Shown piece after piece: positions 1-64,000 of a stretch of 64,000 nucleotides of DNA. Both the position numbers and the translations under genes were made by a program. Position 1 is the stretch's first letter; every line of letters begins with the position of its first letter. This DNA comes from Pseudovibrio exalbescens (GTDB taxonomy: Bacteria; Pseudomonadota; Alphaproteobacteria; Rhizobiales; Stappiaceae): positions 372,001 to 436,000 of the forward strand of contig NZ_JAQZAJ010000001.1 of assembly GCF_028737195.1 (NCBI RefSeq), written 5' to 3'. The notes beneath the pieces were generated by a model. The model saw only the letters and a program-made list of their open reading frames with translations. It was not told the origin of the DNA and did no database searches.

Positions 1-1
1 C

Positions 2-280
2 TGTATCAAGCGATATGACCGTCCCGATACACTCTTCTATCTGGACCCTCCGTATTGGGCCTGTGAGACCTACTATGGGAAAGGGGTCTTTAGTGCCGAT
101 GACTTCCAAAAGTTGGCGGACCAGCTTGCTGGCATTCAGGGACGCTTCCTTCTGTCGATCAACGATGCTCCGGAGATCAGAGAGGTGTTTGCAAGTTTTG
201 AAATGGAAGAGGTCGGGCTCAATTATACCGTCAACCCGAAGAGCCAGAAGAAGGTTCAAGAGCTAATTATCAGCAATTAA
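2..280 (+). CDS. DNA adenine methylase (D12 class), C-terminal fragment
   Basis: The open frame enters from the left edge and stops at TAA 278-280, giving the last 92 residues. It contains LFYLDPPYW, the DPPY catalytic motif of N6-adenine methyltransferases, followed by a tail (LLSINDAPEIREVF ... QELIISN) typical of phage-borne Dam enzymes of the D12 class. The enzyme would methylate adenine in duplex DNA. The N-terminal SAM-binding part lies outside the window. It is not the same protein as the methylase at 13991-14851, whose C-terminal half reads differently. The gene lies outside the prophage boundary at 567. Hyphomicrobiales normally rely on CcrM rather than Dam, so I infer that it belongs to a neighbouring mobile element. 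Confidence 0.85.
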   Translation, partial: CIKRYDRPDTLFYLDPPYWACETYYGKGVFSADDFQKLADQLAGIQGRFLLSINDAPEIREVFASFEMEEVGLNYTVNPKSQKKVQELIISN

Positions 281-566
281 AAGGTGCTGTAGAAGGGGTG
301 TTAGAAAGGAGGCTTGAGATGCGTTTCTAACGCCCCAAGTGACCACTGGGTTCCTGCAGAGCACTATGCACTTCAAAACGCCCATCGGTGCAGAATTTCG
401 CGCCGCGCGACAGAGCATTTCGTTCCTCCTTTGAATCTCAGGAGGACTTTAGTGATATCTGAGCGCCTGTGAAGGGTGCCAAAGACGAACTCACGCGCAA
501 GTTTATTGCGCTTTAAAATGATGTTGAGATTTTGGGAGATCATCAATTTCACCATCTAAAGTAAGA
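281..566. other. Non-coding stretch left of the prophage
   Basis: No convincing gene is visible between the methylase fragment and the left attachment repeat. The one distinct structure is a 7-bp inverted repeat at 551-557 and 564-570 (ACCATCT/AGATGGT, 6-nt loop). It ends inside the first bases of the attachment repeat. Confidence 0.5.
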
Positions 567-611
567 TGGTGAGCCCGCACGGGTTCGAACCGTGGACCTA
601 CTGATTAAAAG
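567..611. repeat. Left attachment site (45-bp tRNA-Lys 3' duplicate)
   Basis: These 45 bases are identical to 35413-35457, which form the 3' part of the tRNA-Lys gene from the anticodon loop through the encoded CCA. Identity stops sharply on both sides (566 versus 35412, 612 versus 35458). There is no tRNA 5' half here, so this is the displaced copy made by site-specific integration, not a tRNA gene. Confidence 0.95.
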
Positions 612-656
612 AAAGTTGGATTATTCAATTAAATCAAAGTCTTATTAGGGTTCACC

Positions 657-681
657 GTGAGACTTTACGAAAAAGTCTCAC
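657..681. repeat. Inverted repeat GTGAGACTTT/AAAGTCTCAC (possible arm-type integrase site)
   Basis: A perfect 10-bp inverted repeat (657-666 and 672-681) with a 5-nt loop lies 46 bases inside the left attachment repeat. The same GTGAGACTT unit recurs as direct and inverted copies just inside the right end (35311-35353). In the excised circle both groups would flank the attachment core, as arm-type sites of lambda-like integrases do. A terminator role is the alternative. Confidence 0.5.
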
Positions 682-718
682 GTGATCTGGAAGAATAACC
701 CACAGGCTCGGGGTTCTT

Positions 719-910
719 CTATTGTGCTGAGATTGCCTCAAGAATCTCGACGCGCTCACCAATGGCTGCCAGTAGTACTGCTACGGCGACCGCGTGTTGT
801 TTCTCGGCGAGCCCGCCGGTAAGTGCCAGCTCTCCCAGGCGAACAAGCCCGGCAAGCTCGCAAATGGTATCCGTGATGTCTTCGGTGTGGTGGTTCAACT
901 CAGAGCTCAT
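719..910 (-). CDS. Small hypothetical phage protein
   Basis: A 63-residue protein with an acidic start (MSSELNHHTEDITD) and an alternating leucine/alanine body that could form two helices. I recognise no family. The start ATG at 910 is preceded by a weak purine-rich stretch. It lies between the attachment site and the integrase on the same strand as the integrase, separated from it by about 290 bases that show no other gene. It could be a late addition to the integration module or a chance frame. Confidence 0.5.
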   Translation of the reverse strand: MSSELNHHTEDITDTICELAGLVRLGELALTGGLAEKQHAVAVAVLLAAIGERVEILEAISAQ

Positions 911-1199
911 AGGATGCCTCGTTTACTGAAACGTCAATGCATTCATGGTCGAGGCTCGGGCCGGATGAGCCCATTGGCGAGATTACGGCCTTGATTTACC
1001 TCAGGTTTCCTGTGCTAGGGCTCTGATAAACCTATAGTTTTCCTAGATTGAGCCTATGGGAAGCGAGTGGATTCGCTCACCCAACGACAACAAATGATCT
1101 CTGGTCGTGTAGGCGCGTTGGTATTTTAATAAACAATAAATCAAAACATCGGGGGAATCGTCACGAAGTGTGACGTAGGGAGAGGGGCAGTCTGCGGTG

Positions 1200-2402
1200 T
1201 TACCGCAACCCGCCCTGGTCCTTGAGCCATGAGCATAGCTTGACCATTGCCGCATCGGCCTGCGCTTCGGTGGTGCCGAGATAGTGCTTCAGGATCTCAT
1301 TGGCTGACTTGATCGAGTGGCCGGTAATTGAGCAGATCTCTGGTACTGTGCAGCCGGCGTTAGCAAGCCAGGTCACAGCGGTGGCGCGCAGGTCCTTGTC
1401 TTTGAACGTTGCAAGGCTTGGGGTGGCTGGTATGCCAAGTTCCGGATCTCCCTTGCTCGCCAAGTTTCGTACTTTTCGGAAAATGTTGCTGTAGTAGGTG
1501 TTGCCGGTGGCCGTTGAGAAGGGTTCGCGGCTGCGCTCGTTAAGGATGACATTAGGGTAGGTGACCTTCCAGCCCCTACGCCGGCGGGTTGCGGCCGTCA
1601 GGCGGGAAGATAATTCCGGCATTTCAGCGATGGATACCTGAGCCCCGGTCTTTGATTGGCGGAAGTAGACGCGCCCGTTCTTGCGGCCAGCTTCTTCCAG
1701 GCGCAGGCGGTCCCCCTGGCGCTGACCGGTGCAAAGCCCAAGCATGATGCTGTCGCCAATTTCCGGACGGCCATAGGCATCAGCCGCAGCGATGAGGGCG
1801 CGCATCTCAGCCAGCGTGCCGACGCGCGGGGCCGCCTTGCTCTGGCGCATACCCAACTGACGAAAAACTGGGCCCACAACACCTGTTTTGGACCGATGAC
1901 GATCTGCCCAACTCCAAGCACTGGATAGCGCTGCACAAATGGTGCGGGCGTGGCTGTCTCCTTTGTCTCTTCGCAACTTTCTATAGATGCCGTAGGCGAT
2001 CTCATGAGTGATTGCGGCAGTTGGGGCAGCAAGCAGATCCGGATCCCATCGTTCCAGCGCTTTTATGTCGTTTGCGTAGCCATAGCGGGTTTTGGCTTTC
2101 TTCTCTTGAAACACATCGGACTTCTGCCAGTCGGCCAGAAGATGACCCACAGAGTAAACAGCACGCTTTGTCGTTGGTGGAGTTATTTTTTTCCCGGAGG
2201 ATTGGCTGCTGCGGCGAGCGGCAATTTCAATCTGTTTTGCTTCCGCCCACTTCGATGCTTCGTTTGCAGTCATCCATTCGCCGGTGGGATTCTTGAGGTC
2301 TTCGCCCTTGAAGCCTAATGCCCGCAGCTTGGGCCCCGGCGTGAAGCGCGGGCGGCCATCCCGCCACGCAACGTTTGGAATTTTGATCTTAATGGTCGCC
2401 AT
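1200..2402 (-). CDS. Tyrosine recombinase / phage integrase
   Basis: This 400-residue integrase would join and excise the element at the tRNA-Lys core site. The C-terminal half carries the catalytic signatures: a first arginine in LGLCTGQRQGDRLRL, Arg339 in DLRATAVTWLA, His362 in the GHS motif, and the nucleophile Tyr374 in KHYLG. The histidine usually found just before the second arginine box (HxxR) is replaced by Lys-Asp, a tolerated variation in this family. The N-terminal part resembles an arm-binding domain. Its start overlaps the end of the 38-aa frame at 2389-2505, making it the last gene of a leftward xis-like operon. A short 6-bp hairpin at 1159-1175 lies just past its stop. Confidence 0.95.
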   Translation of the reverse strand: MATIKIKIPNVAWRDGRPRFTPGPKLRALGFKGEDLKNPTGEWMTANEASKWAEAKQIEIAARRSSQSSGKKITPPTTKRAVYSVGHLLADWQKSDVFQEKKAKTRYGYANDIKALERWDPDLLAAPTAAITHEIAYGIYRKLRRDKGDSHARTICAALSSAWSWADRHRSKTGVVGPVFRQLGMRQSKAAPRVGTLAEMRALIAAADAYGRPEIGDSIMLGLCTGQRQGDRLRLEEAGRKNGRVYFRQSKTGAQVSIAEMPELSSRLTAATRRRRGWKVTYPNVILNERSREPFSTATGNTYYSNIFRKVRNLASKGDPELGIPATPSLATFKDKDLRATAVTWLANAGCTVPEICSITGHSIKSANEILKHYLGTTEAQADAAMVKLCSWLKDQGGLR

Positions 2403-2505
2403 CGATGAGGTCCTTCAGATCTAGGCGCAAGATGTCCAGATACAGCGCAACTACGAGACACATCACGCCGCCGGTTATTGTCAATCCAAGCAAAGCCAGT
2501 GTCAT
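2389..2505 (-). CDS. 38-aa single-pass membrane microprotein
   Basis: A short frame starts at ATG 2505-2503, which overlaps the TGA of the upstream 103-aa gene in an ATGA arrangement, and stops at TAA 2391-2389, 14 bases inside the integrase start. The product begins MTLALLGLTITGGVM and is one strong hydrophobic helix of about 20 residues followed by a charged tail (LDLKDLIDGDH). The two overlaps imply translational coupling of this frame to its neighbours, which is why I believe it is real. I know no function. It could help tune integrase translation or act at the membrane. Confidence 0.5.
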   Translation of the reverse strand: MTLALLGLTITGGVMCLVVALYLDILRLDLKDLIDGDH

Positions 2506-2813
2506 TGCGCCCTCTCTGGCGTAGCTTTGAGCTCCTTGAGCCTTTCAATGGCCTGAGTGAGTGCACCCGCGCGGATCTGATGGTTGCCCGTGTCGATGTA
2601 GCAAAAGGTACCTTCTTGCACCTGATCCATTTCCTCGGCGCGTAGATACTCCAGAACGGAAATGGCGAGGTTGAGCGCTTCCTTGCGGGCTTCTCTGGCA
2701 GCGCATATAGCTGCGGCAGCGGCCGCAGTTGGCTCCCCGTCTGAACTGCCTTGGGTTTCGATCTGTTCCAACAGGAGCCTGATTTGCTCAATTGCTTTTT
2801 TCTGAGGGGTCAT
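2502..2813 (-). CDS. Hypothetical protein, 103 aa
   Basis: A mostly helical protein of unknown function that starts MTPQKKAIEQIRLLLEQIE and has an alanine-rich middle. Its ATG overlaps the stop of the excisionase-like gene by four bases (2810-2813), and its own stop overlaps the start of the 38-aa frame. It therefore belongs to a tightly coupled leftward operon ending in integrase. Position suggests a role in integration, excision or its regulation, but no motif supports a particular job. Confidence 0.7.
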   Translation of the reverse strand: MTPQKKAIEQIRLLLEQIETQGSSDGEPTAAAAAAICAAREARKEALNLAISVLEYLRAEEMDQVQEGTFCYIDTGNHQIRAGALTQAIERLKELKATPERAQ

Positions 2814-3097
2814 GACGCCTCGCTGTATTTAGCGAGAAGGTAGTTGGTGTGCGCGCTGCCGGATGGTGTTTGTGGTTCCGGACCCACAAGGATGGAGCGC
2901 ATGGTTTCAGTATCGCCATTGGCAGCGACCCATGCATCTATTGCGGCGCGGCTCCAGCGGGCCAAGCCGGGCAGGCGCTTTGGAAAGCCTTCCGCCTCCA
3001 GCTTCTTGCGGGCGTTGTCAAAGACGCGTTCGGAAATGCCAAGCGCTGCACACAGCGCTGCGCGGTCGTAGGTTATGCGGTGGGAATACGTGGTCAT
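2810..3097 (-). CDS. Excisionase/AlpA-like DNA-binding protein
   Basis: A 95-residue protein with an N-terminal winged helix-turn-helix (AALCAALGISERVFDNARKK) and the LARWSRAAIDAWVAANG segment common in phage Xis and AlpA-like regulators. I chose the start at 3097 because GGGGGC lies at ribosome-binding distance; an upstream ATG at 3145 would run through the operator. It heads the xis-like/103-aa/38-aa/integrase unit and its promoter region holds two repressor-type palindromes at 3131-3179. It probably directs excision or controls integrase. Assignment to Xis rather than a plain regulator is inference. Confidence 0.7.
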   Translation of the reverse strand: MTTYSHRITYDRAALCAALGISERVFDNARKKLEAEGFPKRLPGLARWSRAAIDAWVAANGDTETMRSILVGPEPQTPSGSAHTNYLLAKYSEAS

Positions 3098-3130
3098 AAT
3101 GCCCCCAGTCAGTGGTGAACTGGAGGCATG

Positions 3131-3145
3131 TTGCATTACATGCAA
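3131..3145. promoter_or_regulatory. Repressor operator, TTGCATTACATGCAA
   Basis: A perfect 6-3-6 palindrome 33 bases upstream of the excisionase-like start. The same palindrome with a G in place of C in the spacer occurs at 3856-3870 in the repressor/Cro-like intergenic region. This suggests one repressor controls both promoters. Confidence 0.7.
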
Positions 3146-3164
3146 TATTCCGTCAATAGAAATA

Positions 3165-3179
3165 ATGCATGTGATGCAA
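3165..3179. promoter_or_regulatory. Second operator, ATGCATGTGATGCAA
   Basis: This is a one-mismatch copy of the 6-3-6 palindrome, 34 bases from the first copy, or about three helical turns. Paired sites at this distance would let a dimeric repressor bind cooperatively. Confidence 0.6.
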
Positions 3180-3181
3180 TA

Positions 3182-3496
3182 TTAATCCGGACGGAATATC
3201 CCTAACCATATTAAGATCTGAACAACGAGAAAAATCGGAAGCGCTATGACGATTAAGAAGCCACTGATTGCTAAAACCGGGCTGAGGAGATGAGCCAGCA
3301 AGAAAATACAGAAAACATCGAATGCGCTGCCGAGAGCCTCATGGGCAACAGCACCAAGAAAAGCGCTGGCACAAACGCTATATGCTAAATAGCCAAGGAA
3401 AAAGTTGCTGGAAATTATAGAGATTGCACCGTCTTTAATAAAATCAAATAGGTCTTTTAGTGTTATCCGAGAATTGTCTTGAGGATGGTTAGGCAT
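3182..3496 (-). CDS. Small membrane protein encoded behind the repressor
   Basis: A 104-residue protein with an N-terminal polar stretch (MPNHPQDNSRITLKDLF) and three hydrophobic segments, at about residues 23-45, 55-72 and 77-97. The frame starts 34 bases before the repressor stop, so it is likely cotranscribed with the repressor and expressed in the lysogen. I recognise no family. A lysogeny-expressed membrane protein next to a repressor would fit superinfection exclusion, but that is inference from position. Its transcript points into the excisionase-integrase unit. Confidence 0.6.
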   Translation of the reverse strand: MPNHPQDNSRITLKDLFDFIKDGAISIISSNFFLGYLAYSVCASAFLGAVAHEALGSAFDVFCIFLLAHLLSPVLAISGFLIVIALPIFLVVQILIWLGIFRPD

Positions 3497-3789
3497 TTTT
3501 GCAGATCCTCTTCTGATGCGGATAATAGTTTTTTTTCAATCTCACGGCGTACTGAAGCGGTGCTTGGATCTAGATCTAGTAGCTGCCCAGGGGTGCAGCC
3601 GTACGCCTCTGCGGCACGTTCAATAAAGTATTGTGTATATTGTGTTTTACCTGACTCTACGCGCGATATCAGAGGTGCGGACAGTTCGAGTTTTTCGCCC
3701 GCCTGAGACTGGGTGAGGCCCGCGTTTAGTCGCCATTTTTGAATATACCGGTGACTGTAGGGTCGATGAGTTTTAGTAGATGCAACCAT
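3463..3789 (-). CDS. XRE-family repressor (CI-like)
   Basis: A 108-residue protein with a classic helix-turn-helix of the Cro/C1 type at about residues 16-52 (LNAGLTQSQAGEKLELSAPL, then ISRVESGKTQYT) and a short helical C-terminus. It lacks a LexA-like self-cleavage domain, so induction would need another signal or an antirepressor. It is divergent from the Cro-like gene at 3865 and the intergenic region holds the shared palindromic operator. It is the best candidate for the lysogeny repressor. Its ATG has a TACAAT hexamer only six bases upstream, suggesting a leaderless mRNA. Confidence 0.8.
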   Translation of the reverse strand: MVASTKTHRPYSHRYIQKWRLNAGLTQSQAGEKLELSAPLISRVESGKTQYTQYFIERAAEAYGCTPGQLLDLDPSTASVRREIEKKLLSASEEDLQKCLTILKTILG

Positions 3790-3795
3790 GGCGTA

Positions 3796-3801
3796 ATTGT
3801 A
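3796..3801 (-). promoter_or_regulatory. -10 hexamer TACAAT of the repressor promoter
   Basis: On the minus strand TACAAT lies six bases before the repressor ATG, so transcription would start at or very near the start codon. Lambda cI from PRM is likewise leaderless. A poor -35 (ATGGCC) sits 17 bases upstream, which would fit a promoter needing activation. Confidence 0.4.
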
Positions 3802-3855
3802 TCCTCAGCGGGGTCTTTGGCCATGCAATCACATTAAAAATTGCTTGACGTGCAA

Positions 3856-3870
3856 TTGCATTAGATGCAA
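3856..3870. promoter_or_regulatory. Operator TTGCATTAGATGCAA between repressor and Cro-like gene
   Basis: A perfect 6-3-6 palindrome matching 3131-3145. Its right half contains the first possible ATG of the Cro-like gene (3865), so binding here would block the rightward early promoter or translation start region. An adjacent 10-bp palindrome TGCAATTGCA (3851-3860) overlaps it. Confidence 0.7.
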
Positions 3871-4125
3871 GTTGAGCGTATGTGTTGTCAGCATCCACTC
3901 CAGACCTATCTCAAGCGACAAAGCCTGAGGCGTGAAGATTTCGCGCAGCGGTGTGGCACAACGCTTCCGACGTTGTCCCGCATCATCAAACGCAAGCAAA
4001 AGCCTTCGCTCGACCTGATTGAGCGGATGGTAGAAGCGACCAATTGGGAGCTTACGGCCAACGACTTTCTTTCCATCAAGCCTCCTGAAGGGGTGCCCGT
4101 GCGGGATGAAAGGAACGTAGCATGA
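3865..4125 (+). CDS. Cro-like XRE regulator
   Basis: A protein of 81-86 residues with a helix-turn-helix near its N-terminus (RREDFAQRCGTTLPTLSRII) and a tail NWELTANDFLSIKPPEG reminiscent of Cro/C2-type regulators. Two starts are possible, ATG 3865 inside the operator and ATG 3880. I cannot decide between them because neither has a strong ribosome-binding site. It is the first rightward gene, divergent from the repressor, and its stop overlaps the next gene by four bases. Its likely role is to turn down the repressor and early transcription during lytic growth. Confidence 0.75.
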   Translation: MQVERMCCQHPLQTYLKRQSLRREDFAQRCGTTLPTLSRIIKRKQKPSLDLIERMVEATNWELTANDFLSIKPPEGVPVRDERNVA

Positions 4126-4544
4126 GCGCAGTGGAGCGGCCTCTCCCTCGTATCCTTGGGCGCAAGCGTCTATCCCGCGCTTTCGAGGCGCAGCATCGCG
4201 CCGTGCCGGATCTTGCGCGCTATGAGGACCAGCTTCTGGCGGAGCGGGTGGCCGCGTTCTTGCGCCGGACGTATCCGGAGCACACGGCAAAGCGGGTGGC
4301 GCGGGATACGGACGTGCCGTGGAAGACAGTCAAGAACTGGTTGCAGCTGCGTGCCAGCCCCAAGGCGGCGCATTTTCTCATTCTCGTGAACACGTATGGC
4401 CTGCCGTTTCTGGATGCTGTTGATCCGGACGGGCTGCCGTTTCTCAAGGATGTGCGCACGGCCATGGAGCGCCGCGATTTGCTCAAGCGGTTTGAAGAGG
4501 TGATGGCAACCGCCAACAAGATGCGGGGAAGCAATGAAAGTTGA
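4122..4544 (+). CDS. Hypothetical HTH protein of the early operon
   Basis: A 140-residue basic protein whose middle (HTAKRVARDTDVPWKTVKNW) looks like a helix-turn-helix in which ARDTDVPWKTVKNWL would be the recognition unit. It starts in an ATGA overlap with the Cro-like gene and its end overlaps the next start (4534) by 11 bases, so it is translated as part of the early operon. I infer a regulatory or replication-accessory role. I do not recognise a named family. Confidence 0.7.
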   Translation: MSAVERPLPRILGRKRLSRAFEAQHRAVPDLARYEDQLLAERVAAFLRRTYPEHTAKRVARDTDVPWKTVKNWLQLRASPKAAHFLILVNTYGLPFLDAVDPDGLPFLKDVRTAMERRDLLKRFEEVMATANKMRGSNES

Positions 4545-4923
4545 TCAGGTGTGCGAGATCGCAACTGCCTCGGGTCGTGGTGTTCGGGGTGTCGTGAAGC
4601 TGGAGGATGATCGGTTCTCTCTTGCCGAGCAGATCAGTCCAGATCAACCCGCCGGTTTGTTGGTGGCCCCGTTTGCCTTCGAGCGCGGGGTGCTGTTTGC
4701 GCAGAACCTTCTGGCCGGTCATCCGGATGCAATCAACCATGAAAAGGCGGGCCTGATTGTCTCTGTTACCTTGATGGCCTTGCTTTCCCAGTTTCACCAG
4801 TCCCTCCCAGACCAGAGCCCTGCCTGCGAGCCTGGTCCAACTGCCGGTGCGGATGCTGCGGCATCTGCGCCGGCCTCTTTCGTCGGCAGTGGACTGAGCG
4901 AGGGGAGGCGGCAGCGTGTTTAA
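4534..4923 (+). CDS. Hypothetical early protein, 129 aa
   Basis: This protein begins MKVDQVCEIATASGRGVRGV and has no family I recognise. The first two thirds look folded, with a hydrophobic helix around LIVSVTLMALLSQF, and the last 40 residues are Ala/Ser/Pro-rich and probably disordered. It overlaps the previous gene and its stop at 4921-4923 falls inside the first unit of the 100-bp repeat. Role unknown. Confidence 0.6.
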   Translation: MKVDQVCEIATASGRGVRGVVKLEDDRFSLAEQISPDQPAGLLVAPFAFERGVLFAQNLLAGHPDAINHEKAGLIVSVTLMALLSQFHQSLPDQSPACEPGPTAGADAAASAPASFVGSGLSEGRRQRV

Positions 4924-5112
4924 ATTAGCAATTCCTAATACGCATATGCGTTTGTCAATCGTTCCGGCCTTTTGGAGGGGTTATCCACAGGATTGGCGGA
5001 TTTGGAGGCGCAGGCGTGTGTAATTTAGCAAAACCTGAAACGCACGTGCGTTTGTCAACCGTTCCGGGGTCTCGGCGTGTTTGTCCACAGTGCTTTGCGG
5101 AAGTGGACAGGG
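4913..5112. other. Candidate replication origin: two 100-bp repeats with DnaA boxes
   Basis: Two units start at 4913 and 5013, exactly 100 bases apart. In the first 54 bases they differ at nine positions. Each holds a perfect palindrome (CGCATATGCG at 4941-4950, CGCACGTGCG at 5041-5050) followed by TTTGTCAA, and, in register, a DnaA-box sequence (TTATCCACA at 4981-4989, TTGTCCACA at 5081-5089). The second unit overlaps the start of the putative initiator gene, as the lambda origin lies within gene O. A regulatory repeat is the alternative. Confidence 0.55.
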
Positions 5113-5615
5113 TGCGCGCCAAGGCTGGCTTAAGCAAGGCGCAACTTTGCGCGGCGGCTGGTGTTCACCCGACCACCTACACGCGGGCTGAGCGCTCGGG
5201 TTTCTGCCGGGCGTCCACCTTGCGCAAACTCCGTCATGCCCTGGCCGAGTTGCAGCGAGAGCAAGACATGGAAATGCGGATGGGGGACCGTGTGGCGCCC
5301 CTTTACCGCATGGTGTTTGCCATGTTGGCGGTAGAGGCGGGGTTGTGTCCGGAGACGGCGCTTGCTCTTGAGCCGCGGCAAAACCGGCACCGGGATCCGA
5401 ACTGGGCAGCCGCGGCCCAGGTACGGCGGCAGGCGCTGTACCTTGTTGTGACCTTGCTCGATGTCCCGGGGGCTGTTGCAGCGGATGCGGTTGGTGTTTC
5501 CAAGCAAGCGGTCTCCAAGGCGCTGTCGCAGGTGGAGGATAGCCGCGACGATCCGGCGACGGATGCGCTATTGGCGCGGATGGAAGCGCTGGCGCGGCAG
5601 GAGGTGGCGGCATGA
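5016..5615 (+). CDS. Putative replication initiator or regulator with two HTH segments
   Basis: A 199-residue protein beginning at GTG 5016 (MCNLAKPETHVRLSTVPG), although a later start is possible since its first codons lie in the second 100-bp repeat. One helix-turn-helix is visible around KAGLSKAQLCAAAGVHPTTY. A second around RRQALYLVVTLLDVPGAVAA and DAVGVSKQAVSKALSQVE has a layout like the DNA-binding domain IV of DnaA, though identity is too low to call. Its stop overlaps the primase start (5612). Place and architecture suggest an origin-binding initiator. A transcription regulator is equally possible. Confidence 0.65.
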   Translation: MCNLAKPETHVRLSTVPGSRRVCPQCFAEVDRVRAKAGLSKAQLCAAAGVHPTTYTRAERSGFCRASTLRKLRHALAELQREQDMEMRMGDRVAPLYRMVFAMLAVEAGLCPETALALEPRQNRHRDPNWAAAAQVRRQALYLVVTLLDVPGAVAADAVGVSKQAVSKALSQVEDSRDDPATDALLARMEALARQEVAA

Positions 5616-6721
5616 GCCAGACACCTACGCTGAAGGAAATCAAACAGGCCCTGCAAGGATTGCAACTGGAGAGCGTTGTGCGCGATCTGGTGCCCGATGG
5701 TCGCCGGGTTGGCGGATGCTGGAGTGCCCGGTGTCCGTGGCGAGAAGACCGAAAGGGTGGGTCTTTCGTCGTGTGGCTGGGTGGTACGGCCAAGGGGGCA
5801 TGGAAAGATTATGCCACCGGCGACAAGGGGGACCTGATCGACCTGATTTGCAGGGTGTTGAACCTGGACAAGCCAGGCGCTGCCCGCTGGGGCATGGAGC
5901 GGCTTGGCTGGGGCCAGATGAGCGACCAGGACCGAAAGAACATGCGCCGGCGGATCAAGGCCAACGCCACCCGGGAAAAGCGGGAAGCGGACAAGAAGAG
6001 GGCCGAGGCCATTGCCGCCGCCCGGCGTCGTTGGGCCAAGGGACAGGCCATTGAGGGCACTGTTGTTGAAAGGTATCTGCACAGTCGGGGCATCGATACA
6101 TCCCGGATACCGGGGCTTTTGAAATTCTGCCGCTATCTGCCCGCGCAAGAGTGGTGGTACGGCGCAGTGTTCGAAGAGCGTGAAGTCAATGGCGAGTTGA
6201 CGCGGGTAAAGGTAAAGCCGGGACCGCGTTTCCCGGTGATGATGAGCCGGATGAGCGCGGCCGATGGCTGCTTGCAGGCTTTGCACTACACGTTTTTGAA
6301 GCCCGACGGGACGGGCAAGGCGGATGTCCCGGATCCGACCAAGGCAAAGCTGATGTGGCCGCAGACGCAAGGCTCCATCATATGGGTTTCACGGGGCGGC
6401 GGGCCTGAGTACGCGGGCCCATGCGTGGTAGGCGAGGGCATTGAGGACGCAGGAACTGCGGCCCTTGCCTGCCCGCAGCTTATGACAGCGGCGGCCGGAT
6501 CCCTTTCCGGCTTGCTGCATATGCCGACCCAATTGCCCGCGAGAGCGCGGGGCAAGATTACCGGCTGGATCATTCTGAAAGACAACGATTGGGGAAAGCC
6601 GCAGGCGGCCGCGCTGTTTGACCGGGCAATCAAGCGCCTGGAAGACACAGGTCTGCCGGTTGTGGCCGTGTCCAGCGACAACGGAAAAGACTTTAACGAC
6701 CAACTCAGGGGGGTCTCATGA
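5612..6721 (+). CDS. Phage DNA primase (zinc finger plus Toprim)
   Basis: A 369-residue primase. The N-terminus has a CHC2-like zinc-binding region (GGCWSARCPWREDRKGGSF, residues about 34-52), followed by the WKDYATGDKGDLIDLI segment typical of phage primase N-termini and a basic helical linker. The C-terminal half has Toprim features: VVGEGIEDAGTAAL with the catalytic glutamate, ILKDND with the metal-binding aspartates, and a terminal NGKDFNDQL. It would lay RNA primers at the phage fork. It overlaps its neighbours on both sides by four bases and is followed, after one gene, by the helicase. Confidence 0.85.
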   Translation: MSQTPTLKEIKQALQGLQLESVVRDLVPDGRRVGGCWSARCPWREDRKGGSFVVWLGGTAKGAWKDYATGDKGDLIDLICRVLNLDKPGAARWGMERLGWGQMSDQDRKNMRRRIKANATREKREADKKRAEAIAAARRRWAKGQAIEGTVVERYLHSRGIDTSRIPGLLKFCRYLPAQEWWYGAVFEEREVNGELTRVKVKPGPRFPVMMSRMSAADGCLQALHYTFLKPDGTGKADVPDPTKAKLMWPQTQGSIIWVSRGGGPEYAGPCVVGEGIEDAGTAALACPQLMTAAAGSLSGLLHMPTQLPARARGKITGWIILKDNDWGKPQAAALFDRAIKRLEDTGLPVVAVSSDNGKDFNDQLRGVS

Positions 6722-7359
6722 GTGAGCAGGTAGAGCAGGAACGGTGCGCCCCGTCGGGTGTTGCATTGAATGAGATCGACATGATGACGCTGTGTGCCAG
6801 GGCCGGGCAGGTGGCGGCGAGTGAAGCGGCGCTTTACATGGGGCCGCAAGGGCTTGTCGAGGGCTTTGACCCGATGCTTTGGGCCTCTGGTGGCTTTGCT
6901 CATGCATTTGAAGGGGATGACAGCGGCGAGGCGGCTGTTTTGAGCCTGGCGCAATGTGCTGCGGTGCCGGAAGAGGTCTCTGGCAACATGCTGTTCATTC
7001 ATGCAGCGCTCAAGGGCATCCATGACTTTCCGCTGGACAGCTACAATAGGCAGCCATTGTGGTTGCGGGTGGCTTATTGTGCCTTTTCCTCTCAGGTGCG
7101 CCTGATCTTTGGAATGTACGGGGAAGCGCTGGAACTGGCAGCAATTGCGGACGCGGATGCGCGGCCGCAAACATCTGCGCAGATCGATCTGGAAGAGAGC
7201 ATCTTTGAGCTGATGGCCGGTGCAGGTGAGCGCGATGACGCGAATGTGGCGCTTTATGCCGGGTTGGTGCCAGAAGCACCCCCAACCCCCGTTGAGGAGA
7301 AAAAGCCTGAGAAACCCGCCATGAGCGTGGGCGAGCGGCCGGTAAAACACAAGAAATAG
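6718..7359 (+). CDS. Hypothetical protein between primase and helicase
   Basis: A 213-residue protein, acidic and mostly helical, with a lysine/proline-rich tail (EEKKPEKPAMSVGERPVKHK). It starts in a four-base overlap with the primase and ends 12 bases before the helicase start, so it is cotranslated with the replication genes. No motif tells its function. A helicase loader or accessory is a guess from position only. Confidence 0.65.
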   Translation: MSEQVEQERCAPSGVALNEIDMMTLCARAGQVAASEAALYMGPQGLVEGFDPMLWASGGFAHAFEGDDSGEAAVLSLAQCAAVPEEVSGNMLFIHAALKGIHDFPLDSYNRQPLWLRVAYCAFSSQVRLIFGMYGEALELAAIADADARPQTSAQIDLEESIFELMAGAGERDDANVALYAGLVPEAPPTPVEEKKPEKPAMSVGERPVKHKK

Positions 7360-7371
7360 GCGGGGGATGCA

Positions 7372-9183
7372 TTGGAACACGCAGGCGAGCACGCGATAGC
7401 TGAAAAGATTGGCAACGCGGCGCGGAAAATAGAAGTCATGAGCCGGCCTCATGCGGATCCTGATGCTCGGCATCACCGGGATGGGTATCCGGCCGGAGAC
7501 TGGGAGCCTGATGATCTGGGATTGCCGCCGGATTGTCCGGTTCAGGTGCTGGGGATGGATGGCGATGCCATGCATCTGGTTGACGCAATTGGGCAGCTAG
7601 CAACTGTAACCAATCCAAACCAGATGGGGCAGGGATATATCCAGCGGCTGTTCGGAGATCGGCAGAACTATCTTTACTGGGCATGGCCCCGCCACGATAA
7701 AGACGGACAGGTTGTTGGCTGGAAAGCGGACAAGGTGCGCGAGGTGCTCTACACGGCGGCTGCTCGCAAAGGCGTATACAACAGCGTCGAAAGGGTTCGT
7801 GGTCTCGGTGCGTGGACGGATGATCACGGCGAGCTGGTGCTTCACCTGGGCAATGCGCTTTGGATCAAGGGTGAGCTGCATGAGACCGGCGAAGTGGGTG
7901 GTTACTTCTATCCTCGGCGGCCAAAGCTGCCCCGACCATCTGAAGAACGTGTAGATGGTGACATGAACCCCGGGCCGCAGTTGTTCGAGGTGCTTCAGAC
8001 TTGGAACTGGACGCGGCCGGAAGTGGATCCGTTCCTGTTTATGGGCTGGATCGGCGCCGGGTTTCTTGGTGGTGCACTGCCATGGCGGCCTTCTATGTTT
8101 CTGGTTGGTGACAAGGCGGTGGGTAAGTCCACGCTGCAAGACGTGGTGCAAACGGTCTTCGGTGGCGGTCTCGTATCAACGCCAGACACGTCCGCAGCTG
8201 GTATCTACCAGCGGATCAAACAGGACTCGTTGCCGGTTGCTGTTGATGAACTTGAGGCCGAGGCGGACAACAGCAAGGTTATGGCTGTGGTAAAGCTGGC
8301 GCGCCTGGCTGCGTCCGGTGGGGTGATGTTGCGTGGCGGATCTGACCACGCGGGCACGTCCTTCCAGGCTAGATCTACCTTTCTGTTTTCGGCGATCAAT
8401 CCGCCACCATTGCCGCCGCAGGACCTATCGCGACTGGCTGTAATCAGTATTGGGAAGCTTGATCCGGAGAAAAGCTCAAAGCCTCCGCTTCTCATGGATG
8501 CAACAACCGTCGGGCCGCGCTTGTTGCGGCGTTTGGCTGATGGCTGGCCCCAGTTCCACGTGCTCTATGAAGCTTATCGGGAAGCGCTGAAAAGCGGCGG
8601 GCATGATGGCCGAGGACAGGACACCTACGGCATCTTCTTGACGTGTGCTCATCTCATGCTTGGTGATGATTGGCTGGAGGACAATGGGTATCCCATTGAG
8701 AATCTTGCCAGTTGGGGGCAGTTGCTCTCGGCTAGTTCGCTGCCGGAGAGAGAGAACGCGCGTGAGAACTGGCGGGCTTGTCTCGAGCATCTATTATCCG
8801 CCCGGGTTGATGTGTGGCGCAATGGAGAGCGCCACAACGTGGGTGGCTTGCTGGAGGACCTCGAAGGCGGGAGTGTGTTGGATTTTGAAAGGGTGCGAAA
8901 ACAGTTGGCGAGTGTGGATCTTTGGCTGGCAGACAACAAAAAGACGGGCCAAGGCATGTGTCTAGTGGTGCCAAACAAGGCGAGTGGGGTGGCAAGCCTT
9001 TTTCGGGACACTCCTTGGGGTGGGCCTGGCGATGATGGGGTGTGGTCCACGGCTTTGCGACAGGGGCCACCGGATATCGTCTTACACGACAAGGCCATCA
9101 ACAAGTTCAAGATCAACGGGGTGCAAAGACGCTGCACCCTCATCTCACTCAAGGAGTTCGATCGATACTGTTTGGAAAACTGA
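7372..9183 (+). CDS. SF3-like replicative helicase/ATPase
   Basis: A 603-residue protein read from TTG 7372 with GGGGGAT as ribosome-binding site; ATG 7438 is an alternative. The Walker A motif is GDKAVGKST at residues 246-254, then VAVDELEAE as Walker B and a conserved TFLFSAINPP segment like sensor 1. The layout fits phage superfamily 3 or D5-like helicases that act with a primase at the fork. It is the last gene of the early operon and sits directly before an iteron array. Replication by such proteins from adjacent iterons is known in P4 and in SaPI islands. Confidence 0.8.
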   Translation: MEHAGEHAIAEKIGNAARKIEVMSRPHADPDARHHRDGYPAGDWEPDDLGLPPDCPVQVLGMDGDAMHLVDAIGQLATVTNPNQMGQGYIQRLFGDRQNYLYWAWPRHDKDGQVVGWKADKVREVLYTAAARKGVYNSVERVRGLGAWTDDHGELVLHLGNALWIKGELHETGEVGGYFYPRRPKLPRPSEERVDGDMNPGPQLFEVLQTWNWTRPEVDPFLFMGWIGAGFLGGALPWRPSMFLVGDKAVGKSTLQDVVQTVFGGGLVSTPDTSAAGIYQRIKQDSLPVAVDELEAEADNSKVMAVVKLARLAASGGVMLRGGSDHAGTSFQARSTFLFSAINPPPLPPQDLSRLAVISIGKLDPEKSSKPPLLMDATTVGPRLLRRLADGWPQFHVLYEAYREALKSGGHDGRGQDTYGIFLTCAHLMLGDDWLEDNGYPIENLASWGQLLSASSLPERENARENWRACLEHLLSARVDVWRNGERHNVGGLLEDLEGGSVLDFERVRKQLASVDLWLADNKKTGQGMCLVVPNKASGVASLFRDTPWGGPGDDGVWSTALRQGPPDIVLHDKAINKFKINGVQRRCTLISLKEFDRYCLEN

Positions 9184-9294
9184 GTATCCCCCACCCGTTG
9201 TTTGTTTATGAACCCGTCGCCGCACTTCGGTTGACGGGACAGGATGGCTTGTAGCCTGAAAAAGCAGGAGGTTTTTTGAAAATAGAGGTGGGGA

Positions 9295-9520
9295 GGGTAC
9301 ACCGGGTACACCTTGGGTACACCAAGTGTACCCTCGCTTTCTTTTTTAAAACAAAGGGTTAGAGCAAGGGTACACCGGGTACACCAAAATAGAGCCCCAT
9401 ATGTGTGTGCGCACGCATAAGGAAACAGGTGTACCCAGTGTATCCAGTGTACCCTTTTTATATAACTTATTGATATATATAGATAATCTTAAGGTACACC
9501 ACAGGGTACACTGGGTACAC
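9295..9520. repeat. Iteron array with AT-rich core (candidate origin)
   Basis: Twelve copies of the octamer GGGTACAC or its complement occur in 226 bases. Six are on the left (9295, 9304, 9315, 9326 inverted, 9368, 9377), three inverted copies are at 9429, 9438 (one mismatch) and 9447, and three are on the right (9492 with one mismatch, 9504, 9513). Many neighbours are spaced nine bases apart. Bases 9455-9491 between the groups contain only four G or C. Iterons flanking an easily melted core next to a helicase gene are the hallmark of phage and satellite origins. The stretch 9184-9605 holds no convincing gene. Confidence 0.75.
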
Positions 9521-9605
9521 TTTGAGAATGGAAAGACGTCAAACCCATGATCAGCCTGAGTGAAGACATTAAAATATTCAGTTTTATCAATGGGGTAGCT
9601 GTGTG

Positions 9606-10193
9606 ATGACGGATCAGAGCAAACAGCTTGGTTTGTTGCCTGACCTCGATTTCTCGCCAGAAGACGGGGGTGGGGCTGCGCACACGCCGGTGTTTCCGGC
9701 GGCGCGGCGCGAAACTGGCGCGGATGAGGCGGGCAAGCGTGGTCCAGGTCGCCCCAAAGGTGCAAAGAACCGCAAGACGCAGCAGTTGCAGAAGCTCTGG
9801 ACAGCCAAGGGGCATCGCGATCCGCTGATGGCGCAAGGCGAGTTCCTGTCCAGTCATCCGCTGGATCTGTTTGAGTGGTTCCTGACGCTGGAGGCCAAAA
9901 CCCGGGGCATGGATCTGGAAGAGGCGCGCAAGAAGTACCAGGAAGGCAAGCTGCCGGAAGTACCAAGCGTGGCGCAGATTGTGGCCATGCAGATGAAAAC
10001 GGCTGATGCGGTGTCGCCTTACCTGCATGGAAAGATGCCGGTGCGCGAGGATACGGATCCGGACGAACGCTTGCCAGTGCTGATGATCGACCTGGGAACG
10101 GACCAGACCCAGCAGGGGCGGTACAACGGCGACGAAGCCGAGGTGATGAGCATCGGCGGACCAGCCACGGACGGCGAGAGCGAGGGTCAATAA
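9606..10193 (+). CDS. Putative terminase small subunit
   Basis: A 195-residue protein starting at ATG 9606 (GTG 9603 is also possible). An AT-hook-like GPGRPKGAKNRKT lies about residues 47-59, a feature of many phage small terminase and DNA-recognition proteins, followed by a helical middle and an acidic tail. It comes just before the large terminase gene and after the iteron array. The assignment rests on the DNA-binding motif and the position. It would recognise the packaging site. Confidence 0.6.
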   Translation: MTDQSKQLGLLPDLDFSPEDGGGAAHTPVFPAARRETGADEAGKRGPGRPKGAKNRKTQQLQKLWTAKGHRDPLMAQGEFLSSHPLDLFEWFLTLEAKTRGMDLEEARKKYQEGKLPEVPSVAQIVAMQMKTADAVSPYLHGKMPVREDTDPDERLPVLMIDLGTDQTQQGRYNGDEAEVMSIGGPATDGESEGQ

Positions 10194-10642
10194 AATCAAA
10201 GACTTAGCGGGAGTGTAGAAAAAAGTCTCACGGTGGCAGGGTCTCACGAACAAGGTAACAGGCTGAAATGATTGGTAAAATGCTCTTGAGTGCAACTTAT
10301 TTAAAATCAGTGTACCTCTGCCGCGTTGCGCTTGCCTCACAGCCTGTGCGTGATGGGCTGCAGCTGCGTGGGTTGAGGGGGCTGAATCCTGCCGATCATT
10401 TTTGCCATAGAGCGAGCGCGAACTCGATTGCTGGCGGGCGGATCGGCAGAAACGCGCGCAGGCCTTTCCGGAAACGGCCACGGCTCCCCCTAGAGGGGTA
10501 TGCGCTCTCACACCGATTGGATTTTGAAACCGGCAAAACGGCGGTTTGTGGTGCCCACGGTGCGGGTCACAGGGCAGGAGTTTTGTCCAGGGCCGCGGTG
10601 AGGTGCGGAACGATGGCGGGTCGGGGTTGAGTGGGTATCAGC
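10194..10642. other. Gap between terminase subunits
   Basis: No firm gene. It holds two GTCTCAC motifs (10225-10231 and 10241-10247) preceded by AAATCAAAG, echoing the sequence just inside the left attachment site (631-681). A 33-codon frame at 10500-10601 (starts MRSHTDWILKPAKRR) has a fair ribosome-binding site (AGAGGGGT) but no confirmed homology. I list it only as possible. Confidence 0.4.
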
Positions 10643-12187
10643 ATGGTTGAGCAGTCCAGCGGCGCAGAACTGATTGCCCAGTACGAGCAGGATGAAGGCT
10701 TTGACCCTTATCACTACATCCCCCCGGGGCCGGTAGCGGCGAGCTTTATTCGTGATGATGTGCTGACCAAGGCAATCATGGGACCGGTGGGGGGCGGCAA
10801 GACCGTCTCCTGCGCCATGGCTCGGGTTGTTGCGGCCACGCGAATGCCGCCATGCAAGGGTGGCGTTATCCGGGATCGCTACGCAGTAGTGCGTTCCAGC
10901 TTTCGTGATGCGGAGAAAACCGTGTTGCAGAGCTGGCAGCAGTGGTTCCCCAAAACCTATCCCGGTTCCACCTGGACGGGCGGCAATGACCGGCCGGTCA
11001 CACACGTGCTGCGCTGGCGTTTGCCCAACGGCCTTAGGGTAGAGGCTGAAACAATCTTTGTGGGTCTTCAGGGCTCCACTGTGGAGAGCAAGCTGCGCGG
11101 CTGGGAGCTTTCCGGTGTCTGGCTGAACGAGCTCGACACCATCGATGAGAACGGCCTGCGATACTCGGAACAGCGTGTGGGGCGCTTCCCGAAAAAGACT
11201 GACCTGGCCGATCCGGCGGCCGTGCGCTTTCGCCAAGTACTGGGGGACTTCAACGCTCCGGACATGGATAACTGGACCTATGACGTGTTCGTGGCTGAGC
11301 CGAGCCCGGACAGGGTGCTATATGCCCAGCCTTCAGGCGTATCCTCAGCCGCTGAGAACGTGGCCAACTTGGAAGCGGACTATTATCAAAAGATCATTGA
11401 TAACGAGGAAGACTGGTATGTACGCCGGTTCGTGCACAATCAGTTTGGCTATAGCCGCGACGGCCTGCCGGTCTATCCAGAGTTCAATCCGGAGGTTCAT
11501 GTCGCTCCTAAAGTTCAGGAGCCGGATCAACGCTTGCCGCTTTTGATTGGGCTTGATGCCGGCCTGAACCCGGCTGCGATCCTTGGTCAGTGCCGTCCAG
11601 ATGGACAGTTGGTTATCCTGGACGAACTTGTGCCAGGGCAGGGGTATGGTGCGGAGCGTCTTGCTGAACTGCTTAATGAGCTGATCGCCCGGCGCTACAA
11701 TCGAGTACCCAAAATCATGGCATGGGCAGATCCGGCGGCTCAGTGGGGCGCGGACAAGGAAGGCGGACAGCTTGCCTGGATTGAGACCATGACACTGGCA
11801 CTCGGTGTGCCGGTTGGGGTGCCCGCCAATGGCAGCAACGAACTGGGCTTGAGGCTCAGTGCCGTGCGCCAGGAACTGACGCGGATGATTGACGGTCACC
11901 GGCCGCGCCTCTTGATCAGCCCCAATTGCAAAGTTCTGACACGTGGTTTCGCGAGTGGGTACAAGTACAAGAAACGCGCAAATGACAGTGGTCCAGCTTA
12001 TGATCCGGAGCCAAGCAAGAACGAGTATTCCCACCCGCATGATGGGCTGCAGTATCTGGTACTTGGGTATCGTGGACGGCCTACCGTGGTGAACGGATCC
12101 GCTGGTTCATCGAGAGCTCAATCATCTGCGCGGCCCAAAAAGGACTGGCGAAAACGGAAGGCTGTCTTTGATCCGCACCGGTTTTGA
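10643..12187 (+). CDS. Terminase large subunit
   Basis: A 514-residue DNA packaging motor read from ATG 10643. An upstream GTG at 10631 would add four residues. The ATPase domain has Walker A GPVGGGKT at residues 47-54 and a Walker B-like segment VWLNELDTIDENG. The nuclease domain begins near LIGLDAGLNPAAIL, with the aspartate expected of the RNase H-like fold, and includes MAWADPAAQWGADKEGG. It would cut and translocate phage DNA into the portal. The next genes are the ParB/methylase cargo rather than the portal, so the usual terminase-portal link is interrupted. Confidence 0.92.
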   Translation: MVEQSSGAELIAQYEQDEGFDPYHYIPPGPVAASFIRDDVLTKAIMGPVGGGKTVSCAMARVVAATRMPPCKGGVIRDRYAVVRSSFRDAEKTVLQSWQQWFPKTYPGSTWTGGNDRPVTHVLRWRLPNGLRVEAETIFVGLQGSTVESKLRGWELSGVWLNELDTIDENGLRYSEQRVGRFPKKTDLADPAAVRFRQVLGDFNAPDMDNWTYDVFVAEPSPDRVLYAQPSGVSSAAENVANLEADYYQKIIDNEEDWYVRRFVHNQFGYSRDGLPVYPEFNPEVHVAPKVQEPDQRLPLLIGLDAGLNPAAILGQCRPDGQLVILDELVPGQGYGAERLAELLNELIARRYNRVPKIMAWADPAAQWGADKEGGQLAWIETMTLALGVPVGVPANGSNELGLRLSAVRQELTRMIDGHRPRLLISPNCKVLTRGFASGYKYKKRANDSGPAYDPEPSKNEYSHPHDGLQYLVLGYRGRPTVVNGSAGSSRAQSSARPKKDWRKRKAVFDPHRF

Positions 12188-12633
12188 GGTTGTCATGCGC
12201 TTCACGGGTGACAGCAGGACCTTCCAGCTAACATGGGCTCGCTCTAAAACAACACGAACAGACTAGTGCCAGCGAGAAGAATTGCCCGCCGAGTCTGTAA
12301 CCGGCGGATGGCTGATAAACCGGGGATTGGGGATGTTATCTGCGATTAGTCGGTTGCCGCGCCACCACTCAAAAGGGGATACCCATAAGCAAATTTGACA
12401 GCGCTTCCGACGGCCGGTCCTCAAACGCGCAATGGGGCTTCCATGTTCGATACTACAGGCTTGGTTCACGATAGTGCGGCCGTGTTTGTGGCAGGATGCG
12501 TGACAAAGTTCGGACATCGCAACCTAAAGAAAAGATTTGGAAAAATGATACCTATAATGCAAACTCGCTTTTGATGTTCCGAGGGGGAGCTTAAATTACT
12601 TTTCTGAAATATGTTTGACAAGTTGAGTTCTCG
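12188..12633. other. Gap before the ParB/methylase cargo
   Basis: No convincing gene. A minus-strand frame at 12263-12517 encodes 84 residues with a C-x3-C near the N-terminus and a CQIC further on, which could be a zinc-binding protein, but I saw no family match. The stretch is more AT-rich towards 12633 and probably contains the promoter of the cargo genes. Confidence 0.3.
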
Positions 12634-13998
12634 ATGAGCGAAAAAAAGACGACTATTGCCGTAGATCAATTGATATTAGCAACTGATAACCCAAGACACG
12701 AAGAAGTAGATAGTGAAGCTGCAGCTATTGCTCGGTTGTGTAACACGGAAAACATTGAACAATTGGCGCGCGATATATCCGAGCATGGTGTGAATCCAGC
12801 CGAAAGGCTGATCATCATCCCGCTAGATGAAGACGATGCAGAAGATGACGCTACTTTCATTGTCGCGGAGGGAAATCGTCGTGTCTGCGCGCTAAAACTA
12901 CTCAATGATCCAGATCTTGCTCCGGCCTCGATCCGAAAAAAAATCGAAGTTTATGCGAAACAGTGGACGCCCATTACCGAATTGGACGTCGTCGTAATTA
13001 CTGATGAAGCCCGAAGACGTCACTGGTTGATGCGAATTCATGATGGCGCCCAGAATGGCCGAGGCAGGATGCCTTGGAAATCCGAACAAAAAACGCGTTT
13101 CACCGGGGGTGGACGCAACGCTGTAGCGCAGTCGCTTTTGGATTATGCTCAAGCCGAAGGCATGTTGACGGCAGAAGAACGATCCGGCCGGATATCGCAT
13201 ATGGCGAGGCTTGTCGGGAATCCTCTCATCCGGGACGTCTTGGGCTTAAAAACCGAAGACGGCCCTGAGGAACTGAGACGAAATCGTTACAAAGCAGATT
13301 TCGATCTCGTCCTAGGTGAGCTTTTGGAAGAAACCAAGACGAAGTCACTTGGCTCCCAAGCAAAAAAAGAAAAAATCGACTCCTTCGCACATCAACTTCA
13401 GAATCTCGACGGGCTTAGCCATGATCGGATTGATGATTCTGAAATACTATTTTCTCAAAGTGATTACGATACTTCCAAATCCGATTCAGATGCCACCGGC
13501 CACGGTGGTGATGACGATACTTCCACATCCGATTCAGATGCCACCGAGGCGAAAAAGCCAAGCCGACCTCGCCCCGCAAAACGCAGCTACAATTTGGCAT
13601 GGTCGCAGGATATCGCAAATTCCCTTGAGAAATTAGGGTCGGAAAAGCTGTTGGAGTTGCATTGGTCTATTTGCACGGTGAACGCTCAAAAGCACGCGCC
13701 GTTAGTTGCTGTTGGCGTGTGGTCATTCCTTGACAGCCTGGCCGCTCTTGCTGGTGCAAGCGACGACAGGTCATTCGTTCACTTCTGGAAAGCTGGTGAA
13801 ATTAGTCGACTCGGTGTTGCGAAAGGCGACGCTGCCAAGACAATCAATAATGTTCTGGATCGACTATCCAAGGCAGGAAATAATACGAAACACGATGCCA
13901 AATCGGCGCATTTCGACTATCGCCAACTTGTTAACGATTGGACAGTTATAACCCCGTTAATTTTGGAGCAATTAAAAGAAATTAACAGTAATGAGTAA
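12634..13998 (+). CDS. ParB/Srx-fold protein with C-terminal HEPN-like domain
   Basis: A 454-residue protein of unknown function. Residues about 8-95 look like a ParB N-terminal (ParB/Srx) domain: NPR near residue 20, LARDISEHGVNPAERL, and EGNRRVCALKLL, where GNRR stands for the nucleotide-binding GERR motif. Then come a helical middle, an Asp/Ser-rich linker with a 16-residue repeat (about 276-305), a basic PSRPRPAKRS patch, and a helical C-terminal domain with LSKAGNNTKHDAKSAHFDY. That segment resembles the R/N-x4-H region of HEPN domains, which is inference. It overlaps the adenine methylase start by eight bases, so the two are a coupled pair. Visibly AT-rich against its neighbours. Confidence 0.7.
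   Translation: MSEKKTTIAVDQLILATDNPRHEEVDSEAAAIARLCNTENIEQLARDISEHGVNPAERLIIIPLDEDDAEDDATFIVAEGNRRVCALKLLNDPDLAPASIRKKIEVYAKQWTPITELDVVVITDEARRRHWLMRIHDGAQNGRGRMPWKSEQKTRFTGGGRNAVAQSLLDYAQAEGMLTAEERSGRISHMARLVGNPLIRDVLGLKTEDGPEELRRNRYKADFDLVLGELLEETKTKSLGSQAKKEKIDSFAHQLQNLDGLSHDRIDDSEILFSQSDYDTSKSDSDATGHGGDDDTSTSDSDATEAKKPSRPRPAKRSYNLAWSQDIANSLEKLGSEKLLELHWSICTVNAQKHAPLVAVGVWSFLDSLAALAGASDDRSFVHFWKAGEISRLGVAKGDAAKTINNVLDRLSKAGNNTKHDAKSAHFDYRQLVNDWTVITPLILEQLKEINSNE
13467..13546 (+). repeat. In-frame 48-bp direct repeat in the ParB-like gene
   Basis: Bases 13467-13498 and 13515-13546 are identical at 31 of 32 positions and lie 48 bases apart. They encode a repeated DTSxSDSDAT unit in a flexible acidic linker. 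Slippage here would add or remove 16 residues without a frameshift. Confidence 0.8.
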
Positions 13999-14851
13999 GT
14001 CGTCGTCTCCTCTTAGATATCCGGGCGGGAAATCTTGCCTTCTGCCCTTAGTTAGCAATTTGCTCAAGATAAATAGCTTGCGGCACCGCAGTTATGCAGA
14101 GCCATACGCGGGTGGCTGTGGGTTAGCGCTATCCCTACTATATGCGTCATTTGTCAGCGAAATCCATGTAAATGACATTGACGCTTCAATTTGGTCTTTC
14201 TGGTACTCCGTTCTGTCGGAGACAGAAGAGCTATGTGAGCGCATAAACACTGCAGAAATGTCAATTGATGAGTGGAGAAGACAAAAGGAAGTATATTCTA
14301 GTCAAGACGTAAGTGATCCCGTTTCACTTGGATTTGCTACATTCTATTTAAATAGGACTAACCGATCCGGAATTATTAAAGACGCTGGCGTCATCGGAGG
14401 ACTGAATCAGACAGGTAATTACAAGATGGATTGCCGATTCAATAAAGATGACCTTGAAAGACGCATTCGTCGCGTCGCAAAATACAAACGTCGAATTCAT
14501 TTATACAGATTAGATGCGTTGGAATTCATAAAAGAATCTCAGAAAATTACGCCGGAAAAGACTTTCTTTTGTATCGACCCTCCATATTACAAAAAGGGAT
14601 CAAGCCTATACACGAGTTTCTACAAACCAGATGATCACGCTTTGCTGGCTAAAACAGTACTTGATCTCGAAAAGCCATGGATTGTTACCTACGATAACAC
14701 CCCTGAAATACAGGAGCTGTATAATCATATGAGGCAATATTCGTTTGATGTAAATTACTCTGTACAAACCAAACGTGTTGGCAATGAATTGCTAATTGCT
14801 TCTGAAAATTTAAACGTCCCCAGCGAATTAGAGCGAAGAAAAGTCGCTTAA
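13991..14851 (+). CDS. DNA adenine methylase, D12 class
   Basis: A 286-residue N6-adenine methyltransferase. The SAM-binding motif SPLRYPGGKSCLLPLV is at residues 5-20, followed by YAEPYAGGCGLALSLL, and the catalytic motif is FCIDPPYYKKGSSLY near residue 195. Then follow WIVTYDNTPEIQELY and RVGNELLIASE, all in the order of DpnM/Dam enzymes. It is full length for the class. The start overlaps the ParB-like gene by eight bases. Two sampled 60-base lines hold 23 and 25 G or C, far below the virion genes, a sign of separate origin. The target sequence cannot be read from the protein. Confidence 0.9.
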   Translation: MSKSSSPLRYPGGKSCLLPLVSNLLKINSLRHRSYAEPYAGGCGLALSLLYASFVSEIHVNDIDASIWSFWYSVLSETEELCERINTAEMSIDEWRRQKEVYSSQDVSDPVSLGFATFYLNRTNRSGIIKDAGVIGGLNQTGNYKMDCRFNKDDLERRIRRVAKYKRRIHLYRLDALEFIKESQKITPEKTFFCIDPPYYKKGSSLYTSFYKPDDHALLAKTVLDLEKPWIVTYDNTPEIQELYNHMRQYSFDVNYSVQTKRVGNELLIASENLNVPSELERRKVA

Positions 14852-15078
14852 ACCGTTTTTGGGGGAGATTCTTAGCATGAAATTCCTCACTTGTTTGGAC
14901 CCGGCAATCAAGGGGCAGCGCTGACAGCGGCGGGTATTGAGCACGCGAATGAGGCTCGTCTCTCTTCAACAGAGCGCTTCCACGAATTTTCCGCTTTCGA
15001 TAAAGGGTAGTGGGTATACTGGCCTCGCCCTTCTGTCTTATCCATTGACCCGGCCATGGCACGCTTATCCTGCGGGGT

Positions 15079-15492
15079 ATGACAGAGCTGCATTCTCCCG
15101 CCTCATATTTCGACATGGCCCAGTGTGTTGGGTCGTGTCGCCAGATTGATTGGAAGCTGATCAAGCATCAGCTGGCCATCGGTTCCTCGTTCTCTCTCAA
15201 GCAAAATGACGCCGTGATTGCCTGTGCCGGTATTGTACCGGTTTCGCTGGATTTGGCTGAAGTGTGGTTCATGCCTGGGCCCAAGGCCGCTTCCGGGCTG
15301 GTTGCTGTTGCCAGGGCCACACGGTTGACGCTCTCCCGCTCTCCCTATGCTGAGCACTATGCATTGGTGCGATCGTCCGCTGGTGCGCGTCTTGCGCGCC
15401 TGATCGGGTTTGAACGGGCCGGGAAACGCGATGGCATGGAGGTTTGGATATGTCGGGGATGTTCGGAGGCGGCAGCAACAAGGAAGCCATGA
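15079..15492 (+). CDS. GNAT-like acetyltransferase / internal virion protein A-like
   Basis: A 137-residue protein whose length and layout fit a GNAT fold. The segment AGIVPVSLDLAEVWFMPGPK would be beta strands 4-5 and SSAGARLARLIGFERAGKRDG the terminal part common to GNATs (arrival at LIGFE). T7-like phages and related prophages often carry such a gene at the head of their virion cluster. No substrate can be inferred. It is followed by an overlapping small gene. Confidence 0.65.
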   Translation: MTELHSPASYFDMAQCVGSCRQIDWKLIKHQLAIGSSFSLKQNDAVIACAGIVPVSLDLAEVWFMPGPKAASGLVAVARATRLTLSRSPYAEHYALVRSSAGARLARLIGFERAGKRDGMEVWICRGCSEAAATRKP

Positions 15493-15671
15493 GGCTTCAA
15501 CAGCAGGAAGCGGAGCGGGCGCAACGCCGGCAGCTTGCGGCGCTTGCCAGTCAGGCGGCGGAAATGGACCAGGAAAAGGCAAAGGCCTCCAGCAGCAAGG
15601 GCGGCGGCAAGCGTGGTCGCAAGTTGTTGACCTACATCGGCGGCGGAGCCGGTGAGGAAATGCTGGGCTGA
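15450..15671 (+). CDS. Small virion-cluster protein, 73 aa (paralogue 1)
   Basis: The protein starts at ATG 15450 behind a GGAGG site, overlapping the acetyltransferase end by 43 bases. It begins MSGMFGGGSNKEAMRL, continues with an AQRRQLAALASQAAEMDQ helix, and ends in a glycine-rich basic tail KRGRKLLTYIGGG. The C-terminal half matches the product of the next gene in order and motif. Function unknown. Position before the portal suggests a minor virion or assembly component. Confidence 0.7.
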   Translation: MSGMFGGGSNKEAMRLQQQEAERAQRRQLAALASQAAEMDQEKAKASSSKGGGKRGRKLLTYIGGGAGEEMLG

Positions 15672-15693
15672 GATCCTGAGGAGAGGTGAAGAT

Positions 15694-16086
15694 ATGAGTG
15701 TCTACACAAGGCTGAAAACTGTTCCATCAACCACGCTAGGCCGGCCACGTGGATATGGCGGTGGTCGTGGTGTCTACGACAAGCTCAAGGATGTGCCGTC
15801 CACCACACTGCCGCCGCCAACCGGCGGGCAATCCTCCATCGACAAGGCGGTTTCCGACCACAACCGTTGGGCTGCAGACGGTGTTGCAGATCGTGCTGCC
15901 GCCTTGCGCAAACAACAGGCGGATGATGCTGCTGCAGCACAGCGCCGGCAATTGGCCAGCCACGTAAAACAACAGTCACAACTGGATCAATCGCGGGCGC
16001 GTTCTGGAGGCGGCGGCAATGCAAAGCGCGGGCGGCGCTTGTTGCAGTTCATTGGCTACACCAATGGCAGAGCGAAGATGGGCTGA
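15694..16086 (+). CDS. Small virion-cluster protein, 130 aa (paralogue 2)
   Basis: I chose ATG 15694 because GAGGTGA lies just upstream; a frame open from 15652 has no such site. Two internal repeats are visible, VYTRLKTVPSTTLGRP and VYDKLKDVPSTTLPPP. The C-terminal half, AQRRQLASHVKQQSQLDQ followed by KRGRRLLQFIGY, parallels the previous gene. This points to duplication of a gene end. Function unknown, with a structural or chaperone role in the head suggested by position. Confidence 0.7.
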   Translation: MSVYTRLKTVPSTTLGRPRGYGGGRGVYDKLKDVPSTTLPPPTGGQSSIDKAVSDHNRWAADGVADRAAALRKQQADDAAAAQRRQLASHVKQQSQLDQSRARSGGGGNAKRGRRLLQFIGYTNGRAKMG

Positions 16087-16093
16087 TTGATTG

Positions 16094-17656
16094 ATGACTA
16101 TTCTCAAAAGCCTGGCTGCGCGCCGGAAGATAGCCCAACAGGAATATGAGCAGCACAAGCCCTTGCGGGATGAGGCGTTTGATTATGCCATTCCCTATCG
16201 GCGTAGTGCGGCAACGGGTGAGAGCGGCAAGGGCGAGGCACGTGTTGACAAGGCCTTTGACCAGACCGCGATCGTTTCTGCGTTCCGTTTTTCCGGCAAG
16301 CTCTGGCAGGACCTGATCGGCTCGGAAATGTTTCAGTTGGCGCCAGGAGATGTGCTGCCTCAGAAAATGAAGGATGAACTGGCACCGGCGCTGGAAAGGA
16401 TCTCCAAGGTTTGTCTCGGCCTGGCTTCGAACGGCGAGTTCGATAATGCCTTCATCGAAATGGCCTTGGACCTTTCCGCCGGCACTGGGGCCATGTTGAT
16501 CCTGGAAGGCGACCGGGACTTTCGGCCGGCGCGTTTCATTGCGGTGCCTATTGACGAAATCTTGCTGGAGCCGGGGCCGTATGGCGATGTGGCTGGCGTG
16601 TTCTGGTGTCGCAAGTGGAGCCTCCGGCAGATTGAGGAAATGTTCCCGGATGGCAACTTTGGCGCGGAGTTCAAGCGGCGCAAGAAGGATGATCCGGAGC
16701 AATTGATCAAGTTCCATCAGGACTGTGTTTGGGATCCGAAAAAGAAGCGCTGGATGTTCTATGCGCATGCGGAGTGCGACAAGGAAAAGGTGATTGCCGA
16801 GAAGGAATATCGGACATCGCCTTGGATCACACCACGTTATTTCCGCGTCCCAGGCGAAGTTTATGGCCGGGGCCCGGTGAACCTTGCCATGCCTTCCATC
16901 AAAACGCTGAATACCGCGCAACGTCTGACGCTTCAGGGCGCTGCGATTGCCTTGCTCGGGATCTACACCGCCGTTGATGACGGGGTGTTCAATCCGGATA
17001 TGGCCGATATGGAGCCGGGCTCATTCTGGAAAGTGGCGCGTAACGGGGGCGTGTTGGGACCTTCTGTGCAACGGTTCCCTGATCCGCGCCTCGATCTCAA
17101 TAACATCGTGCTGCAGGACCTGCGCATGGGGGTGCAAACCACCATGATGGATCAGGCCTTACCGCCGGATGGTGCGGCGGTGCGCAGCGCCACAGAGATC
17201 TTGGAGCGCGTTAAGCGTCTTGCCTCTGATCATACCGGGGCGTTTGGCCGGCTTGTGCTGGAGATCATTGTGCCGGTTGCCCGCCGACTGATTGAGATCG
17301 CCTACAACATGCAGCTTATTTCCGATGCTCCGGAGATTGATCAGGTGCTGGTTAAGGTCAAGGTTACCAGTCCTCTGGCGACGGCGCGGGCGGCGGAGAA
17401 GATGCAAAAGCTCGTTCAATGGATCGAGATGTGCATGGCGATCCTGCAGCAGGATGCCCGAAAGGCGGTGCACCTCCTGGATGCCTTGATCCATGTGGGC
17501 CGCGAAATGGGCGTGCCAGAAGAGATGATCGTGACCGCTGAACAGCGGGAGCAAATGGAACAGCAAGAAACGGCGATGATGGCCGCGCAGGCGGCTGCCA
17601 CATTGGGCGCGGAAAATCCTGAGGCTATGGCCGCATTGACGGGGGCAGGTGCATGA
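16094..17656 (+). CDS. Portal / head-tail connector protein
   Basis: A 520-residue protein read from ATG 16094 (TTG 16091 is possible). It matches the T7 gp8-like head-tail connector in length and layout. It opens with LAARRKIAQQEYEQHKPLRD, continues with an ETG-type region (ALDLSAGTGAMLILEGD) and a long helical C-terminus, and ends with alanine- and glutamine-rich helices. Twelve copies would form the ring through which DNA passes and on which the tail assembles. Its stop overlaps the next gene by four bases. Confidence 0.88.
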   Translation: MTILKSLAARRKIAQQEYEQHKPLRDEAFDYAIPYRRSAATGESGKGEARVDKAFDQTAIVSAFRFSGKLWQDLIGSEMFQLAPGDVLPQKMKDELAPALERISKVCLGLASNGEFDNAFIEMALDLSAGTGAMLILEGDRDFRPARFIAVPIDEILLEPGPYGDVAGVFWCRKWSLRQIEEMFPDGNFGAEFKRRKKDDPEQLIKFHQDCVWDPKKKRWMFYAHAECDKEKVIAEKEYRTSPWITPRYFRVPGEVYGRGPVNLAMPSIKTLNTAQRLTLQGAAIALLGIYTAVDDGVFNPDMADMEPGSFWKVARNGGVLGPSVQRFPDPRLDLNNIVLQDLRMGVQTTMMDQALPPDGAAVRSATEILERVKRLASDHTGAFGRLVLEIIVPVARRLIEIAYNMQLISDAPEIDQVLVKVKVTSPLATARAAEKMQKLVQWIEMCMAILQQDARKAVHLLDALIHVGREMGVPEEMIVTAEQREQMEQQETAMMAAQAAATLGAENPEAMAALTGAGA

Positions 17657-18144
17657 GCAACGGGCAAAGTATTCAGGCGCTGATGGCCAACCTGCAGCGT
17701 GATGACTGGGGCGGCATTGAAAAGCTGATGGGGCGCTTTGCGGCGGACCCGCAAGCCAAGGAACGCAGTGCCCAGGAGGAGCGGGCGGCCCACGAACGGC
17801 GGGCCCGCTATCTGGCCGCGCTTGCTGCGGTGTTCTCGACTGAGGACGGCCGGCTGGTTCTTGAAGAGCTTTTGAACGGCACACTGCGCCGCACGACTTT
17901 CCAGACACAGTTTGGGGTGGACCCGTTGCAGGCCTATGCGCACGGCGCATTTCGCGAAGGGCAGAACGCGGTGGTTGCCACGATTTTGAAGGATCTGGCC
18001 GAAGTGGGCCGGGACCATACGCCAGAAAAGGAACTGAGTGATGAGCGATGGGGCGAACAACTTGCAGCCGGAACAGACCGGATCAGACACAGAAAACCAA
18101 GCGGGTGGCGCAACTGGCGCAACTGGCGCTTCTGGCGCAGGTGA
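17653..18144 (+). CDS. Bbp19-like structural-cluster protein
   Basis: A 163-residue protein whose core (LAALAAVFSTEDGRLVLEEL, then HGAFREGQNAVVATILKDL) resembles the Bbp19 family found between portal and scaffold genes of short-tailed phages. The last 35 residues, rich in Trp and Arg (WRNWRNWRFWRR), are read from DNA that also encodes the N-terminus of the scaffold protein in another frame. This 104-base overlap is unusually long, and the tail may be a by-product of a lost stop codon. The function of the family is unknown. Confidence 0.65.
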   Translation: MSNGQSIQALMANLQRDDWGGIEKLMGRFAADPQAKERSAQEERAAHERRARYLAALAAVFSTEDGRLVLEELLNGTLRRTTFQTQFGVDPLQAYAHGAFREGQNAVVATILKDLAEVGRDHTPEKELSDERWGEQLAAGTDRIRHRKPSGWRNWRNWRFWRR

Positions 18145-18856
18145 GCCGGGCGGTGCTGAACAGGGTGGCGGTCTTCCGGATCTGCCCCAGCATTTTCTTG
18201 GAGAGACGGATCAGGATACGATTTCCAATCTCTACAAGGCCTATCAGGGGCTGCGGGAAACCGGTGCGCCCAAGCCGCCGGAAAAAGCCGAGGCTTATGA
18301 GTTCTCCCCGGCCGAGCCGCTGCAAGGGTTCTTTGGCGATCTTGATCAGGACCCGTTGTTTCTCCAGGCACGGGAAGCGGCGCACAAACACGGTCTGTCC
18401 AATGATCAGTTCCAGGGGTTCGTGAACGATACCTTTGCCAAGCTGATCGATGAGGGGCAGATCGATCCGCCTTACAATCCAGCGGCCGAGCTGGACAGTC
18501 TTGGCCAGATGCTGGGTACGACCTCACCCAAGGACCTGGAGAAGGTGGTGCTGGAAAACGAGGTGTTTGCGCAAAACCTTGCCGGGCAACTGGGGCTGCA
18601 AGGTCCGGCGGCTTCGTTCCTGTCTGATCTTACCGATCTTGCCGGGGGCAATGCTTTCCTTCACAGCCTGAAAAGCTTGATGAGTGAGCGCGGCCTGACC
18701 GTGGCAGAAGGTGGCAAGACGGCATCACCCGGGGCGCTGTCTATCGAGGACCTTAAAAAGCTGGACAGGGATGACCGGATCAACCCGCGTTCGAAAGACT
18801 ACGATCCGCAACTGCGCAAACAGTATGACGAGGCGTATCGACGGCTTTACGGTTGA
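18041..18856 (+). CDS. Capsid scaffolding protein
   Basis: A 271-residue acidic protein from ATG 18041 with AAGGA upstream. The first 45 residues are a Gly/Ala/Thr-rich disordered tract containing a 9-base DNA repeat (GATGATGAS), then LPQHFLGETDQDTISNLYKA and a helical body. The charged C-terminus (YDPQLRKQYDEAYRRLYG) fits the capsid-binding end of T7 gp9-type scaffolds. It would direct head assembly and then leave the shell. Position between portal and capsid supports this. Confidence 0.8.
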   Translation: MSDGANNLQPEQTGSDTENQAGGATGATGASGAGEPGGAEQGGGLPDLPQHFLGETDQDTISNLYKAYQGLRETGAPKPPEKAEAYEFSPAEPLQGFFGDLDQDPLFLQAREAAHKHGLSNDQFQGFVNDTFAKLIDEGQIDPPYNPAAELDSLGQMLGTTSPKDLEKVVLENEVFAQNLAGQLGLQGPAASFLSDLTDLAGGNAFLHSLKSLMSERGLTVAEGGKTASPGALSIEDLKKLDRDDRINPRSKDYDPQLRKQYDEAYRRLYG

Positions 18857-19016
18857 CGGGGTGCGGCTGGCCTTAGCTTGGAGGTCAGCCAGAGATTTGA
18901 ACCTGTGGCTGGCGCGGCTCCCGGTTTTGACCGGCCTGTGCCAGGCGCGGCCCTTCGGTGACTGGCGATTTTGAAGATTCGACCGGACTAACGGTCTGAC
19001 TTGAGGAACGCTGATC

Positions 19017-19925
19017 ATGTCGATGCAAGCCGACAAGCATTTTGTAGAGCAGTATAACTCCCGCGCCTATCACCTTTACCAGTCCGAGGGCTTCCTGCTG
19101 AAAAGCACGGTCATGCCGGCGGAAAAGATTGAAGGGACCAAGGCCTATTTCCCGATTTTCGGCAAGATGGCTGCCAACAAGAAGGTGCGCGGCCAGAAGG
19201 CGACGCCAGCCAACGCGGAGCGCAGCCGGGCCGAAGCTGTTCTGGAGACCTGGGAAGTCTTCGACTACGTCTACAAATACGATCTGTCGCGAACCAACGT
19301 GAACGAACGTGAGAACCTTGCTCTTGCCGGGGCCAAGGCATTGGGACGTGGCACGGATCATGAGATCATGCAGGCGCTCTACGCCAAGGCCTCGACGGCT
19401 GCGCCTGTAGGAAGCGGATTGACGCCAAATTTGGCGGCCAACGAGATGCCTGGCATGGTTGGCGGAACTACCGCTGACTTTACCCTTGAAGCCATGCTGA
19501 AGATGTCCGGGGCCTTGTCTGAGGCCGAAGTGCCGGATGATGGTAACATCTATTGCCCGCTTCCGAGCCGCTTCTGGAATATCGCCATGACCTACAAACA
19601 GTTCAACTCTGCTGAGTGGGTTGGTGATGATCTTTCCTTCACCAAGGTGACCAAGGCCAAGAAGTGGAATGGTGTCAACTGGTTCAAGGCTCCTTCTGAA
19701 TACTTCCAGCAGCCTGCCGGAGATAGCAGCGTGGACCTCGTCATGTGGCACATGAATGCCGCTGGCTGGGCGAACAACGAAGAGCTGTTTTCGCATTGGG
19801 ATTGGGAGAATGACTTGGGTGCCTGGTCAATGCGCATGGAAAGCGAAGGCGCGGCGGCCGTGATCCTGCCTCAGGGTCTTGTACGCGGGCGCTTCAAGAC
19901 CAACAGCGCACTGACTGTTTCCTAA
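19017..19925 (+). CDS. Major capsid protein
   Basis: A 302-residue protein after a TTGAGGAA ribosome-binding stretch. It begins MSMQADKHFVEQYNSRAYHL and contains segments common in podoviral capsids (FPIFGKMAANKKVRGQK, YKYDLSRTNVNERENLAL, ending AVILPQGLVRGRFKTN). Length, order after the scaffold and the downstream terminator-like hairpin all fit the main shell protein, made in large amounts. HK97-type fold is expected from the family but not visible by eye. Confidence 0.85.
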   Translation: MSMQADKHFVEQYNSRAYHLYQSEGFLLKSTVMPAEKIEGTKAYFPIFGKMAANKKVRGQKATPANAERSRAEAVLETWEVFDYVYKYDLSRTNVNERENLALAGAKALGRGTDHEIMQALYAKASTAAPVGSGLTPNLAANEMPGMVGGTTADFTLEAMLKMSGALSEAEVPDDGNIYCPLPSRFWNIAMTYKQFNSAEWVGDDLSFTKVTKAKKWNGVNWFKAPSEYFQQPAGDSSVDLVMWHMNAAGWANNEELFSHWDWENDLGAWSMRMESEGAAAVILPQGLVRGRFKTNSALTVS

Positions 19926-19931
19926 TACCAG

Positions 19932-19964
19932 ACGCGGCGCGCCCTGTGCCGCGTAGTCCTTTTT
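19932..19964 (+). terminator. Terminator-like hairpin after the capsid gene
   Basis: A perfect 7-bp stem (ACGCGGC at 19932-19938 with GCCGCGT at 19948-19954) is followed by a five-T run at 19960-19964. It lies seven bases past the capsid stop and would reduce transcription into the tail genes. Confidence 0.55.
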
Positions 19965-19983
19965 CGATCAGGAGAGAACCGTC

Positions 19984-20256
19984 ATGGCTCAGCTCAAGGG
20001 CTTGAACAAGATTACCCACGTGGGTGTTGCCGGCGTAGGGCCGGGCAGTGTCCGCAATCTGTGGGGCTACGTGACCGCAGACAATCTGGCGACTGTAGGT
20101 GCTGCGGGCTACTTCAACGATTTTGCCGAATGGATGACCAAAGGCGATCAGCTGATGGTGACCTGCGATGTGGACGCCACGCCAGTGCTGCGTCACTACG
20201 TGGTGACCGCCGTCTCGGCAAGCTCGGTCACCATTGCACCGCAGAACGTTACCTGA
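19984..20256 (+). CDS. Small virion protein after capsid (decoration-like)
   Basis: A 90-residue protein, preceded by AGGAGAGAAC, with a beta-rich look (VRNLWGYVTADNLATVGAAG, VTAVSASSVTIAPQ). It sits between the capsid gene and tail tubular protein A and is flanked by two terminator-like hairpins, so it could be made at a high level as a head decoration or fibre protein. No family is recognised; the role is inferred from size, strand-rich sequence and position. Confidence 0.6.
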   Translation: MAQLKGLNKITHVGVAGVGPGSVRNLWGYVTADNLATVGAAGYFNDFAEWMTKGDQLMVTCDVDATPVLRHYVVTAVSASSVTIAPQNVT

Positions 20257-20299
20257 TTGCCGCCAGTTCGGGTGCCAAGGCCCGCGCTGCGGCTACGGA

Positions 20300-20332
20300 C
20301 GGCTCGGGGATCTGGCGCCCCGGGCCGTTTTT
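20300..20332 (+). terminator. Terminator-like hairpin before the tail genes
   Basis: The 10-bp stem CGGCTCGGGG (20300-20309) with CCCCGGGCCG (20318-20327), one G-U pair and an 8-nt loop, is followed by five T. This is the classic form of a rho-independent terminator. Confidence 0.65.
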
Positions 20333-20353
20333 GTTTCTGAGAGAGAAAATCAA

Positions 20354-20980
20354 ATGAGTGTTCTGACCGACCTTGTGGTGGTGAACCGTGCCTGTGCCCG
20401 TGTTGGGCTTGAGCCGTTTCAGAGCCTTAACGAGGACCTCCCCGGCGGGGAAAGTGCTCAGTATGTTTATGATGGCGTTGTGGAGTTTCTGCTGGGCCTT
20501 CACCCGTGGAGCTTTGCTAGGGAAACGCGCCAGCTTTCGCGCTTGCATGGTGTCACGCCCTACACCGGGTACAACCATGTCTTCCAATTGCCTCCGGACA
20601 GGCTGGGGCCGCCAGAGCGGGTAACCCAATCGGCTCGGCTGGTTGATGATGTGTTCACGGACTATGCCCTCCAGGGCGATTACCTGCATGCAGATCCGTC
20701 AGAACTCTACGCTCTTGTCTCGGTGCGTCCGGAGCCGCAGCGCTGGCCTACAGCATTTTTGGAGGCGGCAACACTGGCAGTGGCTGCCGAACTGATCATG
20801 GCTATTGCAGCCAACAGCGGCAAACGCAACGACTTGCGCCGGGATGTCTATGGCAGTCCGTCAGAGCAAATGCGCGGTGGTGTCATCGGGGTGGCGATCC
20901 GTGCGGACAGTATTGCCACACCGCCAAAGAAACTGCGGTATGCCGGCAACCCGTTGACCGCTCATTACCGGGGAGGCTGA
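20354..20980 (+). CDS. Tail tubular protein A (gp11-like)
   Basis: A 208-residue protein. I take ATG 20354 as start, since an AGAGAGAAA stretch precedes it and the frame upstream runs through the terminator hairpin. The N-terminus MSVLTDLVVVNRACARVGLE with LHPWSFARETRQL is characteristic of T7 gp11-type gatekeepers that bridge portal and nozzle. The next gene is the matching nozzle protein, one base after the stop. It would assemble as a ring under the portal. Confidence 0.82.
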   Translation: MSVLTDLVVVNRACARVGLEPFQSLNEDLPGGESAQYVYDGVVEFLLGLHPWSFARETRQLSRLHGVTPYTGYNHVFQLPPDRLGPPERVTQSARLVDDVFTDYALQGDYLHADPSELYALVSVRPEPQRWPTAFLEAATLAVAAELIMAIAANSGKRNDLRRDVYGSPSEQMRGGVIGVAIRADSIATPPKKLRYAGNPLTAHYRGG

Positions 20981-20981
20981 C

Positions 20982-23015
20982 ATGGTGGCAAACCCTGGAC
21001 GCCTTCAGGCAACTTATACCAGCGGCGAACTGGACGTTTTGCTGCATGATCGTACCGAGCTGAAGTATTTTGGCTCTGGTGCCCGGTTGATGGAAAACGT
21101 GGAAGTGGCCCCGCAAGGCGGGTTTTCGGTCCGCCACGGAACACGACGCATTGCAGCTCTCCCCGGTGATGCTGCCAGAGAGATCTCGTTTGTTGCCAGC
21201 GATGGAACAGCCTATGACCTGTTGCTCTCTGCCGGGCTATTGCGGGTTTATCTGAACGGCGCACAAGTTGACAGCCTGACTTTGCCTTACACGGAAGCGC
21301 AGGTGCGTGAGCTCAATTATGCGCAGCAACTGGATACGTTGTTGCTGTTTCACATGGACGTTAAGCCGCGCAGGGTCATACACAAGGGCACTTCGACCTG
21401 GGAAATCGGCGAGCTGCCGTTTCGCAATCTGCCGACCTTTGATTATGGCGACACCTACACCAATGGCACGCCGGCGGAATGGGAACTGGAGTTTGTTGGG
21501 CTGGGCAGCTCTACGGTGTTTCAGCTGACGGTATCCGGTGAAGAAACCCGGTCGATGACGTATTCCAGCATCGACAATGCCCGAACGGAAATTGAGGCGG
21601 CCGTGCAGGACCTGCCCAGTGTGCGCGATGGCATTACGGTGACCAAGACCAGCGGCAATCGCATCAGCATCAAGTTTTCCGGCGATGGCAATGAAGGGGA
21701 TGGCTGGGCGGTGTCTGGCCGATCCATCAACAAGGCGGATGCTGCCATTGTGGCCTACAAGAAAACCGTGGGTGTTGCGCCGGGTGAACCGGTTATTTCG
21801 GAGGCGCGGGGTTGGCCGCGCTGCGGGACGTTCTACCAGCAGCGGCTGTTGGTGGGCGGTTTCAAGAGTTTGCCCAATGCCTGGATGGCAAGTGTTTCCG
21901 GCGACTACTGGAATTTTGATGATCGTTTGGATGAAGCCAACGGCGCGTTCCTGGTGATCACGGATACGCCGGGAGGTGAAGCGGTGGAGCGCATTGTAGC
22001 GGGCCGCAACATGCTGCTTTTTACAACACAAGGGGAATACTGGCTGTCTGATCGGGCCTTGTCGAAAACCAGTGCGCCGGTGCTGGTGAAGTCTTCGACC
22101 CACGGGGCTGCGCCGGGTGTGCCTATTGTTGAGAACGAAGGGGCGGCGATCTTCTCTCACAAGAATGCAGGCGTGATTTCCGAGTTTCGATACACGGATG
22201 TTGACGGCAACTTTGTCGCCATGCCGATCAGCCTGCTTGCGGCGCATTTGTTTAACGGCATTCAGGATATGGCGCTGCGCCGGTCCCGGTTTTCCAACGA
22301 TGCGAACCTTTTGGCGGTCTGTGAAACGAGCGGCAATCTGCGCTTTGGGCACTTGCTGCGGGAACAGGATGTGACTGCGTTCACACGGGTGAGCGGCATG
22401 CTGACGAAAGCAGTGGCGGTCAACGGGCGCAATGAGTTGATGGCGGTAACCGAGCGCACGGTGGCCGGGCAGCCGGCGCGGGCGCTGGAGCGCTTCGAGC
22501 GTGGGTTGCTGCTTGATGATGCTGTGGACCTGACCCTGTCGCCAGCCAGTGAGGATGTAACCGGCTTGTCCCAATACGAAGGCGAGGAGGTTTGGTGTCT
22601 GGCTGATGGCAATGTCTTCGGCCCGTTTGTCGTTGATGCGGGAAAGATCCGCCTGCCGGTGGCGTCTTCCAACCTCACGATTGGGCGTTGGAGCCCGCCA
22701 CGGGTCCAAACCCTGCCGCTGCCACGAGACGTAGGGGGCGGCATGGTGGTGCGGCGCAAGGGGCGTATCCACTCACTCTGGGTTTCGGTGGTTGATACCA
22801 CCAGTCTGGCGGTGCGGGTGGCGGATCGTGTTTGGGATATTCCGCTGCGCCGGTTTGGTTCACCGGTTGACGTACCTGAACTGGCCTTAGGCTTTACTGG
22901 CGTAATCCCGTTGCGCGGGCTGCCTGGCTACACGGATGAGCCTACGGTTGAAATCACCCAGGTGCGGCCCGGCCGCCTCACGGTGCGGTCGATTACGCTG
23001 GAAGCGGATCTTTAA
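20982..23015 (+). CDS. Tail tubular protein B (gp12-like nozzle)
   Basis: A 677-residue beta-rich protein of the size of T7-like nozzle proteins. The start, in a MVANPGRLQATYTSGELD context, and the segments GGFSVRHGTRRIAAL, WPRCGTFYQQRLLVGGF and MASVSGDYWNFDD are typical of this family. It follows tail tubular A with a one-base spacing and is itself followed by the internal virion genes. It forms the tail tube tip and likely carries fibre attachment sites. Confidence 0.85.
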   Translation: MVANPGRLQATYTSGELDVLLHDRTELKYFGSGARLMENVEVAPQGGFSVRHGTRRIAALPGDAAREISFVASDGTAYDLLLSAGLLRVYLNGAQVDSLTLPYTEAQVRELNYAQQLDTLLLFHMDVKPRRVIHKGTSTWEIGELPFRNLPTFDYGDTYTNGTPAEWELEFVGLGSSTVFQLTVSGEETRSMTYSSIDNARTEIEAAVQDLPSVRDGITVTKTSGNRISIKFSGDGNEGDGWAVSGRSINKADAAIVAYKKTVGVAPGEPVISEARGWPRCGTFYQQRLLVGGFKSLPNAWMASVSGDYWNFDDRLDEANGAFLVITDTPGGEAVERIVAGRNMLLFTTQGEYWLSDRALSKTSAPVLVKSSTHGAAPGVPIVENEGAAIFSHKNAGVISEFRYTDVDGNFVAMPISLLAAHLFNGIQDMALRRSRFSNDANLLAVCETSGNLRFGHLLREQDVTAFTRVSGMLTKAVAVNGRNELMAVTERTVAGQPARALERFERGLLLDDAVDLTLSPASEDVTGLSQYEGEEVWCLADGNVFGPFVVDAGKIRLPVASSNLTIGRWSPPRVQTLPLPRDVGGGMVVRRKGRIHSLWVSVVDTTSLAVRVADRVWDIPLRRFGSPVDVPELALGFTGVIPLRGLPGYTDEPTVEITQVRPGRLTVRSITLEADL

Positions 23016-23027
23016 AAGGGGGCGCAG

Positions 23028-23582
23028 ATGGAACTGGCGTTATCGGCCATTGGGTCGTTTTTCGGTGGTGGTGCGGGGGCCGGTGCTGCAGCTGGTGCCG
23101 GCGCTGCCGCAAGTGCCGGGGCTGGCCTGTTTGGAACGGGTATCACGGCAACGCAGGTACTTTCAGGCGTGGCGGGCGTGGCTTCGGTTCTTGGGTCGAT
23201 GGCAGCCACAAATGCCAAGGCGGACCAACTGGAGATGCAGGCGCAGGACGCGGACCGGGCCGCGGTTGATGAGGCAACCAAAGGGTATCAACGCACGACC
23301 AATCTAAAGCGGGAACTGGCCAAGGCTCTTGGTGACAACGACGTGCGATTTGCGGCGGCGGGCATCGATCTTTCCAGCGGTATCGCTGCCGACAATCGGC
23401 AGAAACTGGAAGAACGCGCTTCACAGGAAATCAGCATTGACCGCGCGGATACGGACGCCCGCGTGGCGATCCAGAAGGCGCGGGCAGCCGGCTATCGACG
23501 TGTTGCCGGTTCGACCCGGCGCAGCGGCCTGCTGTCGGCGGTTGGCTCGGGTGTTTCAACAGGCATCAGTTTGGCGGGGTAA
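23028..23582 (+). CDS. Internal virion protein B-like (gp14-like)
   Basis: A 184-residue protein with a glycine/alanine-rich hydrophobic N-terminus (SFFGGGAGAGAAAGAGAAAS) followed by a long charged coiled-coil stretch (ADQLEMQAQDADRAAVDEAT). The layout matches the ejected gp14-type protein, which forms the outer-membrane pore during DNA ejection. It follows the nozzle gene and precedes the two large internal proteins, in T7 order. Confidence 0.75.
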   Translation: MELALSAIGSFFGGGAGAGAAAGAGAAASAGAGLFGTGITATQVLSGVAGVASVLGSMAATNAKADQLEMQAQDADRAAVDEATKGYQRTTNLKRELAKALGDNDVRFAAAGIDLSSGIAADNRQKLEERASQEISIDRADTDARVAIQKARAAGYRRVAGSTRRSGLLSAVGSGVSTGISLAG

Positions 23583-23588
23583 TCAGGA

Positions 23589-26309
23589 ATGGTGAACTAT
23601 CGGGCGCAGTCTCCCGGCAAGTTGCGGGAGTTTCGTGGGCAGGGACAGGTGAGCGCCAAGCCGGGGGCGGCGGTGAGTACCAATGCGGCAGCGGACGGGT
23701 GGAGCCGTTTTGCTTCGGCAACGGCGGGCCTTTCAAACCAGTTGGGGCAGATTGCAAAAAAGCAGGCCGTTCACCAAGCCAGTGAAGCCGGGCTTGAGGC
23801 TGGGCTTTCTGCGCGCACTGCCGTTGCCTATCAGGGGCCGGAAGCGGTGGTCAACGCTTCGCTCGTTGACAAAGTTGTTGGCGTTGAGAGCGGTGGCAAC
23901 ACGACTGCCAAGAACCCCAGATCATCAGCCACGGGGCTGGGTCAGTTTATTGCCAGCACCTGGCTGCAAGAGATTCGGCGCCAACGGCCGGACCTAGCAA
24001 AAGGCAAGGGGGATGACGAACTGTTGGCGCTGCGCACGGATGGCGCACTGTCCCGCGAATTGGCGGGCGGATATCTGTCATCGATCACGGAGCAGTTGAA
24101 GGCGGCGGGCCATAGCCCAACAGATGGTGATGTGTACCTGGGGTATTTTCTTGGACCGGGCGGGGCCAAGGCTGTTTTGGGGGCAAGCCCGGATGAGCCC
24201 GTTGTTGACGCGCTTTCCCGTGCTGTTGGCGTGAAACAGGCGCAGCGCATGCTGAATGCAAACCCGAGTATTTTGCCTGGCAAGACGGCCGGAGAGGTGC
24301 GCGGTTGGGCGGCAAAAAAGATGGGACTGAAGGTGGCCCAGGCGGACACCAGTCTTGCCCTGCGGCGCGATGGGACGGCGGCCGGCGATGCCTATGACCG
24401 GGCCGCACTTTCGCAGTTTTCGTGGCGATTGACTTCGGACATCGATGGCGCGCTGTCTCAGGCCTATGAGGCGCACAAGGATGATCCGGCGGCACTGCGT
24501 GAGGCTTTCGAGGAAATCGAGAGTGGCACGCTGGCGGCCTTTGATGATCCGGAGTTACAGGCGCTTGCACAAAAGACCTTTGCCAAGCGGCGGGGTGTAT
24601 ACGAGCGCGGTGCGGACAAGGCGGCGGCCAAGGCGCTGCTGGATGAGCAGCGGGCAGATGCCAATGCGGCGCTTGATACGGGCCTGACCGCGCTCCAGCG
24701 AGAGGCCTATCTGGCGGCAAGTGACCCTGAAGGGCAGGCTGCGCTGGAAACGCGGCTGGCAAGTCTTGCCGGCATTTTGGAGCAGGCCGAAGCAACCGGG
24801 GCCGTGAGTGCAGTGGAGGCGCAGCGCACGCGGGCGAAGATGACCGAGGTTTCAGCACGGGCGCAGGTGCGCGGTGTTGCCGATACGCTGGAAAGTGCCG
24901 AGGAGCGGCTGGCTTATGCGGACGGTCTGATGGATGCCTGGGCCAGCGGCGAGGGTCCGGTGGCGGACCTTGATATGGACGGGGTGCGCACCCTGTCCGG
25001 AGAGATCGCCAGAGCGGCGCGGGCGGAGATCAGCGCCAAGAAGAGCGAGACCAATCTTGCGGCCGTGCGCATGAAGCGGCTGGTGGATAGTGATGTAGCC
25101 TCAATCCGGGAGACCGGAGCGTCGGTTTCTTATGGTGGTGACGCGCTGAACGTTGACCATGTTTCGGCGTTGCTAAGCGAAAAGGATACGCTGAAGTGGC
25201 TTGCTGAGCGTAAACAGGCTGCCGCGTTTCATGATGCCACCCAAAGCATGGCGCAGCTTCCTGAAGACGAAGTTCTGGCGCGGGTGGATGCATTGGAGCC
25301 GCAGGCGGGTTCTCCCGACTATGAAAGCCAGGCGGCGCTTTATGATGATGTGGCAGATGCGGCCGGCGATATCCTCAAGCTGCGCAAAAACGATCCGGCG
25401 CTAGCGGCCTCTGAAGCCTTTCCCGAACTTGAACAACTGGACAAGGAAACGGATCGCTCTGATCCGGAGGCGATGCAAAGGCTGATTGAGGCGCGCCTGG
25501 ATGCACAAGGGGCAATTGGCCTCGCCCGTATCAGCCAGCAGCCCCTGACGAAGCGCGAGATACGGCAAGAGCGATTGTTGTTCTTGAACACCATGTTGCC
25601 GTTTCTGGACGCCAAGAGTGGGCTTAATGATGACCGGCAATCGGTGCTGCAGGAATACGCCGAGATGATGACGGACCGCTTTGGGGCCCATGCTGCGCGC
25701 GTTACTGAACAGCTCTCGGCTTCCTACAACTTCTCAGAGAGCGGGACCAGGCTTATTGGCGGTGTGGCGAGCATGCTGGCGCGTGGAAGAGTGCCCGGCA
25801 TGACGGAAGTCGAAAGTGTTGCTGATGCCGTCGAGGCGGCCCGTGCTGAGGCCGCATATGGCAATGCCCCGACGGTCGATGAGGATGCGGGCCCCGTCAA
25901 GTTTGATAGCCGATTACAGCGCGGGGTGATTGGCCTTGGTGTGGCCGGTGTGACGGGTGAGCGCTCGGCACCGCAACAGTCGACCGAAAAGGAAAGCCGG
26001 TCACTCATGGACAGCCGGTTCATGCGCACGGGTGGCGGTGTGGATGTACCGGCCGAGCAGAAGGCGACCGATCCGGTTGCCATGACAACCGGCCATGTGG
26101 AGTGGCTTTTGGCCAACCCACAAGCCTCTCAGGCATTTGACGGTATTTTTGGAGAAGGGGCTGCTGCCGACGTGTTGGGCCGCTTTGACGTTTCACAGAG
26201 CATGGGTGCGCCAGTTGAGCAGGGCGGCCTGACCGTAAGGGGCCGCAACGGGGCGACCTTCATTCCAGCTGATGAACTTGCAAAGGAGTATGGCCGTGGC
26301 CGCCGATGA
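23589..26309 (+). CDS. Internal virion protein with lytic transglycosylase domain
   Basis: A 906-residue ejection protein. Residues about 90-200 hold an SLT-type lysozyme-like domain: the catalytic Glu100 in VVGVESGGN, then SSATGLGQFIASTWLQ and VYLGYFLGPGGAKAVL. The remaining 700 residues are helical and alanine-rich. In T7 the peptidoglycan-cutting activity is in gp16; here it lies in the protein encoded before the largest one. It would open the cell wall for the DNA channel. Its end overlaps the next gene by 20 bases. Confidence 0.85.
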   Translation: MVNYRAQSPGKLREFRGQGQVSAKPGAAVSTNAAADGWSRFASATAGLSNQLGQIAKKQAVHQASEAGLEAGLSARTAVAYQGPEAVVNASLVDKVVGVESGGNTTAKNPRSSATGLGQFIASTWLQEIRRQRPDLAKGKGDDELLALRTDGALSRELAGGYLSSITEQLKAAGHSPTDGDVYLGYFLGPGGAKAVLGASPDEPVVDALSRAVGVKQAQRMLNANPSILPGKTAGEVRGWAAKKMGLKVAQADTSLALRRDGTAAGDAYDRAALSQFSWRLTSDIDGALSQAYEAHKDDPAALREAFEEIESGTLAAFDDPELQALAQKTFAKRRGVYERGADKAAAKALLDEQRADANAALDTGLTALQREAYLAASDPEGQAALETRLASLAGILEQAEATGAVSAVEAQRTRAKMTEVSARAQVRGVADTLESAEERLAYADGLMDAWASGEGPVADLDMDGVRTLSGEIARAARAEISAKKSETNLAAVRMKRLVDSDVASIRETGASVSYGGDALNVDHVSALLSEKDTLKWLAERKQAAAFHDATQSMAQLPEDEVLARVDALEPQAGSPDYESQAALYDDVADAAGDILKLRKNDPALAASEAFPELEQLDKETDRSDPEAMQRLIEARLDAQGAIGLARISQQPLTKREIRQERLLFLNTMLPFLDAKSGLNDDRQSVLQEYAEMMTDRFGAHAARVTEQLSASYNFSESGTRLIGGVASMLARGRVPGMTEVESVADAVEAARAEAAYGNAPTVDEDAGPVKFDSRLQRGVIGLGVAGVTGERSAPQQSTEKESRSLMDSRFMRTGGGVDVPAEQKATDPVAMTTGHVEWLLANPQASQAFDGIFGEGAAADVLGRFDVSQSMGAPVEQGGLTVRGRNGATFIPADELAKEYGRGRR

Positions 26310-29300
26310 CATTCAAAGCCAGATTGATGAACTTTTGGAAGCGGGCAAGACCGGTTCGCCGGTTGCCTTTGGTCACGCCCTGCGTGCCGGCCCCCGGCGT
26401 TCGCTGGCGGATCGCTTTGCGATCAACTTTGAGGCCGGCCAACGCTACAACACGCTGGCCGGTGCTGCGGTGGATACACAGTTTCCGGAGGAGCGGGCCC
26501 AGTTTGATGACGAGTATGCCGGGTTTGAGGCATGGGACGGGTTTATTGAAGGCCTGACGGCGCTGTCCGGACAGTTGGCGGGATCGGCGCTTGCGGTCGA
26601 AAACTTTATTCCTGTGGGGCTTGGAGCCAAGATGTTGCGCGGCGGCCAGGTTGGTTACAACACGTTGCGCGCCCGCATTTTTGCCGGAGCCGTGGATGCT
26701 GGCATAACCAACCTGGCTGTTGACAGTGCGATCCAGGGAATGGAAGTGGGTTCAGGTTATCGGGAAGGATTTTCCGCCACTGATCTTGCCGCTTCAACTG
26801 CACTGGGCTCTGTGGCAGGTGGTGCCTTTGGAGCTGTGAGCCGCAGCCCTGCGGGCACTCCAGCCAAGGTTGAGGCGGTAGCCGGGCAACTGGAAAAAGG
26901 CGCAGAGGCGCTGCCCGCGCAGCGTACGCCACTGGATGCCAGCGTGCGGCAATCCGTGCCAGAGGAGGGCACAACCGCATCGCCCCGCCAGCCGCTTGAT
27001 GTGACCCTGCGGCCACGGCCCGCACCTGATCGGGGTGTTTCCATTGCCGCATCCGCCAAGGCTGAGGCGTTGCCTGCCGAGGAACGCATTGCACGCGGGT
27101 TCAGGTTTTTTGATGAAGAGGCACCTGTGCCAGACGCCCCCCGCTCAGAGGACGGTACTCCAAAGGCGCTGGGGGATCAGTTGTTTGAGGAGGTTGGTCT
27201 TGCACAGCCCGAAGTGAAGGCCATGGCGGAGCCACCTGCGGCCAAGCCAGAGGATGTGCTGACTGATGGGCCGTTTGGTCCTGTGATTGATGCCAAGGCC
27301 TATGCGGGCAATTGGCAGGGGCTTGTTGCCCGCCTTTCGGAGATGGAAAGCGGTGAGGCGCGCGGGGCGCTGCAGCATCCGGAGGTTGGGCCGATTGATT
27401 TGATGTGGGGCTATTATGATGCGGAGGTGGACAAGGGGTTTGGCCTCAAAAAGTTGAAGGACAAACATCCTGAGGTTGTCGATGACTTGCCTGAGATCGT
27501 CGCTGGTAGTGAGGTTTACTACAATGATGGCGGGCGGGTTAAGCTCAAGAACGACAAGTATCGGTCCATTGTCAATCTTCAGTATGATGGACGGGACAAG
27601 GTGTGGCTCATCACGTCCTACGACAACACGCTGCCACGAAAGAAAGGGAAGCAGCGGCGTGCTGATGGAGATTCGACGTCCCACCGCAGTTACCAGGCAG
27701 ATACGAACTCTTCTTCTGCCTCGCCGCCGGAGAGTAGATTATCACAAGATCCAGTCGCGGACCAAGGCGGATCCTTACGTGGTGATCGAGGGAGCGATAC
27801 AACCAAGGCCCGGTTGACCGGTGCCTTGGGCCAGCCAAGTAGGCCGGACCAGGGGCGGACCACCGCGCAGGCCGTCAACAAGCCGCAGGCACTTGCCCGG
27901 GTTTCTGATCTGGCGCAGCGGTTGAGCGATGTGACGAAGTTGACCGCGACGCGGCAAGGGCGCTTTGGCCCTCGTGCGCCGGGGAGCGGCAAGCCGCTTG
28001 GAACCTACAACCTGCGCAGTGGTGTGGTGCGCATCCGCCACCAGGATGACTTTGACACCTTTGCCCATGAGGTGGGGCACCACATTGAGGAGCGTTTCAA
28101 GGAAGATGTCCTGGATCTGTTTCAGCGCCACCCGCTGGAGCTGGAACGGTTGGCCTATCCGGGTGTTCCTGACGAGCTGAAACTGACGGAAGGCTTTGCC
28201 GAGTTCTTCCGTCTCTACATGACAAACCGAGCGTTCCTAAAAGAAAAAGTTACCAGTCTTTTCAACCGCTTCGAGAGCCTTCTTGCAAAAAAAGATAAGG
28301 CACTTAAGGCCGAGATCGATGATATCTATCTTGCTTACCAGGACTGGATTTTTGCCCCCAGCTCTCAAGTAGTTGATGCAACCATTGTCAGTAGCAAGAA
28401 GCCCGGACCGTTCAAAAAGTTCAGCGAGAGTATCAAACGATATGGACTAGGGGGCACAATTGCCGAGCGGCTTTACACTGCCTATGGTTCCGTTCTGGAT
28501 GACTTTAACCCCATCAAACGTGCGGTGCGGGAGTTGTTGCGGATGCACCACGCCAATACGGGAGAAGTGTTTGACCTGAAGGTGGCCGACGATGCGGGCA
28601 AGCTTGTCGATCTAACGAGGGGCGCTCAGCAGCGCGGGCATATGGATTTGATGTATGGGGTGCATGGCTATCGAACACTCGCCCCTGAAAGTCGCGGTAT
28701 GCATGATGCGCTTGCGGTGGCGCATGGGCCGGGTAAAAACCGCTTTTCCAAGTACGATGAGGACGTGGTGACGAACCTGGGCGCTTATCTTTGGTCGCGG
28801 CGCGTCGTGTTTGAATGGGAGCGATATGAGGCTGGCGAGATACCTAACCCCCCGGACAAGCTGAGCAAGGGGGATCATCTTACGAACATCGCTGAAACGG
28901 AAGCCGCCAGCCCGCAGTTCATCGAGGCGGCCGAGATTGTCTATGAGTTCGTGCGGGCCTTATGGAAAAAGAAGCTGGATTCGGGCCTGATCAACAAGGA
29001 GACATATGAGGCGGGCTTGCGGATCCGGGACTATGTGCCCGGATTGCGCGCTTTTGACTATGATGGCGATCCGGTTGGTAGTGGCGGCCGGGGTGCGAAA
29101 GGAGCCGCGCCGGCGACATTGGGCGACAAGCGTTTCAAGGGATCGAGCAGGGACGTGATCAATCCGCTGGAGACCATCATGGCGGATGTCTATGAGACGA
29201 ATGCGGCCATTGCTCGCAACGATGTGGTGAAGGCACTGGCAAAGCTGGCTCGGGTGGCGGGCCCTGGAGCGGGCCGGGTGGCCGAATTGGTGCCCGCGCA

Positions 29301-31509
29301 TGAAATCCGGGCACTGGTTGTTGATCCACTGGAAGCGCTCAAGAGCGCGGGTGAACGTGCTGGCCTGAGACCTGCCGAGGTGGAGATGATGGCGGACAGC
29401 ATGGAGGGCGTTCTGGGGGATGCAAAGGCCACCTTGTTCCGACCAGAGCAAACCAATGCCAAGGGCGAACCCATCATCTTTTTCCGGGAGGGCGGCCAGA
29501 TCAAAGCCTTGCGGCTGGCGGATGGTCAGTTCGGGCAAGAGATGATGGGGGCATTTTCCATGATGAGCCCGCAGCAAAGCCATTTGTTTACCCGGTTGTT
29601 GGCCGGACCCGCTCTGGTGCTGCGACAAGGCATTACCACGCACCCCATGTTCATTCTCGTCAACGTTGTGCGAGATCTGATGACCTCGTTCGTTTACTAC
29701 GATGACCCGCTGAGGATGGCTGGCAACATCGGGCGGGGCTTTTGGGATGAGGTGAGTAACAGCAAGATGGCGCAGGAGTATAATGCGCTTGGCGGTATCA
29801 TGGGAGGTGCTAACTCGGCATCTGTTCGCGACGGGTTGGTGGAGCGCGACTTGAATGCGTTGCGCGCCAAAGGCTGGCTGGCGCGCCGGGTTTCGAGCTG
29901 GAAGGCGTTTCTTGAGCTCACCGAAGTGTCCGAGACTTCAGTTCGAGTGGGACTGACACGCACCTTCAAGAATGAGGCCATGAAGCGGGGGCTGAGCGAA
30001 ATGGAGGCTGCGCTGGAGGCCGTGTGGCGCGCGCGTGATCACATCAATTTTGACCGGCGCGGGCACCAGATGACCGGGCTTAACCGCGTGGTGCCTTTCC
30101 TGAATGCGGCCTTGCAGGGCACGGACAAATTTGCGCGCCACATGGTGGTGCCGTTTGTACGCAAGATGCGGGGTGACATAGTCAGCGCCGAAGACGGGCG
30201 GGCGCTAAATACGGCGAGCAAAGCCTGGGCACGGCTGGCGGCCGTGACCGTGGCCGGCATGGGCTTGCATGCCCTGATGAGTAAGCATGAAAAATACAGC
30301 GGCTTTCACGAGTATACGCGTGCCACCCACTGGATGTTGAAGTTTGGTGAGGAGTGGTTTGCAATTCCCAAGCCATTTGAAATGGCGGCGGTGATCAACG
30401 CGGCCGAAGCGGCGTGGGATGCTTTTGCCAAACAAGACCCAACGGCGGCCGAGCGCTGGATTGAAGGCTTGATGCATGTGGCGGTGCCGCCAAACATCAT
30501 GGAAAGTAACCCGGTCGTTCGATCCTATTTTGAAGTACGCGCAAACAAGGATTTTTTCACCGATCGGGAAATCGTGCCGGCTCACCTGCGCGGTCTGGAA
30601 CCTGCCTTACAGTATACGGAGCGGACGGGAAAGTTTGCCAAACAACTGGGCGCTGCTCTTGATATGTCTCCTGCCGTTGTCGAGCAGGTTATACTGAACT
30701 TTTCTGGCAGTTGGGGGCGAAGTCTCAGCGCCCTTTACGAGTATACCGATGAGACGCGGCTGGGGAACAGCCTGGATGACATGCCGTTTGTAATGCGGAT
30801 CGCCAAAGACCCGTCCAAGGGGTCGCGAGATGTTCGTAAGTTCTGGGATCTGATGGCTCCTACAGGGGGACGGTTTGAGCAAGTGGCTCAGAGCTATCGG
30901 GCCATAGTGGAGGGCGGTGATGCGGCTGGCGCTGCGGCTTATCTTGCCGAGTTGACAGAAAACGAGCGGGCTTATGTCACGGCGAGTATGCTGCCTGCAA
31001 GCGCGCGGCGTCTGCATCCGATGGTGCGTGCGCGCAGTGTCATGCGGGCGGCTTCTGCCTTGCGCAAGGAGCTGCGCGGGCCCTATATCACCTCCGCCTT
31101 TGCCCGAACGGATTTTAAGGAGCTTTCCGCCGCCGATCGAGGCGCGGCCAATGACATTCTCCAGGAGCTTGCGATGGCAGAGGCGCGCAATGCGCTGATT
31201 GCCCTTGGCGTGCCGGGGTGGGCGCATCAAAAGCCCATGGATACGGCGAGCTATCACCGGGAGCTACAGGGCCTTTCGCCTGTTCTGTTCCAGGCACTGG
31301 CAGACAGGTTTGCCACGGCGCGGGTGTGGCCGGCAAAGCAAGTGATCCTTAGTTGGCCGGAGTTGAAAAAACGACTGTTGATGGATGGCACCGACGCGGT
31401 GACTGTTGATCTTGAGGTCGTTGCCGAGGCGGGCGGGCCGGAACTCGCCGGGTTTAAAATCGGCCGCTCTGAAAAGCCGGCGGTGCCGGGCCTGCGAGTG
31501 CGTCCCTGA
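26290..31509 (+). CDS. Giant internal virion protein with nuclease and metallopeptidase modules
   Basis: The start is ATG 26290 behind AAAGGAG, which makes a 1739-residue protein. Residues about 345-450 look like a PBECR-type RNase domain (GPIDLMWG at 367-374, LKDKHPEVV, YRSIVNLQYDGRDKVWLITS, then a serine-rich stretch). Residues 593-597 are HEVGH with Glu634 in LTEGFAEFF, a zinc metallopeptidase pattern. The C-terminal 900 residues resemble the large polyvalent-protein associated domains of phage ejection proteins. It should enter the host with the DNA. The module names rest on family knowledge. Enzyme activity is untested. Confidence 0.82.
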   Translation: MAVAADDIQSQIDELLEAGKTGSPVAFGHALRAGPRRSLADRFAINFEAGQRYNTLAGAAVDTQFPEERAQFDDEYAGFEAWDGFIEGLTALSGQLAGSALAVENFIPVGLGAKMLRGGQVGYNTLRARIFAGAVDAGITNLAVDSAIQGMEVGSGYREGFSATDLAASTALGSVAGGAFGAVSRSPAGTPAKVEAVAGQLEKGAEALPAQRTPLDASVRQSVPEEGTTASPRQPLDVTLRPRPAPDRGVSIAASAKAEALPAEERIARGFRFFDEEAPVPDAPRSEDGTPKALGDQLFEEVGLAQPEVKAMAEPPAAKPEDVLTDGPFGPVIDAKAYAGNWQGLVARLSEMESGEARGALQHPEVGPIDLMWGYYDAEVDKGFGLKKLKDKHPEVVDDLPEIVAGSEVYYNDGGRVKLKNDKYRSIVNLQYDGRDKVWLITSYDNTLPRKKGKQRRADGDSTSHRSYQADTNSSSASPPESRLSQDPVADQGGSLRGDRGSDTTKARLTGALGQPSRPDQGRTTAQAVNKPQALARVSDLAQRLSDVTKLTATRQGRFGPRAPGSGKPLGTYNLRSGVVRIRHQDDFDTFAHEVGHHIEERFKEDVLDLFQRHPLELERLAYPGVPDELKLTEGFAEFFRLYMTNRAFLKEKVTSLFNRFESLLAKKDKALKAEIDDIYLAYQDWIFAPSSQVVDATIVSSKKPGPFKKFSESIKRYGLGGTIAERLYTAYGSVLDDFNPIKRAVRELLRMHHANTGEVFDLKVADDAGKLVDLTRGAQQRGHMDLMYGVHGYRTLAPESRGMHDALAVAHGPGKNRFSKYDEDVVTNLGAYLWSRRVVFEWERYEAGEIPNPPDKLSKGDHLTNIAETEAASPQFIEAAEIVYEFVRALWKKKLDSGLINKETYEAGLRIRDYVPGLRAFDYDGDPVGSGGRGAKGAAPATLGDKRFKGSSRDVINPLETIMADVYETNAAIARNDVVKALAKLARVAGPGAGRVAELVPAHEIRALVVDPLEALKSAGERAGLRPAEVEMMADSMEGVLGDAKATLFRPEQTNAKGEPIIFFREGGQIKALRLADGQFGQEMMGAFSMMSPQQSHLFTRLLAGPALVLRQGITTHPMFILVNVVRDLMTSFVYYDDPLRMAGNIGRGFWDEVSNSKMAQEYNALGGIMGGANSASVRDGLVERDLNALRAKGWLARRVSSWKAFLELTEVSETSVRVGLTRTFKNEAMKRGLSEMEAALEAVWRARDHINFDRRGHQMTGLNRVVPFLNAALQGTDKFARHMVVPFVRKMRGDIVSAEDGRALNTASKAWARLAAVTVAGMGLHALMSKHEKYSGFHEYTRATHWMLKFGEEWFAIPKPFEMAAVINAAEAAWDAFAKQDPTAAERWIEGLMHVAVPPNIMESNPVVRSYFEVRANKDFFTDREIVPAHLRGLEPALQYTERTGKFAKQLGAALDMSPAVVEQVILNFSGSWGRSLSALYEYTDETRLGNSLDDMPFVMRIAKDPSKGSRDVRKFWDLMAPTGGRFEQVAQSYRAIVEGGDAAGAAAYLAELTENERAYVTASMLPASARRLHPMVRARSVMRAASALRKELRGPYITSAFARTDFKELSAADRGAANDILQELAMAEARNALIALGVPGWAHQKPMDTASYHRELQGLSPVLFQALADRFATARVWPAKQVILSWPELKKRLLMDGTDAVTVDLEVVAEAGGPELAGFKIGRSEKPAVPGLRVRP

Positions 31510-31571
31510 TCGATTGACGGGCTGGCCGGCATGACAGCATGGCGCTTGAGATTAAACAGGACAGGCACGCC

Positions 31572-33179
31572 ATGTCAGAGCGCATTCCAGAAAACGTGCG
31601 GCGGGCGGATTACACGGCCGCCGCCGGTCAAACCGATTTCATCATTTCCTTTCCTTATCAGGATCCTGCGGACGTTGCCGTGGCGCGTTACATCGGCGCT
31701 GGCGGTGATGAAGACGGGTTTTTGTTTCTGTCTCAGCCAGATGATTTTGAAGTCGTGGGCCAGCAGATTGTGCTGGTTACACCGGCGGCGGCTAACGATG
31801 TGATCCGCGTAGAGGGATCTGCGGCGCTGAAGCGCGTGACCGGAATTGCCCAAAGTGGCAAGTTCGCGTCTAAGCTGCTCGATGGTGAGCTGGACCGCCG
31901 GGTGATGGTTGAGCAGGAACTGGGGCGGGACCTTCTGGACTTGCGTGGCCGCGCATTTGTTGCCCGGTTTGATGAAGAGGGCGGCACCTTGCCTGGCAAA
32001 TCTGCGCGGGCCGGGCGGACGCTGGCTTTTGACCAGGCTGGCGAGCCGAAGCCCGGCCCAACGGCTGATGAGGTGGCACAGGCGCAAAGCCATGCGCAGG
32101 CGGCAGCCGGATCCGCCGGGGCTGCGCAGGCCTCTGCAACGCAGGCCAACACTGCAAAGGCGGAAGCGATCAGTGCGCGCGATGCCGCCTGGGCACAGGT
32201 GAAAGCGGCAAAGCCGAAGAATTGGGTAATCAATGGAGGGTTTACGGTAAATCAGCGTAATCCTGGAGTTGCAACTTTTTCTTCTGAAGCTTTTTTTGCC
32301 GATAGATGGAAGTTTTGGCCGGGCGCAGGGGGGGCTGCTCAAGTAAGTGCGTTCACAGACAATGCCTCACGCGTAGATGACACTTATCCGTCTCCTGTAT
32401 CATACCTTAAGTGCGATGTGACACAGCCCGGTCGGTACTTAGGGGTGCGACAAGACATTCCAGACTTGATGCAACTCGCAGGTAAGCGGGTTACTGTAAT
32501 GTTCAAATCAGCCTCAAACTCACGTGATATGCGCCTTGAGCTCAAGTATGATTTTAAAAGCCAGACCCCGCAACGAACGGTTAGGGATGAAGTAGTTTCT
32601 TTTCAGGGTCCTTCGAGTTGGGAGGTTATCAGCTTAGTTACCGACCTTCCTGCATTAGAGACTACAGATATCGTAAATGATCTATCTTCGGTATCAGTCA
32701 GACTTTGGCAGAATGACGACAATACAAACCCTTATACGTTTCGCTTAGGAGAATTTGGGCTTTACGAAGGTGATTGGAGTGGTCATCTTCAACCTTTCAC
32801 TTATGAGACGTTTGAAGAAACGTTACAAAAGTGCCTCCCTTACTACACTTCGTCATACTGTTTTCAAGAAGGTGATGCTCCTGGTTCAGTAACCAATAAA
32901 GGCGCGATTGGTTTTTTCACCGGTGATAGCACATTGGCGTTAAGTACTTTTGGACGCAGAGTTCTTGTTAATTTTCCTACTCCTTTGGTGCGGACGCCAG
33001 ATGTTACGATTTATTCCCCCGGCTCAGGTGTAGCGAGTAAAATCGAAGATGTATCATCTTCTTCTGATTTAGATGCCAGTATATTCGGCGTCACTCCTCA
33101 ACAATTTTACGGTGGGGCTGATGTAGGGGCTAAGGATCGCCTGTACCATTTCCACTACACAGCAGATGCGGAGATCTAA
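31572..33179 (+). CDS. Tail fibre protein
   Basis: A 535-residue protein. I use ATG 31572 since the family usually begins close to IPENVRRADYTAAAGQTDF; ATG 31539 would add 11 residues. The N-terminus is the virion-attachment domain of T7 gp17-like fibres (YTAAAGQTDFIISFPY). An Ala/Gln-rich coiled-coil stretch at residues about 165-215 leads into a receptor-binding half starting WVINGGFTVNQRNPG. DNA turns much more AT-rich at that point (about 32220), which suggests exchange of the host-range domain. Confidence 0.85.
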   Translation: MSERIPENVRRADYTAAAGQTDFIISFPYQDPADVAVARYIGAGGDEDGFLFLSQPDDFEVVGQQIVLVTPAAANDVIRVEGSAALKRVTGIAQSGKFASKLLDGELDRRVMVEQELGRDLLDLRGRAFVARFDEEGGTLPGKSARAGRTLAFDQAGEPKPGPTADEVAQAQSHAQAAAGSAGAAQASATQANTAKAEAISARDAAWAQVKAAKPKNWVINGGFTVNQRNPGVATFSSEAFFADRWKFWPGAGGAAQVSAFTDNASRVDDTYPSPVSYLKCDVTQPGRYLGVRQDIPDLMQLAGKRVTVMFKSASNSRDMRLELKYDFKSQTPQRTVRDEVVSFQGPSSWEVISLVTDLPALETTDIVNDLSSVSVRLWQNDDNTNPYTFRLGEFGLYEGDWSGHLQPFTYETFEETLQKCLPYYTSSYCFQEGDAPGSVTNKGAIGFFTGDSTLALSTFGRRVLVNFPTPLVRTPDVTIYSPGSGVASKIEDVSSSSDLDASIFGVTPQQFYGGADVGAKDRLYHFHYTADAEI

Positions 33180-33181
33180 CA

Positions 33182-33622
33182 ATGCCTCTCAACTCAATCC
33201 AGTTTACAGGGTCGGAGCAGGTGAGCGTTGCGATTTCATATGCTAGCGGTGAGACGGTGTTTTGTGCGTATCCAATTGTTGGTTGGCGTGCTGAACAAGT
33301 TGCGGAATGGCTTGCTGCCGGCAACGAGATTCAGCCGTATGTAGCACCAGCCCCAACTGAAGCCGATTATGAGGCTGCCATTCAGGCGGTGATTGATGAA
33401 GCTGCGGCAACCAGGCGATACATGCACGGCAACTCGTTGGCTTCCTACACCGCATCAACAAACCCCAGGTGGGCGGCAGAGGCTCAAGCGTTTGTCGCTT
33501 GGAGGGACGCTGTATGGGCCTATGCCTACGCTGAACTGGACAAGGTGCTAGCAGGTAAACGAGCCCGGCCAACCGTTGAGCAGTTCTTGACCGAGTTACC
33601 GGTCATAGAGTGGCCTTCCTGA
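33182..33622 (+). CDS. Tail fibre assembly-like protein (DUF4376-like)
   Basis: A 146-residue protein with PAPTEADYEAAIQAVIDEAA and RYMHGNSLASYTASTNPRWA, resembling the conserved part of fibre assembly and DUF4376-type proteins encoded directly after fibre genes. It starts two bases after the fibre stop. It could act as a fibre chaperone or a minor fibre part. Confidence 0.65.
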   Translation: MPLNSIQFTGSEQVSVAISYASGETVFCAYPIVGWRAEQVAEWLAAGNEIQPYVAPAPTEADYEAAIQAVIDEAAATRRYMHGNSLASYTASTNPRWAAEAQAFVAWRDAVWAYAYAELDKVLAGKRARPTVEQFLTELPVIEWPS

Positions 33623-33674
33623 TCCATTGACGCGGCTTGCGCGCCTCTAAGCTGTGAGGAGCAAGGAGGCGATA

Positions 33675-34484
33675 ATGGCTGGTGGCTTTGAAAAATCATT
33701 GAAGGTGGTGCTTGGCTTTGAAGGAGGCTATGTGAACCACCCGCGCGACCCGGGCGGTGCAACAAATCGGGGTGTCATTCAACGCAGTTATGATAGGTTC
33801 CGCAAGGCACGGGGCTATCCCTCGCGCCCGGTGCGACAGATCACAGACGCGGAAGTCTATGCCATTTACAAGCACGACTATTGGGACCGTGTTGCTGGTG
33901 ACTTGCTTCCACCCGGGCTGGATCTCGCAACGTTTGACGGGGCTGTCAACTCAGGCGTGAGCCGGGGTGCCAAGTGGCTTCAAGCGTCAATCGGTGTGGC
34001 GGCCGATGGCATTGTGGGGCCGCAAACGGTCTCAAAGGCTCGGGAGGTCCTTGAGCCAACAAAGGTAATCCGCGCCATGTGCGCCAAGCGCCTTTCGTTT
34101 CTTCAACGTTTATCCCATTGGTCCACCTTCAAACGAGGCTGGAGCCGCCGTGTTGCCAAGGTCGAAGTGCTGGCCACTGAAATGGCGCTGGATGATCTGG
34201 GCTACACGGCTAAATCCAAGGCTGCCCACATGGCCGGTACGTCACAAAAACTGGAGAAGGGCAGAAAGCAGAGCGGCAAAGCCGCTGCCGGGGCGGGCAG
34301 TGGGGCCACTGGCGCCGGCCTTGGTGCCGAGCAACTGGATGCAGCCAGCTCAAGCGGCGCGATCTGGCTTATTGCATTGGTACTGGCGGTGGCCGCCGGG
34401 GTGTACCTCTACAAGCGCGCGTCTGCTTCTGGTCGGCTGGCCGCCTATCGCCAGCGCTTGGCCGAACTTGCCGAGGAGTTGTGA
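33675..34484 (+). CDS. Endolysin (GH108 muramidase) with C-terminal membrane helix
   Basis: A 269-residue lysin starting at ATG 33675 behind AAGGAGG. Glu16 in GFEGGYVNHPRDPGGATNRG is the catalytic residue of GH108 N-acetylmuramidases. The peptidoglycan-binding part follows (VAADGIVGPQTVSKA, about 112-126). An Ala/Gly linker leads to one membrane helix at about residues 235-255 (WLIALVLAVAAGVYLYKR). The enzyme would cut the glycan chains. Membrane anchoring could hold it inactive until the holin fires. It precedes the holin by three bases. Confidence 0.88.
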   Translation: MAGGFEKSLKVVLGFEGGYVNHPRDPGGATNRGVIQRSYDRFRKARGYPSRPVRQITDAEVYAIYKHDYWDRVAGDLLPPGLDLATFDGAVNSGVSRGAKWLQASIGVAADGIVGPQTVSKAREVLEPTKVIRAMCAKRLSFLQRLSHWSTFKRGWSRRVAKVEVLATEMALDDLGYTAKSKAAHMAGTSQKLEKGRKQSGKAAAGAGSGATGAGLGAEQLDAASSSGAIWLIALVLAVAAGVYLYKRASASGRLAAYRQRLAELAEEL

Positions 34485-34487
34485 GCC

Positions 34488-35006
34488 ATGAGCCTTTCCA
34501 TTCTTCTTCCGATCCTGACTGAAGTTGGCGTTCCATTGCTGCGCAACGTTGTGGGCCGCGCCCTGGGCGCGCCCGCCGGCGAAATCGCTTCAGGTGTTGT
34601 GACGCTGATTGCTGATTCACTCGGGGTGGAGCGTACCCCTGAAGCGATTGCCAATAAGTACAACCGTGATCCGCAGGACGTTGCAGAGAGCCTTCGCTAT
34701 GTGGAGACAAGCCAGAAAGAGTTTCTGGTGACCATGCTCGATACGATCAACCAGACCATGCAGAAGGAGCAAAACGCCCGTGGGTTGCTGACGCGAATTT
34801 GGCGGCCGGTATTCGGCCTAATCTTCGGGATGGTGTATGGCCTGCTTGGCTTTTGCCTGGTCTATGCGATTGCGACCAGCGCCGATCCTATTCAGGCGCT
34901 TGGGTTGATCGGCGGATATCTGACAACGTATCTGGCCTGTGGCACCTCCGTTCTAGGTGTCTATGTCTGGCAGCGTAGTGCAGAGAAGAAGCAGGGCGTG
35001 GCCTGA
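34488..35006 (+). CDS. GTA-type three-TM holin
   Basis: A 172-residue protein with a conserved N-terminal part (PLLRNVVGRALGAPAGEIA), a charged middle segment and two clear hydrophobic spans (GLIFGMVYGLLGFCLVYAI, then LGLIGGYLTTYLACGTSVLG), matching the 'holin of 3TMs, for gene-transfer release' family known from gene transfer agents of alphaproteobacteria. It would permeabilise the inner membrane at the end of the cycle. It follows the endolysin gene and precedes the last phage gene. Confidence 0.75.
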   Translation: MSLSILLPILTEVGVPLLRNVVGRALGAPAGEIASGVVTLIADSLGVERTPEAIANKYNRDPQDVAESLRYVETSQKEFLVTMLDTINQTMQKEQNARGLLTRIWRPVFGLIFGMVYGLLGFCLVYAIATSADPIQALGLIGGYLTTYLACGTSVLGVYVWQRSAEKKQGVA

Positions 35007-35019
35007 AGGGAGTTTATTT

Positions 35020-35295
35020 ATGGCGACTGGTTCAGGTAGCGGCTGGCTTCGAATGGATATTTCGCTGGGGAACATCATCACCATTGGCGGCATGCTGGTG
35101 GGTATGGCTCTCGGATGGGGGCAGTTACAATCCAAAATCACAGAGCACACTCGTCGAATTGACAAGCTTGAGCAGGCCGAAAGCGATCGTCTCAGCGAGC
35201 GCGTAGTGCAGGTTCAATTGTTCGCTGAGATACGGGCGGATATTAAATACTTGAGACAAGCTATTGAACGGTTGGAGCGTGATCCACAACCATGA
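35020..35295 (+). CDS. Membrane-anchored coiled-coil protein (spanin-like)
   Basis: A 91-residue protein; ATG 35020 follows AAGGGAG and the stop is 35293-35295. One hydrophobic helix (LGNIITIGGMLVGMALGWGQ) is followed by a charged coiled coil (ITEHTRRIDKLEQAES). The layout of N-anchored membrane helix plus coiled coil, together with the position after endolysin and holin, suggests a spanin-type or holin accessory protein. I recognise no exact family. Confidence 0.6.
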   Translation: MATGSGSGWLRMDISLGNIITIGGMLVGMALGWGQLQSKITEHTRRIDKLEQAESDRLSERVVQVQLFAEIRADIKYLRQAIERLERDPQP

Positions 35296-35310
35296 ACGGG
35301 GCAAGAACGC

Positions 35311-35410
35311 GTGAGACTTTCGTGAGACTTTTTTTTGGTCTCACAGGTCTCATGTTCTCGTAGTGTTCTTTTGGGATATTTTGCTAACCAATTGAAATCT
35401 CTGTGAGATT
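35311..35410. repeat. Arm-type repeats GTGAGACTT just inside the right end
   Basis: Direct copies GTGAGACTT at 35311 and 35322 are followed by inverted GTCTCAC at 35338 and GTCTCAT at 35347, and GTGAGAT at 35403. The motif matches the inverted repeat at 657-681. In the circular phage both groups lie within about 105 bases of the attachment core. This suggests arm-binding sites for the integrase. Confidence 0.5.
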
Positions 35411-35412
35411 TT

Positions 35413-35457
35413 TGGTGAGCCCGCACGGGTTCGAACCGTGGACCTACTGATTAAAAG
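35413..35457. repeat. Right attachment site (45-bp direct repeat)
   Basis: This is the copy of the 45-bp repeat inside the intact tRNA-Lys gene. It covers the encoded CCA, acceptor 3' strand, T arm, variable loop, anticodon 3' stem and the first part of the anticodon loop. The prophage carries the sequence that rebuilds the tRNA 3' end. Confidence 0.95.
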
Positions 35458-35488
35458 TCAGTTGCTCTACCAGCTGAGCTACGGGCTC
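35413..35488 (-). tRNA. tRNA-Lys (UUU), CCA encoded
   Basis: Read on the minus strand, a 76-base cloverleaf. The 7-bp acceptor GAGCCCG pairs with CGGGCTC, the D arm contains AGCTCAGCTGGTAGAGC, and the anticodon stem ACTGA/TCAGT encloses CTTTTAA with anticodon UUU. The T arm has GGTTCGAACCC-type pairing, then discriminator A and CCA. The gene is complete and is the integration site of the prophage. Its transcription points into the prophage's right end. Confidence 0.97.
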
Positions 35489-35778
35489 TCTTGGCTTGGC
35501 GTTGCGCCGCTGCCGTGAGGCGTCTTCTAAGGATTTCAGTTTCTTACCGCAACCCCTTTTTTTCATTTTCCACATTGAGCCAAAAAACTGTTTTGTGAGG
35601 TGGTTTGGTGGGCTGGATTTTGAAAGGGGCAGCTGGCCAATGCTGATGCGTACAGCAATGCGTGGTCAGTTGGGATACTTGTTATCCCTCAACTTGCCAA
35701 ATTCAGGCGGCCAATACACCAAACATTCCCCTTGCATTTTTATTGAGAGAATCCCTTCGATTGTGATAGGTATTTTGC

Positions 35779-36471
35779 ATGATCGAGGCTCTGAACCTGT
35801 CGCAATCTGTCGCCGCAAGAATGCAGGCTGTTGCTGCAAGCCCTTCCGTGCGTCCTCAGACAGAAGAAACGGCGAAGTTCAATATCGATTATGCGGTTCC
35901 TAAGGATTCCGTAGAGATAGGCAGCAACCTATTCAACAATCCCGTTGCTGCGTCCTCTGAAAGCAATGATGCCTCGGGAGAGCGTTTATCGGAAAGCGAG
36001 CAGCAGCAGGTAGAAGAGCTGCAAGAACGTGACGCAGAGGTTCGCACGCATGAACAAGCGCACGTTGCCGCTGGTGGGCCTTATGTCAGTGCGCCGACCT
36101 ACACCGAGCAGCGTGGTCCAGACGGACGTAGCTATGCCATCGGTGGTGAGGTGTCCATTGATGCGTCACCCATATCTGGCGATCCAGAGGCCTCAATTGC
36201 AAAACTGCAGACTGTGATTGCTGCGGCACTTGCGCCAATGCAGCCTTCCGCTCAGGATCAAGCGGTTGCCAATCAGGCGCAGCAGAACCTGGCGCAGGCC
36301 TATGCGGACCAGCGTGATCAGAAGGGCAATCTTGTAGAAGGCGAGGAAGAGCGGGGCGGTGCGTTGCAGTCTTTGCTTCAGCTTCAGGAAAATGCAGGAG
36401 CCTCCGCCGCTTCTGAAGCGTCAACTCAAGTCTTCACTGCCATTCAAGCGTATCAAAGCGTCGGTGCTTAA
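35779..36471 (+). CDS. SprA-like putative metalloprotease
   Basis: A 230-residue protein with the signature of the SprA-related family: VRTHEQAHVAAGGPYVSAPT at about residues 89-108, followed by YTEQRGPDGRSYAIGGEVSID. The HEQAH motif is an HExxH-type zinc site. The N-terminal 80 residues are low complexity and the C-terminal part is Ala/Gln rich. No signal peptide is evident. The family has no firmly established substrate. It is the first host gene after the tRNA. Confidence 0.8.
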   Translation: MIEALNLSQSVAARMQAVAASPSVRPQTEETAKFNIDYAVPKDSVEIGSNLFNNPVAASSESNDASGERLSESEQQQVEELQERDAEVRTHEQAHVAAGGPYVSAPTYTEQRGPDGRSYAIGGEVSIDASPISGDPEASIAKLQTVIAAALAPMQPSAQDQAVANQAQQNLAQAYADQRDQKGNLVEGEEERGGALQSLLQLQENAGASAASEASTQVFTAIQAYQSVGA

Positions 36472-37296
36472 CGCCGCTCTTTTCCGACAGAGCTTCTTAC
36501 CTGAGGTTTGTTCTTTAAATGGTGCCCCTAAAGGCCTGCCTTTAGGCGTCTCGCGCTTCAAATTCTTGTGTGTTTGATCGTTGAGATGAGTTCACTGGTT
36601 TGGGGTGCTCCCGGCTTTGCGGATGTTTCGAGAATTCATGCCGACGGCGGGTGAGGCCAGTTGCCGATTGTCGCCATCGAGTGCCGATGTAAAGGCGCAC
36701 GCAAAATTACATCACAGAAGTTGAGTGTTGATGATCGATTCTCTTGATCAATGGCTGAGGGTTGCGTATTGCCCTCTACGGGGTTTTTCATAAACAAACC
36801 TGAATCGTAGAGGATTTATGCCACCCCACAGGCGTGTCTCCTGCAGATGGTTTATCAAGAAATCTAGCTGTTTTTATCGAAAACTAAGTACTGATTTTGG
36901 AAAGATTGTCAGTCTTGTGGCGCATTAGTGTTCCTGCGACTGTTCAATAATCTATCTCCTAGTTATCAATCGGTTTTGTTGTCGGCGCACCCAGTTATGT
37001 TTTCGCCCTGCATGGATTCCCTTGGAATGGGGTGGGGCTCAGGAAAAAAATATTACCAATTCTTTTCAGTGGGGATTTTTCTCTTTAATTGTATGGGGTA
37101 AGGGTTGTATCCTACGTACGACAACCACGCGTTCAGACTACGGGTAATTGCGTCCGTCCTTTTTGAAGGGTAATGAGCGTTTTGGAGGGTGGCCTCAAAA
37201 TCACCGGTTTGTTGGTTGGGCGCACCTGCGTTTAAACCGGCGTCCTGTTCAGTTCTTGAATGGGGCTCAACTATAAAAGTTAACTTGGAGGATTCG
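36472..37296 (+). other. Long non-coding stretch before the TRAP operon
   Basis: I see no gene in about 825 bases. Two structures stand out. A perfect 9-bp hairpin CCTAAAGGC/GCCTTTAGG at 36527-36546 has a two-base loop and no T run and may be a weak terminator. A dyad with 6-bp arms GGTTGT/ACAACC at 37103-37126 lies about 170 bases before the TRAP gene start and could bind a regulator. Confidence 0.4.
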
Positions 37297-38256
37297 ATGA
37301 AGATCAAATCAGTTGCACTTGGTGCCGCACTTGTAGTGGGTAGCATGTCCGGCGCAGCAGTTGCGCAACAGCAGTTCATCTCCATCGGCACCGGTGGTGT
37401 CACCGGCGTTTACTATCCAACGGGCGGCGCGATCTGCCGTCTTGTAAACAAGGACCGTCGCGACCACGGTATTCGCTGTTCTGCTGAATCTACCGGTGGT
37501 TCGGTTTACAACGTGAACACCATCCAGAATGGCGAGTTGGAGTTCGGTGTTGCCCAGTCTGACGTTCAGGCAAATGCCTACGAAGGCCGTGCTCAGTGGG
37601 ATGGCAAGCCATTTGAAGAGTTGCGCGCTGTGTTCTCCGTTCACCCAGAGCCGCTGACAGTTCTGGCTTCCCAAGGCGCAGAGATCCAGGGTCTTGATGA
37701 CTTTGCTGGCAAGAAAGTAAACATCGGCAACCCTGGTTCCGGTCAGTATGCGACTTGGCAGCTGATGAATGAAGAGGGCGTTGTCGACACCGCTGCTTTG
37801 GCACTGGCGACCGAATTGAAGTCCGCTGAAGCTGGTCCAGCTCTTTGCGATGGCAAGATTGATGCGTACATGTGGCTTGTTGGTCACCCATCTGCTTCCA
37901 CTCAGGAAACCATCTCAACCTGTGACGCGCAGCTGGTGAACATTGGCGGCGAAAAGGTAGATGAGCTTGTCGACAAGTACTCCTACTTCCGTAAGGCAAC
38001 AATCCCAGCAGGCATGTACAACAACGAAGAAGACGTAACCACTTTTGGTGTTGGTGCGACCTTCGTAACTTCTGCTCAGGTTCCTGAAGATGTCGTGTAC
38101 ATTGTTGTGAAAGCAGTCTTTGAAAACTTCGATGATTTCAAGAAGCTGCACCCAGCTTTTGCAAACCTCAAAGAAGAAGAAATGATCAAAGACTCTCTGA
38201 CAGCTCCGCTGCACGATGGTGCAGTGAAGTACTACAAAGAGCGCGGCTGGATGTAA
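37297..38256 (+). CDS. TAXI-type TRAP transporter solute-binding protein
   Basis: A 319-residue periplasmic protein; ATG 37297 follows GGAGG. A Sec signal peptide is visible ([17 protein letters not shown], cleavage before QQF). The mature part opens with [20 protein letters not shown], a hallmark of the TAXI subfamily of TRAP binding proteins, and contains [14 protein letters not shown]. It captures a solute, perhaps glutamate-like or another organic acid, which cannot be told from sequence. The fused permease follows after a hairpin that could lower downstream expression. Confidence 0.9.
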
Positions 38257-38282
38257 TCATCCAAACGACTTGTCATGATGAG

Positions 38283-38306
38283 ACGGGGCGGACGTGTTCG
38301 CCCCGT
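38283..38306 (+). terminator. Hairpin between binding protein and permease
   Basis: A perfect 8-bp stem ACGGGGCG/CGCCCCGT with an 8-nt loop lies 27 bases after the binding-protein stop. No strong T run follows. It could stabilise the first cistron or partly terminate transcription, giving more binding protein than permease. Confidence 0.5.
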
Positions 38307-38372
38307 TCCTTGTTAAACACTTTAAAAACAACAAGTTAAAGAAACCCAATTTCTGTTTGTGGGGAGTGTAGT

Positions 38373-40994
38373 ATGAGTGTAGAGCGGCATAAGGCGCAGG
38401 TTGATGCGCAGGAGCTCGTCGCCCAGACGGATACCGGCGCACGGATGCTGACCGGCAATGTTGGACGATTTGTAGCTATTGTTGCGTTTACGTGGTCGGC
38501 GTTTCAACTCTATGTGGCGTCGAGCTTGCCGTTCTGGCTGGTGGATACATTCGGGATCAATCTGATCTTCAACAATTCGGAGATCCGTTTCATCCATGTG
38601 GCCTTCGGTCTGGCGCTGGCTGCATTCGCCTATCCGCTGTTCGGCAACAGTCCAAGAAGCCGTATTCCCTGGTATGACTGGATTTTGGCCGCACTCGGCG
38701 TTTTTGCCTGTCTGTATCTCGTGGTGATGAAAGACGGCATCGCCATGCGCGCAGGGCAGCCCACGCAGATGGACTTGATTGTTTCGACAATCGGCATGGT
38801 GGTGACCGGCATTGCGGTGTTCCGCAGCCTCGGCTTGGCGCTTGTTATCGTTGCCAGCGTGTTCCTTTTCTACGTTTTCTTTGGCAATCAGCCATTTATC
38901 CCGGAAGCCATTCAGTGGCGTGGCGCCTCCTATGGCAAAGCCATGTGGCACTATTGGATGCAGCTTGAAGGGGTGTTTGGTGTTGCGGCGGGCGTTTCCG
39001 CCTCCATGATCTTCCTGTTTGTTCTGTTTGGCTCGCTATTGGAAAAAGCTGGAGCCGGGAACTACTTCATCAAGGTTGCGTTTGCGCTCCTCGGTCACCT
39101 GCGCGGCGGTCCTGCTAAAGCCGCTGTTGTGGCCTCTGCCATGAGTGGTCTTTATTCTGGATCATCCATTGCAAACGTTGTGACGACCGGTACCTTCACT
39201 ATTCCGCTGATGAAGCGCACGGGTTTTCCTGCTGAAAAGGCCGGGGCGGTTGAAGTGGCGTCCTCAGTCAATGGTCAGCTGATGCCGCCTGTGATGGGTG
39301 CTGCGGCTTTCCTTATCGCCGAGTTTACCGGTGTTGGCTATCACGAGGTGGTCAAGCACGCGTTCATTCCGGCGGTTATCTCTTATATCGCTCTGGTTTA
39401 CATCGTTCACCTTGAAGCGCTTAAGATGAACCTGCGCGGTCTGCCAAAGCCGCCAATTCACCTGACGATGATGCGCCGTTTGATGGGCGTACTGATCGGA
39501 TTTATTGGAATTTCCGTTCTTGGTATGGCGGTCTACTACGGGCTGGGTTGGGTGAAGGTTGCGTTCCCACAGCTCACCTTCACAGCTGTGCTTGGTATTT
39601 TCCTGCTGGCCTATCTGTTCCTGATCAATGTTGCAGCCAAGTTGCCTGATCTGGAAGTCGATGACCCGAACGCGCCAATTACTGAACTGCCTCTGGCAGG
39701 AGATGTGGGCAGAACGGGATACTATTTCATTTTGCCGATTGTCATTCTGATCTGGTGTATCCTCATCGAACGTTTTTCTCCGTCTCTGTCAGCGTTTTAT
39801 GCGACCGTTGCGATGATCTTCATCGTGTTGACGCACCGCCCTTTGAAGGCGCTCCTGCGCCAGTCAAACTGGCGCGCTGAGGTGAGACAGGGCATTGCCG
39901 ACTTCGTGGATGGCATGATTGGCGGGGCACGAAACATGATCGGCATCGCGGTTGCAACTGCGGCGGCTGGTGTGATCGTGGGCACGGTGTCTTTGACTGG
40001 TGCGCACCAGATGATTGGTGAGCTGGTGGAGTTCTTGTCCGGCGGTAATCTTCTGGCCATGTTGCTTCTGGTTGCGGTGATGAGCCTGATACTTGGTATG
40101 GGGCTTCCAACCACTGCAAACTATCTGGTGGTGTCGTCGCTGATGGCGCCCGTTATTGTGGAACTGGGGGCGCAGACTGGCTTTCTGGTACCGCTGATTG
40201 CCGTACACTTTTTCGTGTTCTACTTCGGTATTCTGGCGGATGTAACGCCGCCTGTTGGGCTGGCGGCCTTTGCTGCGGGTGCGATCAGTCAGGGAGACCC
40301 AATTCGCACCGGCGTGCAGGGCTTCTTCTATTCCATCCGTACGGCGTTGTTGCCGTTCCTGTTCATCTTCAACACGGATCTTTTGTTGATTGATGTTGGG
40401 CCGGTACAGGCGATCTTCGTCTTCATCGTTGCAACCATCGCCATGATGCTGTTCGCAGCGGCGATGCAGGGATATCTTCTGGCCCGCTCCAAAGTATGGG
40501 AGAGCCTTGTTCTTCTGCTTGTTGCATTCACGTTGTTCCGCCCGGGTTTCTGGCTGGATATCGTTGATGATCGTTACATCACGACAGCTGGACCTCCGGT
40601 AATCGAGAAAATTGGCCGAGCCCCAATCGATACGGAGGTACGCTTGAACCTCGCAGGGCCGGATTTTGACAATCCTGATGATATCATCACGCTCACCGTA
40701 CCGTTTACCGTTCCTGCGGAGGCAACGGTGGATGGCATGGCGCGTCTTGAGGATCAGGGGCTGACGATCTTTGAAGAAGATGGCAAGTTGTTGATGGATG
40801 AACCGTTCCCTGGAACGCCATTCGCACAGCAATTGCAGAAGTTTGACTTCTACGGGGATGAGCCTGTTACAATGGTTTCAGCCCAGGTTGAGGCGGAGCG
40901 GATGCCGAAGGAAATCTTCTATATTCCGGCTCTCTTGCTTCTGTTGCTGGTGGTGGTGTCCCAGAGACGCCGGCAGACGCAGCCTGCCTTCTAA
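38373..40994 (+). CDS. TRAP transporter fused permease (DctQM-type, DUF3394 end)
   Basis: A 873-residue membrane protein in which the four-helix and twelve-helix permease parts are one chain. Signatures include SGLYSGSSIANVVTTGTFTI, LMPPVMGAAAFLIAEFTGVG, GMGLPTTANYLVVSSLMAP and DVTPPVGLAAFAAGAISQGD. After the last permease helix, about 120 residues form a soluble domain like DUF3394, which ends with one more membrane helix (IPALLLLLLVVVS). Na+-coupled import of the solute held by the TAXI protein is expected. Confidence 0.93.
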   Translation: MSVERHKAQVDAQELVAQTDTGARMLTGNVGRFVAIVAFTWSAFQLYVASSLPFWLVDTFGINLIFNNSEIRFIHVAFGLALAAFAYPLFGNSPRSRIPWYDWILAALGVFACLYLVVMKDGIAMRAGQPTQMDLIVSTIGMVVTGIAVFRSLGLALVIVASVFLFYVFFGNQPFIPEAIQWRGASYGKAMWHYWMQLEGVFGVAAGVSASMIFLFVLFGSLLEKAGAGNYFIKVAFALLGHLRGGPAKAAVVASAMSGLYSGSSIANVVTTGTFTIPLMKRTGFPAEKAGAVEVASSVNGQLMPPVMGAAAFLIAEFTGVGYHEVVKHAFIPAVISYIALVYIVHLEALKMNLRGLPKPPIHLTMMRRLMGVLIGFIGISVLGMAVYYGLGWVKVAFPQLTFTAVLGIFLLAYLFLINVAAKLPDLEVDDPNAPITELPLAGDVGRTGYYFILPIVILIWCILIERFSPSLSAFYATVAMIFIVLTHRPLKALLRQSNWRAEVRQGIADFVDGMIGGARNMIGIAVATAAAGVIVGTVSLTGAHQMIGELVEFLSGGNLLAMLLLVAVMSLILGMGLPTTANYLVVSSLMAPVIVELGAQTGFLVPLIAVHFFVFYFGILADVTPPVGLAAFAAGAISQGDPIRTGVQGFFYSIRTALLPFLFIFNTDLLLIDVGPVQAIFVFIVATIAMMLFAAAMQGYLLARSKVWESLVLLLVAFTLFRPGFWLDIVDDRYITTAGPPVIEKIGRAPIDTEVRLNLAGPDFDNPDDIITLTVPFTVPAEATVDGMARLEDQGLTIFEEDGKLLMDEPFPGTPFAQQLQKFDFYGDEPVTMVSAQVEAERMPKEIFYIPALLLLLLVVVSQRRRQTQPAF

Positions 40995-41016
40995 CTGATA
41001 AGATTGGATAGGGAAT

Positions 41017-41454
41017 ATGTATTCCAATATCTTGCTTCCTGTGGACTTGAACGAGGAGAGCTCCTGGAAGAAGTCGCTTCCGATAGCCATCGATCTGTGC
41101 CGACACTACAAAGCGGAGTTGCATGTGGTGTCGGTAATGCCCGATTTCGGAAAAGCCATCGTGGGTGGTTACTTCAAGAAGGAGTTTGAGCACGACGCTC
41201 TTGAAGCGGCGAAAAACGCTTTGGAGGCTCTTCTCGACAGAGAGCTGCCGGACGATACGCTGAATGTAAAAGGGCATATCGCACACGGCACGATCTATGA
41301 GGAAATCAACAAGGCTGCGGACAAACTGGGCTGCGATTTGATCGTTCTCGCTTCTCACCGTCCTGAGTTGAAAGATTACCTTTTGGGCCCCAACGCCGCA
41401 CGTGTTGTGCGTCACGCCAATCAGTCAGTCCTTGTTGTAAGAGATGACGATTGA
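41017..41454 (+). CDS. UspA-family protein tied to the TRAP transporter
   Basis: A 145-residue universal stress protein: N-terminal MYSNILLPVDLNEES, HGTIYEEINKAADKLGCDLI and a C-terminal LGPNAARVVRHANQSVLVVR nucleotide-loop pattern. It follows the permease by 22 bases. TeaD of Halomonas is a UspA protein encoded with the TRAP transporter TeaABC that tunes its activity with ATP, so a similar regulatory role is likely here. This is inference from context. Confidence 0.88.
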   Translation: MYSNILLPVDLNEESSWKKSLPIAIDLCRHYKAELHVVSVMPDFGKAIVGGYFKKEFEHDALEAAKNALEALLDRELPDDTLNVKGHIAHGTIYEEINKAADKLGCDLIVLASHRPELKDYLLGPNAARVVRHANQSVLVVRDDD

Positions 41455-41547
41455 TCACAGGGATTTGTGTGCGCGCGATCTCGTTTGTCGCTAAATAGAA
41501 AGCGAGAGCGGCGCGCATGCCAGAACTTTCCTGCAGGTTTGCAGGGT

Positions 41548-41580
41548 GGCCCGCTCAGTGCTCTGGGCGGGCCTTGTTAT
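41548..41580 (+). terminator. Terminator after the TRAP operon
   Basis: The 7-bp GC stem GGCCCGC (41548-41554) with GCGGGCC (41567-41573) is followed by TTGTTATTT. It closes the TRAP/UspA operon ahead of the CcdA-like gene. Confidence 0.6.
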
Positions 41581-41599
41581 TTGAAACGGGAATTCTTTG

Positions 41600-42337
41600 A
41601 TGTTGGAACAGGTGACGATTTTAGGGGCTTTTTTGGCGGGGATCTTGTCCTTTGTGTCTCCTTGCGTATTGCCGCTCGTGCCTCCTTATCTTGGGTACAT
41701 TGCAGGCATGTCGCTTGATGAACTGACTCAGGATGAACAGGAAGCGGCGCGCCGAAACAAGGTCATCATCGCAGCAATGTTCTTTGTTGCAGGGTTTTCG
41801 ACTGTGTTTGTCTTGCTGGGTGCAAGCGCTTCGTTCCTCGGCCAGTTTTTCCTTCAGCACTCTCAAGTTCTTGGCTATGTCGCTGGTGGGATGATCATCC
41901 TGATGGGACTGCACTTTCTTGGTGTTTTCAAGATTGCTTTCCTCTATCGGGAGGCAAGAGTACAGGTGAACTCAACGCCTGCAGGCTTTGCTGGAGCTTA
42001 CATCATGGGGCTGGCCTTTGGCTTTGGCTGGACGCCATGCATCGGGCCTGTTCTGGCATCTATTCTGCTAATTGCAGGGACTGAGGCTTCCGTTGGCAAT
42101 GGCATGGTGCTGCTTGCCAGCTATGCGTTGGGCATTGGCGTGCCGTTCCTGATTGCAGCAGCGTTTGCCGGGCCTTTCATGAACTTCATGAAGGGGTTTC
42201 GCCAACACATGCAAACGGTGGAGCGTGTCATGGGCGGTCTTCTCGTTCTTACCGGAATCGGGTTTTGGACCGGCTACATGCAGGCGTTTTCTTTCTGGTT
42301 GTTGGAGACTTTCCCAGCGCTCGGAATGATTGGCTAG
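41600..42337 (+). CDS. CcdA/DsbD-like cytochrome c biogenesis thiol transporter
   Basis: A 245-residue protein with six predicted membrane helices. One cysteine lies in helix 1 (SFVSPCVLPLVPPYLGYIAG) and another in the middle (FGFGWTPCIGPVLASILLIA), the paired redox cysteines of CcdA. It would move reducing power from cytoplasmic thioredoxin to the periplasm for cytochrome c maturation or disulfide reduction. ATG 41600 is preferred over TTG 41597. It runs convergent with the EamA gene, 12 bases apart. Confidence 0.88.
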   Translation: MLEQVTILGAFLAGILSFVSPCVLPLVPPYLGYIAGMSLDELTQDEQEAARRNKVIIAAMFFVAGFSTVFVLLGASASFLGQFFLQHSQVLGYVAGGMIILMGLHFLGVFKIAFLYREARVQVNSTPAGFAGAYIMGLAFGFGWTPCIGPVLASILLIAGTEASVGNGMVLLASYALGIGVPFLIAAAFAGPFMNFMKGFRQHMQTVERVMGGLLVLTGIGFWTGYMQAFSFWLLETFPALGMIG

Positions 42338-42349
42338 TCGGCGTATGCC

Positions 42350-43282
42350 TCAGGCCCTTCGTCTGCCCAGGATCTGGAAGGCGGCGGCTGGAAGGGTTGC
42401 CAATACGAGACCGGCCATGATTGGCAAGAATCCGGCCAAATGAAAGAGCGCGAGTTTTTCGCCTAAAAACACCACAGCCATCAGGACGCCGTAGGGCGGA
42501 AGCAAATACATGAAGAGGCCAGCGATTGAAGCGCCGACCATCTTGATGCCGTATTGGTAAGTGGAGAAAGCCAATACTGACGCCACAATGGTCACGCCCG
42601 CAATTGAACCCCACGCTTCGGGGGTTGTTGGTATTGGAGCGACCCAAATCATCTCTGCGATGGCAAACGGGAACAATAGAAGCGCACCAAAACCCGCAAG
42701 AGTTGCAAACAGGACGAAAACCGGGATCTCCTGCAATGATCGCTGCCGGATCAGGACAGAATAGGTGGCCCAGCTGAGTGTGCAGACGCCGAATACGAGG
42801 TCGCCCCAGCTCAGCTCCAGGGAAATAAGATTGGCCAGAGAGCCTTTAGTGACGATGATCGCGACACCGATAAGTGCGAGCGCTATGCCTATTAGTTCAC
42901 GGGGGGACATGCGGCGACCGCGAAACACCCACTCGATCAACATGATGAATACAGGTGCAGCGGAATAGATCAGCGTTCCATTGGTGGCGCTTGTGTTCTT
43001 GAGCGCAAGATATACGAGAGCGCCGCAAATCCACATGCCAAGAAACGCCATGAAAAGAAGCAGTTTCAAATTCGCCTTGATGGTGGGCAGAGCTGGTGGG
43101 AGTTGGCGGTAAGCAATGGGTACCAGAATGAGAAATGCCAGAAACCATCGCAAGAAAGCGAGCGTCCATGGTTCTGTTTGCTCGATACCATACCGGCCAA
43201 TTATGATGTTTGAACTCATAAAGACCGGCATGATGAACAGCAGGGGGTATATGAGTCTATTTTGTTGAGATTGACTAAACAT
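42350..43282 (-). CDS. EamA/DMT-family transporter
   Basis: A 310-residue protein with about ten membrane helices in two similar halves. The first repeat runs from LLFIMPVFMSSNIIIGRYGI to about residue 140 and the second begins WGDLVFGVCTLSWATYSVLI. This matches the drug/metabolite transporter superfamily of exporters. I use ATG 43282 because GATGAGG precedes it; ten extra residues are open upstream. The substrate cannot be inferred. Confidence 0.87.
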   Translation of the reverse strand: MFSQSQQNRLIYPLLFIMPVFMSSNIIIGRYGIEQTEPWTLAFLRWFLAFLILVPIAYRQLPPALPTIKANLKLLLFMAFLGMWICGALVYLALKNTSATNGTLIYSAAPVFIMLIEWVFRGRRMSPRELIGIALALIGVAIIVTKGSLANLISLELSWGDLVFGVCTLSWATYSVLIRQRSLQEIPVFVLFATLAGFGALLLFPFAIAEMIWVAPIPTTPEAWGSIAGVTIVASVLAFSTYQYGIKMVGASIAGLFMYLLPPYGVLMAVVFLGEKLALFHLAGFLPIMAGLVLATLPAAAFQILGRRRA

Positions 43283-43368
43283 TGCCTCATCCCTCAAACT
43301 GCTACAGCTCAATAAAAGCTGATCTTTTGAGGGGTGGATTTTGCAGATTATTTATCTAAAGTCAAAGA

Positions 43369-44505
43369 TTACTTTGGGTGAATTACCGTTCTGCATGTGG
43401 CATCCATCCCCTTGATCTGAGCACAGGCCAGAACGCTGTCACGGGCGTTTGCAAACGGACCCGCCAAGGCCTGATAGAGGATGCCTTGCTCCGCCGTTGG
43501 TTTTCCTGGGCGGATGCGTGTGCCCACCTGGTCAATGAGGGTCGACAGTTCCTCGGCACGGCGCAAAATGTTTTCCGCTTCCTCGCGGTCTTCGTAGCTT
43601 CCAAGATCTACGGCGAAGGCCGAGCGGGTGAACACTGATCCTGCACGACCATAAACAATGCCCGCTGCTGATGTCACTTCGAGCTGTTCTTGCGGTGATG
43701 GAATGGACGCGACCAATTGAGGCGGTGTTGCGTCTGGAAGAGTGACGGATGTCTGGTTGGGAACAAGGGCAGCGAAGGCCGGAAGGTTCTCGTAAACCTC
43801 TGGTGCGATTTCCGGTGCGGGCAGGGTGGCAATCTCTGGATTAATGATTGCTGCTTTCGGGCGCGGCGTGGGGACGGTTTCATTTGCGGCTAGCTGAGAT
43901 GGAGCTTGGGTTTCAGCTGCATCCAGCTTTGGGGCTGCATTCTTGACCGGTCTTTCCGCGATTATCGATTGCCGTTTATCTGGTGCCGGTTGTTTCGCGG
44001 CTGGTTCAGAGGTTGCGGTATCAATCGCAGGCTCTGCCTCGGCCGCGGGTTTCGCTGGCGGAGGCAATAGTTCGTCATCCAAGTCCGCAATGCGTTCACG
44101 TAATGGGCGCGGGGGTTGGGACTTCAGAAGTTCAATAGTGTCTTGGAGAGCTGCATTGCTCTGGCGCAGATCGACGACGGTTTGCTGAAGAGAGGCCATT
44201 TGCAGCTTGATTTCCTGCATGTGAGCGGAAACGGGCTGTAGGCCTGTGAGTTGAGGGCGGTAGGTCGCGACCTCATTGTCTTTATAGACGCGCAAATACT
44301 GTGGTTTGCTTTCCATCAGCAAGCTGCGTTCACCGGGTATGGCGATCTCCACCGTGTCATTGAGTGAGCCAGGGGTGAACATAACGGCGCTCAAAGCGAC
44401 TGTCGCAAAGCAAACGGCTACGAAACCCCAGAACACGATGGTGCTGTTGTTCGGCACGGATGCGTCGGCCACGGTATGGCCGTTATAGTCGACAGAGCTT
44501 TTCAA
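43369..44505 (-). CDS. SPOR-like domain membrane protein
   Basis: A 378-residue protein with one membrane helix at about residues 22-45 (IVFWGFVAVCFATVALSAVM), a coiled coil at about 90-125 (MQEIKLQMASLQQTVVDLRQ), a Pro/Ala-rich disordered stretch, and a C-terminal domain (FAVDLGSYEDREEAENILRR, then LYQALAGPFANARDSVLACA) with the layout of SPOR domains that bind denuded peptidoglycan. It is likely a cell-envelope or division-site protein facing the periplasm. Family assignment is moderate since the SPOR sequence is divergent. Confidence 0.72.
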   Translation of the reverse strand: MKSSVDYNGHTVADASVPNNSTIVFWGFVAVCFATVALSAVMFTPGSLNDTVEIAIPGERSLLMESKPQYLRVYKDNEVATYRPQLTGLQPVSAHMQEIKLQMASLQQTVVDLRQSNAALQDTIELLKSQPPRPLRERIADLDDELLPPPAKPAAEAEPAIDTATSEPAAKQPAPDKRQSIIAERPVKNAAPKLDAAETQAPSQLAANETVPTPRPKAAIINPEIATLPAPEIAPEVYENLPAFAALVPNQTSVTLPDATPPQLVASIPSPQEQLEVTSAAGIVYGRAGSVFTRSAFAVDLGSYEDREEAENILRRAEELSTLIDQVGTRIRPGKPTAEQGILYQALAGPFANARDSVLACAQIKGMDATCRTVIHPK

Positions 44506-44733
44506 AACGCGTGTCTATTGCAAACGATGATTCCTATGGCAAAAATGCCCCATAACTCTTGTGGGTTTATGGTTAACAGAATGCAAATGCTAATTTAAAT
44601 GAAGGCGGAGTTTTTTACGTATTCTGCTTAAATCATTGAAAGATGTTGGTGATAGCATGCTGAACTGCATTGAATTGTTTGCTTATGGCTGCTGTGTCAC
44701 AGCATGAGATCTGGATGAACTAAGGAACAAGAA

Positions 44734-46107
44734 ATGACCGGTGAAAGCTGTTTAGCAATCGTCCTTGCGGCCGGACTGGGTACGCGGATGAAGTCGGCAC
44801 TGCCAAAGGTTCTGCATGAAATCGGCAACTTTCCGTTGGTCGGTCATGTTCTGAAGGCTGTTCAAGCGGCGGGTGCGGACGAGGTTGCAGTTGTTGTCGG
44901 GCCGGACATGGAAGCACTTGAGAAGGCGAGCAGGGAAATTGTTCCTGATGCCAAGTGTTTTGTTCAGGTGGACCGGCTGGGCACGGCTCATGCTGCCAAA
45001 GCGGCTGAAGGTGCCTATCTGGAGAGCACGGTCGATCACGTTCTTGTTCTATTCGGTGACACACCTCTTGTTACTCCCCAAACCTTTCGCGCCATTCGGG
45101 CGGAGCTGAGCGCAGGATCGGACCTTGTGGTTCTGGGCTTTGAGGCAGCGGACCCGCACGGATATGGGCGGCTTATCACAGATGGCGATAAGCTTCTGGC
45201 AATCCGCGAAGAAAAAGATGCAAGCGATGAAGAACGCAAGGTTACCTTGTGCAATGCTGGCATTATGGGGTTCCGCCGCGAGCATTTTGCGTCGCTCGTA
45301 AACCGTATCGAGAACAATAATGCGAAAGGCGAATACTATCTGACGGACGCTGTTGAGGTGGCCCACGCTGATGGTCTCAAAATATCCGTCACCACCGCAG
45401 CTGAAGCGGAAGTGCAGGGCATCAACAACCGAGCACAGCTCGCCGCCTGTGAGGCGGTGTTTCAGGAACGCATGCGCCAATCTGCCATGGCTGATGGCGT
45501 GACCTTGCAAGCTCCCGAGACGGTTTATTTTTCCCAGGATACCCGCATTGCACCTGACGTTGTTGTGGAGCCGAATGTGGTTTTCGGACCCGGCGTTTCA
45601 GTGGAAAGCGGTGTTCGGATCAGAGCCTTTTCCCATCTAGAAAGAGCGAGCGTTGCAAAAGACGCAACGGTTGGCCCCTATGCCCGCCTGCGCCCCAACG
45701 CAAAGATTGGTGAGGGCGCCCATATCGGCAACTTTGTAGAGATCAAGAATGCCTCAATCGAACAAGGCGCCAAGGTGAATCATCTGTCCTACATTGGGGA
45801 CGCCCGAGTGGGTGCCAAGACCAATGTGGGTGCTGGCACGATTACGTGTAACTATGATGGCTACTTCAAGTATCACACAGATGTTGGCAATGGCGTTTTC
45901 GTCGGGTCCAACAGCATTTTGGTTGCGCCCGTTTCAATTGGTGATGGCGCCTTGGTTGCGGCAGGGTCCGTGATAACCGAAGATGTGCCTTCTCAGGCCA
46001 TGGCCTTCGGTCGCGCTCAACAGGTTGTGAAAGAAGGCCGCGCCAGCGAGATGCGTGCCCGTCTTGAGAAAGAAAAAGAACTACAAAAAGCCAAGGCGAA
46101 CTCTTAA
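44734..46107 (+). CDS. glmU: Bifunctional UDP-GlcNAc pyrophosphorylase / GlcN-1-P acetyltransferase
   Basis: A 457-residue GlmU, the normal length. The N-terminal uridyltransferase has VLAAGLGTRMKSALPKVLHE, and the C-terminal half has the left-handed beta-helix repeats (VVEPNVVFGPGVSVESGVRI, IGEGAHIGNFVEIKNASIEQ) with the acetyltransferase catalytic region NHLSYIGDA. It makes UDP-GlcNAc for peptidoglycan and lipid A. ATG 44734 follows AAGGAA. glmS lies 152 bases downstream and supplies its substrate through GlmM. Confidence 0.97.
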   Translation: MTGESCLAIVLAAGLGTRMKSALPKVLHEIGNFPLVGHVLKAVQAAGADEVAVVVGPDMEALEKASREIVPDAKCFVQVDRLGTAHAAKAAEGAYLESTVDHVLVLFGDTPLVTPQTFRAIRAELSAGSDLVVLGFEAADPHGYGRLITDGDKLLAIREEKDASDEERKVTLCNAGIMGFRREHFASLVNRIENNNAKGEYYLTDAVEVAHADGLKISVTTAAEAEVQGINNRAQLAACEAVFQERMRQSAMADGVTLQAPETVYFSQDTRIAPDVVVEPNVVFGPGVSVESGVRIRAFSHLERASVAKDATVGPYARLRPNAKIGEGAHIGNFVEIKNASIEQGAKVNHLSYIGDARVGAKTNVGAGTITCNYDGYFKYHTDVGNGVFVGSNSILVAPVSIGDGALVAAGSVITEDVPSQAMAFGRAQQVVKEGRASEMRARLEKEKELQKAKANS

Positions 46108-46116
46108 AGCTGCTTA

Positions 46117-46136
46117 GGTATTAGTACGATAATACC
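46117..46136. repeat. Inverted repeat between glmU and glmS
   Basis: A perfect 7-bp GGTATTA/TAATACC repeat with a 6-nt loop lies 10 bases after glmU. No T tract follows, so it is either a weak terminator or a regulator site ahead of glmS. Confidence 0.4.
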
Positions 46137-46259
46137 GCTGAGCTGTAACGAACCGAAACATCTATTGATTTCACTAAGTTACAGGAGTGCGGCTAGACAA
46201 GCCTAAAGACCATTGCGATCCGGTGGCGAAAAGCCATCGGGTATCTCAGGAGAAGATTT

Positions 46260-48086
46260 ATGTGTGGCATCGTAGGCATTCTCGGCCAAACCCCGGCAGC
46301 CCCTCTACTCGTAGACGCGTTGAAGCGGCTCGAATACCGCGGATATGATTCTGCGGGTGTTGCAACATTGGAAGAGGGTATGTTGGTGCGCCGGCGAGCT
46401 GAGGGAAAGCTGCGCAACCTAGAGGCGCTGTTGCTTGACGAGCCACTACGGGGGACTTCCGGTATTGGCCACACCCGTTGGGCGACCCATGGTGCGCCAA
46501 CTGTTCGCAATGCCCACCCACATGCCGCTGACGGCATTTGTGTGGTACACAACGGCATCATCGAGAATTTTTTGGAACTGCGTGAGGAAATCGTCGGTGC
46601 CGGGATTGCTCTTGAAAGTGATACCGACACCGAAGTGGTCGCTCACCTTGTTTCTCTTGGCGTCAAAAGCGGCAAGACACCGGTTCAAGCTGTGTCTGAT
46701 GTGCTTTCGAAGCTGAAGGGCGCGTTTGCGCTTGCCATCCTTTTTGACGGCGAGAACGACCTCATGATTGGCGCCCGTCGCGGCTCTCCATTGGCATTGG
46801 GGTATGGCGAAGGCGAGATGTTCCTGGGCTCGGACGCCATCGCACTTTCGCCGTTTACCGACAAGATTTGTTACCTGGAAGAAGGCGACTGGGTGGTGAT
46901 GAACCGCGAAGGCGCTGAAATCTTTGACTCCACTGGTAACGCTGTTTCTCGCCCGATCAGCAAATCAATGGTCAGTGCCTCTGTCGTGGACAAAGGCAAC
47001 TACAAACACTTCATGGCCAAAGAGATCTACGAGCAACCAGAGGTGATTGGCCACACGATCTCGCGCTATCTCGACCTTGCAACCGGTGAAACCAAGTTGC
47101 CTGAAGGGGCTGAGGTTGACTTCACCAAGATTGACCGCCTCGTTGTTTCAGCATGTGGTACGGCCTACTATGCGGGCCTTGTTGCCAAGTATTGGTTTGA
47201 AAAATACGCCCGCATTCCCGTTGATATCGATGTGGCTTCGGAGTTCCGATATCGCGAAATGCCAGTCAAGGCGGGTGATATGGCCTTGTTCATCTCGCAG
47301 TCCGGCGAGACGGCTGATACGCTGGCTTCGCTTCGCTATTGCAAAGTCCAAGGCATGGTCATTGGCGCGGTCGTGAACGTGCCAGAATCAACGATCGCTC
47401 GCGAAGCAAATGTGGTGTTCCCAACATATGCCGGCCCCGAGATAGGCGTTGCCTCGACCAAGGCCTTTACCTGCCAGCTCACGGTTCTGGCAGCGCTCGC
47501 AGTCCATGCTGGTGTTCAGCGTGGAACTCTGAGCGAGGCTGATGCGCGCTACATGATCACCGCGCTCTCTGAGCTTCCAAGCTACACCAACAAGGCACTG
47601 AAACTTTCTGATCATGCGGAAGAGATCGCGCATTGGCTGTCTCAGGCATCGGATGCTTTGTTTCTTGGGCGCGGTACGAGCTTCCCAATGGCGCTGGAAG
47701 GCGCTTTGAAGCTCAAGGAGATCTCGTACATTCACGCGGAAGGTTATGCGGCTGGTGAGTTGAAACACGGCCCCATTGCGTTGATTGACGAAACCATGCC
47801 GGTGTTCGTGGTAGCACCGTTTGACAATATCTACGAAAAGACGGTTTCCAACATGCAGGAAGTCGCCGCTCGTGGCGGCCGGATCGTTCTGTTGACCGAC
47901 GAAAAGGGTGCTGAGGCAGCCGGTCTGGAAGCCGATCACATCATCACTCTACCTGACGTTCCGGAGATTGTGTCTCCAATCGTTTACGCCCTGCCGTTGC
48001 AGCTGATCTCGTATCACACAGCCGTCTTCATGGGGACGGATGTGGATCAGCCAAGAAACCTTGCAAAATCAGTTACAGTAGAATAG
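46260..48086 (+). CDS. glmS: Glutamine-fructose-6-phosphate aminotransferase
   Basis: A 608-residue enzyme making glucosamine-6-phosphate. The N-terminal glutaminase begins with Cys2 after Met removal (MCGIVGI), then GIGHTRWATHGAP and HNGIIENF. The two SIS sugar-isomerase domains contain ACGTAYYAGLVAKY, ISQSGETADT, and FLGRGTSFPMALEGALKLKE; it ends DQPRNLAKSVTVE. Full length. ATG 46260 follows AGGAGA. No glmS ribozyme is seen upstream. First enzyme of the UDP-GlcNAc pathway, paired with glmU. Confidence 0.97.
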   Translation: MCGIVGILGQTPAAPLLVDALKRLEYRGYDSAGVATLEEGMLVRRRAEGKLRNLEALLLDEPLRGTSGIGHTRWATHGAPTVRNAHPHAADGICVVHNGIIENFLELREEIVGAGIALESDTDTEVVAHLVSLGVKSGKTPVQAVSDVLSKLKGAFALAILFDGENDLMIGARRGSPLALGYGEGEMFLGSDAIALSPFTDKICYLEEGDWVVMNREGAEIFDSTGNAVSRPISKSMVSASVVDKGNYKHFMAKEIYEQPEVIGHTISRYLDLATGETKLPEGAEVDFTKIDRLVVSACGTAYYAGLVAKYWFEKYARIPVDIDVASEFRYREMPVKAGDMALFISQSGETADTLASLRYCKVQGMVIGAVVNVPESTIAREANVVFPTYAGPEIGVASTKAFTCQLTVLAALAVHAGVQRGTLSEADARYMITALSELPSYTNKALKLSDHAEEIAHWLSQASDALFLGRGTSFPMALEGALKLKEISYIHAEGYAAGELKHGPIALIDETMPVFVVAPFDNIYEKTVSNMQEVAARGGRIVLLTDEKGAEAAGLEADHIITLPDVPEIVSPIVYALPLQLISYHTAVFMGTDVDQPRNLAKSVTVE

Positions 48087-48094
48087 CGGAAAGG

Positions 48095-48118
48095 GAGCGG
48101 GCTCGACCCGCTCTTTTT
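48095..48118 (+). terminator. Terminator after glmS
   Basis: A perfect 7-bp stem GAGCGGG (48095-48101) with CCCGCTC (48107-48113) and a 5-nt loop is followed by TTTTTC. Confidence 0.75.
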
Positions 48119-48151
48119 CTTTGTCGTTAGCGCTGTAAGAGAGATTGCTGC

Positions 48152-48490
48152 ATGGACCATCTGTTTGTGTATGGCAGCCTGGCTCCCGGAGCCTCGCATG
48201 AGTATTTGCTTACGCAAGTTTCAGGTGTTTGGACACGAGCGTCGGTTCGGGCACACTATCAGGATCGCGGTTTCTCCGAAGGCAAGGGCTATCCGGCGCT
48301 GGTGCCTGATGAGCAGGCGGACTGGTTGCGCGGGTATGTTTACTCCTCACAGTCTCTTCATGAAATCTGGGATGATATTGATGAGTGGGAGGGCGAAGAA
48401 TACGTTCGCGTGCCCATAGAGGTGCAGTGTGAAGATGGTTCACTGCTTCATGCACAGGCCTACGTTCTCAGGACGCTCGAGCAGTCCTAG
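48152..48490 (+). CDS. Gamma-glutamylcyclotransferase-like protein (AIG2-like)
   Basis: A 112-residue protein. The N-terminal LFVYGSLAPGASHEYLL is the nucleotide/glutamyl-binding YGSL motif of the cyclotransferase fold and IDEWEGEEYVRVPIEV carries the conserved acidic region. Members act on gamma-glutamyl peptides or modified amines. The exact substrate cannot be set. The 3' end overlaps the convergent DUF454 gene by 23 bases. Confidence 0.85.
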   Translation: MDHLFVYGSLAPGASHEYLLTQVSGVWTRASVRAHYQDRGFSEGKGYPALVPDEQADWLRGYVYSSQSLHEIWDDIDEWEGEEYVRVPIEVQCEDGSLLHAQAYVLRTLEQS

Positions 48491-48851
48491 AGCCAGATGG
48501 ACGGGTCACAACGTAAGACGCGCAAGCTACAAGCACCGCAAGCACAATAATGGCAAGCAGCATTGACGGCGCTGTTGTGATCACAAAGACAGCATAGCCG
48601 ACCGTCATGCCGAAGACTGCCATGAGTTTCCCTTTGACAGAGATGGCACCATGATCTTGCCAGTCACGCACACTTTTTCCGAATTTGGGGTGGTTCAGCA
48701 GCCATTTTTCCAACCGTGGGTTGGAGCGAGCAAAGCAGCCGGTTGCAAGAATGAAAAAAATGGTTGAGGGCAGAAGCGGCAAAACAATGCCGATCAGTCC
48801 GATGCCGACCAGGAGAATTCCTGCAATCATGTAAAACGTTCGCGGCACCAC
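48468..48851 (-). CDS. YbaN-family (DUF454) inner-membrane protein
   Basis: A 127-residue protein starting at GTG 48851 behind AAGGAG. The core IAGILLVGIGLIGIVLPLLP, then FFILATGCFARSNPRLEKWL and HPKFGKSVRDWQDHGAISVK, is the DUF454 signature with three to four membrane helices. Function of the family is unknown. Confidence 0.87.
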   Translation of the reverse strand: MVPRTFYMIAGILLVGIGLIGIVLPLLPSTIFFILATGCFARSNPRLEKWLLNHPKFGKSVRDWQDHGAISVKGKLMAVFGMTVGYAVFVITTAPSMLLAIIVLAVLVACASYVVTRPSGSRTARAS

Positions 48852-48994
48852 CTATCTCCTTGTGGCCATAAAAAAGTGCTGCCTCACCAACAATTTGTAG
48901 AGCTCTTGCAATAAAACACTCTCACTTTCACCATATAAAGCAATAGGATGGTGGTTGCCAATCACGCTTGCTTGTCAGGTCCTAAGGAAAGAAA

Positions 48995-49768
48995 GTGAAC
49001 ATGAAGCCTTCAGATTTCAATCAGAACCGGGAGGGAGATGCAACCGGTATCGGGGTCAAATCAGGTGGTTTCACAAAACTGCGCAACTACTTTTTGACCG
49101 GCCTTGTCGTGACCGGGCCCATCGGCATCACGTTGTATCTGAGCTGGTCTCTCATACAACTCGTGGATGGTTGGGTGAAGCCGTTTATTCCTGAGGTCTA
49201 TAATCCGGATACCTACCTGTCCATGGAAGTGCCGGGTGTTGGACTGATAGCCGCTCTCCTTGCTGTGACTGTTATCGGCTTTCTAACTGCGAATATCGCA
49301 GGGCGCAGCCTGGTTAGTCTTGGTGAAAACATCGTTGGGCGCATGCCATTGGTGCGCAACATTTATTCCGCATTAAAGCAGATCTTCGAGACGGTGTTTC
49401 AGGAAAATGGTCAAAGCTTCAAGAAGGCAGCTTTGATCGAGTATCCGCGTAAAGGGCTATGGGCAATCGTGTTTGTGGCGACGGACACCAAGGGGGAAGT
49501 GGCTGCCCGACTTGAGGATGAAGCCGAGACTGTTTCGGTGTTCCTTCCGACGACACCAAATCCGACTTCCGGTTTTCTGCTATTTGTACCGCGTTCTGAA
49601 GTTATTGAACTTTCCATGAGCGTGGAGGACGCTGCGAAGCTTGTGATTTCGGCTGGGCTGGTGAACCCGGAATACCCGAAAATTCTCAAAGAGAACGGTG
49701 AGGAAGTTGCTCAAAAGGCAGCGAAAGGTGGACGCGAACAGGCGCAGCCAACGGAAGCGGCCGAGTAG
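48995..49768 (+). CDS. DUF502 membrane protein
   Basis: A 257-residue protein with two N-terminal membrane helices (YFLTGLVVTGPIGITLYLSW and GLIAALLAVTVIGFLTANIA), then the DUF502 signature VRNIYSALKQIFETVF, a cytoplasmic domain with SVFLPTTPNPTSGFLLFVPR, and a charged tail. GTG 48995 is close to AAGGAAAGAAA; ATG 49001 is an alternative. Function unknown. Its stop abuts the convergent recG. Confidence 0.88.
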   Translation: MNMKPSDFNQNREGDATGIGVKSGGFTKLRNYFLTGLVVTGPIGITLYLSWSLIQLVDGWVKPFIPEVYNPDTYLSMEVPGVGLIAALLAVTVIGFLTANIAGRSLVSLGENIVGRMPLVRNIYSALKQIFETVFQENGQSFKKAALIEYPRKGLWAIVFVATDTKGEVAARLEDEAETVSVFLPTTPNPTSGFLLFVPRSEVIELSMSVEDAAKLVISAGLVNPEYPKILKENGEEVAQKAAKGGREQAQPTEAAE

Positions 49769-51871
49769 CTACCCAGCACGAAGCAGCTTGACTGCTTCGT
49801 CTCTCGAGAAGAGATAGAGCAGGTGACGCAGGGCATCGCCTCTGGGGGATTGGAGTGCAGGGTCCTTCGCAAGAATCAGTTTCGCGTCGTCCCGCGCCAC
49901 TTCCATAAGGTCACCATGGGCTTCCACATTTGCGATCCTGAAACCTGGCATGCCGGATTGCCGCGTGCCGAGTAGCTCACCTTCTCCGCGCAGACGCAGG
50001 TCTTCTTCGGCAATTAGGAAGCCATCGTTGGTTTCGCGCAGGATGTTAAGCCGCGCTGCTGAGGTTTCTCCAAGGGGCGCCTTGTACAGGAGGAGGCAGG
50101 TGGAAGCTGCAGACCCGCGACCAACACGGCCGCGTAACTGGTGAAGCTGGGCCAGGCCAAAGCGCTCCGCATGCTCGATGACGATGATGGTGGCGTCGGG
50201 AACGTCCACGCCGACCTCAATGACAGTCGTTGCAACGAGAAGCCGGGTGCGACCTTCCTTGAAATCATCCATGGCCTGTTGTTTGTCATCGGCGCTTTGT
50301 CGACCGTGAACGAGTGAGACGACAGGGCCCAGCGCGCGCTGCAGGTCTTCAAACCGCTCCTGCGCTGCTGCAAGATCAATCTTCTCCGATTCTTCGACCA
50401 ACGGGCACACCCAGTAAGCCTTTTCACCGCGATGAATGGCAGCGCGCAGCCGATCCACCACCTCACTGATCCGGTCAAGTGAAACACTGACCGTCTTGAT
50501 GGGCTGGCGGCCTTTGGGCTTGTCGGTGAGACGAGACACTTCCATGTCGCCGAAATACGAAAGAACCAGCGTACGGGGAATTGGTGTGGCGGTCATCACC
50601 AGCACTTCGACATGGTCTCCCTTGGAAGACAGAGAGAGGCGCTGATGCACCCCGAAGCGGTGTTGTTCGTCTACTACTGCGATGCCAAGGTTCTTGAAGT
50701 TTACAGAACTCTGAAAAAGCGCATGGGTCCCGACAATAAGATCGATTTCACCGGCTTCCAGTGCTGCGTTGATCTCGCGTTTGGTCTTTGCTGTGTCTTT
50801 GCCGCTCATGACAGCAACACGTATGCCTGCAGCCTTGCAAAGCGGCTCCATGGAGGCGAAATGCTGACGGGCGAGAATATCCGTTGGTGCCATCATGGCC
50901 GCCTGTGCACCGCTTTCGATGACCTGTGCCATGGCCATCAGGCCGACAACGGTTTTGCCCGAGCCTACATCCCCTTGCAAAAGTCGAAGCATTCTTGCTG
51001 GAGCTTCCAGGTCCTCCGAGATCTCCTTGAGCGCTTCAACCTGACCATCAGTGAGTTGAAAAGGCAGTGCTGACAATATTTTTGAGCGCAGGGAGCCGTT
51101 GCCATGGCGCTCTGTACCGCCTTGTTGACGCATGGAATTGCGAACAAGGGCCAGAGCGAGTTGGTTGGCCAGATACTCGTCGTAGGCGAGGCGGCGGACT
51201 GCTTTGCTTTCCGCAACAAGGTCAGAGGCTTCCTCCGGATGGTGGACGGAAAGAAGCGCTTCTTGAAAAGATGGGAAACCCTGCTTGTCCATGAAGCTGG
51301 CGTCTTGCCACTCTGGCAGACTGGGGATCACCTTGACTGCCATCTGCATGGCTTTTGTGATCATGCGCCCGGAAAGGCCGGCTGTGAGCGGGTAAACGGG
51401 CTCGATAACAGGAAGGCTGGCGGCGTCTTCCTCTGTGACGATATAGTCCGGATGAACCATCTGGGCGCGGTCGTTGAACCACTCAACTTTTCCGGAGACG
51501 AGGCGCTGTTCCCCTATTGGTAGCACGCTTTCCAAATAGTCCCGGCGGGCGTGGAAGAACACCAGTTCAATAGAACCGGTTTCATCATGAGCGAAAATCT
51601 TGTAGGGCGCACGACTGTTCCTTGGCGGGGCTCGGTGCTGATCCACATGAAGGGTGAGGGTGACAATCATGCCTTCCGGGCTTCCTGCGATGCCTGGGCG
51701 CAGGCCGCGATCGATCATCGAGGTTGGAAGGTGGAACAAAAGATCGGCAATGCGCGCTTCACGCTCGGAATGGCCCACAAGCAAAGATGTCAGTGTCTTT
51801 GCCGTTTTGGGACCAATGCCCGGCAACTTGGTTACAGGAGCGAAGAGAGGATCAAGACGAGTTGGGCGCAT
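49769..51871 (-). CDS. recG: ATP-dependent DNA helicase RecG
   Basis: A 700-residue helicase that regresses stalled replication forks and branch-migrates Holliday junctions. It opens with LDPLFAPVTKLPGIGPKTAK, and the wedge OB fold is followed by Walker A GDVGSGKTVVGL, Walker [22 protein letters not shown] and LRGRVGRG. It is complete and divergent from sdhE-mfd. Its stop touches the convergent DUF502 gene with no gap. The recG, sdhE, mfd order is common in Hyphomicrobiales. Confidence 0.97.
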   Translation of the reverse strand: MRPTRLDPLFAPVTKLPGIGPKTAKTLTSLLVGHSEREARIADLLFHLPTSMIDRGLRPGIAGSPEGMIVTLTLHVDQHRAPPRNSRAPYKIFAHDETGSIELVFFHARRDYLESVLPIGEQRLVSGKVEWFNDRAQMVHPDYIVTEEDAASLPVIEPVYPLTAGLSGRMITKAMQMAVKVIPSLPEWQDASFMDKQGFPSFQEALLSVHHPEEASDLVAESKAVRRLAYDEYLANQLALALVRNSMRQQGGTERHGNGSLRSKILSALPFQLTDGQVEALKEISEDLEAPARMLRLLQGDVGSGKTVVGLMAMAQVIESGAQAAMMAPTDILARQHFASMEPLCKAAGIRVAVMSGKDTAKTKREINAALEAGEIDLIVGTHALFQSSVNFKNLGIAVVDEQHRFGVHQRLSLSSKGDHVEVLVMTATPIPRTLVLSYFGDMEVSRLTDKPKGRQPIKTVSVSLDRISEVVDRLRAAIHRGEKAYWVCPLVEESEKIDLAAAQERFEDLQRALGPVVSLVHGRQSADDKQQAMDDFKEGRTRLLVATTVIEVGVDVPDATIIVIEHAERFGLAQLHQLRGRVGRGSAASTCLLLYKAPLGETSAARLNILRETNDGFLIAEEDLRLRGEGELLGTRQSGMPGFRIANVEAHGDLMEVARDDAKLILAKDPALQSPRGDALRHLLYLFSRDEAVKLLRAG

Positions 51872-52042
51872 TCAAAAAATCGGACTATAACGTGAACAGA
51901 GGCTTGATTGGTCGCATGTCTTCGCTATTTGTGCAACCGCAGATGAGAAAACACTGACAGATGTGTTTCCGCTCGTTATACACGGCTCTCTGATCCTTTG
52001 CGGCGGATTAATCCGCCGGCAGTCAAAAGTTGAGGCTCTCTC

Positions 52043-52336
52043 ATGATCAACGACAATCAGCCCCCAAGTGATGCGCAGACCGCCAACCTTGATCCTCGCC
52101 GCAAGCGGATTTTGTTCCGTTGCTGGCATCGAGGGATGAAAGAGATGGACCTGTTGCTCGGCGGTTATGTACAGACCCATGTGGCGATCATGGCAGATGA
52201 AGAACTCGATGAGCTTGAAGAGTTGCTGCAGCTTAATGATCAGGATTTGTTCTCGTGGTTCATTGGGTCAAAACCCGTTCCCGAGGACCGGAACACGGAG
52301 CTGTTCCGCCGCATTCTCGCGTTTCACAACAAGTAA
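52043..52336 (+). CDS. sdhE: SdhE, FAD assembly factor of succinate dehydrogenase
   Basis: A 97-residue protein that helps attach FAD to the SdhA subunit. It has the RCWHRGMKEMDLLLGGY motif with the key RGxxE/MDLLLG segment and LLQLNDQDLFSWFIG typical of the family. The first 20 residues are an extra polar extension usual in alphaproteobacteria. Divergent from recG and 40 bases upstream of mfd, likely in one operon. Confidence 0.93.
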   Translation: MINDNQPPSDAQTANLDPRRKRILFRCWHRGMKEMDLLLGGYVQTHVAIMADEELDELEELLQLNDQDLFSWFIGSKPVPEDRNTELFRRILAFHNK

Positions 52337-52376
52337 GAGCGATCAGTCGCCCATTTCATTTTGAGCCAAGGAAGTC

Positions 52377-55300
52377 TTGACGGTGTTTGAAAGCCTGCTC
52401 TCCGATCACGCCAATATCTTGCTGTCGTCTGTGCCAGATGGAGCGGAAGCCTATGTGCTCGCAAAGATGCTGGAAGAGACCAAGGAGGAGGGGCTCGTCC
52501 TCACCTATGTTGCGCGGGATGCGACCCGCATGTCTCAGGTGGCCGAAGCGCTGGCATTCTTTGCCCCTCATGTGAAAACACTGGAGCTTCCGGCATGGGA
52601 CTGTTTGCCCTATGACCGCGTTTCGCCAAACAGTTCCATCGTAGCCCGACGGCTGACGACGCTCGGACTGCTGGCGCGCGGTGTGGAGGCCAAGGGTCAG
52701 ACCGTGCTGCTGACCACCGTCAATGCTGCGTTGCAACGCCTTCCTGCCCGCGAGTGGGCTGCTGCTCAGGCTCTGACCCTTGTGCCGGGCAACCGGGTGC
52801 AGCTTGATTCCATAATCCAGTGGCTTGAGATCAACGGCTTCTCCCGCACGCCCACTGTGCGCGAGACGGGTGAGTATGCGGTGCGCGGTGGCATTGTGGA
52901 TCTGTTCTCCCCAGGAGCTGAAGAGCCGGTACGTCTGGACTTCTTTGGTGACACGTTGGAATCTATCCGTTCCTTTGACACGGAGACCCAACGAACTCTC
53001 GCTCAGAAAAAGAGCCTAAACCTTGTGCCCATGAGCGAAGTGGTTCTGGAACCTGAGACCATTTCCCGTTTCCGCCGCAACTATGTCTCCACATTTGGCG
53101 CGGCAGACAGGGATGACGTGCTTTATCACACCATCAGTGAGGGGCGCCGCTATCCGGGAATGGAACACTGGCTTCCGCTGTTCCATGAACGTCTGGAAAG
53201 CCTGTTTGATTATGTGGGAGATGTGCCCATCGTTCTCGACAGTTCTGATGAGGACGTAGTCAAAGAGCGTTTGGAGCAGGTTAGCGAGCATCATGCCGCC
53301 CGCGATGAAGCGCTGGGCGGATCTGCCATTTCCAGCGGCGTACCTTATAAGCCTGTTGAGCCCAAACTGCTTTACTTTGGTCAGGATGAGTGGACCACCA
53401 CGCTTAGTGATCGCGGCGTGGGGCGTTTGTCGCCCTTTGCAGCGCCTCCGGGTTCAGCGCTTTCAATTGATTTGCAGGGACGGCAGGGCCGAAGCTTTGC
53501 GGCGGAACGTGCGGCCGGAGATGTCAACATCTTCGAAGCGCTTGCCAAGCACGCTTCGGCTTTGCGCGGTGAGGGCAAAACGGTTGTTATTTCTTGCTGG
53601 AGTGAGGGCTCCCGCGAGCGTCTTGTACAGGTATTGGCGGATCACGGGCTTGATCGCACCGGGTATGCAGGCTCCATTGAAGAGTTGGAGAAGCTGCCAA
53701 AAGGCATGAGTGGCCTCATTGTGCTTGGGATCGAGCAAGGCTTCGAAATCGGCCCCTACGCCTTTATCGGTGAACAGGACATTCTCGGGGATCGGCTTGT
53801 TCGTCAGGGGCGCCGCCGCAAGAAAGCTTCCAACGCGCTGACGGAAGCGACCAGTCTTCATGAGGGGGATCTGGTCGTTCATGTGGAGCACGGTATTGGT
53901 CGCTTCATCGGCCTGAAGACCATTGAGGCTGTTGGGGCTCCGCACGACTGCCTTGAGCTTCAGTACGCTGGCGGCGACAAGCTTTATCTGCCCGTTGAGA
54001 ACATCGAGCTTCTTACGCGATATGGTTCCGAGGATCAGGAAGCGCAGCTCGATAAGCTGGGTGGGGGAGCATGGCAAGCGCGCAAGGCGCGCATGAAGAA
54101 GCGCATTCTCGAGATCGCCGATGGATTGATCAAGACCGCAGCAGAGCGCGCGCTGAGGTCAGCGCCAGCACTCAACGTGCCGGATGGGGCCTATGACGAG
54201 TTCGTTGCCCGATTTGCCTATGACGAGACCGATGATCAGTTGAACGCAATTGATGCGGTGTTTGAGGATCTGGCATCGGGCCGCCCCATGGATCGATTGA
54301 TTTGTGGCGATGTGGGCTTTGGTAAAACTGAGGTCGCGCTGCGTGCGGCGTTCCTTGCCGCCATGTCCGGTCGTCAGGTCGCAATTGTGGTTCCTACAAC
54401 TTTGTTGGCACGCCAGCACTACAAGACGTTCTCTGAGCGTTTTCAGGGGCTACCACTCAATGTGCGTCAGGCATCACGGTTGGTTTCTTCAAAGGAGCTG
54501 AGCGAGACCAAAAAGGGCTTGAAGGACGGTTCTGTCGATATTGTTGTGGGGACACATGCTCTGCTGGGAAAGAGCGTGAGTTTCCGTGATCTGGGTCTGT
54601 TGATCATCGATGAAGAACAGCATTTTGGCGTAAAACACAAAGAGCGCCTTAAAGAGTTCAAATCGGATGTTCACGTCCTGACCCTCTCGGCCACTCCGAT
54701 CCCGCGCACGCTTCAGCTGGCTCTGACCGGGGTGCGTGAGCTGTCCTTGATCGCAACGCCGCCGGTGGATCGTCTTGCGGTGCGCACCTTCATTTCGCCT
54801 TTTGATCCGATGGTGATCCGTGAATCTCTGCTGAGGGAGCACTATCGCGGCGGTCAGAGCTTCTATGTGTGTCCACGTCTTGCTGACCTCGCGGAGATAC
54901 AGCAATTTCTGGAGCAGAATGTTCCTGAGGTGAAAGTTGCGGTGGCTCATGGTCAAATGGGCGCTGGGCCACTGGAAGACATCATGAACGCCTTTTATGA
55001 AGGTAAGTTCGATGTGCTGCTTTCAACGACAATTGTTGAATCCGGATTGGATATTCCGAACGCCAACACGCTGATCGTTCATCGGGCGGATATGTTCGGC
55101 CTTGGCCAGCTCTATCAGATCCGAGGGCGCGTAGGGCGGTCAAAGACACGTGCCTATGCGTTGTTTACCGTTCCAGCCAACAAGAAGCTCACAGTGACCG
55201 CGGAGCGTCGATTGCGCGTGCTGCAATCCCTTGAGAACCTGGGCGCAGGTTTCCAGCTGGCCAGTCATGATCTGGATATCCGCGGGGCGGGTAACCTGCT

Positions 55301-55868
55301 TGGCGAAGAGCAATCTGGCCACATCAAGGAGGTGGGGTTTGAGCTTTACCAGCAGATGCTGGAGGAGGCGGTTGCCCAGCTAAAATCTGGCGGTGAAGAG
55401 TTTGGTGAGGAGAAGTGGTCGCCGCAGATTACTGTCGGCACGCCTGTTCTCATCCCAGATACCTATGTGCCCGATCTGCAAGTGCGGCTTGATCTCTACC
55501 GCCGTCTTGCTGATGTGACGGAAGCAGATGAGATCGAAGGTTTTGCTGCGGAGATGATTGATCGCTTCGGCTCTATGCCGGTCGAGGTCAATCACCTCCT
55601 CAAGATTGTTTACATCAAGGGACTATGCCGCAAGGCGAACGTGGAAAAGATCGACGCGGGACCAAAGGGCGTTGTGATCTCCTTCCGCAATTCGGAGTTC
55701 CCAAACCCAGCCGGGCTTGTTTCCTATATTGCCGAGCAGGGCTTCTTGGCAAAAATCAAGCCGGACCAGAAGGTTGTGTTGACCAGAGACTGGCCGGGGC
55801 CGGAGGACAGGCTGAAGGGAACTGCGACCATATTAAACAAGCTGGTCAAGCTGTCAAAAGCTGCATGA
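52377..55868 (+). CDS. mfd: Transcription-repair coupling factor
   Basis: A 1163-residue Mfd that frees RNA polymerase stalled at lesions and recruits UvrA. Order: UvrB-like N-terminal domains ([20 protein letters not shown]), RNA-polymerase interaction domain ([20 protein letters not shown]), helicase with [49 protein letters not shown] and [14 protein letters not shown], and a C-terminal TRCF domain. The start is TTG 52377 with AAGGAAG upstream; GTG 52383 is an alternative. Confidence 0.97.
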
Positions 55869-55876
55869 GGAATATT

Positions 55877-55909
55877 CAGGCTCGCTTCTCACAAGCGGGC
55901 CTGATTTTT
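55877..55909 (+). terminator. Terminator after mfd
   Basis: An 11-bp stem CAGGCTCGCTT/AAGCGGGCCTG with one G-U pair is followed by ATTTTT. Confidence 0.75.
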
Positions 55910-56009
55910 ATAGCTTCACTCGAAAATCAGGGGATGCGGAAACTCTTGGTTAAGGCTATTTCGGCATAGTCTCAACCAGTGACCAATTTGTATTTTGTAG
56001 GTCGTTCCC

Positions 56010-56327
56010 TTGCTAGCAACTACTCGTCAACGCAGAGAATCCTCTCTCAAAAAGATGCTTGGCCCCGCTGTCGCTGTGGCCTTGCTCAGCTACTTCGGCT
56101 ATCATGCATTCAACGGTGAGCTTGGTCTCGTCGGTAAAGCAGCCATTGAGAATCAGGTTGCTGAACTGGAAACCGAACTCGCGGCTCTAAAAGAAGAGCG
56201 TCTGGTCCTGCAACGTAGGGTCTTCCTGCTTATGCCGGACAGTCTGGATCCGGATATGGTCGATGAGCGCGCACGCGCCAGCTTGAACCTGGTGCATCCA
56301 AATGAAGTCGCAATCTTACGTCGATAG
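56010..56327 (+). CDS. ftsB: Cell division protein FtsB/DivIC
   Basis: A 105-residue bitopic protein: one membrane helix at about residues 16-34 (MLGPAVAVALLSYFGYHAF), then a periplasmic coiled coil (ENQVAELETELAALKEERL) and a conserved tail DPDMVDERARASLNLVHPNE. It forms the FtsQBL divisome subcomplex. A TTG start at 56010 gives the usual length. As in many alphaproteobacteria, it sits directly upstream of the pyruvate dehydrogenase genes. Confidence 0.87.
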   Translation: MLATTRQRRESSLKKMLGPAVAVALLSYFGYHAFNGELGLVGKAAIENQVAELETELAALKEERLVLQRRVFLLMPDSLDPDMVDERARASLNLVHPNEVAILRR

Positions 56328-56519
56328 CCTCGTTTGGAGGTATATTAACTCATATCTGGTTATGTGTAGGTAGATAACCTGATGTTGGTTAATTGCAAAT
56401 AATCCATATATGTCAATCCTGTAGCCGGTGAATTGTTCTAAATCGTCAGGCTTGGCGTGAGTGGTTCTCCGGAGTACTGTCCTTCCCATAATTAGCACAC
56501 GTCACGAAAGACGAGGGTC

Positions 56520-57569
56520 ATGGCTGGAACAGAAACCAAGTCTACCGGAGGTCGCTCAAGAGGCGCCTCTAAAGCCCGCGGGGCGATGAAAAATACGCCC
56601 GCTATCGCTGAGTTCTCCAAGGAAGAAGAGCTGAAGGCATACCGCGAGATGCTGCTTATCCGCCGCTTCGAAGAGAAGGCGGGTCAGCTGTACGGCATGG
56701 GTGTCATCGGTGGCTTCTGCCACCTCTACATCGGTCAGGAAGCCGTTGTAGTTGGCATGGAGATGTCCAAGGTACAGGGCGATCAGATGATCACCAGTTA
56801 CCGCGATCACGGTCACATGCTCGCTTGCGGTATGGACCCAAATGGTGTGATGGCGGAACTCGCCGGCCGCCAGGGTGGTCTGTCCAAGGGTAAGGGCGGC
56901 TCCATGCACATGTTCTCCAAGGAAAAGGAATTCTACGGCGGCCACGGTATCGTTGGCGCTCAGGTTCCTCTTGGGACAGGTTTGGCGTTCACCAACAAGT
57001 ACAAGGAAAATGGCAATGTTGCCTTGACCTTCTTTGGTGATGGCGCAGTGAACCAGGGGCAGGTCTATGAAGCTTTCAATATGGCGAAGCTCTGGAACCT
57101 GCCTGTGATCTATGTGATCGAAAACAACAAGTACGGCATGGGCACCAGTGTTGAGCGTGCCTCATCAACCACCGATCTGTCCCAGCGTGGCCAGTCCTTT
57201 GGTATTCCGGGTGTTCAGGTGGACGGCATGGATGTTCGTGCAGTGAAAGCTGCGACCGACTATGCCATGGAATGGTGCCGTGAAGGCAACGGTCCTTACA
57301 TCCTCGAGATGATCACTTACCGCTACCGTGGTCACTCCATGTCTGACCCGGCCAAGTACCGCTCCAAGGACGAAGTTCAGAAGATGAAGTCCGAGCACGA
57401 CCCAATCGAGCAGGTTCGTGCACGCCTTCTTGAAAAGAAGTGGGCGAGTGAAGACGAGCTCAAGGCGATCGACAAGGAAGTTCGCGGAATTGCGTCAGCA
57501 GCGGCTGACTTTGCGCAGAGCGACTCTGAGCCGGATGCATCTGAGCTTTACACGGACATTATCCTCTAA
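56520..57569 (+). CDS. pdhA: Pyruvate dehydrogenase E1 component, alpha subunit
   Basis: A 349-residue TPP-dependent subunit. It has the RYRGHSMSDPAKYR phosphorylation-loop region, GSMHMFSKEKEFYGGHGIVG, and the TPP motif GDGAVNQGQVYEAFNMAKLW ending NN. With PdhB it decarboxylates pyruvate and reductively acetylates the lipoyl arm. The first 30 residues are a Lys/Arg/Thr-rich extension. First gene of the complex operon, after a 190-base AT-rich interval that should hold the promoter. Confidence 0.97.
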   Translation: MAGTETKSTGGRSRGASKARGAMKNTPAIAEFSKEEELKAYREMLLIRRFEEKAGQLYGMGVIGGFCHLYIGQEAVVVGMEMSKVQGDQMITSYRDHGHMLACGMDPNGVMAELAGRQGGLSKGKGGSMHMFSKEKEFYGGHGIVGAQVPLGTGLAFTNKYKENGNVALTFFGDGAVNQGQVYEAFNMAKLWNLPVIYVIENNKYGMGTSVERASSTTDLSQRGQSFGIPGVQVDGMDVRAVKAATDYAMEWCREGNGPYILEMITYRYRGHSMSDPAKYRSKDEVQKMKSEHDPIEQVRARLLEKKWASEDELKAIDKEVRGIASAAADFAQSDSEPDASELYTDIIL

Positions 57570-57587
57570 GGGTGGGAATACAAAGTT

Positions 57588-59009
<1,422 letters not shown>

Positions 59010-59025
59010 GGCGAGGGGCAACTCG

Positions 59026-60369
59026 ATGTCTATCAAAATTCTGATGCCTGCGCTCTCTCCAACCATGGAAGAGGGTAACCTTGCCAAGTGGCTGGTTAAG
59101 GAAGGCGATTCAGTTTCTGCTGGCGATGTGATCGCGGAAATCGAAACTGACAAGGCAACAATGGAAGTCGAGAGCATCGACGAAGGTGTTGTTGGTAAAA
59201 TCTTGGTACCGGAAGGTGCTGAAGGTGTGAAGGTAAACGAGCTGATCGCTGTTCTTCTCGAAGAAGGCGAAGATGCTTCTGCAGTAGATGCGGCAACCGA
59301 CGCACCTGCTGCTGCACCGGCCGCTCCAGAAGCTCCGGCTGCCGAAGCGGCTACACCTGCTGCGCCGGCTGCACCAGCACCAACTCCAGCTGCTGCACCT
59401 GCTAAGCCTGAAGGGGAGCGCGTGTTCTCTTCTCCTTTGGCACGTCGTCTTGCAAAGCAGAACGGTCTGGATATCTCCAAGATCGCTGGTTCTGGTCCGC
59501 GCGGCCGCGTTGTGAAACGCGACATTGAAGCTGCGCTGGCATCTGGCACTGGTAAGGCAGAGGCGCCAGCCGCTGCCGATGCTGCGCCTAAGGCCGCCGA
59601 AGCACCAAAGGCTGCGGCACCTGCTGGTCAGTCTGATGAGCAGATCCTCAAGATGTTCGAGGAAGGTTCCTACGAGGTTGTCCCACACGACAACATGCGC
59701 AAGGTTATCGCCAAGCGCCTGACGGAATCCAAGCAAACCGTTCCGCATTTCTACCTGACTGTAGAAACTGAACTGGATGCGCTTCTGGCCCTTCGCGCTC
59801 AGCTGAACGCTTCTGCTCCGAAGGACAAAGACGGCAACCCGGCCTACAAGATCTCCGTAAATGATATGGTGATCAAGGCGCACGCGTTGGCGCTGCGCGC
59901 TGTACCGGGCGCAAATGCTTCCTGGACTGAAGGTGGCATGCTGTTGCACAAGAACGCTGACGTCGGCGTTGCGGTTTCCATCGATGGCGGTCTGATCACA
60001 CCGATCATTCGCCGTGCTGATGAGAAGACACTGTCCACCATCTCCATCGAGATGAAGGACCTTGCAAAGCGTGCGCGTGATCGCAAGTTGGCACCAAACG
60101 AATTCCAAGGCGGTACGACTTCCGTATCGAACTTGGGCATGTTTGGTGTGAATGACTTCTCTGCAGTCATCAACCCACCTCATGCAACCATCCTTGCGGT
60201 TGGTGCGGGCATCAAGAAGCCTGTGGTGAAGGGTGATGAGATTGTTCCTGCAACAGTCATGTCCGTCACGTTGTCTACCGACCACCGCGCGGTTGATGGT
60301 GCACTGGGCGCTGAGCTGCTTCAGGCCTTCAAGGGCTTCATCGAAAATCCGATGAGCATGCTGGTCTAA
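59026..60369 (+). CDS. pdhC: Dihydrolipoamide acetyltransferase (E2)
   Basis: A 447-residue E2 core: a lipoyl domain (residues 1-80, lysine in [15 protein letters not shown]), an Ala/Pro linker, a peripheral subunit-binding domain ([20 protein letters not shown]) and the acetyltransferase catalytic domain with the [15 protein letters not shown] active-site histidine near the end. It moves the acetyl group to CoA. Its first 80 codons are strikingly similar to those of pdhB at the DNA level. Confidence 0.97.
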
Positions 60370-60378
60370 CGACTTCAT

Positions 60379-60409
60379 GTAAGGCGGTTGGCTCAGGCCG
60401 CCGCCTTAC
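60379..60409 (+). terminator. Hairpin between pdhC and the glycosyltransferase gene
   Basis: A perfect 9-bp stem GTAAGGCGG/CCGCCTTAC with a 13-nt loop lies nine bases after pdhC. It has no T run, so it may be a partial terminator or an mRNA stabiliser. Confidence 0.5.
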
Positions 60410-60480
60410 CTGTTCTGGTGCGACGGTTATACGGAAGGCTGCTCCCAAGGGGCGCTGGAAGTTGCAGGTGAGGGTGCCGA

Positions 60481-61371
60481 ATGGGAAGAGTGATTGACGG
60501 TTTTACGTTCTTTAATGAGCTTGATGTTCTCGAACTCAGGCTGGGAGAACTTTATGATGTTGTCGATCAGTTCATCCTTGTTGAGGCTACTCAAACTTTT
60601 ACCGGAGGGGCCAAGGCTCTTTTTTACAGCGATAACAAGGAACGGTTCTCAGCATTTGCCGACAAAATCACCCACGTGATTGTCTCGGATATGCCCGAGG
60701 ATGCGCCATCAGCCTGGACACGTGAGTATCATCAAAGGGATGCGATCGGTCGAGGGCTGCCGAATGGGGCACCTGACGATCTGATCCTTGTGTCTGATGT
60801 TGATGAGATCCCAAAGCCTGAAGCTCTGGAAGCTGCCAGGGCTGACAAGCGGTCCCAATATGGCCTGACCTGGTTTGGAACGGATATCTTTCGGTACCGT
60901 CTGAACTACAAAGATGATGTGAATGATCAGACGTCTTGCCCACGCATGATTGCGCGTCGGCATTTCAGAGGGGCTCAGAACCTTCGACGTGAGCGCGTGA
61001 TTAGAAGTCGTTCGGCGCCGAAGTTCTTGGAGGGCCTCATGTGGCATGCTTCAGCACTGCGCAAGTACGGACGTCCGATGCACCGCATCATCCGACCATC
61101 TTCGAGTTGGCACTTCAGCTATCTTGGAAACATGGACAAGGTTTTGACCAAAGTTGCCGCCTATTCGCACACGGAACACATGAATGACGCGTATCTGGGC
61201 CGAGCGGAACGCACGCTGAAACGCCTTGATACGGGAGATGGAGGCTCCAAGCTGATCGACAAGAACAGCCCGGAACTTCCCCGATACTTTCGAGAGAACT
61301 TTGACCGGTTCTCTGACCTTTATGTCGAGCCTCAGCTAAAAGAGGCGGCAACAACGAGGATTGATCGATGA
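60481..61371 (+). CDS. Family 17 glycosyltransferase
   Basis: A 296-residue protein resembling the beta-1,4-mannosyl-glycoprotein N-acetylglucosaminyltransferase (GT17) family: IDGFTFFNELDVLELRLGEL at the start, VDQFILVEATQTFTGGAKAL, DDLILVSDVDEIPKPEAL with the metal-binding DxD-type acidic patch, and SSWHFSYLGN later. The acceptor is unknown, with an envelope or secreted polysaccharide being likely. The gene sits inside the pdh operon and overlaps lpd by four bases (ATGA), so it is translated with it. Confidence 0.85.
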   Translation: MGRVIDGFTFFNELDVLELRLGELYDVVDQFILVEATQTFTGGAKALFYSDNKERFSAFADKITHVIVSDMPEDAPSAWTREYHQRDAIGRGLPNGAPDDLILVSDVDEIPKPEALEAARADKRSQYGLTWFGTDIFRYRLNYKDDVNDQTSCPRMIARRHFRGAQNLRRERVIRSRSAPKFLEGLMWHASALRKYGRPMHRIIRPSSSWHFSYLGNMDKVLTKVAAYSHTEHMNDAYLGRAERTLKRLDTGDGGSKLIDKNSPELPRYFRENFDRFSDLYVEPQLKEAATTRIDR

Positions 61372-62810
61372 GTGGCACTGCCTATGACGTCATCATTATC
61401 GGCTCTGGGCCCGGTGGCTACACCACGGCTATTCGCGCAGCTCAGCTTGGGCTGAAGACCGCGATCGTTGAGCGCGAGCACATGGGTGGCATCTGCCTGA
61501 ATTGGGGCTGCATTCCAACCAAGGCGCTTCTGCGTTCCGCAGAGATTTACCACTACATGCAGCATGCCAAGGACTATGGACTGTCTGCCGACAACATCAG
61601 TTTTGACCCGACTGCAGTAGTCAAGCGCTCACGCGGCGTTTCCGGCCAGCTTAACGGTGGTATCGGGTTCTTGATGAAGAAGAACAAGGTCGACATCATC
61701 TGGGGTGAAGCCAAGCTTTCAAAGCCGGGCGAGATCGTCGTTGGTGCACCAAGCCGCGCGGCTTACGAGCCGCAACACCCAACGCCAAAGGGCGTGAAGG
61801 GGCATGGCACCTACACCGCAAAGCACATCATTGTTGCAACAGGTGCACGTCCTCGCGTGATCCCAGGTCTTGAGCCTGACAAGGAGAACATCTGGACCTA
61901 CTTCGAGGCCATGGTTCCGCCTAAGATGCCAAAGTCTCTCGTTGTGATGGGTTCTGGCGCAATCGGCATCGAGTTCGCTTCGTTCTACCGCACCATGGGT
62001 GCGGATGTGACCGTAGTTGAGATGATGAGCCAGATCATGCCGGTGGAAGACCCGGAAATCTCTGCTCTTGCCAAGAAGAACATGGAAAAGCAGGGCATCA
62101 AGTTTGTGCTTGAAGCCAAGGTTTCCAAGGTCGAGAAGGGCAATGGTCAGATTACGGCAACGGTTGAGACCAAGGACGGCAAGACACAGCAGATCACAGC
62201 TGAAAAGCTGATTTCTGCGGTTGGCGTTGTTGGCAACATTGAGAGCCTTGGTCTTGAGGAAGTTGGCGTCAAGACCGAACGTGGCTGTGTGGTAATCGAC
62301 GGTTATGGCCGCACAAACGTGCCGGGCATCTATGCGATCGGCGACGTTGCAGGCCCTCCAATGCTGGCGCACAAGGCAGAGCACGAAGGTGTGATCTGCA
62401 TCGAGAACATCGCCGGTCTGCATGTTCATCCAATGGACAAGGGGCAGATCCCGGGCTGTACCTACTGTAATCCTCAGGTGGCTTCGGTCGGTCTTACCGA
62501 GCCTAAAGCCAAGGAAGCAGGTTATGAGGTCAAGGTTGGTCGCTTCCCATTCATGGGGAACGGCAAGGCGATTGCTCTTGGTGAGCCAGAAGGCCTCGTA
62601 AAGACGATCTTCGACGCAAAGACCGGTCAGCTTCTGGGTGCCCACATGGTTGGTGCTGAGGTAACCGAGCTCATTCAGGGCTTTGTTGTTGCCATGGGTC
62701 TTGAGACCACTGAAGAAGACCTGATGCACACCGTGTTCCCGCATCCAACACTCTCTGAAATGATGAAGGAAAGTGTTCTTGATGCGTACGGACGTGCGTT
62801 GAACATGTAA
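61368..62810 (+). CDS. lpd: Dihydrolipoamide dehydrogenase (E3)
   Basis: A 480-residue flavoprotein. The FAD-binding N-terminus is IIIGSGPGGYTTAIRAAQLG. The redox disulfide is in GGICLNWGCIPTKALL. NAD binding is at VVMGSGAIGIEFASFYRTMG and the C-terminal active-site base is in HPTLSEMMKES. It reoxidises the lipoyl arms of PdhB/PdhC and may also serve other 2-oxoacid dehydrogenases. Overlaps the preceding glycosyltransferase gene. No extra lipoyl domain. Confidence 0.97.
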   Translation: MSGTAYDVIIIGSGPGGYTTAIRAAQLGLKTAIVEREHMGGICLNWGCIPTKALLRSAEIYHYMQHAKDYGLSADNISFDPTAVVKRSRGVSGQLNGGIGFLMKKNKVDIIWGEAKLSKPGEIVVGAPSRAAYEPQHPTPKGVKGHGTYTAKHIIVATGARPRVIPGLEPDKENIWTYFEAMVPPKMPKSLVVMGSGAIGIEFASFYRTMGADVTVVEMMSQIMPVEDPEISALAKKNMEKQGIKFVLEAKVSKVEKGNGQITATVETKDGKTQQITAEKLISAVGVVGNIESLGLEEVGVKTERGCVVIDGYGRTNVPGIYAIGDVAGPPMLAHKAEHEGVICIENIAGLHVHPMDKGQIPGCTYCNPQVASVGLTEPKAKEAGYEVKVGRFPFMGNGKAIALGEPEGLVKTIFDAKTGQLLGAHMVGAEVTELIQGFVVAMGLETTEEDLMHTVFPHPTLSEMMKESVLDAYGRALNM

Positions 62811-62816
62811 GTTGTG

Positions 62817-62848
62817 ATGCCCACCTGTTGTTTGCAGCGGGTGGGCAT
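62817..62848 (+). terminator. Terminator-like hairpin after lpd
   Basis: A perfect 9-bp stem ATGCCCACC/GGTGGGCAT with a 14-nt loop lies seven bases after lpd. No T run follows. It probably marks the end of the main pdh transcript. Confidence 0.55.
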
Positions 62849-63055
62849 GACGTTGCTTGGACGTTCATCAATGGCGTGTACTTCGGTGAATGGCTCAAGC
62901 GAGGTACTCATTGATCTGGCGAATTGAACCGCCAAATGAGGTTCTGCCGTGTTCCGGCGGGTCGGTTTGTGATCGACAGGCCGCATAAAGTGGTGGTGCC
63001 GGGTCCGCTCATCAAATGCTATGTGTTTGGGCGAGTTGAGCTACGGAGAATGTAA

Positions 63056-63292
63056 ATGGGTATCTTTCTTTGGATTATTGTCGGTCTTATTGCTGGGTTT
63101 ATTGCGCATCGGGTTTTCGACAGTCGCGGCGGTATGATCGGTAGCCTGGTTCTTGGTCTAGTTGGAGCCCTTGTTGGAGGGTATCTGGCAAATATCTTGA
63201 ATCTTAATGTAACTGGCGGGTTTATTGATCAGCTGATCATAGCTACCTGCGGGGCTGTTCTCTTGTTGTTTTTGAAGCGCAAGGTGTTTTAG
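63056..63292 (+). CDS. GlsB/YeaQ/YmgE-family membrane protein
   Basis: A 78-residue protein with three membrane segments (GIFLWIIVGLIAGFIAHRVF, MIGSLVLGLVGALVGGYLA, IIATCGAVLLLFLK) and the RGGMIGSLVLGLVGALVGG glycine-rich pattern of the transglycosylase-associated family. The role is unknown, often stress-linked. It lies alone between lpd and lipA. Confidence 0.85.
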   Translation: MGIFLWIIVGLIAGFIAHRVFDSRGGMIGSLVLGLVGALVGGYLANILNLNVTGGFIDQLIIATCGAVLLLFLKRKVF

Positions 63293-63383
63293 GTCCCTGT
63301 TTCCCGGCCGGTTTGTAAATTGCATAGGGTGTTCGGAGAGAAGGGGCCTTGACCTTTCGCTCTGAAAGCAGCATGTGAGTGCC

Positions 63384-64000
63384 ATGGTCACCATCGTAGA
63401 TACACTGAATAAGCCAAACGCAAAGCCAGCGACACCAGCTGCAGTAAATGCAGAGATCGCAGGTGAGAAGGACGCGCGTCCACGCCACCCGGAAAAGGCA
63501 CACCGCCCGGACAACCCGGTGCAGCGCAAGCCCAAGTGGATCCGTGTGAAAGCGCCCACATCCCCTGTCTATCGGGAAACGCATGAGCTTGTTCGCGAAA
63601 AAAAGCTCGTTACCGTTTGTGAAGAGGCTGGCTGCCCCAACATTGGTGAGTGCTGGTCAAAGAAGCACGCAAGTTTCATGATCCTTGGCGATACGTGCAC
63701 CCGTGCTTGTGCGTTTTGTAACGTGCGTACCGGTATGCCGGGCGCTGTTGATGAAACCGAACCTCAGCATATCGCCGAAGCGGTTCAGACCATGGGTTTG
63801 GAACATGTTGTGATCACTTCAGTGGACCGCGATGACCTTGATGATGGTGGTGCCACGCACTTTGCCAATGTGATCAAGGCTATCCGCGAGGTATCTCCAA
63901 ACACGACCATCGAAGTGCTGACACCTGACTTCCTGCGCAAGGATGGGGCACTGGAAATCGTTGTGAACGCAAAGCCAGACGTGTTTAACCACAATCTGGA
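63384..64000 (+). CDS. lipA: Lipoyl synthase, N-terminal part (runs off the window)
   Basis: The frame opens at ATG 63384 and stays open to the window end, giving about 205 residues. After a 60-residue polar extension it has [20 protein letters not shown], which binds the auxiliary iron-sulfur cluster, and [13 protein letters not shown], the radical-SAM CxxxCxxC motif. LipA inserts sulfur into octanoyl groups to make the lipoyl arms used by PdhB and PdhC encoded just upstream. The C-terminal part is missing only because the window ends. Confidence 0.95.

What the first reader, a model, noticed from the sequence alone, without database searches (positions are those of the whole stretch)
9295..9520. 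Twelve-copy GGGTACAC iteron array around an AT-rich core: candidate replication origin
The octamers face both ways, many at nine-base spacing, and flank 37 bases with only four G or C. The array lies just after an SF3-like helicase gene. P4 and SaPI origins show the same logic, in which a helicase-initiator binds iterons beside its own gene. I know of no description of this iteron in a T7-like alphaproteobacterial prophage.
Basis: partly seen in the sequence, partly recalled or inferred. Interest (0 to 1): 0.75.

Follow-up and report, generated by a model that had tools for sequence, protein, structure and literature searches.

The report
Composite phage replication origin array
Beside its helicase gene this prophage carries a 12-site repeat array that is very probably its replication start point; dozens of related phages keep the same layout but change the repeat word, and the change goes together with one spot in the helicase that probably reads it.

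Summary
In detail: 12 octamers (10 exact GGGTACAC, 2 with one mismatch) at 9295-9520 around a 37-bp core with 4 G/C. The origin reading is well supported, and the feature is richer than reported. A layout score finds the same array, with different octamers, downstream of the helicase in 68 of 85 loci at 35% identity or more (window included); upstream regions 2 of 86, shuffles 0 of 94. The array reads as phage P4's ori layout (+++-/++) joined to P4's crr layout (--/++), each with an AT-rich gap. Between the halves lies an alternating pyrimidine-purine tract: 22 bp here, at least 13 bp in 58 of 59 non-redundant arrays. Octamers covary most with helicase residues 568-587, a C-terminal hairpin: AGAC with Gln585 (16/16), GGAAC with Lys (11/12), GTT with Ala/Ser/Thr/Pro/Leu (19/19). 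A terminase small-subunit gene adjoins most arrays, but covaries no better than control genes. Best reading: a self-loading Cch/SaPI-Rep-like AAA+ helicase starts replication here. The window's own Gln585 is an exception to the simple base rule. Binding and replication are untested.

The parts
9295..9333 (.). iteron block 1: GGGTACAC at 9295+, 9304+, 9315+, 9326-
   Evidence: layout as in P4 ori
9334..9367 (.). AT-rich gap A (11 of 34 G/C)
   Evidence: mean G+C 0.44 at this place over 54 loci
9368..9384 (+). iteron block 2: 9368+, 9377+
9398..9419 (.). 22-bp perfectly alternating pyrimidine-purine tract between blocks 2 and 3
   Evidence: longest such run in the window; 58 of 59 non-redundant arrays have one of at least 13 bp
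9429..9454 (-). iteron block 3: 9429-, 9438- (one mismatch), 9447-
9455..9491 (.). AT-rich core, 4 of 37 G/C: candidate melting site
9492..9520 (+). iteron block 4: 9492+ (one mismatch), 9504+, 9513+
   Evidence: blocks 3 and 4 laid out as in P4 crr except for the sign of the last site
7372..9183 (+). AAA+ helicase, candidate initiator (603 aa, TTG start as listed)
9073..9132 (+). codons 568-587 of the helicase: C-terminal hairpin region that covaries most with the octamer; codon 585 at 9124-9126
5612..6721 (+). Toprim primase (PF23639, PF13362; PHROG DNA primase)
9603..10193 (+). probable terminase small subunit (196 aa); no named family match, called from its place before terL and its conservation there
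10631..12187 (+). terminase large subunit
   Evidence: PHROG 979, E 5.5e-8
567..611 (.). left att repeat (45 bp, identical to 35413-35457)
35413..35457 (.). right att repeat inside tRNA-Lys 35413-35488(-)
1200..2402 (-). phage integrase-like gene
   Evidence: Pfam PF00589, E 2.8e-4, below its curated cut-off

Best explanation
The array is the replication origin of a temperate podovirus-like prophage. The phage's AAA+ helicase is the initiator: its C-terminal domain, through a beta-hairpin, reads the octamers; helicase rings assemble on the two half-arrays; the AT-rich gaps (9334-9367, 9455-9491) melt; and the neighbouring Toprim primase primes the exposed strands. The two halves reproduce the layouts of P4's ori and crr, which lie about 4.7 kb apart in P4 but are fused here; the alternating pyrimidine-purine tract between them would act as a torsional or bending element. 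Shown by computation: array, conserved layout, AT-rich gaps, tract, predicted helicase fold, covariation. Inferred: binding, ring loading, melting, priming, the role of the tract.
Confidence: 0.85

Rival explanations
1. The array is a packaging site (cosB or pac type) bound by the terminase small subunit encoded right after it, as lambda R sites lie before Nu1 (lambda recalled, no call).
For: TerS of this family was found after the array in 68 of 71 arrays and starts 0-157 bp after the last site in 59 of these. All 15 TerS matches (14 of 397 genomes) lie in genomes that also have the helicase.
Against: TerS covaries with the octamer (0.173) no better than primase (0.175) or TerL (0.238); helicase 0.30-0.35. 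L066-L068 have the same layout within 240 bp of the helicase without this TerS; in L067 a lambda-type TerS starts about 1.9 kb after the array. L156 has array and tract with the helicase but no TerS or TerL of the family in 11 kb. Seven TerL loci without the helicase (six genomes) all score under 5 and have no tract of 13 bp or more; only L127, L128, L129 and L215 hold 3 kb or more upstream of TerL, and L215's TerL is a partial match with a stop. Two of them do hold other short repeats: L127 one-strand copies at 5-269, L131 eight copies after TerL.
Confidence: 0.07
2. Dual use: an origin bound by the helicase that also serves as switch or packaging signal for the late operon starting with TerS.
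For: Position at the junction of replication and late genes in most loci; a weak sigma-70-like match at 9522-9551, 9 of 12, 1 found against 0.7 expected.
Against: No second binding factor shown; the promoter match is at chance level; L066-L068 and L156 do without this TerS.
Confidence: 0.2
3. An operator array for a phage repressor or activator (several HTH genes at 3463-5615), not an origin.
For: HTH proteins are encoded nearby; clustered inverted octamers can be operators.
Against: Two AT-rich gaps, the P4 ori/crr layout and covariation with the helicase hairpin are not expected; the HTH proteins themselves were not tested for covariation.
Confidence: 0.03

Closest known systems
Satellite phage P4 ori and crr with alpha protein
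   Same: Octamer repeats laid out alike: ori 0,10,21,43(-),86,96 against window 0,9,20,31(-),73,82; crr -,-,52+,70+,84- against window 9438-, 9447-, then 54+,66+,75+; AT-rich gaps; relative L157 uses GGTGAAC, the start of P4's GGTGAACA.
   Different: In P4 ori and crr lie about 4.7 kb apart, crr is duplicated, and neither holds an alternating tract (longest runs 5 and 7). The window's last site is + where P4 crr has -. Alpha shows no convincing profile similarity to the helicase (hhalign probability 1.6%, E 0.032, around the P-loop); primase and helicase are separate genes here.
PICI / SaPI origins with Rep helicases
   Same: Origin 3' of the replication gene, iteron sets flanking an AT-rich region (PMC6092414, passages); predicted fold close to SaPI5 primase-helicase and Cch.
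   Different: Here in a full-size prophage with head, tail and lysis genes; two such modules in tandem; a central alternating tract. [quoted passage not shown]
SCCmec Cch / Cch2 helicases
   Same: Cch (5dgk) is the longest top match, residues 47-598; Cch2's C-terminal domain binds repeats downstream of its gene (PMC7581432, passages).
   Different: The Cch2 site has three AAGTG repeats; SCCmec is not a phage.
Lambda cosB / phage pac sites (recalled)
   Same: Short repeats immediately upstream of terS-terL.
   Different: Array goes with the helicase where the two part (L066-L068, L156, TerL loci without helicase); TerS does not covary above control genes.

Membership tests
P4-type origin (ori + crr) | octamer layout +++-/gap/++ of ori | tested here: met
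P4-type origin (ori + crr) | octamer layout --/gap/++- of crr | tested here: inconclusive
   four of five sites match; the last is + in the window, - in many relatives
P4-type origin (ori + crr) | ori and crr kilobases apart | tested here: not met
   both halves within 226 bp; P4 4314-4590 and 9310-9413
P4-type origin (ori + crr) | initiator is an alpha-family primase-helicase | tested here: not met
   hhalign probability 1.6%; separate primase gene
PICI/SaPI origin | iteron sets flanking an AT-rich region, 3' of the replication helicase gene | tested here: met
PICI/SaPI origin | self-loading Rep helicase of SaPI/Cch fold | tested here: met
PICI/SaPI origin | satellite element without its own full set of virion genes | tested here: not met
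   major head protein, head-tail adaptor, tail, endolysin and holin genes present
PICI/SaPI origin | rep-ori segment maintains a plasmid | not testable with these tools
   needs cloning
Terminase cosB/pac site | site follows TerS/TerL whatever the replication module | tested here: not met
   seven TerL loci without helicase score under 5 and lack the tract; four of them have 3 kb or more upstream
Terminase cosB/pac site | TerS binds the repeats | not testable with these tools
   covariation gives no support beyond control genes
Z-DNA element | alternating pyrimidine-purine tract adopts Z form | tested here: inconclusive
   alternation strong, but TA steps are not avoided (0.110 against 0.060 background) and palindromy is also raised
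SF3 helicase | SF3 fold and motifs | tested here: inconclusive
   D5/E5 and NrS-1 among the Foldseek matches, but Cch, SaPI5 and MCM rank with or above them; motifs not tested

The most novel reading that the evidence does not exclude
A widespread phage family carries a composite origin: two P4/PICI-like modules (ori-like and crr-like) fused around an alternating pyrimidine-purine tract that flips to Z-DNA or bends to couple two helicase rings. Its octamer changes quickly while the layout is kept, because one position in the initiator's C-terminal hairpin contacts base 3 of the octamer (Gln-A, Lys-G, Glu-C, small or methyl-contacting residue-T). Replicon specificity can therefore switch by matched single steps, which would let related prophages share one cell, as in G589 and G501, each with two helicases beside different octamers.
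Probability: 0.35. Interest if true: 0.87.

Novelty: new variant of a known kind. Interest (0 to 1): 0.74.

Why it matters
[quoted passage not shown] here its elements appear, doubled, in full-size temperate phages, and the two halves resemble P4's ori and crr. That links satellite and phage replicons. The natural set of octamers and helicases gives a directly testable recognition rule for a self-loading initiator, and the conserved alternating tract poses a concrete question about DNA structure at an origin.

Tried and rejected

Limits and dropped rows. Relatives under 35% identity: the exact-count test found arrays in 7 of 18; the nine such loci put into one search were picked by hand, and 3 of 9 passed. 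The layout template was drawn from a few of the scored loci (window, L050, L051, L061, L067), so its upstream and shuffle controls matter more than the raw rate. The viral scan kept 80 of 144 relatives. A5 holds 66 of the 71 distinct viral reads plus the window. Covariation used 59 of 71 arrays after removing rows at 80% identity or more. One search left out five of the 59 (L055, L063, L138, L178, L179) for doubtful strand. The tract shows that the template probably read L055, L138, L178 and L179 on the wrong strand; motif similarity was taken over both strands, so this touches labels, not the correlation; L055, L178 and L179 were flipped by hand, L138 was not: on the other strand it reads GTTCCAC, and GGAAC-Lys would be 11 of 11. 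A chance run of 13 bp or more is not rare over 5 kb (27 of 85 upstream regions); the array-restricted test is the one that counts.

Full report
OBSERVATION. The window holds 12 octamers at 9295-9520: ten exact GGGTACAC and two with one mismatch. No other exact copy exists in the 64 kb. In order: 9295+ 9304+ 9315+ 9326- / 9368+ 9377+ / 9429- 9438- 9447- / 9492+ 9504+ 9513+. The core 9455-9491 has 4 G/C in 37 bp, tied with the 37-mer one base on for the lowest in the window. 200 dinucleotide shuffles of the 5 kb after the helicase reached at most 4 mixed-orientation exact 7-mers in 300 bp; the real sequence has 11.

CONTEXT. The element is a prophage with 45-bp direct repeats at 567-611 and 35413-35457, the latter inside a tRNA-Lys gene, an integrase-like gene at 1200-2402 (E 2.8e-4, below Pfam's cut-off), a Toprim primase at 5612-6721, the helicase at 7372-9183 (PHROG 21086 of unknown function, then a PHROG DNA primase), a probable TerS at 9603-10193, TerL at 10631-12187, head-tail adaptor and tail genes, and major head protein, endolysin and holin genes. 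The host is known here only by codes; the one relative that one search found in named genomes (50% identity) is a Beijerinckiaceae MAG.

ARRAYS IN RELATIVES. Helicase matches were found in 32 of 397 genomes of the order and 7 of 398 of the phylum, the window's own genome included in both, and in 144 viral stretches, of which 80 were kept. Each locus was first searched without assuming an octamer or layout: six or more exact 7-mers in both orientations within 300 bp occur downstream of the helicase in 50 of 69 viral loci and 18 of 22 genome loci at 35% identity or more, upstream in 3 of 61 and 0 of 21, and in 0 of 69 and 0 of 22 shuffles; below 35% identity it is 7 of 18. A layout score, whose template was drawn from five of these loci, then passes 68 of 85 loci at 35% or more (window included) and 3 of 9 hand-picked more distant ones, against 2 of 86 upstream regions and 0 of 94 shuffles. 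One of the two upstream passes, L156, is a real array 3.6-3.9 kb upstream of its helicase.

ONE LAYOUT, MANY OCTAMERS. Relative to the first block-3 site the usual layout is ++ near -64/-56, --- at 0, 8-9, 15-18, ++ near 58-64 and 69-76, then a site of either sign. The octamers differ: GGGGACAC, TGAGACAC, TTAGACAG, GGTTACAG, CGGTTAGG, TGGAACCG, GGTAACGG and others. Of 59 consensus words 50 contain AC at the place used to line them up. Over 54 loci, gap A has mean G+C 0.44 and the core 0.32, the gap between blocks 2 and 3 has 0.63; the core is below that gap in 54 of 54 (five of the 59 loci left out for doubtful strand).

P4 ORI AND CRR. The P4 record annotates its type 1 repeats. With GGTGAACA as +, ori reads + + + - / + + at 0,10,21,43,86,96 and crr reads - - / + + - at 0,9,52,70,84. 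The window's first half is + + + - / + + at 0,9,20,31,73,82; its second half, from 9438, is - - / + + + at 0,9,54,66,75 (a further - site lies 9 bp before). So the array looks like P4 ori and crr fused in one direction. The protein does not carry this over: the helicase profile against P4 alpha gives probability 1.6%.

THE ALTERNATING TRACT. Between blocks 2 and 3 lies CATATGTGTGTGCGCACGCATA (9398-9419), the longest perfectly alternating pyrimidine-purine run in the window; the next is 14 bp. In 58 of 59 non-redundant loci the array holds a run of at least 13 bp (median 22); in 56 of 59 it is the longest of the whole locus; control regions reach 12 bp in 1.3% and 15 bp in 0.2% of 2772 draws. 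The exception is L066 (6-8 bp); its kin L067 and L068 have 12 and 10 bp. Its centre lies near -20 in most loci. P4's ori and crr lack it. Composition does not decide its role: CG steps are enriched (0.557 against 0.485), TA steps are not avoided (0.110 against 0.060), palindromy is raised (5.47 against 4.95). Z-DNA, a flexible hinge and a cruciform all remain open.

WHO READS THE OCTAMER. Over 59 loci under 80% identity, octamer similarity was correlated with identity in 20-residue helicase windows, controlling for overall identity. The peak is residues 568-587 (partial r 0.312; none of 2000 permutations; best window ending before residue 545 is 0.169). The peak stays there with windows of 10 (0.356 against 0.158), 30 (0.234 against 0.158) and 40 residues (0.18 against 0.151, a small margin), and with 23 representatives under 50% identity (0.346 against 0.24). 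The stretch covers the strands 578-581 and 584-592 of the model. On the same loci TerS peaks at 0.173 (58 loci), TerL at 0.238 (57), primase at 0.175 (56), helicase at 0.30-0.35. All three controls pass their own permutation limits (0, 0 and 1 of 1000), so permutation alone does not remove ancestry; the comparison between proteins is the fair test.

RESIDUE 585. Sorted by octamer: AGAC 16 of 16 Gln; GGAAC 11 of 12 Lys (the twelfth, L138, Ser, was probably read on the wrong strand); GTT[A/G] 19 of 19 Ala, Ser, Thr, Pro or Leu; the other 12: GGGAC Ser, Ser, Pro; GCGAC Glu; L063 Glu in a gapped stretch; L060 Thr; L154 Pro; L157 Thr; L166 Asn; L167 Met; L183 Gln; window Gln. The window itself (GGGTACAC, Gln585) does not follow the simple base-3 rule. 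On a tree that leaves the hairpin out, near relatives switch base and residue together: L142/L192 GAGAC-Gln with L147 GCGAC-Glu, and L134 GAGAC-Gln with L140 GGGAC-Ser. Independent contrasts are few: AGAC-Gln 3.8 of 5 supported pairs the same way on average, none opposite, not significant. That these pairings resemble common amino acid-base contacts is recalled knowledge.

THE TERMINASE RIVAL. TerS of this family was found after the array in 68 of 71 arrays; in 59 of these it starts 0-157 bp after the last site and in 9 it overlaps, perhaps through start-codon choice, whereas the helicase lies 33-3333 bp away. Synteny alone would favour TerS. Against it: L066-L068 have arrays within 240 bp of the helicase without this TerS; in L067 the terminase genes are lambda-type by profile and TerS starts about 1.9 kb after the array; L068 shares those gene clusters, while L066's terminase was not identified. 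L156 has array and tract with neither TerS nor TerL of the family in its 11 kb. Seven TerL loci without the helicase, from six genomes, all score under 5 and lack a tract of 13 bp; four (L127, L128, L129, L215) hold 3 kb or more upstream of TerL, and L215's TerL is a partial match. Some of these hold other short repeats (L127 at 5-269 on one strand, L131 eight copies after TerL). TerS does not covary above controls. A double role for the region is not excluded.

COEXISTENCE. Genome G589 carries two helicases, beside GGGGACAC (L046) and GGTTACA (L066) arrays; G501 likewise (L044 GGGGACAC, L067 GGTAACG). Different octamers would keep two replicons apart; this is inference.

LITERATURE. [quoted passage not shown] PMC7581432 (passages): SaPI Rep and Cch2 bind downstream repeats with a C-terminal domain. 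PMC8263062 (passages): iteron divergence in PLE satellites under attack by a phage nuclease. PMC10386132, PMC10783043 and PMC8628076 were only term-searched: no 'iteron' in any, no 'origin of replication' in their main text. Ten library searches showed me, in their listings, no description of this array; no held paper contains Z-DNA, iteron and origin together. Most subscription papers are not held.

VERDICT. Origin of replication bound by the phage's own helicase: 0.85. Kind: a new variant, a fused P4/PICI-like origin in complete prophages with changing octamers and a conserved alternating tract. Binding and replication are untested.

Noticed in passing
9315-9333: Iterons 3 and 4 form an inverted repeat followed by a T-rich run, an intrinsic-terminator-like site (1 found against 0.6 expected): origin sites may double as the helicase operon's terminator.
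   Followed up: no
567-611 and 35413-35457: 45-bp direct repeats, the right one in a tRNA-Lys gene: prophage ends, about 34.9 kb.
   Followed up: partly
12634-14851: A gene with a weak ParB-like match (E 2.4e-5, behind families of unknown function) and a DNA methyltransferase gene lie between terL and the head-tail adaptor gene: possible cargo.
   Followed up: no
G000:C20:499383-499930: TerL-like stretch elsewhere in the same genome (56-70% identity, with stops): a decayed relative.
   Followed up: no
L156: Array and tract lie 3.6-3.9 kb upstream of the helicase rather than downstream.
   Followed up: partly
NZ_CP083549 (L015), Phaeobacter plasmids, Arsenophonus plasmids of 8-12 kb: Distant relatives of the helicase sit on phage-like plasmids and small Arsenophonus plasmids; only L015 was looked at, and its array is weak.
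   Followed up: partly
L155: Closest viral relative by helicase (68% identity) has GGGACAC octamers; its helicase frame appears to be interrupted.
   Followed up: no
L131:2620-2949 and L127:5-269: Other short-repeat clusters near TerL in loci without the helicase; they do not fit the layout and were not explained.
   Followed up: partly
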